Source: Alphaproteobacteria bacterium (GTDB lineage Bacteria > Pseudomonadota > Alphaproteobacteria > JACAEB01). From it: DNA of 37,899 nucleotides. The stretch covers positions 1 to 37,899 of the forward strand of contig JACAEB010000155.1 of assembly GCA_013389075.1 (NCBI GenBank), in the 5' to 3' direction. Each line of letters opens with the position of its first letter. The first letter of the stretch is position 1. The notes under the pieces are model-generated. The model saw only the letters and a program-made list of their open reading frames with translations. It ran no database searches and had not been told where the DNA came from. The translations under genes were made by a program, and so were the position numbers. This document shows, piece by piece, positions 1-37,899 of the stretch.

Positions 1-602
1 CCCGCACGCAGGGCGGTCTCGAGGCGCTGGACGATGCCATCCGGGCCTCCGGGCGGGGCGGGGCGACACTCGTCCCCGCCGATCTCTCCGACCACGACGC
101 GCTCGACGAGCTCCTTCCCGCCATCGCCGCGCGCTTCGGCCGGCTCGACGGGGCGATCCTCGCCGCCGGCGCCCTCGGCTCCCTCGCCCCCGTCTCCCAC
201 ATCATGACCCAGGAATGGAAGCGCATGTGGGACGTGAACGTCACCGCCAATCTGCGGCTCATCCGGGCGCTCGATCCGCTTCTGCGGGCGACCGGCGGGG
301 GGCACCTCATCGCCGTGTCTGACGGGGCCCTCGGCGAGGTGCCGGCCTATTGGGGCGGCTATCTCGCGACCAAGGCCGCGCTCGAGACGATCGTCACGGC
401 CTATGCGCGCGAGGTGGCGCGGACGGGGCTTGCCGTCACCCTCGTGCGGCCCCCGCCCATGGCGACCGCCCTGCGGCAGGACGCCTTTCCGGCCGAGACC
501 ACGGCCCGCCTTGCGAGACCGGACGCCGTGGCGGCACGCCTTCTGGCGCTCTTCGCGGAGCCACCGCCCGAAGGCCGGCGCCTTCCGGCCGCCCTCGGCT
601 GA
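1..602 (+). CDS. SDR-family oxidoreductase, 5'-truncated by window edge
   Basis: The reading frame is open from base 3 to the TGA at 600-602 (199 residues visible); the start lies outside the window. The visible part has the second half of a Rossmann SDR fold: an LDGAILAAGALG stretch in place of the usual NNAG, an N (DVNVTAN) in helix 4, and the active-site YLATK followed by AALE. Spacing and the WGGY element resemble the YciK branch of SDRs. The residue 13 positions before the catalytic Tyr, normally Ser, is Asp here (VSDG), with a Ser one position earlier. The Rossmann TGxxxGxG motif is upstream of the window, so cofactor preference cannot be read. The substrate is unknown. SDR membership is secure; the specific function is not. 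Confidence 0.85.
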   Translation, partial: RTQGGLEALDDAIRASGRGGATLVPADLSDHDALDELLPAIAARFGRLDGAILAAGALGSLAPVSHIMTQEWKRMWDVNVTANLRLIRALDPLLRATGGGHLIAVSDGALGEVPAYWGGYLATKAALETIVTAYAREVARTGLAVTLVRPPPMATALRQDAFPAETTARLARPDAVAARLLALFAEPPPEGRRLPAALG

Positions 603-678
603 TCTGACCGGTTCCCTTCGACGGCCCGAGCGCTTACGCTCCGTTTGTAGACAATCGACCACGAACGGGGAGGAACCC

Positions 679-1686
679 ATGTCGCCCGCGCCCATCCGCA
701 CCATCGCCGCGCTCGCCGCAGCGGTCTCGGCCCTCCTTGCCATGGCGCCCGCCGCCTCGGCCCTCGAGGGGACCTATACGGAGACGACACTCGAGAGCAC
801 GCTCGTCCCCTCCCCCGTTCCCATCAGCGTCTACACCCCGCCCGGCTATGACCCGGACCGGGCCGAGCCCTATCCGCTCATCATCCAGCTTCACGGCGGC
901 GGCGGCGACAACACGCATATGGAGCGCATGTCGCGCCTCCTCGAGCAGGCGATCGCGGAGGGCCGCGTGCCGCCGGCGGTGTCGGTCATGCCGGCGGCGG
1001 GCCGGACCTTCTACATGGATTTCAAGGACGGCTCGCAGAAATGGGAGAGCTTCGTCACGGAGGATCTGATCGCCCACATGCGCAAGACCTACAACGTCGT
1101 GGAGGGGCGCGAGGGCACGCTGATCACCGGCATCTCCATGGGCGGGATGGGCTCGCTCCGCATGGCCTTCAAGCATCCGGACATCTTCCACGCCGTCGCC
1201 AGCATGGAGCCCGGCATCGAGCCCAATCTCGACTTCGACGAGATCGCGGTCCGCGACCGCTTCTGGCGCTCGGACGAGCTGTTCCGGCAGATCTACGGGG
1301 ACCCGGTGGACGAGGCCTACTGGCAGGCGAACAACCCGGCCAACATCGCCGCGGCAGACCCCGAGCGGCTCGTCGATCTCGCCATCTATCTCGAGGCCGG
1401 CGACCAGGACATGTTCTATCTTCATCACGGGACGGAGTTCGTGCACCGCATCCTGTTCGACGCGGGGCTCAGCCATGAATACCGCCTCGTGCGCGGGGCC
1501 GAGCATGTCGGCCCCTCGATCGGCCCCCGCTTCCTCGACGCCATGAGCTTCTTCGGCCGCGTCCTCGACCCGCCGGTCTGGGTGGACGATCAGGTCCTCC
1601 GCACCCGGCAGTATCTCGACGGGCTCAAGGAACGCGCCGGCATGGAGGTGATCGAGCACGACCCGCGGCGCCTGAGGGCGAACTAG
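679..1686 (+). CDS. Secreted alpha/beta-hydrolase esterase (putative esterase family)
   Basis: 335 residues. The start at 679 is chosen because GGGGAGGAA sits just upstream and the N-terminus (MSPAPIRTIAALAAAVSALL, then APAASA-L) is a clean Sec signal peptide with an AxA cleavage site. An upstream in-frame ATG would add a non-signal extension. The mature part has the esterase D/antigen-85-like layout: oxyanion-hole LHGGGGDN, nucleophile elbow GISMGGMGS with Ser153, and a late His276 in GAEHVG. An acid in the region before it (EAGDQD) would complete the triad. It probably hydrolyses an ester in the periplasm or outside the cell. No operon partner is evident: an SDR ends 76 bases upstream and a VOC gene starts 143 bases downstream. 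The substrate cannot be deduced. Confidence 0.85.
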   Translation: MSPAPIRTIAALAAAVSALLAMAPAASALEGTYTETTLESTLVPSPVPISVYTPPGYDPDRAEPYPLIIQLHGGGGDNTHMERMSRLLEQAIAEGRVPPAVSVMPAAGRTFYMDFKDGSQKWESFVTEDLIAHMRKTYNVVEGREGTLITGISMGGMGSLRMAFKHPDIFHAVASMEPGIEPNLDFDEIAVRDRFWRSDELFRQIYGDPVDEAYWQANNPANIAAADPERLVDLAIYLEAGDQDMFYLHHGTEFVHRILFDAGLSHEYRLVRGAEHVGPSIGPRFLDAMSFFGRVLDPPVWVDDQVLRTRQYLDGLKERAGMEVIEHDPRRLRAN

Positions 1687-1829
1687 TCCGGACGGAGACG
1701 GCCGGCGAGCGGCCCATTGCGCGGGCGGAGGGCGCGGCCCTGGTTTTCCTGGTCCGCGGAAGATGACGGAGTGCGCGCCTGGCGGTCCGGCTAGACCGGC
1801 CACCTGGTGCGACCCGCAGCAAGGATCAG

Positions 1830-2165
1830 ATGATGCTCAAGCCAGGAAAGAACATCGCGATCAAAGTGCCCCTCTACAAATGGAACGAAACGGTAGCCTT
1901 CTATCGCGACCGTGTGGGGCTTGAAGTGGTCAGGGAGCTGCCGGAGAGCACCGCATTCGCATTCGGAAGCATGACCTTGTGGATCGACAGGGTCGAAAGG
2001 CAGAGCCAGACCGATGTCTGGCTGGAACTGATCACGGATGAACCCGACGAAGCGCTGAAGACACTCGGAAGCCCCCGGCGCGACGAGCTGGAACCCCTTG
2101 ACGGTGTGAACGGGCATTGGACGTCCGACCCGGCAGGCGTCGTCCTCCTGCTTTGCAGGGAATAA
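1830..2165 (+). CDS. VOC-superfamily (glyoxalase-like) small protein
   Basis: About 110 residues, one half-unit of the vicinal oxygen chelate fold: KVPLYKWNETVAFYRDRVGLEVV at the N-terminus and a late strand GHWTSDPAGVVLLLC. Two ATGs are adjacent; the one at 1833 lies 7 bases after AAGGA (1821-1825) and is better spaced than the one at 1830. The chain is short, so it probably dimerises to form a site. Candidate metal ligands (an early His and a late Glu) are not in the standard places, so enzymatic activity is doubtful. Codon use differs from the neighbours: AAA, GAA and AAT-type codons are common and the gene is visibly less GC-rich, which may mean recent acquisition. Function unknown. Confidence 0.75.
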   Translation: MMLKPGKNIAIKVPLYKWNETVAFYRDRVGLEVVRELPESTAFAFGSMTLWIDRVERQSQTDVWLELITDEPDEALKTLGSPRRDELEPLDGVNGHWTSDPAGVVLLLCRE

Positions 2166-2194
2166 ATCCGCCGGAAAGCGCCCGCCGGCCGATC

Positions 2195-3583
2195 CTACCC
2201 CTCGTCCGTATACGGGTTCTTCGGCTTGCGCATCACGAAGCGCAGCGGCGTGCCCGGGAAGTCGAAGCTCTCCCGCAGCGCGTTTGAGAGATAGCGCATA
2301 TAGCTCTGCGGGATCGCCTCCGGCCGTGACACGAAGAGCGCGAAGGTGGGCGGTCTCGCCTTGGCCTGGGTGATGTAGCGCAGGCGCACGGGCCGGCCCT
2401 GGGCGGCCGGCGGCTGGTGCGCGGCGACCGTGTCGGCGAGCCAGCGGTTGAGCTGGCCGGTCGAGACGCGGCGGGTCCAGCCCTCATAGGCGCGGGTGAC
2501 GGCCTCCATGAGGCGCGGCAGGCCCGTCCCCGTCGTCGCCGAGACCGGAACGAGCGGCACGCCCTTGATCTGGGGCAGGAGAATGTCGAGCCGCTCGGTC
2601 AGCGCACGGCGCAACCCGTCGCGGTCCTCCACGAGATCCCATTTGTTCAGCGCAAGGACGATTCCCCGCCCCTCATTGGCGACGAGCTCGGCGATCTGCG
2701 CGTCCTGCTTCTCGAGAGCCATGGTGGCATCGAGCACCACGACCACCACCTCGGCGAAGCGGATGACCCGCAGCGTGTCGCCGACGGACATCTTCTCGAG
2801 GGTCTCCGAGATCCGCGCGCGCCGCCTCATCCCGGCCGTGTCGTAGAGCTTGATCGCCCGCCCCTGCCAGCTCCAGTCGACCGAGATGGAATCGCGGGTG
2901 ATGCCCGCCTCGGGGCCGGTGAGGAGGCGTTCCTCGCCCAGAAGCCGGTTGATGAGCGTCGACTTGCCCACATTGGGCCGGCCCACGATGGCAAGGCGGA
3001 GCGGCCGGTCCGGCGCTCCCTCCTCCCCGTCTTCCCCCGCGCCTTCCGCACCGGGCTCGGCGGCGTCGGGATCGTCCGTGGCCGGTGTGAGCGTCTCGGC
3101 GAGGTCGGCGACCGCCTGTGCGAGCTCGTCGAGGCCGAGCCCGTGCTCGGCCGACAGCTCGACGGGCGTGCCGAGCCCGAGGGCGAAGGCCTCGGCGACG
3201 CCCGCCTCGGCCTCGCGCCCCTCGCACTTGTTGGTGACGAGCACGAGCGGGCGGCCCGACCGGCGCAGGATCTCGGCGAAATGCTGGTCATAGGGGGTGA
3301 CGCCGGCGCGGGCATCGATGACGAAGAGCACGATGTCGGCCTCGGCGACCGCGCTCTCGGTCATGGCGCGCATGCGCCCGGCGAGCGATCCCGCCTCGGC
3401 CTCCTCGAGCCCGGCCGTATCGACGAGCCGCACGCGGAGCGATCCGACGCGGCCCTCGGCCTCCCGCCGGTCGCGCGTCACGCCCGGCGTGTCATGGACC
3501 AGCGCGAGGCGCTTGCCGGCGAGCCGGTTGAAGAGCGTGGACTTGCCCACATTCGGGCGTCCGACGATGGCGAGCGTGAGCAT
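2195..3583 (-). CDS. der: Ribosome-assembly GTPase Der (EngA)
   Basis: 462 residues, typical for Der. Two tandem GTPase domains are visible, each with a [10 protein letters not shown]-loop (residues about 8-16 and about 200-208), G2/G3 elements (DTPGVTRD and [13 protein letters not shown] and DTAGM) and NKCE or NKWD in the G4 position. A C-terminal KH-like domain ends in FRKPKNPY-type sequence ([12 protein letters not shown]). The linker between the two G domains is long, acidic and low-complexity (Asp/Glu/Gly/Ala). Der acts in the cytoplasm in maturation of the 50S subunit. It is the last gene of yfgM-bamB-der, 24 bases after bamB; this order is known in enterobacteria and proteobacteria generally. 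It faces the VOC gene, which ends 29 bases away. Confidence 0.98.
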
Positions 3584-3607
3584 GATGGCCGGGCGCCGCG
3601 CGCCCCC

Positions 3608-4996
3608 TCAGCGATAGGCCTCGAGCGTGCCGTCGTCGAGGAGCAGGAACAGCGTGTCGTTCGCCACGGCGGGGCGGATATAGCTCGGAGCGGAGAGTTC
3701 GATTTCCGAGAGGATGCCGCCATCATTGGGCGAGGCCGCGACGAGGCGCTCGTCCGAGGACGTGAGCCACAGCCTGCCGCCGGCGAGAACCGGCCCCGAC
3801 CAGGCGATGGCGTCCTCCTCGTCGTCCTCGTCCTCCCAGCGGGGGAGCTGGGTGATCCAGCGCACGCGCCCGTCGCGCGCCGAGAGGCAGACGAGCTGGG
3901 CGTCGAGCGTGACGATGTAGAGGAAGTCGCCGGCGACCCAGGGCGTCTCGACCGAGGCGATGTTCCGTGTCCAGACACGCTCGCCGATCCTGAGGTCCAC
4001 CGAGATGAGCCGGCCCGAATGGCTGACGGCATAGACACGGCCGGCGGAGATGACCGGGCTGCCGGCGATGTCGTTGAGCGCGGACATGGCGGTGAGGCGC
4101 CCGGTGCGGGTCAGCGAATCCGTCCAGGCCATGCGGCCATTGTCGGCCCGGAGCGCGGTGAGTTCGCCCGACGAGAAGGGCGCGATGACGATCTCCCCGG
4201 ACACGGCGGGGCTCGAGGAGGCGAGCACACCCGCCGGCTCCTCGATGCCGCGATAGCTCCAGATCAGCGTGCCGTCGGCGGCGTCAAGACCCACGAGGCG
4301 GTTGTCGTAGCTCGTGGCGAAGACCCGTCCGCCCACGGCGGTGGGCGCCGTGCGGAACGGCGTGCCGAGGGTCTTCGTCCAGGCGATGGCGCCGGTCTCC
4401 GCGTCGATGGCGAGCGCGGTGCCGAACCCGGTGACGGCATAAAGACGCCCGTCCATGAAGGCGATCCCGCCCCCGAAGCCCGCTGCCGCGCGTTCATCCT
4501 CGGGCGTGAGCTCCACCTCCCACAGCCGGTCGCCGGTCTCGCTCGAAAAGGCGCGCACGGTGCTTTCCGCATCGAGCACGTAGACGCGCCCGCCCGCGAT
4601 GATGGGCGGGGCCATGATCCGTGTGCGCCGCGTCGAGCCCGCGCCCGCATTGGCGCGCCAGACCCGGCTCAGGGTGTCGCCGAGGGCGATGTGGCGCATG
4701 GCATGATCGGGCGTGCCCCCCGGCTGGCTCCAGGCGGCAAGGGTCGCCGGTGGCGGCAGACGCACCTCGACATCGGCGATGCGGGGGTCCACCTCGAGGC
4801 GCTGCTCGAGCTCGAGGATCGAGATGCGCTGGCCGCCGATGGTGTCCTTCTTCTCGTCGTCCCTGCCACCGAAGATGCCGCTCACGGTCGAGCAGGCGCC
4901 GAGGGCGAGGAGAAGCGGCAGGAAAACGCACCAGCGCGCGCGGAAGGCGCGCGGCGCGCGGACGGTCATGTGGTCTGGACGCATCGCAGGTTCCAT
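3608..4996 (-). CDS. bamB: Outer-membrane assembly lipoprotein BamB (PQQ beta-propeller)
   Basis: 462 residues from the first ATG; ATGs at 4984 and 4969 are alternatives. AAGG about 10 bases upstream favours 4996. The N-terminus is basic, then FLPLLLALGAC gives a lipobox with Cys35, so the protein is a lipoprotein. The rest is made of PQQ-type blades: GGRVYVLDAESTVRAF, GRLYAVTGFGTALAIDAETG, DNRLVGLDAADGTLIW, GRVYAVSHSGRLISVD, DAQLVCLSARDGRVRW. BamB is an accessory subunit of the BAM complex that inserts beta-barrel proteins; it sits on the periplasmic face of the outer membrane. It lies between yfgM (30-base gap) and der (24-base gap) and is very probably co-transcribed with both. Identification rests on propeller repeats, lipobox and operon context together. 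Confidence 0.96.
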   Translation of the reverse strand: MEPAMRPDHMTVRAPRAFRARWCVFLPLLLALGACSTVSGIFGGRDDEKKDTIGGQRISILELEQRLEVDPRIADVEVRLPPPATLAAWSQPGGTPDHAMRHIALGDTLSRVWRANAGAGSTRRTRIMAPPIIAGGRVYVLDAESTVRAFSSETGDRLWEVELTPEDERAAAGFGGGIAFMDGRLYAVTGFGTALAIDAETGAIAWTKTLGTPFRTAPTAVGGRVFATSYDNRLVGLDAADGTLIWSYRGIEEPAGVLASSSPAVSGEIVIAPFSSGELTALRADNGRMAWTDSLTRTGRLTAMSALNDIAGSPVISAGRVYAVSHSGRLISVDLRIGERVWTRNIASVETPWVAGDFLYIVTLDAQLVCLSARDGRVRWITQLPRWEDEDDEEDAIAWSGPVLAGGRLWLTSSDERLVAASPNDGGILSEIELSAPSYIRPAVANDTLFLLLDDGTLEAYR

Positions 4997-5026
4997 TCTG
5001 TTGCCGCCTTGCTGTTGCCGACTTGC

Positions 5027-5752
5027 CTATTCGCCGGTCGAGGCTCCCTCGGCCGCGGGCTCCCCGCTCGTCGCCCCGGGTTCGGAGGCGGCTTCAGGCT
5101 CGAGGGGTCCTTCCTCGGCCACGAGCGCGAGGATCTTGCCCGCCCGCCCGCGCATGTCCTGCGGGGTCTCGGCATCCTCGACGAGAAACTGCGCATTGTC
5201 CCGCGCGGCCGCGTAATCGCCCTCGCGATAGGCCGCGAAGGCGAGAAGCTCGTAGGCGAAATGGCGCAGCGGGTGGTCGCCGAGGAGGGGCGTGAGCCGG
5301 CCGGTCAGATCGTCCATGCTGGAGGTGTCGGCCACCATCATGGCAGCCGAAAGGCGGGCGAGGTCGCGATAGATCGCGGGCAGGCTGCGGTCGGGGCTGA
5401 CGGTGTCGAACGCCGCGAGCGCGCCCTCCGCATTGCCGGCCTCGCGCAGGGCGACGGCGCGCTGCAGCGCCGCGAGCGCGGGATAGCCGCCCGGGCCGCT
5501 GCTCGCGATCTCGCCGAAGGCGCCGATGGCGGCCTCGAGCTGGCCCTCCTCGGCCGTCTCGGCGGCGGCGATGTAGCGGTCGGAGGCCTCGGCCCTCTGC
5601 TTGGCGTCGATGTCGCGCCACAGCAGCACGGCCCCGCACACGAAGACGAACAGGGCGGCGCCGCCGATGACGAACGGACCGTAGCGATGCCAGCTCGCGC
5701 GCAGGCGGTCCTGGGCGAGGGCCTCGTCGACTTCCTGGAAGGCATCGGCCAA
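5027..5752 (-). CDS. yfgM: YfgM-like TPR membrane protein (periplasmic chaperone/translocon partner)
   Basis: 241 residues if translation begins at the TTG at 5752, giving (M)ADAFQEVDEALAQDR, which matches the usual N-terminus of this family. GAGGAG (5761-5766) is 8 bases upstream of that TTG. The GTG at 5761 lies against the same Shine-Dalgarno with no spacing and is unlikely. One N-terminal membrane helix (YGPFVIGGAALFVFVCGAVL) is followed by a TPR-like helical domain and an acidic Glu/Ala/Pro-rich tail. In E. coli YfgM associates with SecYEG and PpiD. It is the first gene of the yfgM-bamB-der operon. Family membership comes from architecture, N-terminal sequence and gene order. Confidence 0.88.
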   Translation of the reverse strand: MADAFQEVDEALAQDRLRASWHRYGPFVIGGAALFVFVCGAVLLWRDIDAKQRAEASDRYIAAAETAEEGQLEAAIGAFGEIASSGPGGYPALAALQRAVALREAGNAEGALAAFDTVSPDRSLPAIYRDLARLSAAMMVADTSSMDDLTGRLTPLLGDHPLRHFAYELLAFAAYREGDYAAARDNAQFLVEDAETPQDMRGRAGKILALVAEEGPLEPEAASEPGATSGEPAAEGASTGE

Positions 5753-5790
5753 GGGGAGCACTCCTCGGGGTTGTCCGGCTCGGAAAGGAG

Positions 5791-5819
5791 TTGATACCGG
5801 CTCGGCCTGACGGTGGCAA
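5791..5819 (-). promoter_or_regulatory. Candidate sigma-70 promoter for yfgM-bamB-der
   Basis: On the minus strand, TTGCCA (5814-5819) and TATCAA (5791-5796) are separated by 17 bases. They match the housekeeping -35 and -10 hexamers at 5 of 6 and 4 of 6 positions. Transcription would start about 30 bases before the yfgM start. Seen by eye only. Confidence 0.45.
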
Positions 5820-5848
5820 CGACGCCGATGGGCGGGGGATGGGGCGGC

Positions 5849-6697
5849 TCAGGCGCGCGGCTTGCGCATGCCGTAGACATTGTCGGGGCCGGGGAAGGCG
5901 CGCGAGCGCACCTCCTCGGCATAGGCGGCGACCGCCGCCTCGATCTCCCCGCCGAGCCGGGCGTACTGCTTGACGAACTTCGGCGGCGAGGGGTTCAGCC
6001 CCAGAAGATCCTCGGTCACGAGGATCTGCCCGTCACAGGCCGGCGAGGCGCCGATGCCGATGGTGGGGATGGCGACGCTGGCGGTGATCCGCGCGGCCAG
6101 CGGTTCGGCCGTGCCCTCCACCACCACGGCGAAGGCCCCGGCGTCGCTTACGGCGCGGGCATCGGCCTCGATGGCGGGCCAGTCGGCCTCGTCGCGGCCC
6201 TGCGTGCGGAAGCCGCCCATCACATTGATCATCTGCGGCGTGAGTCCGATATGGGCCATCACCGGGATGCCCCGCGCGCTGAGATAGGCGATGGTCTCGG
6301 CCATGCGGGCGCCGCCCTCGAGCTTCACCGCCGTGGCGCCGGTCTCGTGGATGACGCGGGCGGCGTTCCGGAAGGCGATGGAGGGGCTTTCCTCATAGGT
6401 GCCGAAGGGCATGTCCACCACCACGAGCGCCCGGTGCGCCCCGCGCATCACGGCCTTGGCGTGGAGGATCATGAGGTCGAGCGAGACGCCGAGCGTCGTC
6501 TCCATCCCGTGCATCACCATGCCGAGCGAATCGCCCACCAGCATGAGGTCGACATGCCGGTCGAGCAGCCGCGCCGTATGGGCGTGGTAGCAGGTCAGGC
6601 AGACGATGGGCGTGCCCCCCTTGCGGGCGCGGATCTCGGGGACCGTGACGCGCTTGACGGGCGGGCCGCCGGCGGGCTCGTGCGGCGTTGTGGACAT
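5849..6697 (-). CDS. panB: 3-methyl-2-oxobutanoate hydroxymethyltransferase (ketopantoate synthesis)
   Basis: 282 residues, slightly longer than the E. coli enzyme because of an N-terminal extension of about 15 residues. A GAGGAGG Shine-Dalgarno lies before the ATG. PanB transfers a hydroxymethyl group from methylenetetrahydrofolate to 2-oxoisovalerate, the first step of pantothenate synthesis. Visible signatures are [29 protein letters not shown] (Mg-binding Asp), [29 protein letters not shown] and [10 protein letters not shown], which holds the conserved Glu. It is a (beta/alpha)8 enzyme of the cytoplasm, usually a decamer. It is divergent from the cytochrome c gene and upstream of yfgM on the same strand. 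coaX, a later step of CoA synthesis, is at the far end of this window but not linked to it. Confidence 0.97.
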
Positions 6698-6726
6698 GCG
6701 CCTCCTCTACACCGGCCGCCGTCCGC

Positions 6727-6768
6727 TGTCATCCTGCCGCGGCGCGGAGCCGGCGTGCAGGATGGACA
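6727..6768. repeat. Inverted repeat in the panB/cytochrome c divergent gap
   Basis: TGTCATCCTGC (6727-6737) and GCAGGATGGACA (6757-6768) are complementary over 11 bases with one extra G in the right arm. The spacer is 19 bases and GC-rich. It lies 30 bases from both start codons, so it could be an operator or a hairpin in the 5' leader of the cytochrome gene. Confidence 0.5.
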
Positions 6769-6797
6769 GAACCCCTCGCCTTCGCTTCACTAGGCGG

Positions 6798-7433
6798 ATG
6801 CGAAAGCTGAGTCTCATGGCCGTGATCGTGCTTCCGCTCCTTGCCGGGGCGGTTTTCCTGGGGCTTTGGCTGCTGCGGGGCGAACCGGCGCGCGCGCCCG
6901 AAGGGACGCCCCCCGCCTCCGTGGCCGAGGTCACCGGCACCCCCCCGCAGGCCCTGCCCCCGCCCGTCCCCGGCCAGACCGGCCATGCCGGCACACCCCG
7001 GCCCGCGCAGCTCGGCGTTCCCGCCGTGGCGCCCGCCGCCGAGCCCGCGCCGGGCCCGGCTGCCGACGGGGCCGAGGCAAGGCCCGGACCTGCCCCCGAC
7101 CCCCAGCCCGGCGCCTACATCCCCGAACGCGTCGCGGGGGCGCCGCCCGACCCGGTCCGGGGTGCCGAGCTTGCCGGCAGCCTGTGCGCCGGCTGCCATG
7201 CGATCGAATCGGGCGCGCTCGAAAGCCCCGTGCCCGATGCCCCGCCCTTCTGGACCTTCCGCACCCAGTGGCCGCTCGATCATCTGGAGGAAGCGCTGGC
7301 CGAGGGCATCATGGTGTCGAACCCCAATCACCCCATGCCGGTCTTCCAGTTCGAGCCCGCCGACATCGACGACCTCATCGCGTTTCTCGGCACGCTGAAG
7401 GGTCCGGCGCCCGAGACGACGCTCAGCCCCTGA
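6798..7433 (+). CDS. Membrane-anchored mono-heme cytochrome c
   Basis: 211 residues. The start at 6798 is chosen because it leads straight into a signal-anchor (MRKLSLMAVIVLPLLAGAVF). A long Pro/Ala/Gly-rich linker (about residues 35-110) is followed by a compact cytochrome c domain. The heme-attachment motif CAGCH is at residues 130-134 and a likely distal Met sits in HPMPVFQF. The C-terminal helix is DIDDLIAFLGTLKG. The protein should sit on the periplasmic side of the inner membrane as an electron carrier. The copper ATPase gene follows 68 bases downstream on the same strand, but the operator-like palindrome between them suggests a separate promoter. Class I cytochrome c is clear; its redox partner is unknown. 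Confidence 0.9.
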   Translation: MRKLSLMAVIVLPLLAGAVFLGLWLLRGEPARAPEGTPPASVAEVTGTPPQALPPPVPGQTGHAGTPRPAQLGVPAVAPAAEPAPGPAADGAEARPGPAPDPQPGAYIPERVAGAPPDPVRGAELAGSLCAGCHAIESGALESPVPDAPPFWTFRTQWPLDHLEEALAEGIMVSNPNHPMPVFQFEPADIDDLIAFLGTLKGPAPETTLSP

Positions 7434-7473
7434 GCGCCTGGCCCGGCCCGGCTCCCGCCCGCCCCCTTGAATG

Positions 7474-7490
7474 ATACCCCCATGGGGTAT
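7474..7490. promoter_or_regulatory. CsoR/RcnR-type G-tract palindrome (candidate copper operator)
   Basis: ATACCCC (7474-7480) and GGGGTAT (7484-7490) form a perfect 7-base inverted repeat with a 3-base centre. TA-flanked C/G tracts of this shape are the known operator type of the CsoR/RcnR repressor family. The right arm runs into TATACC (7488-7493), a possible -10 element. The ATG of the copper ATPase is only 11 bases after the repeat, with no Shine-Dalgarno between, so the transcript may be leaderless. No csoR-like gene lies in the window. Confidence 0.65.
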
Positions 7491-7501
7491 ACCTCTGCCT
7501 C

Positions 7502-9838
7502 ATGCACACGCACGCCCACGCGACCGGACCGGAGCGTGACGCCGCGGGGTCACGCGACCCCGTCTGCGGCATGACGCCCAAGCCCGACACGCCCCACCGC
7601 ACCCGTCACGCGGGGCAGGAGGTGCTGTTCTGCAGCGCCGGCTGCCGGGCGAAGTTCGAGGCCGATCCCGCCCGCTATCTCGGCGCCGCGCCAGGGCCCG
7701 AGCCCGAGCCGGTGCCCGCGGGGACGCAATGGACCTGCCCCATGCACCCCGAGATCGTGCGCGAGGGGCCCGGCGCCTGCCCCCTCTGCGGCATGGCGCT
7801 CGAGCCCATGCGTCCGGGCGCGGACGACGCGCCCAATCCCGAGCTCGCCGACATGACGCGCCGGCTCTGGGTGGGCGGAGCGCTCGCCCTGCCCCTCTTC
7901 CTTCTCGAAATGGGCGGTCATGTCGCCGGGATGGAGATGGACGCCCTGCCGCCCCATCTCATGCCCTGGATCCAGCTCGCCCTCGCGACACCGGTCGTCC
8001 TCTGGGCGGGCTGGCCCTTCTTCGTGCGCGGGGTTCAGTCCGTCCGCGCCCGCGCGCTCAACATGTTCACGCTCATCGCGCTCGGGACGGGGGCGGCCTT
8101 TGGCTACAGCCTCGTCGCGACGCTGGCACCCGGTCTCTTTCCGCCTGCCCTGCGTGATGCGCACGGCCTCGTTCCCGTCTATTTCGAGGCGGCGGCGGTC
8201 ATCACGGTCCTCGTTCTCCTCGGCCAGGTGCTGGAGCTGCGCGCCCGCGAGCGCACGGGCGGCGCCATCCGCGCGCTGATGAAGCTCGCCCCGCGCACGG
8301 CGCTCCGTCTCACCGAGGCGGGCGAGGAGGAGGTTCCGATCGAGGCCGTGCGCGTGGGCGACCGCCTGCGCATCCGCCCGGGCGAGAAGGTGCCGGTCGA
8401 CGGCCGCGTCGCCGAGGGCCGGTCGACCCTCGACGAATCCATGGTGACGGGCGAGTCCATGCCCGTCCCGAAGGGCCCCGGGGACGGTCTCATCGGCGGC
8501 ACGATCAACGCCGCGGGCGGGCTCGTGATGATCGCCGAGCGCGTGGGCGGGGAGACCATGCTCGCGCGCATCGTCGATCTCGTCGCCGCCGCCCAGCGCA
8601 GCCGCGCGCCCATCCAGCGCCTCGCCGACCAGGTCTCGGCCGTCTTCGTGCCGGCGGTCATCGCCGTGGGCCTCCTCGCCTTCGTCCTCTGGCTCGCCTT
8701 CGGTCCTGCCCCGGCGCTGAGCTATGGCATCGTCGCGGCGGTCTCGGTGCTGATCATCGCCTGCCCCTGCGCGCTCGGCCTCGCGACGCCCATGTCGGTG
8801 ATGGCGGGTGTGGGGCTCGGCGCGCGGGCGGGGATCCTCATCCGCAATGCCGAGGCGCTCGAGTGTCTCGCCCGGGTGGACACGCTCGTGCTCGACAAGA
8901 CCGGCACGCTCACCGAAGGACGGCCCGCCCTCGTCGCCATCGAGCCCGTCCCGGACAGTCCGCTCCCGGAGGACGCGCTTCTGCGCCTGGCCGCGAGCCT
9001 CGAGGCCCCGAGCGAGCATCCGCTCGCGGCCGCGATCCGGGAGGGCGCGAAGGCGCGGGGCCTGCCGCTCGCCGAGCCCTCGGGGTTCCGCTCGCCGCCC
9101 GGACAGGGCGTGCTGGGCGATGTGGAGGGGCATGCCCTCGCCATCGGCGCCGAGCGCTTCCTCGGCAGCCTCGGCATCGACCCGGCGCCGCTCGCCGGGG
9201 CGGCGCGCGCCCATCGCGAGGCGGGCGCCAGCGTCGTCTTCCTCGCCGTCGACGGCCGCGCCCTCGCCCTTCTCGCCATCGCCGACCCCGTGAAGGAGAC
9301 GACACCGGCGGCGCTCGAGGCCCTGCGGGCGGAGGGGATCGGGCTCGTGATGCTGACGGGCGACACGCGCGCCACCGCCGAGGCCGTCGCGGCGCGGCTC
9401 GGCATCACGCACGTCGAGGCCGAGGTGCTGCCCGAGGACAAGGCGCGCCTCGTGACGCAGCTCCGGACGGAGGGACGCATCGTCGCCATGGCGGGCGACG
9501 GCGTGAACGACGCTCCGGCCCTCGCCGCCGCCGATGTGGGCATCGCCATGGGTGCGGGAACCGATGTCGCCATCGAAAGCGCAGGCGTGACCCTCGTGCG
9601 CGGCGATCTCACCGGCATCGTCCGGGCCCGGCGCATTTCGGCGGCGACCCTGCGCAACATCCGCCAGAACCTCGCCTTCGCCTTCGTCTACAACGCGGCC
9701 GGCGTGCCCGTGGCGGCGGGCCTTCTCTACCCCTTCACGGGGCTGCTCCTCTCGCCGGTCCTCGCCGCGGCGGCGATGTCGCTCTCCTCGGTCTCGGTGA
9801 TCGCCAATGCCCTGCGGCTCGGGCGGATGCGGGTCTGA
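7502..9838 (+). CDS. copA: Cu(I)-exporting P1B-type ATPase
   Basis: 778 residues. Order of parts: His-rich start (MHTHAHAT), YHS domain (DPVCGM to FCSAGCRAKFEADP, about residues 19-60), heavy-metal-binding domain (WTCPMHPEIV and CPLCGMALEP), then the ATPase core. Core motifs: TGES in the actuator domain, CPC (residues 421-423) in the transport helix, phosphorylation DKTGT (Asp465), SEHPLA, and GDGVNDAPAL. The last helices carry YN...P (FVYNAAGVPVAA) and MSLSS, the signature of Cu(I) pumps. It exports Cu(I) from the cytoplasm. There is no classical CxxC HMA domain; the YHS and CPxCGM modules take its place. The upstream palindrome suggests metal-responsive control. Cu(I) specificity is inferred from the motifs; Ag(I) would fit equally. 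Confidence 0.95.
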   Translation: MHTHAHATGPERDAAGSRDPVCGMTPKPDTPHRTRHAGQEVLFCSAGCRAKFEADPARYLGAAPGPEPEPVPAGTQWTCPMHPEIVREGPGACPLCGMALEPMRPGADDAPNPELADMTRRLWVGGALALPLFLLEMGGHVAGMEMDALPPHLMPWIQLALATPVVLWAGWPFFVRGVQSVRARALNMFTLIALGTGAAFGYSLVATLAPGLFPPALRDAHGLVPVYFEAAAVITVLVLLGQVLELRARERTGGAIRALMKLAPRTALRLTEAGEEEVPIEAVRVGDRLRIRPGEKVPVDGRVAEGRSTLDESMVTGESMPVPKGPGDGLIGGTINAAGGLVMIAERVGGETMLARIVDLVAAAQRSRAPIQRLADQVSAVFVPAVIAVGLLAFVLWLAFGPAPALSYGIVAAVSVLIIACPCALGLATPMSVMAGVGLGARAGILIRNAEALECLARVDTLVLDKTGTLTEGRPALVAIEPVPDSPLPEDALLRLAASLEAPSEHPLAAAIREGAKARGLPLAEPSGFRSPPGQGVLGDVEGHALAIGAERFLGSLGIDPAPLAGAARAHREAGASVVFLAVDGRALALLAIADPVKETTPAALEALRAEGIGLVMLTGDTRATAEAVAARLGITHVEAEVLPEDKARLVTQLRTEGRIVAMAGDGVNDAPALAAADVGIAMGAGTDVAIESAGVTLVRGDLTGIVRARRISAATLRNIRQNLAFAFVYNAAGVPVAAGLLYPFTGLLLSPVLAAAAMSLSSVSVIANALRLGRMRV

Positions 9839-9873
9839 GGCGGCGCGAGAATCGGTACGCGCGGCGACACCAT

Positions 9874-9897
9874 CGAGGCCTCACGCGGGGTGCCTCG
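9874..9897. terminator. Weak hairpin between convergent copA and SDR genes
   Basis: CGAGGC (9874-9879) pairs with GCCTCG (9892-9897) around a 12-base loop. There is no T tract on either strand, so intrinsic termination is uncertain. Confidence 0.3.
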
Positions 9898-9913
9898 GGG
9901 TCGCGCCGGCCCC

Positions 9914-10690
9914 TCACCCGTTCTTGATGATCATCCCGCCATCGACCGGGATCACGGCGCCGTTGAGGAAGGAGGCCGCCGGCAGCACGCAGGACAGCGT
10001 GATGTGCGCCACCTCCTCGGGAATGCCGTAGAGGCGGAGCGGCACGCGGCGCTTGGCGTAGATCTCCTTGTGCTCGTCCGGAATGCCGGCCGTGATGCCC
10101 GTATGGATGGGGCCGGGGCAGATGCAGTTCACCGTCACGCCTTCCGCCCCGAGCTCCACGGCGAGCCCGTGGGTGAGGCCGATGGCGCCGTGCTTGGCGG
10201 CCGCATAGGCCGTGTTGTAGCGCGTGGCGCCGAGACCCTCCGTGGACGCGATATTGACGATGCGGCCCGCCCCCGAACGCTTGAGATGCGGCAGCGCCGC
10301 GCGCGCGAGAACCATCTGCCCCGTGAGCATCACGTCGAGCGAGCGCGCCCAGGCGCCCGGAAAGCCCGCATCCTCGAAGGGGCAGAAGGTCGACAGGCCC
10401 GCATTGTTGATGAGGATGTCGAGCCCGCCAAAGGCCGCGACCACGCCCTCGACCGTGCGCGCGCAGGCCCCCGCATCCGCGACATCGAGCGGAAAGGCCA
10501 TGGCCCTCCCCCCCGCCCCCTCGATCTCCTCGACGAGCGAGGCGAGCCCGTCCGCATTGATGTCGCTCGCGGCCACCATCGCACCTTCCTCGGCGAAGAG
10601 ACGCGCCGTCGCCCGGCCCATGCCGCTTGCCGCGCCCGTGACGAGGGCGACCTTGCCGGCGATCGACCGGCTGAGAGGGGTGTAGGTCAT
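9914..10690 (-). CDS. SDR-family dehydrogenase, 3-hydroxybutyrate-dehydrogenase-like
   Basis: 258 residues, a classical SDR. TGAASGMG binds the NAD(P) pyrophosphate; NNAG, the catalytic Ser in NIASTEG and the YAAAK Tyr/Lys are all present with the normal 13-residue Ser-to-Tyr spacing. An acidic residue after beta-2 (ASDINAD) favours NAD over NADP. PGPIHTGI and the C-terminal DGGM are typical. GGGAG lies about 8 bases before the ATG. The sequence resembles 3-hydroxybutyrate and 3-oxoacyl-ACP reductase-like SDRs, but substrate specificity cannot be assigned. It is divergent from the CorC-like gene and has its own promoter-like elements. Confidence 0.88.
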   Translation of the reverse strand: MTYTPLSRSIAGKVALVTGAASGMGRATARLFAEEGAMVAASDINADGLASLVEEIEGAGGRAMAFPLDVADAGACARTVEGVVAAFGGLDILINNAGLSTFCPFEDAGFPGAWARSLDVMLTGQMVLARAALPHLKRSGAGRIVNIASTEGLGATRYNTAYAAAKHGAIGLTHGLAVELGAEGVTVNCICPGPIHTGITAGIPDEHKEIYAKRRVPLRLYGIPEEVAHITLSCVLPAASFLNGAVIPVDGGMIIKNG

Positions 10691-10728
10691 GGTTGGCTCC
10701 CTGGAATGGACGGACGGGCAACGGGATG

Positions 10729-10758
10729 CTTATAGGCGATCTTCCCGTCATCGGTCAT
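10729..10758 (-). promoter_or_regulatory. Candidate sigma-70 promoter for the SDR at 9914-10690
   Basis: On the minus strand, ATGACC (10753-10758) and TATAAG (10729-10734) lie 18 bases apart. TATAAG differs from the consensus -10 at one position. Transcription would start about 30 bases before the SDR start codon. Assigned by eye. Confidence 0.5.
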
Positions 10759-10808
10759 GCTGACCCCCGGGGCGCGGGGACGGATCACGAACGGCTGGCG
10801 AGACACTC

Positions 10809-12104
10809 ATGGACGTCCTGATACTCCTTCTCCTCATCCTCTTGAACGGCGTGTTCGCGATGAGCGAGATCGCCATCGTCTCGGCGCGGCGGGTGCGACT
10901 TGCGGCGATGGCCGAGCGGGGCGACCCGGGCGCGGGCGCGGCGATCCGCCTGCAGGAGGACCCGGCCGGCTTCCTCTCGACCGTGCAGATCGGCATCACG
11001 CTGGTGGGCATCCTCGCGGGCGCCTATGGCGCCACGGCGCTCGCGGACGATCTTGCGCCCGTCCTGCGGGAGGGCGTGCCCTCCCTGGAGCCGCAGGCGG
11101 AGGAAATCGCCTTTGCGCTCGTCATCATCGCCACCACGTTTCTGTCTCTCGTCATCGGCGAGCTGGTGCCAAAACGCATCGCCCTGTTCGCGCCCGAGCT
11201 CATCGCGGCCCTCGCCGCCCGCCCGATGGTCCTTCTGTCGCGGGTCGCCGGCCCGGCCGTGTTCGTCCTGCGCACGACATCGAACGGGCTGATCGCCCTT
11301 CTCGGCCTGCGCGAGGGGCAAAGACAGGAGGTCACCGAGGAGGAGATCGCCGCCGTCATCGGCGAGGGCACGTCGAGCGGCGCCATCGACGTCGAGGAAG
11401 AACGCATGATCCGGGGCGTCATGCGCCTTGCCGACCGGGACCTGCGCTCCATCATGACCCCGCGCCCGGAAATGGTCGTCCTCGATGCGGAGAAGCCCTG
11501 GGACGAGACGCTCGCGGCGATCCGGGCGAGCGGGCATTCGCGCTTTCCGCTCATCCGCGGAAGCCTCGTCGACATCGTCGGCATCGTTCAGACCAAGGAT
11601 CTTCTGGTGCGCCCGGACGCGGCGCGACCGGGCGCCCTCGCCGCCGCCGCGCGGCAGGCGATCTTCGTTCCGCAATCGATCTCGGTGCTGCAGCTTCTGG
11701 ATGCCCTCAAGACGAGCGAGGTCCGCATGGCGCTGGTGATCGACGAGCGCGGCGAGGTGCAGGGCCTCGTCACCGCCGCCGACATTCTGGGCGCGATCGC
11801 GGGGCTCGACGCCTTCTCCCCGCGCGACAGCCTCGAAAGGCCCGTGCGGCGGGCGGACGGCTCCTGGCTGATCGACGGACGCATGCCCATCGAGGATCTC
11901 GAGATCCTCCTCTCGATCCCTGATTTCGGCGAGGCGGATGGCGGCTTCACGACGGCGGGCGGCCTCGTCCTGCACGCCCTCGGCCGCCTTCCCGAGCCCG
12001 GCGAGGCCGTGACGGTGCGGGGCATACGGATCGAGGTGCTCGACCTCGACGGGCGGCGGATCGACAAGGTGCTCGTTTCGCGCATGGCGGAACCGGACGG
12101 CTGA
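10809..12104 (+). CDS. CNNM/CorC-like (hemolysin C family) CBS-domain membrane protein
   Basis: 431 residues with the full architecture of the family. There is an N-terminal DUF21/CNNM transmembrane part (MDVLILLLLILLNGVFAMSE and about three further hydrophobic helices to residue 180), then two CBS domains (RSIMTPRPEMVVLD onward, about 200-330) and a C-terminal CorC_HlyC domain (DGSWLIDGRMPIEDLE to the end). The conserved start LNGVFAMSEIAIVSARR and the LVPKRIAL segment are typical. Members are linked to Mg2+/Co2+ efflux or membrane integrity; the old hemolysin name is not a safe functional claim. It is divergent from the SDR and convergent, with an 8-base gap, to the acetyltransferase. Confidence 0.9.
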   Translation: MDVLILLLLILLNGVFAMSEIAIVSARRVRLAAMAERGDPGAGAAIRLQEDPAGFLSTVQIGITLVGILAGAYGATALADDLAPVLREGVPSLEPQAEEIAFALVIIATTFLSLVIGELVPKRIALFAPELIAALAARPMVLLSRVAGPAVFVLRTTSNGLIALLGLREGQRQEVTEEEIAAVIGEGTSSGAIDVEEERMIRGVMRLADRDLRSIMTPRPEMVVLDAEKPWDETLAAIRASGHSRFPLIRGSLVDIVGIVQTKDLLVRPDAARPGALAAAARQAIFVPQSISVLQLLDALKTSEVRMALVIDERGEVQGLVTAADILGAIAGLDAFSPRDSLERPVRRADGSWLIDGRMPIEDLEILLSIPDFGEADGGFTTAGGLVLHALGRLPEPGEAVTVRGIRIEVLDLDGRRIDKVLVSRMAEPDG

Positions 12105-12112
12105 CGCCCCGC

Positions 12113-12580
12113 CTAGGTCCCGCCGGAGTCTTCGGGCGCAATGTCGAAATGCAGCACCTCCTCGCGCGTGCCGAGCGCCTCGTAGAGCGCGATGGCGGGC
12201 GGATCGGCATAGTCGGCCTGCACATAGATGACCCAGGCGCCGGTTGCCCGCGCGATCGGCTTCAGTGCCCCGATCAGCGCGGTGGCGACGCCCTGCCGCC
12301 GATGGGCCTCGGCGACGCCGAGGTCGTAGATGTAGATCTCGCTGCGCGCCTGCTCGCCCTTGGCGAGCTCATAGGCGACGAGCCCGCCGATCACCGCCTC
12401 CCCCGCGAAGGCCGCGAGCGCGATGACATGCGGCTTGCCGAGCCAGGCTTCGAGATAGGCGTCGTCCGGCGGGGCCGCTTTGTAGGTTTCGGGGTCCTCG
12501 AACGCCTCCGCGAACAGCGCATTGACGCCCCGCATGGCGGCAAGATCGTCAGGGCCAAGACGGCGGATGGATGGGGACAT
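12113..12580 (-). CDS. GNAT acetyltransferase closely resembling AAC(3)-I aminoglycoside N-acetyltransferases
   Basis: 155 residues from the ATG at 12580, which has AGGAAAGG a few bases upstream; an ATG at 12661 would add 27 Arg-rich residues without a Shine-Dalgarno. The GNAT core is clear: acetyl-CoA loop [10 protein letters not shown], strand [10 protein letters not shown], and [16 protein letters not shown]. These stretches, together with [20 protein letters not shown] and [12 protein letters not shown], resemble what I recall of AAC(3)-Ia from integrons far more than a generic GNAT does. Enzymes of that family acetylate the 3-amino group of gentamicin-type aminoglycosides. The setting is an ordinary chromosomal one, with no integron, IS or resistance cluster nearby, so it may be an intrinsic or ancestral member with another natural substrate. 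Confidence 0.82.
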
Positions 12581-12759
12581 GGATTGCCTTTCCTGGACAC
12601 GGAGCGGGCGTGACGCTCTTCGACGGCCGCATTCTGTCATTCGACCTGAGCCGTGACGCAAGCGCGTTCAGGGCGGCTGGGCTCGACGTCATCGATCCGT
12701 GGGCGGCGGGATGAGGATGCGTGGCGGTGGAATACCGCACGTATCCTGAACGCTGCCCC

Positions 12760-14358
12760 TCATTCCCACTCGATGGTCCCCGGGGGCTTAGAGGTTATGT
12801 CGTAGACGACGCGGTTGATGCCCTTCACCTCGTTGATGATGCGCGTCGCGACGCGGCCGAGGAAATCGTGCGGGAACGGATAATAGTCGGCCGTCATGCC
12901 GTCCGTGGACGTCACGGCGCGCAGGGCGCAGACATGGTCGTAGGAGCGTTCATCGCCCATCACGCCCACGGTCTTGACGGGGAGGAGGACGGCGAAAGCC
13001 TGCCAGATGGCGTCGTAGAGGCCCGTCTTCCGGATCTCGTCGAGATAGATGGCGTCCGCCGCCTGGAGAATCCTGATCTTCTCGCGCGTGATCTCGCCGG
13101 GAAGGCGGATGGCGAGTCCGGGGCCCGGGAAGGGGTGCCGGCCCACGAACTGCTCCGGCAGGCCCATCTCGCGTCCGAGCGCGCGCACCTCGTCCTTGAA
13201 GAGCTCGCGCAAGGGTTCGACGAGCTTCATGTTCATGCGCTCGGGCAGCCCGCCCACATTGTGGTGCGACTTGATCGTCACCGACGGCCCGCCGGTGAAG
13301 GAGACGCTCTCGATCACGTCCGGATAGAGCGTGCCCTGCGCGAGAAAGCCCGCGCCGCCGATCCTGCCGGCCTCGGCCTCGAAGATGTCTATGAAGGTGG
13401 CGCCGATGGTCTTGCGCTTCACCTCGGGGTCGGTGACGCCCTCGAGCTTGCCGAGGAAGGTATCGGCGGCATTCACATGGACGAGCGGAATGTTGAAATG
13501 GCCCTTGAAGAGGCGCACCACCTCCTCGGCCTCGCCCCCGCGCAGGAGACCCGTATCGACGAAGATGCAGGTGAGCGCCTCGCCCACCGCCTCGTGCACG
13601 AGCTTGGCCGTGACGGCCGAATCGACGCCTCCGGACAATCCGCACACGACGCGGCCCTGCCCCACCTGGGCCCTGATCTTCTCGATCTCGGCGGCCCGGA
13701 AGGCGCGCATGGTCCAGTTGCCCTTGGCGCCGCAGATCCCGTGCGTGAAATTGCGCAGGAGCTTGGAGCCGTCGGGCGTGTGCACCACTTCAGGGTGGAA
13801 CTGCACGCCATAGAGGCGCCGGCGCTCGTCGGCGATGGCGGCGAAGGGCGCCCCCTCGCTCGTGCCCACGACCTCGAAACCCTGCGGGATCGCGATGACG
13901 CGGTCGCCATGGCTCATCCAGACCTGGTGGCGCTCGCCCGGCGCCCACACGCCCTCGAAGAGGGCCGAGGGGCGGACGATGTGGAGGAAGGCGCGGCCGA
14001 ATTCGCGATGATCGCCCGCCTCGACCCGCCCGCCGAGCCGGGCGCAGAGGGTCTGTTCGCCATAGCAGATGCCGAGCACCGGCAGGCCCGCCTCGAGAAG
14101 GGCGGGATCGACCTGCGGCGCGCCCGCGCCGATCACGCTCGCCGGGCCGCCCGAGAGGATGATGCCGAGGGGCTCGAGCCGGGGCAGCGCGGCCGCCGCC
14201 TTGTCGAAGGGCACGATCTCGCAATAGACGCCGCTCTCGCGCACCCGGCGCGCGATGAGCTGGGTGACCTGGCTGCCGAAATCGACGATGAGGATGGTTT
14301 CGCCAGCGCCCGGGAGGGAGGATCCCCCTTGGGCGTGCGGAGCGGACTTGGTCTGCAT
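12760..14358 (-). CDS. guaA: GMP synthase (glutamine-hydrolysing)
   Basis: 532 residues, normal length. It converts XMP to GMP with glutamine and ATP, the last step of guanine-nucleotide synthesis. The N-terminal class I amidotransferase domain has FGSQ, the nucleophile Cys98 in GICYGEQ and the His-Glu pair in [11 protein letters not shown]. The ATP pyrophosphatase domain has the PP-loop [10 protein letters not shown], and the C-terminal dimerisation domain ends in [10 protein letters not shown], the universal GuaA C-terminus. The residue after GICYG is Glu rather than the frequent Met or Gln. GAGG lies 5 bases before the ATG. It appears monocistronic. Confidence 0.98.
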
Positions 14359-14404
14359 GGAACCTCGCGGGCGCGATCGTCAGGGCCGGCGGGCCCGACC
14401 CTGT

Positions 14405-14433
14405 AAAGATCGGAAGTCGCGCCCGCAGGTCAA
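14405..14433 (-). promoter_or_regulatory. Candidate sigma-70 promoter for guaA
   Basis: On the minus strand TTGACC (14428-14433) and ATCTTT (14405-14410) are 17 bases apart. The -35 is near consensus, the -10 is weaker. The predicted start is about 40 bases before the guaA ATG. Confidence 0.45.
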
Positions 14434-14450
14434 GCGATTCGCCGCGCCGC

Positions 14451-15014
14451 TCAGCCGCCCGAGCCCTCGAGGCCGCGCATCCGGTCGAGATCGGCCGCCT
14501 GCGCCGCCGCGCCCGGGCGATCGTCCATCATGTCCTTGAGGCGGCGATAGGACTCGCACTCCCCGCAGATGCGCGCGAGCCGGTCGAGCTTGGCCTGGGC
14601 CGAGGTGAGGTCGTTGCCGGCGAGGTCGAGCTCGCCCGACCATCCGAGCGCGGAGGTTTCCTGCGGATCGATGACGAGGGCCGTGCCGTAGAACTTGCGC
14701 GCGCGGGGCTCGTCGCCGGTCGTCTGATAGGCACGGGCCATGAGGCTGAACGCCGCCGCATTCGAGGGATCGGCGGCGACCGCCGATTCCAGCACGTGCC
14801 GCGCCGTGTCCGCATCGCCCGCCTGGAGCGCCTCGGAGCCGAGCCGCGTGAGGTCGCGCGACACGAGCTGGTATTCCCGCGCCGTGCCGTCCGCCTTCAC
14901 CGCTCCGCCGGGTCCCGCCACGAGACCGATCCCGGCCGCCATGGCCCCCGTCAGCGCCAGCGCGGCAAGCCGCCGCCGCACGCCCCGACCCGATTGCTCA
15001 ACCTTGTCCTGCAT
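14451..15014 (-). CDS. Exported TPR-repeat protein
   Basis: 187 residues from the ATG at 15014. This start gives a basic N-region followed by LAALALTGAMAAGIGLVAG, a signal peptide; starts further upstream would bury it behind a Pro/Arg-rich segment that does not look coded. The mature part has two to three tetratricopeptide-like units, for example SEALQAGDADTARHVLESAV, ADPSNAAAFSLMARAY and GDEPRARKFYGTALVIDP. Two Cys (ICGEC) in the last third could form a disulfide. It is probably a periplasmic protein-interaction module. Partner unknown. It diverges from the EAL gene across a 323-base gap. Confidence 0.75.
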   Translation of the reverse strand: MQDKVEQSGRGVRRRLAALALTGAMAAGIGLVAGPGGAVKADGTAREYQLVSRDLTRLGSEALQAGDADTARHVLESAVAADPSNAAAFSLMARAYQTTGDEPRARKFYGTALVIDPQETSALGWSGELDLAGNDLTSAQAKLDRLARICGECESYRRLKDMMDDRPGAAAQAADLDRMRGLEGSGG

Positions 15015-15112
15015 GATCCGCCCACTGGTCCCTGTCTGTCGCCGCTGCCGCTTCGCGCGGGCTCTGGCGTCTGGCTCCCCCGGGTCGCGCATGCCCTTGT
15101 CCCGTTCGGGTT

Positions 15113-15136
15113 TCGCGGATCCGGTCGCGGATCCGG
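15113..15136. repeat. Exact 12-base tandem duplication
   Basis: TCGCGGATCCGG occurs twice head to tail (15113-15124, 15125-15136). Each copy contains the palindrome GGATCC. It lies in the presumed leader of the TPR gene. Confidence 0.7.
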
Positions 15137-15221
15137 GGCGGCCTCTCCCGCCGCCCGCGCCCGCACATGTCGGGCAGGATCGGCAGCAAGGATGGCCAAA
15201 GCGTGACCGCCTCTTCCGTTG

Positions 15222-15251
15222 ATTTGAGGCTCCTTCGCCACCCCGCGTCAA
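15222..15251 (-). promoter_or_regulatory. Candidate sigma-70 promoter for the TPR gene
   Basis: Minus-strand TTGACG (15246-15251) and TCAAAT (15222-15227) are 18 bases apart and match the hexamer consensus at 5 and 4 positions. Assigned by eye. Confidence 0.4.
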
Positions 15252-15337
15252 GCATCGCCCCTCGTCCAGCCTCTCTTAACCGGGGCGCCTTAGGCTTTCG
15301 CCCTGCCGGAGAGGGCCGGCAGGGGGCGGAGGCAGGT

Positions 15338-16330
15338 ATGCGGCGTATTTTCGCACGGCTCCGGCGCGGGGGGCAGGCGCACGGCGGCGAGGCGGTCCTC
15401 GGCAACGAGGCCATCGACCGCGCGCTCGAGGAAGGCCAGTTCGGCATTGCCGGGCAGCCACTGATTCGCCTCGGGGACGCGGCCATTCTCGGCGGCGAGG
15501 CCTATGCCCGCTGGCGCCATCCCGCCCTCGGCGAGCTTGCCGCGGCGGGCTTTCTGCCCCTTCTCGACGCGCAGGGCCGGGCCTGCGAGCTGACGCGGAT
15601 CGTTCTCGACGAGGCGCTCGCCTGGGCCGCCGCCTGGGCGCGGGCGGGACGCGACTGGCGCATCGCCCTCAATCTCGGTCCGGGCGATCTCCTCGACACG
15701 ACCTTTCTGCCCGCGCTCGAACAGCGTCTGAACTGCCGCGATCTCGCCCCCGACCGGCTCGTCCTCGACCTGCCCGCGCGCTTTCTCCTCGAGGCGCCGC
15801 TCGGCGCGCTCTCCACCTATCGCGGTCTCCGGGCGCTCGGGGTGGGGATCGCGCTCGACGGCCCGCCCATCCCCCTTCCGGCGCTGGAGACGCTCGCTCC
15901 GGGCGCTGGCGGCTTCCTGAAACTTCACCGCCGCCATGTGCCCGGGTTCGATGCCGAGGACGATCCCCTCGCCGCGCAGGGCGTCGCGGAACTGATGACG
16001 GGCGCGCGCGCCCGGGGGCTCGGCACGGTGCTGGTGGGGCTCGAAACCGAGGGCGAGCTCGACAAGGCCGAGGGTCTCGGCTTTTCCCATGTCATGGGCC
16101 ATCACCTCTGCCCCGCTGTCGGCTATGGGGGGTTCGAGGCCTGGGCGCGGCTCTGGGCGGGCGAGGCGCTCGGCCCGGCGCTCATCGAGCGCGATGCCGA
16201 ACGTCCCCCGCTCGCCGACGCGCCCCACCCCGTCCACGCCATGCAGGCGCGGCTGCGCGCGCTTCTCACCGCCGAGGCGATGGCCGAGGACGGGCCGGCA
16301 CATGACCCACGCGCGGAGGCGACAGGCTGA
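15338..16330 (+). CDS. Degenerate EAL-domain protein (probably not a c-di-GMP phosphodiesterase)
   Basis: 330 residues from the ATG at 15338, with GGAGG 5 bases upstream. The EAL fold can be followed from end to end: GEAYARWRHP (EAL region), IALNLGPGDLLD (NLS region), LVLDLPARFLLEA (ELTE region), GIALDGPPIPLP (DDFG region), FLKLHRRHVPGF (LKID region), VLVGLETEGELD (AEGVET region). The first Glu, the Asn and the Lys remain. The catalytic/metal residues of ELTE, the second Asp of DDFG, the Asp of LKID and the Glu of AEG are replaced. By family knowledge this should abolish c-di-GMP hydrolysis, leaving a binding or protein-interaction role. No GGDEF, PAS or membrane segment is attached; the N-terminal 25 residues are basic. 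Confidence 0.82.
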   Translation: MRRIFARLRRGGQAHGGEAVLGNEAIDRALEEGQFGIAGQPLIRLGDAAILGGEAYARWRHPALGELAAAGFLPLLDAQGRACELTRIVLDEALAWAAAWARAGRDWRIALNLGPGDLLDTTFLPALEQRLNCRDLAPDRLVLDLPARFLLEAPLGALSTYRGLRALGVGIALDGPPIPLPALETLAPGAGGFLKLHRRHVPGFDAEDDPLAAQGVAELMTGARARGLGTVLVGLETEGELDKAEGLGFSHVMGHHLCPAVGYGGFEAWARLWAGEALGPALIERDAERPPLADAPHPVHAMQARLRALLTAEAMAEDGPAHDPRAEATG

Positions 16331-16364
16331 GCCCTGTCCGATTGTCCCTTCCGCTGCGCGCCCT

Positions 16365-16402
16365 CCTGGCCGATCATGGGGCAAAATCAGGATCCGGCCA
16401 GG
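16365..16402. repeat. Inverted repeat overlapping the CoA-transferase Shine-Dalgarno
   Basis: CCTGGCCGATC (16365-16375) and GATCCGGCCAGG (16391-16402) pair over 11 bases with one bulged base. The right arm ends inside AGGGAGGA, the ribosome-binding site of the next gene. It could be a terminator of the EAL gene or an RNA structure that masks translation initiation. Confidence 0.5.
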
Positions 16403-16415
16403 GAGGATACGGAAC

Positions 16416-17657
16416 ATGCTGAAGGGATTGCGGGTGGTCGAGCTTGCCACCTATGTGGCAGCGCCCGCCGCGGGCGGACTTCTCGCGGACTGGGGCGCCG
16501 AGGTGATCAAGGTCGAGCCGCCGGGCGGCGATCCGATGCGCAAGTTCTTCGGCTCGATCGGCGCCGACAGCCATGGGAACCCGGTCTTCGAGCTCGACAA
16601 TCGCGGCAAGCGGGCGCTCGCCGTCAATACCGGGACGGACGAGGGCGCCAGGATCGTGAAGGATCTCGCCCGCACCGCCGACGTGCTCCTCACCAATGTG
16701 CGGCTCAAGAGCCTCAAGCGCTCGGGGCTCGACTATGCCTCGCTCCGGGCGGAGAACCCGCGTCTCGTCTATGCGATCGTCACCGGCTACGGGCTCGAGG
16801 GGGCGGATGCCGACCGTCCCGGCTTCGACATGGCCGCCTTCTGGTCACGCTCGGGGCTTGCCCGCCTCTTCGCGCCGAAGGGGCAGGACCCGATCCCGCT
16901 GCGCACCGCGCTCGGCGACCATGTCACCTCGCTCGCGACGGTCGGCGGAATCCTCGCCGCCCTCTATGAGCGCGAGCGGACGGGGCGCGGCCGGCTCGTC
17001 GAGACCTCGCTCCTGCGCACCGGCATCTATGCCATGGGCTCGGACATGGCGATCCAGCTCCGGCTCGGGCGCGTTGCCTCGACACGGCCGCGCGAGGAGG
17101 CGGTCAATCCGCTCACGAACTTCTTCCGCACCCGCGACGGGCACTGGATCAACCTGATCCCCCGTCAGGGCAATGTCGATTTCGCCGACTTCGCCAAGGC
17201 GGCCGGCCATCCCGAATGGGTCGTGGACCCGCGCTTCGCCGACAGCCGCAGCCGGCGCCAGCACGGGGCGGAGCTCGTGGCCGAGATCGACGCCGCCTTC
17301 GCCGAGCACGATCTCGTCTCCTGGCGCGAGCGGCTCGACAAGGCCGATCTCGTCTGGGCACCCGTCCAGACATTGGCCGAGGTCGCCGAAGACGCGCAGG
17401 CCGTGGCGGCCGGCGCCTTCTACGACGTTCCGCACAAGGACGGCGCGCTCCTGCGCTCGCCCGCTAGCCCGGTGCGCTTCCACAACGATCCGGATGCGGA
17501 GAGCGTGGGCGCGGGCGGCCGCTTCGCGGACGGACCGCGCGGTCCCTCGCCCGATTTCGGCGAGCATACGCGCGCAGTGCTCGAGGAGCTGGGCTATGAC
17601 GGCTCCACGATCGATCGTCTGGCGCAGGGCGGGATCATCGCTCTCGGCCAGAGCTAG
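16416..17657 (+). CDS. Class III CoA-transferase (CaiB/BaiF family)
   Basis: 413 residues from the ATG at 16416, preceded by GGGAGG. Family features: LKGLRVVELATYVAAPAAG at the start, LADWGAEVIKVEPPGGDPMR, ELDNRGKRALAVN, RPGFDMAAFWSRSG, and ALGDH, whose Asp168 matches the catalytic Asp of formyl-CoA transferase. NPLTNFFRTRDG and the long C-terminal part are typical. The enzyme moves CoA between a thioester donor and a carboxylic acid; donor and acceptor cannot be predicted. It follows the EAL gene by 85 bases, and a hairpin separates the two, so they need not be one operon. A G-rich hairpin starts at its stop codon. Confidence 0.92.
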   Translation: MLKGLRVVELATYVAAPAAGGLLADWGAEVIKVEPPGGDPMRKFFGSIGADSHGNPVFELDNRGKRALAVNTGTDEGARIVKDLARTADVLLTNVRLKSLKRSGLDYASLRAENPRLVYAIVTGYGLEGADADRPGFDMAAFWSRSGLARLFAPKGQDPIPLRTALGDHVTSLATVGGILAALYERERTGRGRLVETSLLRTGIYAMGSDMAIQLRLGRVASTRPREEAVNPLTNFFRTRDGHWINLIPRQGNVDFADFAKAAGHPEWVVDPRFADSRSRRQHGAELVAEIDAAFAEHDLVSWRERLDKADLVWAPVQTLAEVAEDAQAVAAGAFYDVPHKDGALLRSPASPVRFHNDPDAESVGAGGRFADGPRGPSPDFGEHTRAVLEELGYDGSTIDRLAQGGIIALGQS

Positions 17658-17684
17658 GGAGGGGGGTCCCGCTCCCGCCCTCCC
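17657..17684 (+). terminator. Hairpin immediately after the CoA-transferase stop codon
   Basis: GGGAGGG (17657-17663) pairs with CCCTCCC (17678-17684); three further G-C pairs can form inside with one bulge. There is no U tract. Its place in a convergent gap suits a terminator. Confidence 0.45.
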
Positions 17685-17724
17685 GGCCTGGAGGCTCCGG
17701 GCGGACACGCCGCCGTGTACGGAG

Positions 17725-18312
17725 CTACCTCCGGGCCGGGCGCAGCATGGCATAGAGCGTGGGCGAGCGGTCGGACCGGATCTCGCCGATCGTCTCGAAG
17801 CCGTGCCGCTCATAGAGGCTCATATTGCGGGGGTTCGAGGATTCGAGATAGGCCGGCAGCCCCTCGCCATCGCAGCGCGCCAGCGTGTGCTTGAGCAGCG
17901 CCGCGCCCAGCCCCCGCCCCATGAAGGCAGGGTCCGCCGCGATCATGGCGAGGTACCAGTGCGGCTCCTCGGGGTGGAAGGCGGCCATCTTCTCCATCAG
18001 CACCGCCACGTCCTCGAGCCGCTCGGGCGCGACATGGGCCACCGCCGTCTCCGCAAGGCGCTCCTCGTCCGGTCCGACGCCGGGCGGAAACCAGAGCGCC
18101 GCCGCCCGCCCGCCCTCGGCGAGGAAAGCGGTTCCGGCGGCAAAGGCCGGGCCGCCGAACGCGGCGGTGAAGACCGGCATGGTGGTGACATAGGCATCCG
18201 CGTCCGGCCAGAGCCAGCGCGTCATCGGATCGGCCGAAAAGCCGAGAGTCATGATGCGCCCGATCCGCTCGCGATCCGCGGGTCCGGCCTCCTCCACGAC
18301 GGGGATGGACAT
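17725..18312 (-). CDS. GNAT-family N-acetyltransferase
   Basis: 195 residues from the ATG at 18312, which has GGAGG about 8 bases upstream. GNAT motifs are present in the second half: DPAFMGRGLGAALLKHTL (acetyl-CoA loop), GLPAYLESSNPRNMSLYERHGFE (motif B). The N-terminal part (TLGFSADPMTRWLWPDAD) is typical of a subgroup often annotated simply as GNAT acetyltransferase. Substrate unknown. It ends 67 bases from the convergent CoA-transferase gene and is 91 bases downstream of the SDR on the same strand. Confidence 0.87.
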   Translation of the reverse strand: MSIPVVEEAGPADRERIGRIMTLGFSADPMTRWLWPDADAYVTTMPVFTAAFGGPAFAAGTAFLAEGGRAAALWFPPGVGPDEERLAETAVAHVAPERLEDVAVLMEKMAAFHPEEPHWYLAMIAADPAFMGRGLGAALLKHTLARCDGEGLPAYLESSNPRNMSLYERHGFETIGEIRSDRSPTLYAMLRPARR

Positions 18313-18403
18313 GGCGTGGCCTCCTTCCTGATGGGCGGGCGCCGGGGCTCGCCCGGCAGGGGGCATCCTGCACCGATCGGGCGCCCGCGCCCAGCCGGGC
18401 CGC

Positions 18404-19189
18404 TCAGCCCAGGCTCTGCCCGTCATCCAGTGTGAGGAGCGTTCCCGTGATGAACCGGCTCGCGGGCGACACGAGGAGGAGAAGGGCGCCATCGAGATCG
18501 GCGGGCTCGCCGAGGCGCCGACGGGGAAATCGCCCGAGCTGCTTTTCGCCGGCCGGGCTCGCGAAGTGCTCGGCATTGATCTCGGTAAGGAGGTAACCGG
18601 GCAGCAGCGCGTTGACGTTGATCCCGTGGCGCGCCCATTCGCGGGCCATCACCCGTGTCATCTGCGCGAGCGCGGCCTTGGTGGTCGCATAGCCCGCAAT
18701 GCCCGGCACGGTCATGACGGCGGTGATGGAGGCGACGTTGACGATGCGCCCCTCGATGCCGGCCTCGATCATGCGCCGTGCGACCTCGCGGGCGGCGATG
18801 AAGGGGCCGCGCACATTGGTCGCGAGCATGGCGTCGAGATCCTCGAGCGAGGCGCTGAGGGCGGGCGCGCCGATGCCGATGCCGGCATTGTTGACGAGGA
18901 TCGAGATCGGCCCCAGGTCCGCGCCCACCGCATCGATGACCGAAACGATGCTGTCCGCATCCGTGACGTCGAGGGCGTAGCTGGCCGAGCGCCCGCCCCG
19001 CGCCCTGATCCGCTCGGCGAGCGGGGCGAGTCGCTCGGTGCGCCGGCCCGTCAGCGCCACGGCGGCGCCGCAGGCCGCCAGCACTTCGGCAAAGCGCGCG
19101 CCGATGCCGCTCGTGGTTCCAGTGACGAGCGCGACCTCGCCCGAAAGATCGGTGGAGAAGCGGGGGAGCATGTCCGGAGCGGTCGTCAT
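18404..19189 (-). CDS. SDR-family oxidoreductase
   Basis: 261 residues from the ATG at 19189; AGGA lies upstream. The same frame stays open a long way further upstream, but that part is antisense to the monooxygenase gene and is not coded. Motifs: TGTTSGIG, an Arg pair after beta-2 (TGRRTERL) suggesting NADP preference, LVNNAGIGIG, Ser in NVASITAV, YATTK with normal spacing, and LLPGYLLTEIN. Substrate unknown. It diverges from the nitronate monooxygenase gene with a 108-base gap. Confidence 0.9.
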   Translation of the reverse strand: MTTAPDMLPRFSTDLSGEVALVTGTTSGIGARFAEVLAACGAAVALTGRRTERLAPLAERIRARGGRSASYALDVTDADSIVSVIDAVGADLGPISILVNNAGIGIGAPALSASLEDLDAMLATNVRGPFIAAREVARRMIEAGIEGRIVNVASITAVMTVPGIAGYATTKAALAQMTRVMAREWARHGINVNALLPGYLLTEINAEHFASPAGEKQLGRFPRRRLGEPADLDGALLLLVSPASRFITGTLLTLDDGQSLG

Positions 19190-19297
19190 GGCAGGGTCCT
19201 CGTCTCGTCTCTCGACGCCGGGCGGCGCTACGGGGCACAGTAGGCAAATACGCGCCGGAGAGCGCAAGCCGACCCCCCCGGGAGGAGACGAAGACCG

Positions 19298-20263
19298 ATG
19301 CCGCTCAAGACCGCCATTTGTGACCTTCTGGGTATCGAGGTGCCCGTCCTCCTCGCCGGCATGGGCGGGGTTTCCTATGCGGAAGTGACGGCCGCCGTCT
19401 CCAATGCGGGCGGGTTCGGCTGCCTTGGCATGGCGAGCGCGGGACCGGACGAGATCCGCCGCGAGATGCGCCGTGTCCGGGAGCTGACGGACAAGCCGTT
19501 CGGTGTCGACCTCCTGACCCCGGTTCCGGACCAACTCGAACGCGCCTGCGACGTGATCATCGAGGAGGGAGCGGCGGCCTTCGTCTCGGGCCTCGGCGTG
19601 CCGACGGCGATCCTGCCCAGGCTCAAGGCGGCGGGGCTCGTCGTGATGAGCGTCGTGGGACGCGTGCACCACGCCCGCAAGGCGGAGGATGCGGGCGTCG
19701 ACGCCGTCATCGCTCAGGGCACGGAAGCCGGCGGGCATACGGGCTCGGTCGCCGGCATGGCGCTGATCCCCCAGGTGGTCGACGCGGTGGACATTCCAGT
19801 GATCGCCGCCGGCGGCATATTCGACGGGCGGGGCCTTGCCGCCGCCCTCGCCCTCGGCGCGCAGGGCGTCTGGGTCGGCACCCGCTTCATCGCGAGCGTG
19901 GAGGCCCGGGCCGACCAGGCCTACAAGGACACCATTCTTCAGGCGGCGGAGGATCAGACCGTCGTCACCCGCTGCTATACCGGCAAGACGCTGCGTGCCT
20001 TCGACAATCCCTACATCCGCGACTGGGAACGCCGCCCGCAGGATCTCAAGCCCTTCCCCGAGCAGGCGATCCATTCCATCAAGGCCGGCGTGATCGGCGG
20101 CATCGGCGGTCAGGTCACCGACATCGATCCGTCCAAGGACTGCCTGCCCATGGGTCAGGGCTGCGGCGCCATCCACGAGGTGCTGCCGGCGGCCGAGATC
20201 GTCCGCCGCATGGTGGCCGAGGCGCGCGGAGCCATCACCCTTATGGCCGGGCTCGCCGGCTGA
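19298..20263 (+). CDS. NAD(P)H-dependent flavin oxidoreductase / nitronate monooxygenase
   Basis: 321 residues, a TIM barrel of the 2-nitropropane dioxygenase family. GGAGGAGA lies upstream. FMN-site sequences are clear: PVLLAGMGGVSYAEVTAAVS, NAGGFGCLGMAS, and the phosphate-binding IAAGGIFDGRG and LGAQGVWVGTRF. The catalytic-type His147 is in GTEAGGHTG. Known members oxidise alkyl nitronates such as propionate-3-nitronate to carbonyl compounds, though many homologues are quinone or enoyl reductases, so the specific reaction is uncertain. The C-terminus has an MGQGCG element, seen in many family members. Confidence 0.9.
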   Translation: MPLKTAICDLLGIEVPVLLAGMGGVSYAEVTAAVSNAGGFGCLGMASAGPDEIRREMRRVRELTDKPFGVDLLTPVPDQLERACDVIIEEGAAAFVSGLGVPTAILPRLKAAGLVVMSVVGRVHHARKAEDAGVDAVIAQGTEAGGHTGSVAGMALIPQVVDAVDIPVIAAGGIFDGRGLAAALALGAQGVWVGTRFIASVEARADQAYKDTILQAAEDQTVVTRCYTGKTLRAFDNPYIRDWERRPQDLKPFPEQAIHSIKAGVIGGIGGQVTDIDPSKDCLPMGQGCGAIHEVLPAAEIVRRMVAEARGAITLMAGLAG

Positions 20264-20345
20264 GGCTCCCCCGCCCGGACCGCCGCGGACGGAACGCGAT
20301 CTGGCGACGGTGTGTTCGCATCCTTGTCAGCGAAAGGAGGCGACC

Positions 20346-20756
20346 ATGCCCGCAATCCTACCGACGACGATGCGGATTTCCCGGCTTGTGGGGCCAGCCG
20401 TCCTTGCCGCCGGACTGGCTGCCGTGCCGGCCACGGGGCAGGACCCCACCCCCGTGAAGGCCGACAACTACATGTTCTATGCCCCGGGCGAATTCGTCCT
20501 CTCCGATGAGGATCCGACCGAAGTCGTCCGCTATTCCGAGCCGAGGGATCTCGAGATCTGCCTGTCCGACATTCGTGAACCCGGCCTGCCCGATGCGCTG
20601 AGGGGCAATGCGCTGACCGTGACCTATGATGGCAAGAGCGCCACCATCGAGTCCGGCAACTGCTTCCAGTTCGACGCCCGACGCGTGACGATCGCGCCCG
20701 CCGAGCCGCTGCCGGACGGCTGGGATCTGCGCGGCCGCGTGCGCACGCTGCGCTGA
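20346..20756 (+). CDS. Small secreted protein, first of a tandem paralogous pair
   Basis: 136 residues from the ATG at 20346, which has AAAGGAGG upstream; an in-frame ATG at 20310 lacks one. The N-terminus is a signal peptide (LVGPAVLAAGLAAVPATG-Q). The mature part of about 100 residues has exactly two Cys, in LEICLSD and GNCFQFDARRV, which could form a disulfide. It ends with PAEPLPDGWDLRGRVRTLR. It is clearly homologous to the next gene: the blocks NALTV.YDGK, GNCFQFDA and PAEPL.DG...RGRVRT are shared. I do not recognise the family. It should be periplasmic or extracellular. Length and two-Cys pattern resemble small beta-sandwich secreted proteins, but this is only inference. Confidence 0.8.
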   Translation: MPAILPTTMRISRLVGPAVLAAGLAAVPATGQDPTPVKADNYMFYAPGEFVLSDEDPTEVVRYSEPRDLEICLSDIREPGLPDALRGNALTVTYDGKSATIESGNCFQFDARRVTIAPAEPLPDGWDLRGRVRTLR

Positions 20757-20808
20757 GCGTCCCCTCCTCTTGGAACGTCACGCGCCCGCGTCGGGTTGAG
20801 CCAGAACG

Positions 20809-20827
20809 GGCGCCGTTGCGCGGCGCC
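20809..20827. other. Hairpin between the two secreted paralogues
   Basis: GGCGCC (20809-20814) and GGCGCC (20822-20827) form a perfect 6-base stem with a 7-base loop, 33 bases before the second ATG. It may be a partial terminator or a processing site that sets unequal expression of the two genes. Confidence 0.35.
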
Positions 20828-20859
20828 GCGCTCGAAACGGGATCGAGAAAGGAGACAGG

Positions 20860-21255
20860 ATGAGACGGACCACACCGGTTCCGGCCGGCGCCCTTTCGGC
20901 GGCGGCCCTCGCGGTCGCCATGGCGCTGCCAGGCACCGCTTCCGCCCAGTCGATCATCGAGGACGCCTACGAGTTCCACAATCCGGACAGCTTCCTCCTC
21001 ACGTCGAGCACGGAGCGGGAGATCGTGAACTACACGAGTTCGCGCGATGTCGAGGTGTGCCTCAACGAGAACCCGCGCCGCGACCCGCCCCAGGGCTGGG
21101 TGAGCAATGCGCTGACCATCGAATATGACGGCAAGACGGCGCGGGTGGAGCCGGGCAACTGCTTCCAGTTCGACGCCAAGCGCGTCGTCATCTCGCCGGC
21201 CGAGCCGCTGGCCGACGGCTACAGCATGCGCGGCCGGGTACGGACGTTCCGCTGA
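20860..21255 (+). CDS. Small secreted protein, second of a tandem paralogous pair
   Basis: 131 residues; GAAAGGAGA lies upstream. Signal peptide ALAVAMALPGTASA-Q with a good AxA site. The mature domain aligns along its length with the gene before it: the two Cys (VEVCLNE and GNCFQFDAKRV), NALTIEYDGKTA, and the shared C-terminal block ending RGRVRTFR. The N-terminal mature thirds differ more (YEFHNPDSFLLTSSTERE). No known family comes to mind. Tandem duplication followed by divergence of the N-terminal third suggests two related but non-identical partners. It faces mfd across a hairpin. Confidence 0.8.
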   Translation: MRRTTPVPAGALSAAALAVAMALPGTASAQSIIEDAYEFHNPDSFLLTSSTEREIVNYTSSRDVEVCLNENPRRDPPQGWVSNALTIEYDGKTARVEPGNCFQFDAKRVVISPAEPLADGYSMRGRVRTFR

Positions 21256-21288
21256 CGGCCGGGCGCCTCTCTGACGGATGGACGCGCT

Positions 21289-21308
21289 GGCCGGGTACGC
21301 TCCCGGCC
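21289..21308. terminator. Bidirectional hairpin between secreted paralogues and mfd
   Basis: GGCCGGG (21289-21295) and CCCGGCC (21302-21308) make a perfect 7-base stem with a 6-base loop, in a convergent gap. There is no T tract on either side. Confidence 0.5.
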
Positions 21309-21325
21309 ATCTGCTCGCGGAGATA

Positions 21326-24300
21326 TCACGCGGCGCGGGCCTCGGCGGCGATGCGGGCGAGCGACTGGAGCACGCGGCGCGTGCCCTGGACGCGGTCGCC
21401 CACGCTGTCCCAGTCGCGTCCGACGACGATCTTCTGATCGGGCCGGAGACGCACCCCGGCCGCCGGGTTGGCCACATAGGCGATGAGACCCGCCGGATTG
21501 GGGAAGGAATTGTCGCGGAAGGTCAGCACGGCCCCCTTCGGCCCCGCATCCACCTTCTCGACATTGGCCTCGCGGCAGAGCTGCTTGATGCCGACGATGT
21601 CGAGCAGCGCCTCGGCCTCGGGCGGCAGCGGGCCGAAGCGGTCGATCAGCTCGGCCGCGAAACCGTCGATCCCCTCGGCCGAGGTGAGTTCCGAGAGGCG
21701 CCGGTAGAGCCCGAGCCGCACGTCGAGATCCTCGACATAGGTCTCGGGGATCAGAACGGCGAGGCCGAGATTGATCTGCGGCGACCAGGTGCCGCCCGTC
21801 TCCACGGCGAGGTCGCCCGAGCGGAGCGAGGCGACGGCTTCCTCCAGCATCTGCTGGTAGAGCTCGACCCCCACCTCGCGGACATGGCCCGACTGCTCCT
21901 CACCCAGAAGATTGCCCGCGCCCCGGATGTCGAGATCGTGGCTTGCGAGCGTGAAGCCGGCGCCGAGCGTGTCGAGCGACTGGAGGACGTCGAGCCGCTT
22001 GCCGGCGGCCGCGGTCAGCGTCTTGCGCTGCGGCACCGTCAGATAGCAGTAGGCACGCGTCTTCGATCGGCCGATCCGCCCGCGGAGCTGATAGAGCTGC
22101 GCGAGGCCGTACATGTCGGCGCGGTGGACGATCATCGTGTTGGCGGTCGGGATGTCGAGACCGCTCTCGACGATGGTGGTCGAGACGAGCACGTCGTAGC
22201 GGCCCTCGTAGAAGGCGGTCATGCGGTCCTCGAGCTCGCTCGGGGCCATCTGTCCGTGGGCGGTGACGAACTTGACCTCGGGGACGTGGGTCTCGAGGAA
22301 GTCCGTCGCCTCCTTGATGTCGGAGATCCGCGGACAGACATAGAAGCTCTGCCCCCCGCGATAATGCTCGCGCAGGAGCGCCTCGCGGACGATCACGGAG
22401 TCGAAGGGCGTCACGAAGGTCCGCACGGCGAGCCGGTCGACGGGCGGGGTGGCGATGATCGACAGCTCCCTGATGCCGCTCATGGCGAGCTGGAGCGTGC
22501 GCGGGATCGGCGTCGCGGTGAGCGTCAGCACATGGACGTTCGCGCGCAACTGCTTCAGCCGCTCCTTGTGCGTCACGCCGAAATGCTGCTCCTCGTCCAC
22601 GATCAGGAGGCCGAGGTCGCGGAACTTGATCGTCTTGCTCAGAAGCGCATGGGTGCCGATGACGATGTTGACCGTGCCGTCTGCGAGCCCCGCGCGGATC
22701 TCGCTCGCCTCCTTGGACGAGACGAGGCGAGAGAGCATCCGTACACGGAGCGGAAGGCCGGAGAACCTGTCCGAGAAGGTCTTGAAATGCTGGCGGGCGA
22801 GGAGCGTCGTCGGCACGACGACCGCCACCTGCACCCCGTTCATGGCGGCGAGAAAGGCCGCGCGCAGGGCGACCTCGGTCTTGCCGAAGCCGACATCCCC
22901 GCACACCAGCCGGTCCATGGGCCGGCCCGCGGACAGATCCTCGATGACGTCGGCGATCGCGCGGTCCTGGTCCTCGGTCTCCTCGTAGGGAAAGCGTGCC
23001 GAGAACTCCTCGTAGAGACCATCGACATCGAAGGCGGGCGCGGCCCGCATGGCCCGTTCGGCGGCGATCTTGATCAGCCCCTCGGCGATGTCGCGCAGCT
23101 TCTCCTTCAGCCTCGCCTTGCGCGCCTGCCAGTTGCCGCCGCCGAGCCGGTCGAGCTGGGTGACGCCGTCATCCGCACCGAAGCGGGACAGAAGCTCGAT
23201 GTTCTCGACCGGGACATAGAGCTTGTCGCCGCCCTGGTAGAGGATGAGGAGGCAGTCATGCGGCGCGCCCTGCACGTCGAGCGTCTTGAGCCCCTCATAG
23301 CGGCCGATGCCGTGATCGACATGGACGACGAGATCCCCGCTCTCCAGCGTCGCCGCCTCGGTGAGAAAATTGTCCGCCCGCCTCCGTCGCGCCCGGGTAC
23401 GGATCATCCGGTCGCCGAGGATGTCCTGCTCGCTCAGGATCGCGAACCCGCCCTGGTCGGGCGCCTCGAAGCCCGCCTCGAGCATCAGCGTCGCAAGGCC
23501 GAGCTGGCCGGGCGCGAGCGCGAACAGCTCCGCACCGGTCGAGACATGGGCGTCCACCTGCACACCATGGTCGCCGAGCACGCTCGCCATGCGCTCGCGG
23601 GCGCCATCGCTGCTCGAGGCGATGAGGACCCGCCGCCCGGCCCGCTCGAGGTCCTGAAGGTGGCCGGCGAGCGCATCGAAGACATTGACGCCCGGCTGGG
23701 CGCGCTCGGGCGCAAAGCTGCGGGCCCGCCGCCCGCCCGCCTTCACCACATGCGGCGCGTCGGGCACGTCGAAGGGCTCGAACTGGAAGATCGCCCGCTC
23801 GGCCAGTGCCTCGGTCCAGTCCCCGGCCGTGAGGTAGAGCGCCTCGGGCGCAAGCGGCTTGTAGCGGCTTGCGCCGAGGGTGACACCGCCCGCCCGGCCC
23901 TCGCGTTCCCCCGCCTCGATGCGGGCCTTGTGGAAATCGGCGATCGCCTCGAGCCGCGCCTCGTGCGCGTCCGCGCTCAGCGCGTCGAAACTCAAGGGCG
24001 CCGCGCCGACATAGTCGAACAGCGTCTCGAGCCGCTCGTGGAACAGCGGCAGCCAATGCTCCATGCCCGGATGTTTCCGGCCCGCGCTCACGGCCTCGTA
24101 GAGCGGATCATCGTCCGTGACCGCGCCGAACGCGGCCACATAGCCCCGGCGGAAGCGCTGCACGGCCGCCTCGTCCAGCCGGACCTCGCTCACCGCCGAA
24201 AGCGAGAGCGCGTCGAGCGTGCGCGTCGAACGCTGCGTCTCGGGGTCGAAGCTGCGGATGGCCTCGAGCGTGTCGCCGAAGAAGTCGAGCCGGACGGGGC

Positions 24301-24853
24301 TCTCCGCGCCCGGAGGGAAGAGGTCGACCACCCCGCCCCGCACGGCGAAATCGCCCGGCTCGGTGACGATCCCGCTGCGCGAGAAGCCGTTCTCGGCGAG
24401 ATAGCGGGTGATCTCCTCGAGCGCGATGCGGTTGCCGACATGCGCGGCGAGCGCCGAGCGGCTCACGAGCGTCCGCTCGGGCACGCGCTGGACGAGCCCG
24501 TTGACCGTGGCGATGACGAGGAGGGGTCCCTCCCCCTCCTTGCGCAGTGCGAGGCGGGCGAGCGCGGCCATCCGCTCGGCCACGATCTCCGGGCGCGGCG
24601 ACACGCGGTCATAGGGCAGACAGTCCCAGGCCGGAAAGGCGACCACGGCGAGGTCGGGGGCGAAGAAGCGCACCGTCTCGGCGAGGGCGCTCGCCCGATG
24701 ATCCTCCCGCGCCACATGGAGCCAGAGCCCGCCCGATCCGCGCACGAGCTCGGAAAGCACGTACCCGTCGAGACCCTCGGGCAGTTCGGACAGCACACGC
24801 CGCCCCGGCAGAGCGCCCCGGCCCGCCTCCCGCCAATTCACCTGGGTCGTCAT
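21326..24853 (-). CDS. mfd: Transcription-repair coupling factor Mfd
   Basis: 1175 residues from the ATG at 24853, normal for Mfd; the frame is open further upstream but that overlaps sdhE. Mfd removes RNA polymerase stalled at lesions and recruits UvrA. Parts in order: UvrB-like N-terminal modules (PAWDCLPYDRVSPRPEI), the CarD-like RNA-polymerase interaction domain (GDLVVHVDHGIGRYEGL to KLYVPVENIELLSRFG), the RecG-like translocase with Walker A GDVGFGKTEVALRA, DEEQHFGV, TATPIPRTLQLAMSG, LRGRIGRSKTRAYCYL, and the C-terminal TRCF regulatory domain. It starts 22 bases after sdhE on the same strand, so the two are probably co-transcribed. Confidence 0.98.
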   Translation of the reverse strand: MTTQVNWREAGRGALPGRRVLSELPEGLDGYVLSELVRGSGGLWLHVAREDHRASALAETVRFFAPDLAVVAFPAWDCLPYDRVSPRPEIVAERMAALARLALRKEGEGPLLVIATVNGLVQRVPERTLVSRSALAAHVGNRIALEEITRYLAENGFSRSGIVTEPGDFAVRGGVVDLFPPGAESPVRLDFFGDTLEAIRSFDPETQRSTRTLDALSLSAVSEVRLDEAAVQRFRRGYVAAFGAVTDDDPLYEAVSAGRKHPGMEHWLPLFHERLETLFDYVGAAPLSFDALSADAHEARLEAIADFHKARIEAGEREGRAGGVTLGASRYKPLAPEALYLTAGDWTEALAERAIFQFEPFDVPDAPHVVKAGGRRARSFAPERAQPGVNVFDALAGHLQDLERAGRRVLIASSSDGARERMASVLGDHGVQVDAHVSTGAELFALAPGQLGLATLMLEAGFEAPDQGGFAILSEQDILGDRMIRTRARRRRADNFLTEAATLESGDLVVHVDHGIGRYEGLKTLDVQGAPHDCLLILYQGGDKLYVPVENIELLSRFGADDGVTQLDRLGGGNWQARKARLKEKLRDIAEGLIKIAAERAMRAAPAFDVDGLYEEFSARFPYEETEDQDRAIADVIEDLSAGRPMDRLVCGDVGFGKTEVALRAAFLAAMNGVQVAVVVPTTLLARQHFKTFSDRFSGLPLRVRMLSRLVSSKEASEIRAGLADGTVNIVIGTHALLSKTIKFRDLGLLIVDEEQHFGVTHKERLKQLRANVHVLTLTATPIPRTLQLAMSGIRELSIIATPPVDRLAVRTFVTPFDSVIVREALLREHYRGGQSFYVCPRISDIKEATDFLETHVPEVKFVTAHGQMAPSELEDRMTAFYEGRYDVLVSTTIVESGLDIPTANTMIVHRADMYGLAQLYQLRGRIGRSKTRAYCYLTVPQRKTLTAAAGKRLDVLQSLDTLGAGFTLASHDLDIRGAGNLLGEEQSGHVREVGVELYQQMLEEAVASLRSGDLAVETGGTWSPQINLGLAVLIPETYVEDLDVRLGLYRRLSELTSAEGIDGFAAELIDRFGPLPPEAEALLDIVGIKQLCREANVEKVDAGPKGAVLTFRDNSFPNPAGLIAYVANPAAGVRLRPDQKIVVGRDWDSVGDRVQGTRRVLQSLARIAAEARAA

Positions 24854-24875
24854 GATGCGTCGTCCGGAAAAGGGC

Positions 24876-25163
24876 TCAGGCGGGCCGATGCGCGCCACGC
24901 GCGCAGAAGGCGGCGAGGCGGTCGCAGAGCACCGTGTCCGTGCCGGGCGGCTGCGGCTTGCGGCCCGCGAGCCAATCGTAGATATCTTGGTCCTGGTGCT
25001 CGAGCAGCTCCTCGAAGGCGGCGAGCTCAGAGGAGTCGAACGCGCCCGCATTGTGTTCGGCAAAGCGACCGAGAATGAGGTCGAGTTCCTTCATGCCGCG
25101 ATGGCCGGCCCGGAACAGGGCGCGCTTCCGCCTGATGTCGAGATCATGATCAGCCTGGCTCAT
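24876..25163 (-). CDS. sdhE: FAD assembly factor SdhE (succinate dehydrogenase assembly factor 2)
   Basis: 95 residues, typical size. The family signature RGMKE is at residues 22-26 inside RRKRALFRAGHRGMKELDLI, and the second half has FEELLEHQDQDIYDWLAGR. SdhE helps attach FAD covalently to the flavoprotein subunit of succinate dehydrogenase and fumarate reductase. It precedes mfd by 22 bases, an arrangement common in alphaproteobacteria where recG is also close. Here recG is separated by two plus-strand genes. Confidence 0.95.
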   Translation of the reverse strand: MSQADHDLDIRRKRALFRAGHRGMKELDLILGRFAEHNAGAFDSSELAAFEELLEHQDQDIYDWLAGRKPQPPGTDTVLCDRLAAFCARGAHRPA

Positions 25164-25243
25164 CGTCCTGCCTTCCCTGTCGCCGCTCCCCGCCTCCGGG
25201 CGCGGAATCCGATGCGATACCCCGGCCCGGCGGGAGGGGTCTC

Positions 25244-26152
25244 ATGACGGATGTGGTGCCCTCGGTCCGCGAATTCGAGCGCGGCGCCAATCTCGACCGC
25301 CTCACGCGGCTGCATGCGCTCCCCTGCGGACGCAGGCTCGCGTATCTAGAACTTGGCGACCCCCAAGGCAAGCCGTGCTTCTACTTCCACGGCTTTCCCG
25401 GCTCGCGCCTCGAGCCCGCCATTCTCGACGTCGCGGGGCTACGCCTCATCGCGGTCGACCGTCCCGGCTATGGCCGGTCCGAGCCCTGCGCGGGCCGGGG
25501 CCTCCTCGACTGGCCGAAGGATGTCGCCTCGCTCGCCGATGCGCTGGGGCTCGCGCGATTTTCCGTGATCGGCGTATCGGGCGGGGCGCCCTATGCCGCC
25601 GCCTGCGCCTATGCGCTCGGCGCGCGCGTCGCGGCGGCGGCGGTGATCTGCGGGCTCGGTCCGCCCGACGCGCCGGGCATGGACACCTTCCACATCCGCC
25701 TTCTCCAGCTCGCAGGGTCCAACTGGCCCACCACCTCGCGCGCGCTGCTGAGCGTCTGGCGACCCCTCGTCCTGAGGGGCCCCGTGGACATGCTGCAAAC
25801 GCGCCTGCGCGCCCGCAATCCGCGCGGCTCGAAGGAGTGGGCGGCGCTGTCGCCCGATTTCGCCGGGCTCATTCTCGCGAGCTGGCGCGAGGGCATGCGC
25901 TATTCGGCCGACGGCATGCTGAGCGATGGCGCCATCTACGGCGCGCCCTGGGGCTTCTCGCTCGCCGACATCAAGACGCGCTTCCTCATCTGGCACGGGA
26001 CCGCCGACACCACCGTGCCCGTCTCGATCGGCCATTACTACGCCGCCCATATCCGCCATGCCGATGCCCGCTTCCCGGTCGGCGAGGGGCATTTCTCGCT
26101 CGTCCGCAATCACATCCTCTCCATGACGGCGGCGATCGCCGTCGCCTCCTGA
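25244..26152 (+). CDS. Alpha/beta-hydrolase fold protein
   Basis: 302 residues; GGGAGGGG lies upstream of the ATG. Hydrolase features: oxyanion-hole FHGFPGSR, VDRPGYGRSEP, nucleophile elbow GVSGGAPY with Ser112, the acid in WHGTADTTVP and a late His in GEGHFSL. It lacks a signal peptide, so it is cytoplasmic. It resembles the non-heme-type hydrolases annotated as alpha/beta fold hydrolases, and the substrate is open. It ends 26 bases before the amidotransferase, then recG, all on one strand; the three are probably co-transcribed. Confidence 0.88.
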   Translation: MTDVVPSVREFERGANLDRLTRLHALPCGRRLAYLELGDPQGKPCFYFHGFPGSRLEPAILDVAGLRLIAVDRPGYGRSEPCAGRGLLDWPKDVASLADALGLARFSVIGVSGGAPYAAACAYALGARVAAAAVICGLGPPDAPGMDTFHIRLLQLAGSNWPTTSRALLSVWRPLVLRGPVDMLQTRLRARNPRGSKEWAALSPDFAGLILASWREGMRYSADGMLSDGAIYGAPWGFSLADIKTRFLIWHGTADTTVPVSIGHYYAAHIRHADARFPVGEGHFSLVRNHILSMTAAIAVAS

Positions 26153-26178
26153 CCCCGCCGCCAGCCGGAAGGCGCCTC

Positions 26179-26898
26179 ATGACTCTCGCGTCCGCCCTCG
26201 CCCTCCGCCATGTCGCCTTCGAGCATGCGGGCGTGCTGGGGCAGGTGCTCGCGGCGCGCGATGTGAGGCTCGGGCACGTCGATGCTCCGCGTGCGGATCT
26301 GTCGGCGATCGATCCGCTCGCGCCCGATCTCCTCATCGTGCTGGGCGGTCCCATCGGCGCCTATGAGGAGGCCGCCTATCCCTTCCTCGTGCCGGAGCTG
26401 CGGCTCATCGAGGCCCGCCTCGCATCCGGCCGGCCCATCATCGGCATCTGTCTCGGCGCCCAGCTCATGGCGCGGGCGCTCGGCGCGCGCGTCCATCCGG
26501 GCCCGCGGAAGGAGATCGGATGGGGGCCCCTCACGCTGACGGGGGCGGGGCAGGCCTCCCCCCTCGCCCATCTCCGGCCGGCCGGGGGACAGGTCCTCCA
26601 CTGGCACGGCGACACGTTCGACCTGCCGGCCGGCGCCGAGCGCCTCGCCTCGAGCGCGCTCTACGCCAATCAGGCCTTCGCCCTCGGACCGTCCGTGTTC
26701 GGACTGCAGTTCCATGTCGAGGTCCTGCCCGGTGACATCGAGGACTGGCTCGTGGGGCACGCGGCCGAGCTCGCGCAGGCCGGCCTCAGCCCCGGGGAGC
26801 TGCGGGCGGCGCCCGCCCCCCCAGGCCCGGGGACGGCCGCCGCCGCCGAGCGGGTCTTCGGGGCCTGGCTCGACGCCCTGCCCTCCGGCGGAGGCTGA
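26179..26898 (+). CDS. Class I glutamine amidotransferase-like protein
   Basis: 239 residues from the ATG at 26179. The GATase triad is intact: Cys91 in IIGICLGAQLMARALG, His179 and Glu181 in GLQFHVEV. PDLLIVLGGPIGAYEE and the EIGW segment are typical of the stand-alone GMP-synthase-like amidotransferase family, which often act as glutamine or gamma-glutamyl hydrolases. No synthase domain is fused and none lies nearby other than guaA, which has its own. Its TGA (26896-26898) directly precedes the Shine-Dalgarno of recG, so translation of the two is probably coupled. Confidence 0.9.
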   Translation: MTLASALALRHVAFEHAGVLGQVLAARDVRLGHVDAPRADLSAIDPLAPDLLIVLGGPIGAYEEAAYPFLVPELRLIEARLASGRPIIGICLGAQLMARALGARVHPGPRKEIGWGPLTLTGAGQASPLAHLRPAGGQVLHWHGDTFDLPAGAERLASSALYANQAFALGPSVFGLQFHVEVLPGDIEDWLVGHAAELAQAGLSPGELRAAPAPPGPGTAAAAERVFGAWLDALPSGGG

Positions 26899-26908
26899 GG
26901 AGGGCCCC

Positions 26909-27976
26909 ATGCGCCCCTCGCTTCTCAACCCGCTCTTCCGCCCGATATCGGGCCTGCCCGGCATCGGCCCGCGCCTTGCCAAGCTCTATGCGAAGCTCGT
27001 CCGCCGGCCCTCTGGGGCCCGCGTGCTCGACCTTCTGTTCCATCTGCCCACGGGGCTCATCGACCGGCGCGCGCGGCCCCCCATCGCCGAGCTCGAGGAC
27101 GGCATGATCGCGACGGTTCAGGGCCGCGTCCTCGCCGTCGAGCCGCCGCGCGGACGCATGAGCCCCGCCCGCGTCATCCTGGCCGACCCGACCGGAACGC
27201 TCCAGGTGATCTATTTTCACATGCCGATGGAGGCGGTGGAAAAGCTGTTCCCCCGCGACAGCGATCGTCTCGTCAGCGGGCGGATCGAACTCTATAACGG
27301 CATGCCGCAGATGCCGCATCCGGACCATGTGCTCGCCCCCGAGGCGGCCATGGAGATGCCGGCGATCGAGCCCGTCTATCCGCTCACGGCGGGCCTCACG
27401 CTGAGGGGTCTCACGAAGGCGGCGGCGGCGGCGCTGAGCACGCTCCCGTCCCTTCCGGAATGGCAGGACCGCGCCTGGCTCGCGCAGAGGGGCTGGCCGG
27501 ACTGGGCCCGGGCGATCCGGGCCGCCCATCACCCGGAGGGCGCGGGCGATCTCGACCCGGCGGCGCCGGCGCGGGCCCGTCTCGCCTATGACGAGCTTCT
27601 CGCCAACCAGCTTGCGCTCGCACTGATGCGCGACCGGATGAAGGCGCGCCGGGGCCGCCGGTTCTCCGGACACGGACGGCTCGTCGCGCGCGCGATCGAC
27701 GCGCTGCCCTTCGAGCTCACGGGCGCCCAGCGCCGGGCGGTGGAGGAGATCGGCCGCGATCTCGCCGACGAGACACGCATGATCCGCCTCCTGCAGGGGG
27801 ACGTCGGCTCGGGCAAGACTGTGGTCGCCTTTCTCGCCATGCTGCAGGTGATCGAGGCGGGCGCGCAGGCCGCCCTCATGGCGCCCACGGAAATTCTCGC
27901 CCGCCAGCATCACGCGACCTTCGCGGCGACCGCCGAGGCGCTGGGCCTCGACACGGTCATCCTCACCGGCCGCTAA
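26909..27976 (+). pseudogene. recG: recG 5' part: wedge and first helicase half, ends at in-frame TAA
   Basis: 355 residues to the TAA at 27974-27976. RecG is the branched-DNA translocase that remodels replication forks and Holliday junctions. This part has the N-terminal LPGIGPRLAKLYAKL, the OB wedge (ATVQGRVLAVE to MPHPDHV), FELTGAQRRAVEEI, Walker A LLQGDVGSGKT and motif Ia APTEILARQH. The chain stops at ILTGR, where the family continues with a D/E-K-G. The reading frame carries on unchanged after the stop into the next entry, and both parts together (355 + 1 + 341 codons) equal a full RecG of about 690 residues. GGAGG (26899-26903) fixes the start. It is either a one-base nonsense mutation, a sequencing error, or a truly split gene. 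Confidence 0.85.
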
Positions 27977-27979
27977 ATG
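27974..27979 (+). other. In-frame TAA followed at once by ATG inside recG
   Basis: The bases TAAATG replace the two codons that normally encode Asp/Glu-Lys in RecG. There is no Shine-Dalgarno before the ATG, but a stop directly followed by a start permits reinitiation by the same ribosome. No insertion or deletion is needed to rejoin the frame. Confidence 0.9.
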
Positions 27980-29002
27980 GGGGCCGAACGCGCCCGTGTG
28001 CTCGAGCGGCTCGCGGCGGGGGAGATCCACATCCTCGTCGGGACGCATGCCCTCTTCCAGGAGGACGTCACCTTCCAGGATCTCGGTCTTGCCGTCATCG
28101 ACGAACAGCACCGCTTCGGCGTCGGCCAGCGCCTTGCGCTCGGTGCCAAGGGCGCGGCGGTGGATCTCCTTCTCATGACCGCGACACCCATTCCGCGCAC
28201 CCTGACGCTGACCGTGTACGGAGGGATGCAGGTCTCGCGCATCGACGAGAAGCCCAGGGGCCGCAAGCCGATTGCCACGCGGGCGATCCCGCTCGACCGG
28301 ATCGAGGAGGTGATCGAGGCGGTGAAACGCGCCGTCGCGGGCGGCGGACAGGTCTACTGGGTCTGCCCGCTCGTCGAGGAAAGCGAAAGCGTGGCGGCCG
28401 CCGCCGCGGAGGACCGGCATGCGAGCCTCGCCGGGCTCCTCCCCTTCCCCGTGGGGCTCGTGCACGGACGGTTGCGGCCCTCCGAGAAGGACGCCGTCAT
28501 GGCGGCCTTCAAGGGGGGCGAGGTGAAGGTGCTGGTCGCCACGACGGTGATCGAGGTCGGCGTCGACGTGCCGGCCGCCAACGTCATCATCATCGAGCAT
28601 GCCGAGCGCTTCGGTCTCGCCCAGCTCCACCAGCTGCGCGGACGCGTGGGGCGTGGCGCGGCGGCCTCGAGCTGCATCCTGCTCTACGGGCAGCCTTTGT
28701 CCGACCCCGCCCGCGCCCGCCTCGCCATATTGCGCGAGACCGAGGACGGCTTCCGGATCGCCGAGGAGGATCTGCGCCTGCGCGGGGCGGGCGATCTCCT
28801 CGGCACGCGGCAGAGCGGCTTTCCCGACTTCCGCCTGGCCGACCCCGAGGCCCATTCGGCCCTGCTGGACGCCGCCCATGACGACGCGGCGCTCATCCTC
28901 GCGACCGATCCCGCCCTGACGAAACCCCGCGGGCAGGCGCTGCGTGTGCTGCTCTATCTGATGGAACAGGATGCGGCGGTGCGCTTCCTCGAAGCGGGGT
29001 GA
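27977..29002 (+). pseudogene. recG: recG 3' part: second helicase half and C-terminus
   Basis: 341 residues if started at the ATG at 27977, in the same frame as the 5' part. It holds VGTHALFQEDVTF, the Walker B/DExH motif VIDEQHRFGVGQRLAL, motif III TATPIPRTLTLTVYG, WVCPLVEESE, TVIEVGVDVPAANV, motif VI QLRGRVGRG, and the RecG C-terminal wedge-contact region (GAGDLLGTRQSGFPDF). All helicase motifs are well conserved, with no other stop or frameshift, so decay, if any, is very recent. Expression would need readthrough of TAA or reinitiation, and function would need the two halves to assemble. Confidence 0.85.
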
Positions 29003-29025
29003 GGTGTCGGGTTCGGCGGCGCGCG

Positions 29026-29062
29026 CCGGACCCTCACCCGAAAATCCGAAGGCGGATTCCGG
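29026..29062. repeat. REP-like palindromic element, copy 1
   Basis: The core GGACCCTCACCCG is followed by the hairpin AATCCG-4-CGGATT (29043-29048 and 29053-29058). The ends CCGGA and TCCGG also pair. The same layout occurs in reverse orientation at about 35185-35224. It lies between the convergent recG and CBS genes and could end transcription of either. Confidence 0.55.
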
Positions 29063-29092
29063 GCCTCTCCCAGGGGAGAAAGCGAAGACGGG

Positions 29093-29524
29093 TCAGCCGG
29101 CGGCTATGTACTGCTTCAGCGCTTCGGCCTCGAACTCCGTCGCGGCGATCTTCATCTTCACCACGTCGCCGATGGAGACGATGCCGACGAGCTCGCCGCC
29201 GTCCAGCACCGGCAGGTGGCGGATGCGCCGCTCCGTCATCAGCTCCATGAGCTGGTCGACGGTCTCGTCGCCGCCGCAGGTCACGACCTCCTGGGTCATG
29301 AACTCCCGCACGGGGCGCGCGAGGGCGGGGCCGCCATGTTCGGCGAGCGCCCGGACCACGTCCCGCTCGGACAGCACGCCGACGACGCGGCCCGCCGTAT
29401 CGGTGACGACGACGGCGCCGATGCGGTGCTTGGCGAGGAGCTTCGACGCGTCCTCCATCGTATGGCCGCCCTGGACCGTGACGACGCCGCGGCCCTTCTG
29501 CTTCAGGATCGTATGCACCTTCAT
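29093..29524 (-). CDS. CBS-domain pair protein
   Basis: 143 residues made of two CBS domains and nothing else: the first around GHTMEDASKLLAKHRIGAVVV and VGVLSERDVVRAL, the second around DETVDQLMELMTERRIRHLPV and GIVSIGDVVKMKI. CBS pairs bind adenine nucleotides or SAM and act as energy sensors on partner proteins. The C-terminal helix EFEAEALKQYIAAG is common in this stand-alone group. The partner is not known; the gene diverges from the DUF2157 gene across a repeat-rich 211-base gap. Confidence 0.92.
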   Translation of the reverse strand: MKVHTILKQKGRGVVTVQGGHTMEDASKLLAKHRIGAVVVTDTAGRVVGVLSERDVVRALAEHGGPALARPVREFMTQEVVTCGGDETVDQLMELMTERRIRHLPVLDGGELVGIVSIGDVVKMKIAATEFEAEALKQYIAAG

Positions 29525-29610
29525 TTTGCGCTCCTATTCACCCGGCGGCCGGGCTTCCCCCCTCCGGCACCGGCCGACTCAGCAAAGAGTGCCCTGCGAC
29601 ATTCTGTCAT

Positions 29611-29673
29611 GCAACCTTGCGGCGCAACATGACCGGATGTTGCAACGCAACCTTGCCGGCCCGTCACGTGACG
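29611..29673. promoter_or_regulatory. Dense cluster of direct and inverted repeats (candidate operator region)
   Basis: Two exact copies of GCAACCTTGC (29611-29620, 29647-29656) flank a perfect inverted repeat GCAACAT-6-ATGTTGC (29624-29630, 29637-29643). Next to these are the palindrome GTTGCAAC (29639-29646) and a perfect 12-base palindrome CGTCACGTGACG (29662-29673). The cluster is in the gap between the divergent CBS and DUF2157 genes, so one regulator could control both. TTGCGGCGCAA (29617-29627) also has TGC-3-GCA symmetry. I cannot name the regulator. Confidence 0.5.
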
Positions 29674-29735
29674 CTGGCGGCATCGCGGCGGCTCGCCTAC
29701 ACTCCGCCCGCTGCGGGGCCGCGACGGGGGACGAC

Positions 29736-31025
29736 ATGCGCAATCCGCTCTATCTGACCCAGCTCAAGCGGGATCTCGACCGCTGGATCGCGGCGGGCCT
29801 CGTCGAGGCCCGGCACCGCGAGGCGATCCTGGCGAGCGCGGGGGAAGTCCGGCTGATGCAGTCGCTGCCGGCGGTGCTTCTGACCCTCGGCGTCATCCTG
29901 ATCGGCTTCTTCGCCATGTCCTTCGTGGCCGCCAACTGGTCGGCCATGGACAAGCTGCCCAAGCTCCTCATCCTCTTTGGCGCGATGGGTCTTGCCTACG
30001 CCATCGGCGCGCGGCTGATCGCCCGGGGCCGGGGCGCGCTCGGCCAGGCCTTCGTGCTGCTGGGGGTCGCCCTTTTCGGCGTCAACATCATGCTGATCGC
30101 GCAGATCTACCACATCCGCGCGCACGACCCCGACGCGGTGCGGCTCTGGGCGCTCGGCGCGCTCGGGGCGGCGGTGCTGGTGCCCTCGCGGCCCGCGCTC
30201 GCGGCGAGCCTTGTCATCGCCGGCGTGTGGAGCTGGATGGAGGTCGTCGACTATGACGCGGCCGTCCATCTGCCCCACCTCCTCTTCATCGTCGCCGCCG
30301 CGCTCGTGGTTCAGGCCTTCGCCTGGAGCACGGGGCTGCACCTCGTCATGCTGTCCCTGGTGTTCTTCCTCGTGCTGAACGCCGAGGCGCTGCGCGCGCT
30401 GTTCGGCCTGTCCTGGCTCGGCTTCATGGCGGCGCTCTGCCTGCTGCTGCTGACCGGCTGGGCCAAGGGGCAGGTGCTCGAGCGCTTCGGCTATCCCTTC
30501 GCGCGGCTCGTGACCCATTACAGCGTGTTCCTCCTTGCCCTGACCCTCTTCCTCCTCCAGTTCCCCGAAGGACCGGGGACGGCCGGACTCGGCCTGCCGC
30601 TGCTGGGCGGACTCGGCGCGCTCGCCCTCGCCCTGACGGGGGCGGGCTTGCTTCTCGGGCGGGTGTCGCTGCTCGAACTTGTCGGCGCCGTGGGCGTCGT
30701 GGCGCTCGCCATCGGCCTGCCGCTGCTGGTGCCGGGCGACGACAGGGGCGCGGGGCTCCAATGGCTCACGGCCGCCGGCGTCATCGCCTTCTATGTGTGG
30801 ATGGTGACCGTCGGGGCGCGGACCGATGACCGCTTCCTCGTGAACTGGGGCTTCGTCGGCTTCGGCGCCGAGGCCCTCTACATCTATTTCGAGACCTTCG
30901 AGACGCTGCTCGACAGCGCGCTCTTCTTCCTCGTGGGCGGGCTCCTCCTCATCGCGCTCGGCTTCGGGCTCGAGCGGGTCAGGCGCCGCATCCATCCGCA
31001 GGGCGGCACGGAGGGCAAGGCATGA
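29736..31025 (+). CDS. DUF2157 multi-pass membrane protein
   Basis: 429 residues from the ATG at 29736. The cytoplasmic N-terminal segment (LTQLKRDLDRWIAAGLVEARHREAILAS) is the DUF2157 signature. It is followed by about eleven to twelve hydrophobic helices, beginning LPAVLLTLGVILIGFFAMSF and ending LFFLVGGLLLIALGFGLERV. The function of DUF2157 proteins is not established. Its stop overlaps the next start (ATGA at 31022-31025), so translation is coupled to the GDYXXLXY protein, its usual genomic partner. This stable two-gene module is probably one inner-membrane complex. Confidence 0.88.
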   Translation: MRNPLYLTQLKRDLDRWIAAGLVEARHREAILASAGEVRLMQSLPAVLLTLGVILIGFFAMSFVAANWSAMDKLPKLLILFGAMGLAYAIGARLIARGRGALGQAFVLLGVALFGVNIMLIAQIYHIRAHDPDAVRLWALGALGAAVLVPSRPALAASLVIAGVWSWMEVVDYDAAVHLPHLLFIVAAALVVQAFAWSTGLHLVMLSLVFFLVLNAEALRALFGLSWLGFMAALCLLLLTGWAKGQVLERFGYPFARLVTHYSVFLLALTLFLLQFPEGPGTAGLGLPLLGGLGALALALTGAGLLLGRVSLLELVGAVGVVALAIGLPLLVPGDDRGAGLQWLTAAGVIAFYVWMVTVGARTDDRFLVNWGFVGFGAEALYIYFETFETLLDSALFFLVGGLLLIALGFGLERVRRRIHPQGGTEGKA

Positions 31026-31648
31026 TCACGCGTCTGCTCTCCGCCATTCCGGTCTGGCTCCGCATCCTGATCGTCTTCCTCGCCCAGGCGGGGGTCCTTG
31101 GCGCGATGATTGCCGGCAAGATGCACACGCTCCGTACCGGGACGGAGCTGATCCTCGACACGGCGCCCGTCGACCCGCGCGACATCTTCCGCGGCGACTA
31201 TGTGATCCTCAATTACACCCTGTCGCTGGTGCCGGCGCATCTCCTTACCGATCCGGAGGGCGTGAACAGTGGCGACACGCTCTACGTCACGGTCGAGCGG
31301 ACGGCGGAGGGGAGCGCCGGGGCGGTTCTCGGCCTCTCGGAGACCCTGCCCCCGCCCGCGCCGGACCGGGTGACGCTCAAGGGCGTCGTCGACGGGATCC
31401 GTCAGACCGCGCTCGAGGTCGACGCCACCGGCGCCGTCCTGTCCGAGCGCGAGGCGATGCGCTTCCAGATGGTGTACGGCATCGAGAGCTATTTCGTGCC
31501 CGAGGGCGAGGGCGGCGCGCTCGAGGCACTGCGCAATGCCGGCATCGGCGCCCTGCGCGTGCTCGTCGCGGTCGACGCGGAGGGGACCGCCGCGATCAAG
31601 GCCCTCATCGTCAATGGGGAGCGCGTGGCCGAGGAAGGTCTCTTCTGA
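31022..31648 (+). CDS. GDYXXLXY-domain membrane-anchored protein
   Basis: 208 residues, one N-terminal membrane helix (IPVWLRILIVFLAQAGVLGAMI) and a periplasmic domain. The name-giving motif GDYVILNY is at about residues 58-65, after PVDPRDIFR. The body is mainly beta: TLYVTVERTAEG, RVTLKGVVDGI, QMVYGIESYFVPEGEGG. Its function is unknown. The pairing with DUF2157 is a recurrent one, and here the genes overlap by four bases. Confidence 0.9.
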   Translation: MITRLLSAIPVWLRILIVFLAQAGVLGAMIAGKMHTLRTGTELILDTAPVDPRDIFRGDYVILNYTLSLVPAHLLTDPEGVNSGDTLYVTVERTAEGSAGAVLGLSETLPPPAPDRVTLKGVVDGIRQTALEVDATGAVLSEREAMRFQMVYGIESYFVPEGEGGALEALRNAGIGALRVLVAVDAEGTAAIKALIVNGERVAEEGLF

Positions 31649-31666
31649 GCCCTTGAGGCCGGGGCG

Positions 31667-32005
31667 TCAGATCCCGGCGCCGTCCTCCCCGATGTCCCGG
31701 TCCGCCGCGCGCGGGAAGGGACCGAAGGGGAACGGCTTCTCCTCCCGCACCCACATCACATAGGCGAGCACCTCCCAGAGGTAGCGCGCCAGATTGCGTC
31801 CGAAGCGGACGAGATCGGGATTGTGGTCCTTGTTGACGAGGAAGACGATCACCTGGAACAGCGCCACGGCGAAGACGATCCAGAGCGCGAAATGGAGCAC
31901 CACGCCGAAGGCGATCACGAAGAGGATGCGCGGAAAGACCTCCGGCCACACGTCGCGCTCGGGCGGCGGGGCGGGATCGGGCGTCGTCGGGCGCTCGTCG
32001 GCCAT
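31667..32005 (-). CDS. DUF4389 membrane protein
   Basis: 112 residues. After a Pro-rich start, one long hydrophobic stretch (ILFVIAFGVVLHFALWIVFAVALFQVIVFLV) makes one or two membrane helices. The tail LVRFGRNLARYLWEVLAYVMWVREEKPFPFGPFP is characteristic of DUF4389. Function unknown. It lies 50 bases downstream of the rhomboid gene on the same strand and may be co-transcribed. Confidence 0.85.
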   Translation of the reverse strand: MADERPTTPDPAPPPERDVWPEVFPRILFVIAFGVVLHFALWIVFAVALFQVIVFLVNKDHNPDLVRFGRNLARYLWEVLAYVMWVREEKPFPFGPFPRAADRDIGEDGAGI

Positions 32006-32055
32006 GGGGCTCTCCCTCGATTCGCATGGGCCTGCCGTGCCCAGTATAGGGGTCT

Positions 32056-32805
32056 TCAGACCACGAGTCGCCGCCGCAGGAAGAAGGGCACGGCGAAGAG
32101 CCCCGTGAAATAGCCGCCCAGATGCGCGGCCCAGGCGATGGAAACACCCTCGCCCGCGAGCCCGAAGCCGCCAGCCAGCCCGAACAGCACGTTGATGCCC
32201 GTCCAGACCAGGGTGAAGGCCACGACCCGCCGGTCGGTCACGGAGAGAAGCTGGGGCGCCACGGCATCCGACCCGAAGATGCGCACGCCGGGCAGGAAGA
32301 AGAGCCGCGCCGCGGCGCCCATCAGACCGGATATCGCGCCGGAGGCACCGACCACCGGAACCTCCGAGCCGGGCTCGGTCGCATAGAAGGCGAGGGCTCC
32401 CCCGATGCCCGAAAGGAAATAGAGCGCGAGGAACTCATGCGCGCGCTGGCGGCGGACCATGTACGAGCCGAAGGCCAGCAGCCACAGGCTGTTGAACCCC
32501 ACATGGAGAAATCCCGCATGCAGGAAGGTGTGGGTGACGAGCGAGGCGAGCACCGCGACCTGCGAGGCAGGATCGAGCTGGCCGAAGAGGGAGAGCGCCG
32601 CCGGGATGAAGGAGAAATGCAGCAGCATCCACACCCGCGCCTCGATCGGCAGGACCTGCTCGACGAGGAAGATTCCCCACATGAGGGCGATGAGCACCAC
32701 CACGAGCCCGGGCACGTTGAAGACGGGTTCGGGCCGCAGACGGTAGGGCGAACCCTCCCCGCCCCCTGCCGAGGGACCCGCCAGATCCGTCAGACCCCGC
32801 TTCAC
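32056..32805 (-). CDS. Rhomboid-family intramembrane serine protease
   Basis: 249 residues with about six to seven membrane helices. The catalytic dyad is present: Ser155 in VVGASGAISGLMG and His228 in AAHLGGYFTG. Asn105 in LHVGFNSLWLL supports the oxyanion hole, preceded by THTFLHAGFLHVGFN. The basic C-terminus (FLRRRLVV) follows the last helix. It should cleave membrane-anchored substrates in the inner membrane; none can be named. The start overlaps the stop of the upstream isomerase gene by 4 bases (32802-32805). Confidence 0.94.
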   Translation of the reverse strand: MKRGLTDLAGPSAGGGEGSPYRLRPEPVFNVPGLVVVLIALMWGIFLVEQVLPIEARVWMLLHFSFIPAALSLFGQLDPASQVAVLASLVTHTFLHAGFLHVGFNSLWLLAFGSYMVRRQRAHEFLALYFLSGIGGALAFYATEPGSEVPVVGASGAISGLMGAAARLFFLPGVRIFGSDAVAPQLLSVTDRRVVAFTLVWTGINVLFGLAGGFGLAGEGVSIAWAAHLGGYFTGLFAVPFFLRRRLVV

Positions 32806-33434
32806 CGTGCCTCCGCCTCGCTTGCCGCCACGGCCCGGGCCAGCGCGGCCTCCACGAGCGGCAGACGGTCATTGCCGAAATACATGTCGGTCCCGCCCAC
32901 GAAGAGGGTCGGCGAGCCGAAGCCCCCGCGCGCGATCAGCTCCTCCGTATTGGCGCGCAGCCGGTCCTTGACGTCGGGCCGGGCGATCGCCGCGAAGAAG
33001 GCCTCGGGCTCGAGGCCCGCCTCGGCGCAGACATCGCGCAGCACCTCCGGCCGGGAGATGTCCCGCAGCGCGCCCCAATAGGCCGCGAACACGGCGGCCG
33101 CATAAGGCTCGAGCCGGCCCTCGTCGAGCGCATGGATCGCCCCGCGCATCGCCTCGACCGCCCGCACCGGAAAGACGGGCGGCAGGCCAATGCGGATCCC
33201 GCAATAGCGGGCCCAGTCCTGTAGGTCCTTGGCCGCATAGCGCGCCTTGACGGGGTTGGGATTGGCGCGGGCTTCGTAGACGCCCTGATTGACGGCATTG
33301 AACACGCCCCCGACGAGTATCGGACGCCAGTCTATACGCGCGCCCGTGCGCGCCGCCAGTGCCGGCAGACGCGAGAAGGCGAGATAGGTCCACGGACTCG
33401 AACAGTCGAAGAAGACTTCCAGCGTCGGTGTCAT
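32802..33434 (-). CDS. 2-hydroxychromene-2-carboxylate isomerase-like protein (DsbA/kappa-GST fold)
   Basis: 210 residues. The thioredoxin-like start LEVFFDCSSPWTYLAFSRLP has the active-site Ser region (residues 12-13) of 2-hydroxychromene-2-carboxylate isomerase. RIDWRPILVGGVFNAVNQ, NPNPVKARYAAKDLQDWARYCG and GGFGSPTLFVGG are typical. In naphthalene pathways this enzyme isomerises the chromene acid using glutathione. No aromatic-degradation genes are near, so the real substrate is probably a different glutathione-dependent reaction. It is divergent from hfaA and overlaps the rhomboid gene by 4 bases. Confidence 0.9.
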   Translation of the reverse strand: MTPTLEVFFDCSSPWTYLAFSRLPALAARTGARIDWRPILVGGVFNAVNQGVYEARANPNPVKARYAAKDLQDWARYCGIRIGLPPVFPVRAVEAMRGAIHALDEGRLEPYAAAVFAAYWGALRDISRPEVLRDVCAEAGLEPEAFFAAIARPDVKDRLRANTEELIARGGFGSPTLFVGGTDMYFGNDRLPLVEAALARAVAASEAEAR

Positions 33435-33596
33435 GGCGGGCCCCCCTCCTCCCGGCGGCGTTCATCAACTCCCTCATTCGGACCGCCTTGTCCAGCCGCC
33501 GGCCGTCCCGTGCCCGATTGGCACAGCCGCCGCCTTCCCGATGGCCCGATGCACCAATGCGGACCGCAAAAGCGGCGGAGAGCGGAACAGCGGGGC

Positions 33597-33612
33597 TGGC
33601 ATATCGGTTGCA
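33597..33612 (+). promoter_or_regulatory. Candidate sigma-54 (RpoN) promoter for hfaA-hfaB
   Basis: TGGCATATCGGTTGCA matches the sigma-54 consensus TGGCACG-4-TTGCW at every position except two (C to T, G to A). The GG (-24) and GC (-12) elements have the required spacing, and the base before is a pyrimidine. A start about 12 bases downstream leaves a leader of about 36 bases before the hfaA start. No enhancer site or activator gene was seen nearby. Confidence 0.6.
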
Positions 33613-33658
33613 ACCCTCCCTCCCGAAATCCTCGTGTTGGAGCCGGGCGGTCAGAGTG

Positions 33659-34096
33659 ATGCGTAGAATGAAGCGGAAATCGGAGACCTGCCTCAAGGTT
33701 TTCGTCGGCAGCGCCGCCCTCGGCGCCGGCCTCGCCTTCGTCGCTGTCGCCTTCGCCTGGGCCCAGGAAGCGAACAGCGGCGGCGAGTTCAACACGCCCT
33801 TCGGGTTCCGGCCCGGCGAAACCGAACAGCCCATCGAAGGCGGCACGCGCGACGAGAACGGCAACCGCCTGATCGTCAATGGGCGGATCATGTCCTCGTC
33901 GAGCTACGCGCACTCCTCGCTCGTCACCGACTATCCCGCGAGCGGCGTGGGCGCAGGCTCGGCCACCGCGATCGGCAACAATCTGACCGTCATCACCGAC
34001 GGCAGCTACAACACCGTTGTCATCAACTCCAACCAGGTCAACAACGGGGACCAGGAGGCTAACGTTGTCCTCAATGGCTCACTCAACCTCGACTGA
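33659..34096 (+). CDS. hfaA: Holdfast anchor protein HfaA (curlin-like)
   Basis: 145 residues from the ATG at 33659; the in-frame ATG at 33668 is an equal alternative, neither having a strong Shine-Dalgarno. Signal peptide VGSAALGAGLAFVAVAFAWA-Q. The mature part is Gly/Ser/Asn-rich and has curlin-like repeats: IGNNLTVITDGSYNTVVI, NSNQVNNGDQEANVVLNG. In Caulobacter, HfaA is an outer-membrane, amyloid-like component that anchors the polysaccharide holdfast together with HfaB and HfaD. The assignment rests on the sequence character and on hfaB directly following, with overlap. hfaD is not adjacent. Confidence 0.85.
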   Translation: MRRMKRKSETCLKVFVGSAALGAGLAFVAVAFAWAQEANSGGEFNTPFGFRPGETEQPIEGGTRDENGNRLIVNGRIMSSSSYAHSSLVTDYPASGVGAGSATAIGNNLTVITDGSYNTVVINSNQVNNGDQEANVVLNGSLNLD

Positions 34097-35093
34097 AGCC
34101 AGCACGCGCCGGAGATCCGGCCGGACCTGGACTTCCGCCGCCGGATCGCTTGCGCTAGCGGGCCTTCTGTCGGGGTGCATCTCGCCCGTCGCGCTCAGCG
34201 ACGGCCGGTACACCCAGCCGATCGGCAATGCCCCGGTGATCTCGAACGAGACGCCCTATTCCGAACCCCTGCGCTGCATGGGCCGCTACATCGCCTCGCT
34301 CGGCATGGTCTCGCCGCGCATCGCGGTCGGCCGCATCGCGGACTATACGGGCAAGGAGGAATATGAAGGCGGCCGCAAGGTCACCCAGGGCGCCTCGCTC
34401 ATGGCCATCTCCGCGCTCGCCAAGGCCGGCGTGCGCCAGGTGGAACGCTTCGACATCTCCGTGTCCGAGCTCGAGCTGAAATACGCCAACAACCGTCTGA
34501 TTGCGGACGATACTGCGAGCCATGCCTTCCGCCGGATCACCGCCGGCTCGATCCCGGGCAGCGACTACTATCTCGTGGGCGGCATCACCGAGCTCAACTT
34601 CAACATCCGCTCGTTCGGCGGCGATGTCTTCATCGGCGACCTCGACCCGACCGACATGAAGGGCAATGCGGGCGTGAAGCTCTATGTGCTGGACGTCGCG
34701 CTCGACCTGCGGCTGGTCGACACGCAGACGCTCGAAGTGGTGGACGTCGTCTCCTATCAGAAGCAGATCCTCGGCCGCGAGCTGCGCGCCGGCGTGTTCG
34801 ACTTCTTCAACGGCAACATCATCGACATCGGCGTCGGCGAGCGGGCGCTCGAACCCATCCAGCTCGCTGTGCGCTCGGTCATCGAACGCGCCGGCCTCGA
34901 GATGATCTCGAGCATCTACGGCGTGGGACCGGAAGTCTGCGCCGACGCCTTCGGCCCGGCCGGCGACCCGCTGGGCGAGGATCTCAACGGCGACGGCGTC
35001 GCCGACGCGCAGGATCTTCAGCTTCAGCATCGCGAACTGCCCCGCCGGGAGCCCTGGCGCTGGGTTTCGCTCCGGGGGCCGATCACGGAATAA
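34065..35093 (+). CDS. hfaB: Holdfast anchor lipoprotein HfaB (CsgG-like secretion channel)
   Basis: 342 residues if started at the TTG at 34065. That codon is 6 bases after AGGAGG (34053-34058), while the ATG at 34074 is 15 bases away. A signal peptide ends in the lipobox SLALAGLLSGC (Cys38). The body is CsgG-like: MVSPRIAVGRIADYTGKEE, GASLMAISALAKAG, SDYYLVGGITELNFNI, DVALDLRLVDTQTLEVVDVVSYQKQI, QLAVRSVIERAGLEMI. CsgG forms the curli secretion pore; HfaB is its holdfast counterpart and exports HfaA and HfaD. The start overlaps the end of hfaA. The C-terminal tail has DLNGDGVADAQDL, which resembles a Ca2+-binding dockerin/EF-hand loop. Confidence 0.9.
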   Translation: MSSMAHSTSTEASTRRRSGRTWTSAAGSLALAGLLSGCISPVALSDGRYTQPIGNAPVISNETPYSEPLRCMGRYIASLGMVSPRIAVGRIADYTGKEEYEGGRKVTQGASLMAISALAKAGVRQVERFDISVSELELKYANNRLIADDTASHAFRRITAGSIPGSDYYLVGGITELNFNIRSFGGDVFIGDLDPTDMKGNAGVKLYVLDVALDLRLVDTQTLEVVDVVSYQKQILGRELRAGVFDFFNGNIIDIGVGERALEPIQLAVRSVIERAGLEMISSIYGVGPEVCADAFGPAGDPLGEDLNGDGVADAQDLQLQHRELPRREPWRWVSLRGPITE

Positions 35094-35119
35094 AGTCCGC
35101 GCGAGCGGGTGGGGAGAGG

Positions 35120-35153
35120 GCGGGCGTGCCGAACCGGGAGGGGGCACGCCCGC
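35120..35153 (+). terminator. Strong hairpin terminator after hfaB
   Basis: GCGGGCGTGCC (35120-35130) and GGCACGCCCGC (35143-35153) form a perfect 11-base stem with a 12-base loop. It extends by a G-T and a G-C pair and is followed by a short TCCATTTCG. This is the clearest terminator in the window. Confidence 0.75.
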
Positions 35154-35184
35154 TCCATTTCGTCCGTGTCCACCTTCGCGGGAA

Positions 35185-35224
35185 GCCGAAATCCGCCGCC
35201 GGCGGAGTCCGGGTGAGGGTCCGC
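35185..35224. repeat. REP-like palindromic element, copy 2
   Basis: Reverse orientation to copy 1. It contains CGGGTGAGGGTCC (35210-35222), the exact complement of the 13-base core, a hairpin TCCGCC-3-GGCGGA (35192-35206), and CCGAAATCCG (35186-35195) corresponding to the CGGATT.CGG end. It sits between the convergent hfaB and rnj genes. Confidence 0.55.
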
Positions 35225-35231
35225 CGACGGA

Positions 35232-36926
35232 TCACCCCGCCTCGAGCAGGATCACCTCGATATGCGGGCGCTTCGACCAGTGGCGCTTGAGATGGGCGCG
35301 GACCGCCTTGCGCACGGCGAGGTCTACGCTGTCGTCGTCGAGCCGGTCGTCCGGAGACAGACGGTTGACCGAGCGTTCGATCGCGTCCGAGAGGCGCTCG
35401 ATCAGGTCCGCATCCGGTTCGGCCAGTCCCTCGGGCGCGCCGAGGAGGCGGATCTCCGGATCGGCCGAGAGCCGGCCGCGCCGGTCGAAGGCGAGCGCGA
35501 CGATGATGGCGCCCGCGCCCGCGAGCCTTCGCCGCGCGGCAAAGGCCGGGTCGCCGCTGTCGGCGAGCACCTCGCCATCGAGATAGAGCCGCCCCGCATG
35601 GACGTGATCGACGATCTCGGCAGGTCCCGGCGCGAGGCGGAGCATGGCCCCGTTGGGCGCGACGCGCGCCTGGGGCACCTGAAGCTCGCGCGCGAGGGCC
35701 GCGTGTTCCTGCAGGTGCCGGAGCTCGCCATGAACCGGAACGGCGATCTCGGGGCGGATCCACTGATACATGCGGGCAAGCTCGCCCCGGCAGGGATGGC
35801 CCGAGACGTGGACGAAATGATCCTTCTCCGTCAGCACACGGACACCGCGGGCCGCGAGCTGGTTCTGCAGCCCGAAGATCTCGGTCTCGTTGCCCGGGAT
35901 GATGCGGGAGGAGAAGATGACCGTATCGCCCTGGCCCAGCGAGACGTGCGGATGGGTGCCCGCGGCGATGCGCGAGAGGGCCGCGCGCGGCTCGCCCTGG
36001 CTGCCCGTGCAGAGGTAGAGCACGGCGTCATCGGGAAGATAGCCGGCCTCTTCCTCGGAGATGAGCTTCGCCGTGTCGGAGAGATAGCCCGACTCCCGCG
36101 CCGCCCCCGTGATGCGGTGCATGGACCGCCCGATCAGCGCGACGTGACGGCCGGCGGATTCCGCCGCCGCGATCACGGAGGTGAGGCGCGCGACGTTCGA
36201 GGCGAAGGTCGTCACGGCGACCTTGCCCTTGAGCGAGGCGATGAGCTCGACGAGGCTTTCGCGGACGGAGGATTCCGAGCCCGACTCGCCCTCGGTGAAG
36301 ACGTTGGTCGAGTCGCACAGCATGGCGAGCACGCCCTCGCGCCCGATCTCGAGCAGCCGCTTTTCGTCCGTCCGCTGACCGATGAGCGGGTCGGAATCGA
36401 TCTTCCAGTCGCCCGTATGGAAGAGCGTGCCGAGCGGGGTCCGTATGGCGAGCGCGTTGGGCTCGGGGATCGAATGGGTCAGCGTCACATATTCGATGTC
36501 GAAGGGCCCGATGCCGAAGCGCGCGCCGAGCTCGACGATGGTCATGGGCACGGCGCGCTCGAGCCCGGCCTGCGAGAGCTTGTCGCGGACGAGGGCCGCC
36601 GTGAAGCGCGTGGCGTAGACCGGGCATTTGAGGCGCGGCCAGAGGGCGGGCAGCGCGCCGATATGGTCCTCATGCGCATGGGTGAGGACGATGCCGAGGA
36701 GGTCCTTGCGCCGCTCCTCGATGAAGGTGATGTCGGGCAGGATCAGCTCGACGCCCGGCGTCGTGAGGTCGCCGAAGGTTACGCCGATATCGACGATGAT
36801 CCATTGCGGACGCTCGCGCGGTCCGAAGCCGATGAGGCTCAGATTCATGCCGATTTCGCCGCAGCCGCCGAGCGGCACGAAGAGAAGTTCCGTATCCGGA
36901 TGAGAAGGTGACGCCAAAACGCTCAA
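35232..36926 (-). CDS. rnj: Ribonuclease J
   Basis: 564 residues. A metallo-beta-lactamase/beta-CASP nuclease with 5'-3' exonuclease and endonuclease activity in RNA turnover and rRNA processing. Metal ligands are in [12 protein letters not shown] (His83, His85, Asp87, His88), further ligands in FHTGDWKID and [15 protein letters not shown] and the [15 protein letters not shown] element of the beta-CASP domain are typical, as is the C-terminal domain. RNase J is the norm in many alphaproteobacteria alongside RNase E. The start overlaps the coaX stop by 4 bases, so translation is coupled. Confidence 0.96.
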
Positions 36927-37705
36927 CTCTGCACGGTCCGGGCGGCCCGGCGATGGATGGTCAGAAGGCCGCGCATGGTGAGATCGGGGTCGACATGCTC
37001 GATGACGTCGGTCGAGTGCCGGAAGAGCGCCGCGAGCCCGCCCGTGGAGATGACGGTCATGGGTGCCCCGTATTCGGCCTTGATGCGGGCGACGAGCCCT
37101 TCGATGAGCCCGACATACCCCCAGTAGACCCCCGACTGCATGGCGGGCACGGTATCGGTGCCGATCACCTTCTTCGGGCGCTCGACGGCGATGCGCGGCA
37201 GCTTGGCCGCCGCCTGGTGCAACGCCTCGAGCGACAGATTGATCCCCGGCGCGATCACCCCGCCCTCATAATCGCCCGACGGGCTGACGACATCGAAGGT
37301 CGTGGCCGTGCCGAAATCGATGACGATCAGCGCGCCCTCGTAGGCCGCGTGGGCGGCGACGGCATTGACGAGGCGGTCGGCACCCACGACGTCGGGCCGT
37401 TCGAGATTGATCCTGATGCCGAGATCGAGCTTGGGATCGCCGATCACCCCGGGCTCGGTCCCGAAGAACTTCACGCAGAGCTGGCGCAGCGAGAACAGAG
37501 CCTGCGGAACGACGGTCGAGATGATCGCCTCGGTCACGTCGGCCCGGCCGAGCCCTTCGAGGCCCATGAGCTGGGACAGCCAGACGGTATATTCATCGGC
37601 CGTCCGCGCCGCATTGGTGGAGGCGCGCCACTGGGCGCGCAGAGTCTCGCCCTCGAAGACGGCAAAGACGGTGTTGGTGTTCCCCGCATCGATGGCGAGC
37701 AGCAT
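36923..37705 (-). CDS. coaX: Type III pantothenate kinase CoaX
   Basis: 260 residues from the ATG at 37705, preceded by GGAGG. It phosphorylates pantothenate, the first committed step to CoA. Signatures of the ASKHA-fold type III enzyme: [62 protein letters not shown], and VISTGGLA. It begins one base after the birA stop and overlaps rnj, so birA-coaX-rnj is one operon, a common order in alphaproteobacteria. panB elsewhere in the window belongs to the same pathway. Confidence 0.97.
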
Positions 37706-37706
37706 G

Positions 37707-37899
37707 TCAGGTGCCTCCGGCGAAGAAGACGTCACCCGCCGCGATGCGGGTCGGCGCCTCGCGCCCCGGCTGAGATAGCAGAAGCGCGCCGCCCGCGTCG
37801 ATGCCGTCGAAGCGGCCTTCGAGCGTGCGGTCGGCAAGGCGCGCGACGAGCGGACCGCCGAGGCCCTCCGCCCGCGCGAGCCAGGCCGTCCGGACGGGC
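37707..37899 (-). CDS. birA: Biotin--protein ligase BirA, C-terminal part (cut by window edge)
   Basis: The last 63 residues are visible, in a frame ending in TGA at 37707-37709. They read [18 protein letters not shown], then [16 protein letters not shown], and [11 protein letters not shown]. This is the typical end of bacterial biotin-[acetyl-CoA-carboxylase] ligases: the start of the small C-terminal domain, the EGxFxGIDxxGALLL strand and the GDV(F)F ending. It attaches biotin to the carboxyl carrier protein. One base separates its stop from the coaX start. The ATP/biotin-binding core is outside the window. Confidence 0.88.

Follow-up and report, generated by a model that had tools for sequence, protein, structure and literature searches.

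The recG gene of an alphaproteobacterial draft genome is interrupted by one in-frame TAA. We conclude that this stop codon is most likely no biological feature, with a sequence error as the first explanation and a fresh nonsense mutation as the second. The assembly comprises 2.74 Mb in 237 contigs and is 83.7% complete; the window, by which we mean the whole stretch of 37,899 nucleotides analysed, is its contig 15. Among the genomes compared, none belongs to the same family as the source genome. The locus is made up as follows:

26909..29002, plus strand: recG read through, comprising 697 codons (the internal TAA among them) and then the terminal TGA
26909..27976, plus strand: N part of recG, closed by the TAA, holding the wedge/OB domain and, with motifs as far as APTEILARQH, the first half of helicase domain 1
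27974..27976, plus strand: internal in-frame TAA, at a site that is D or E in relatives (GAC in 26 of 44)
27977..27979, plus strand: second ATG, at a site that is K, R or T in relatives, without an upstream Shine-Dalgarno sequence
27977..29002, plus strand: C part of recG, in which helicase domain 1 is completed (GTHALFQ, DEQH) and is followed by helicase domain 2 and the C-terminal domain

On translation of 26909-29002, codon 356 is the sole internal stop; the ATG follows directly, and the frame is then open to the TGA at 29000-29002. Stop and second start together read TAAATG, with a spacing of 0. The N part (355 amino acids) matches positions 3-362 of the 704-position profile NF008164 and the C part (341 amino acids) matches positions 365-704, and these consecutive matches, together with the translation, bear out the preliminary description, in which two same-frame parts were said to add up to a normal RecG of about 697 codons. 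The parts contain the Pfam domains RecG_wedge, DEAD, Helicase_C and RecG_dom3_C, with the DEAD domain split into 3-77 and 83-164 of a model length of 167. In length, domain order and helicase motifs the read-through protein resembles known RecG (NCBIfam NF008164 / TIGR00643; PDB 1gm5, 9wm0), having the wedge and two helicase domains in RecG order and a full-length model match. It differs from known RecG at codons 356-357, where the TAA breaks what would be one uninterrupted polypeptide and K is changed to M; all 44 aligned relatives are uninterrupted. The cut splits a single RecA-like domain between its motifs Ia and II. When the protein is modelled as read through with AlphaFold2 (mean pLDDT 86), the stop is placed in a predicted loop (353-357) that joins a strand (349-352) to a helix (358-369). 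A strong GGAGG/GAGGAGG Shine-Dalgarno sequence precedes the recG start at 26909, and a search upstream of the ATG at 27977 found none. The assembly holds no second recG, the sole other match being the helicase region of mfd.

The comparison with relatives rests on 44 aligned RecG sequences and on a listing of about 150 RecG matches drawn from 386 genomes of the class. RecG is 52-61% identical to its alphaproteobacterial relatives over its whole length. An internal stop at codon 356 occurs in none of the 44 aligned relatives, which answers in the negative the earlier question of whether the closest relatives share the TAA, and in none of the roughly 150 class matches listed. At the TAA site the 44 relatives have GAC (D) in 26 cases, GAA in 5 and GAG in 1, and their next codon encodes K, R or T, once P, and never M. 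The residues here are D-K-G in 20 relatives, E-K-G in 4 and D-R-G in 3, with similar combinations in the others; the earlier reading of this site as D/E-K-G is right that the first residue is mostly D or E, but the second may also be R or T and is once P. The TAA-ATG needs at least two substitutions relative to the relatives' codons. Since GAC is the codon in most relatives and a further substitution is needed for the M, recG differs by at least two bases, so that the single G-to-T change from GAA that had been proposed is incomplete. Away from the stop, mean RecG identity is 51% and 64% in the two halves, compared with 50-55% and 62-67% in relatives. As both halves are conserved as in relatives, relaxation of selection is not visible on either of them. 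No relative with an intermediate recG state was found among the genomes compared.

The preliminary description saw no other lesion. Within recG this holds, but in the rest of the genome similar single lesions are frequent. Our scan covered about 885 kb, window included, or roughly one third of the genome. It looked for stops with a run of at least 40-50 in-frame codons of coding-type usage both before and after them. Most candidates were ordinary gene ends followed by the next gene, and a stop was counted only if it lay inside a single family match; interrupted genes were called partly by eye, and not blind. Over these ~885 kb, nine genes are each interrupted by just one in-frame stop, the remainder of the frame being intact (7 TAG, 2 TAA, 0 TGA). 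They are given here together with one gene broken by a frameshift:

27974-27976, plus strand: recG, TAA
L082:11309, contig C162, minus strand: MacB/LolD-type ABC ATPase, TAG at a site that is E or Q in relatives
L082:13585, contig C162, minus strand: PMT-type glycosyltransferase, TAA, with relatives aligning across the stop
L083:19828, contig C92, plus strand: ku, TAG at a site that is L in relatives
L085:6139, contig C92, minus strand: M16 zinc protease, TAG at a site that is E in relatives
L096:9519: PilZ-domain protein, TAG
L099:5660: histidine kinase, TAG
L101:11901, contig C160, minus strand: waaA/kdtA, TAG at a variable position
L197:6308, contig C226, plus strand: ntrX, TAG at a conserved E
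L103 about 2350-2380, contig C129, minus strand: gltB (glutamate synthase large chain), single-base frameshift

The waaA/kdtA gene is present as a single copy in the draft and is uninterrupted in 7 of 7 relatives, and at the position of the ntrX stop each of the five structural relatives shown has E. The gltB frame runs for about 1,500 codons and is otherwise intact. On C162, no more than 2.3 kb separates the broken genes for the ABC ATPase and the PMT-type glycosyltransferase, and ku and the M16 zinc protease, with one TAG each, share the 82 kb contig C92. Four codons past its stop, just before GTLFLDE, ntrX has an unusual C for the usual G. A possible tenth broken gene is the long frame of a membrane protein at L200:10701 (minus strand, contig C58), which holds one in-frame TAG; having no family match, it was left out of the count. 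Only in recG does an ATG directly follow the stop.

The same scan of three related genomes (360 kb, 200 kb and 330 kb; ~890 kb) gave no clear case; the control G009 (55% GC) was left out of the count because it offered too few training frames. Nine cases against none over equal lengths have a two-sided probability of ~0.004 if the rates are equal, on calls made by eye and not blind. Isolated lesions elsewhere in this draft are therefore in excess over comparable genomes, as consensus error would have it. A reciprocal tblastn search against control stretches returned mostly antisense and shadow-frame matches; three were judged real in this genome, namely recG, the ABC ATPase and the gltB frameshift, and in the controls none was. 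Genes decayed by several lesions were likewise absent from this test, and because none was found, all the lesions look fresh. Among ABC transporter domain matches in the genome, one of 39 carries an in-frame TAG, and 49 matches to two other families in the same genome contain no in-frame stop.

The kinds of stop codon are those of chance. Given how this genome uses its codons, random substitution is expected to produce TAG, TAA and TGA in proportions of 67:17:16 (%), so that the observed 7:2:0 is unremarkable. About 2.4% of random coding substitutions create a stop under the same codon table, and from this we infer that, with nine stops, roughly 40 bases per 100 kb are wrong or new. We saw no clusters of errors near the stops, where rare codons make up 3.3% within 12 codons as against 4.7% far away. 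Cytosine-deamination damage as the sole cause was ruled out, the NtrX and M16 sites being E in relatives.

Taken together, the data make it probable that the recG TAA is a consensus or assembly error, one of many in a low-quality draft. In a binned metagenome-type assembly of this sort, wrong bases scattered over the contigs would by chance create stop codons, whereas the genes so interrupted would stay intact in the organism itself; at the recG TAA the base itself would be wrong, and the living cell would make an ordinary single-chain RecG. We favour this explanation because the conserved genes of this fragmented draft, a usually essential one included, carry many isolated, fresh-looking lesions that its relatives lack, and because RecG outside the stop is conserved as in relatives, the spectrum is random and no decayed genes were found. 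Four points count against it: two adjacent recG codons are changed, which should be rare for independent errors at ~40 per 100 kb; that density is itself high for a short-read consensus; the lesions of the broken genes are not at contig ends; and the calls of interrupted genes were in part made by eye. The explanation that comes second, possible but distinctly less likely, is a very recent nonsense mutation by which recG was lost in the sampled strain, within a burst of fresh loss-of-function mutations in, for example, a mutator or relaxed lineage. In that case the N part would be a functionless fragment, and the cell would either lack fork reversal or leave it to other helicases. The recG gene is dispensable in several bacteria, ku and the genes for the PilZ protein, the M16 protease and the kinase are also usually dispensable, and single substitutions account for all the nonsense cases, all of which suits such a burst. 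It fits poorly with the breakage of waaA/kdtA, which is essential in most Gram-negatives and is here a single copy, with the lack of older multi-lesion pseudogenes alongside the fresh ones, and with the lack of an intermediate state in any relative among the genomes compared. Sequencing error and fresh nonsense mutation had both been listed among the original options, and both fit a lesion that is unique, in a conserved gene, with similar lesions found elsewhere in this draft but not in the related genomes scanned. Like an ordinary nonsense pseudogene or consensus error, recG has one substitution-type lesion in an otherwise intact frame, unshared and with many counterparts in the assembly; it departs from them in having its stop directly before an ATG.

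That ATG invites the idea of a two-subunit RecG, in which ribosomes terminate at the TAA and reinitiate at the adjoining start and the two chains assemble through helicase domain 1. Overlapping or very closely spaced stop and start codons allow termination-reinitiation, and adjacent ones can couple translation (PMC10666635); the spacing here is 0, the K-to-M change provides the start codon, and a cut at codon 356 could, from its predicted position in a loop, be tolerable. As in translationally coupled pairs (PMC10666635), stop and start are adjacent and point in the same direction. In native coupled pairs, however, the usual arrangement is an overlap of 1 or 4 nt (PMC10666635), whereas recG has a spacing of 0, no Shine-Dalgarno sequence before the ATG at 27977, and two parts that are halves of one conserved domain, cut inside a single RecA-like fold between motifs Ia and II. 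The stop and start do lie within a few nucleotides of each other, but no relative shares the split. The other broken genes lack an adjacent ATG, so a general cause accounts for recG and no selection for a split need be assumed. We consider reinitiation very unlikely, and a real two-subunit RecG with a surface-loop cut between these motifs, in a lineage without close sequenced relatives, scarcely plausible. Equally hard to credit is readthrough or reassignment of TAA and TAG in the lineage, by which full RecG would be made. All nine stops are TAA or TAG and none is TGA, and several of the sites are E or D in relatives; yet 7/2/0 is just what random substitution predicts, and the ku site is L in relatives, so the sites do not stand for one amino acid. 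Moreover, TAG ends 64 and TAA 23 of 425 long frames, so that neither is avoided at gene ends, and none of the 34 tRNAs found in a draft that is only 84% complete, with 16% of the genome missing, reads a stop. A narrower version, recoding of TAA/TAG specifically as Glu (E at the M16, NtrX and ABC sites), was ruled out by the L at the ku site and by the normal genes that end in TAG or TAA. The readthrough and reinitiation options of the preliminary description are thus unsupported, given normal TAA/TAG gene ends, an unshared split, a second start without a Shine-Dalgarno sequence, and no compensating suppressor gene, which it had proposed to look for, among the 34 tRNAs.

With a sequence error as the probable cause, the main value of the recG case is as a warning. 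Many genes in this draft carry a single lesion, and stops, frameshifts and odd residues in it need read support before they are given a biological reading. We found no papers on a split or broken recG in the literature searched. If the split were real, it would, as far as that literature shows, be an undescribed two-chain RecG, and it would test whether a RecA-like motor domain works when cut between motifs Ia and II.
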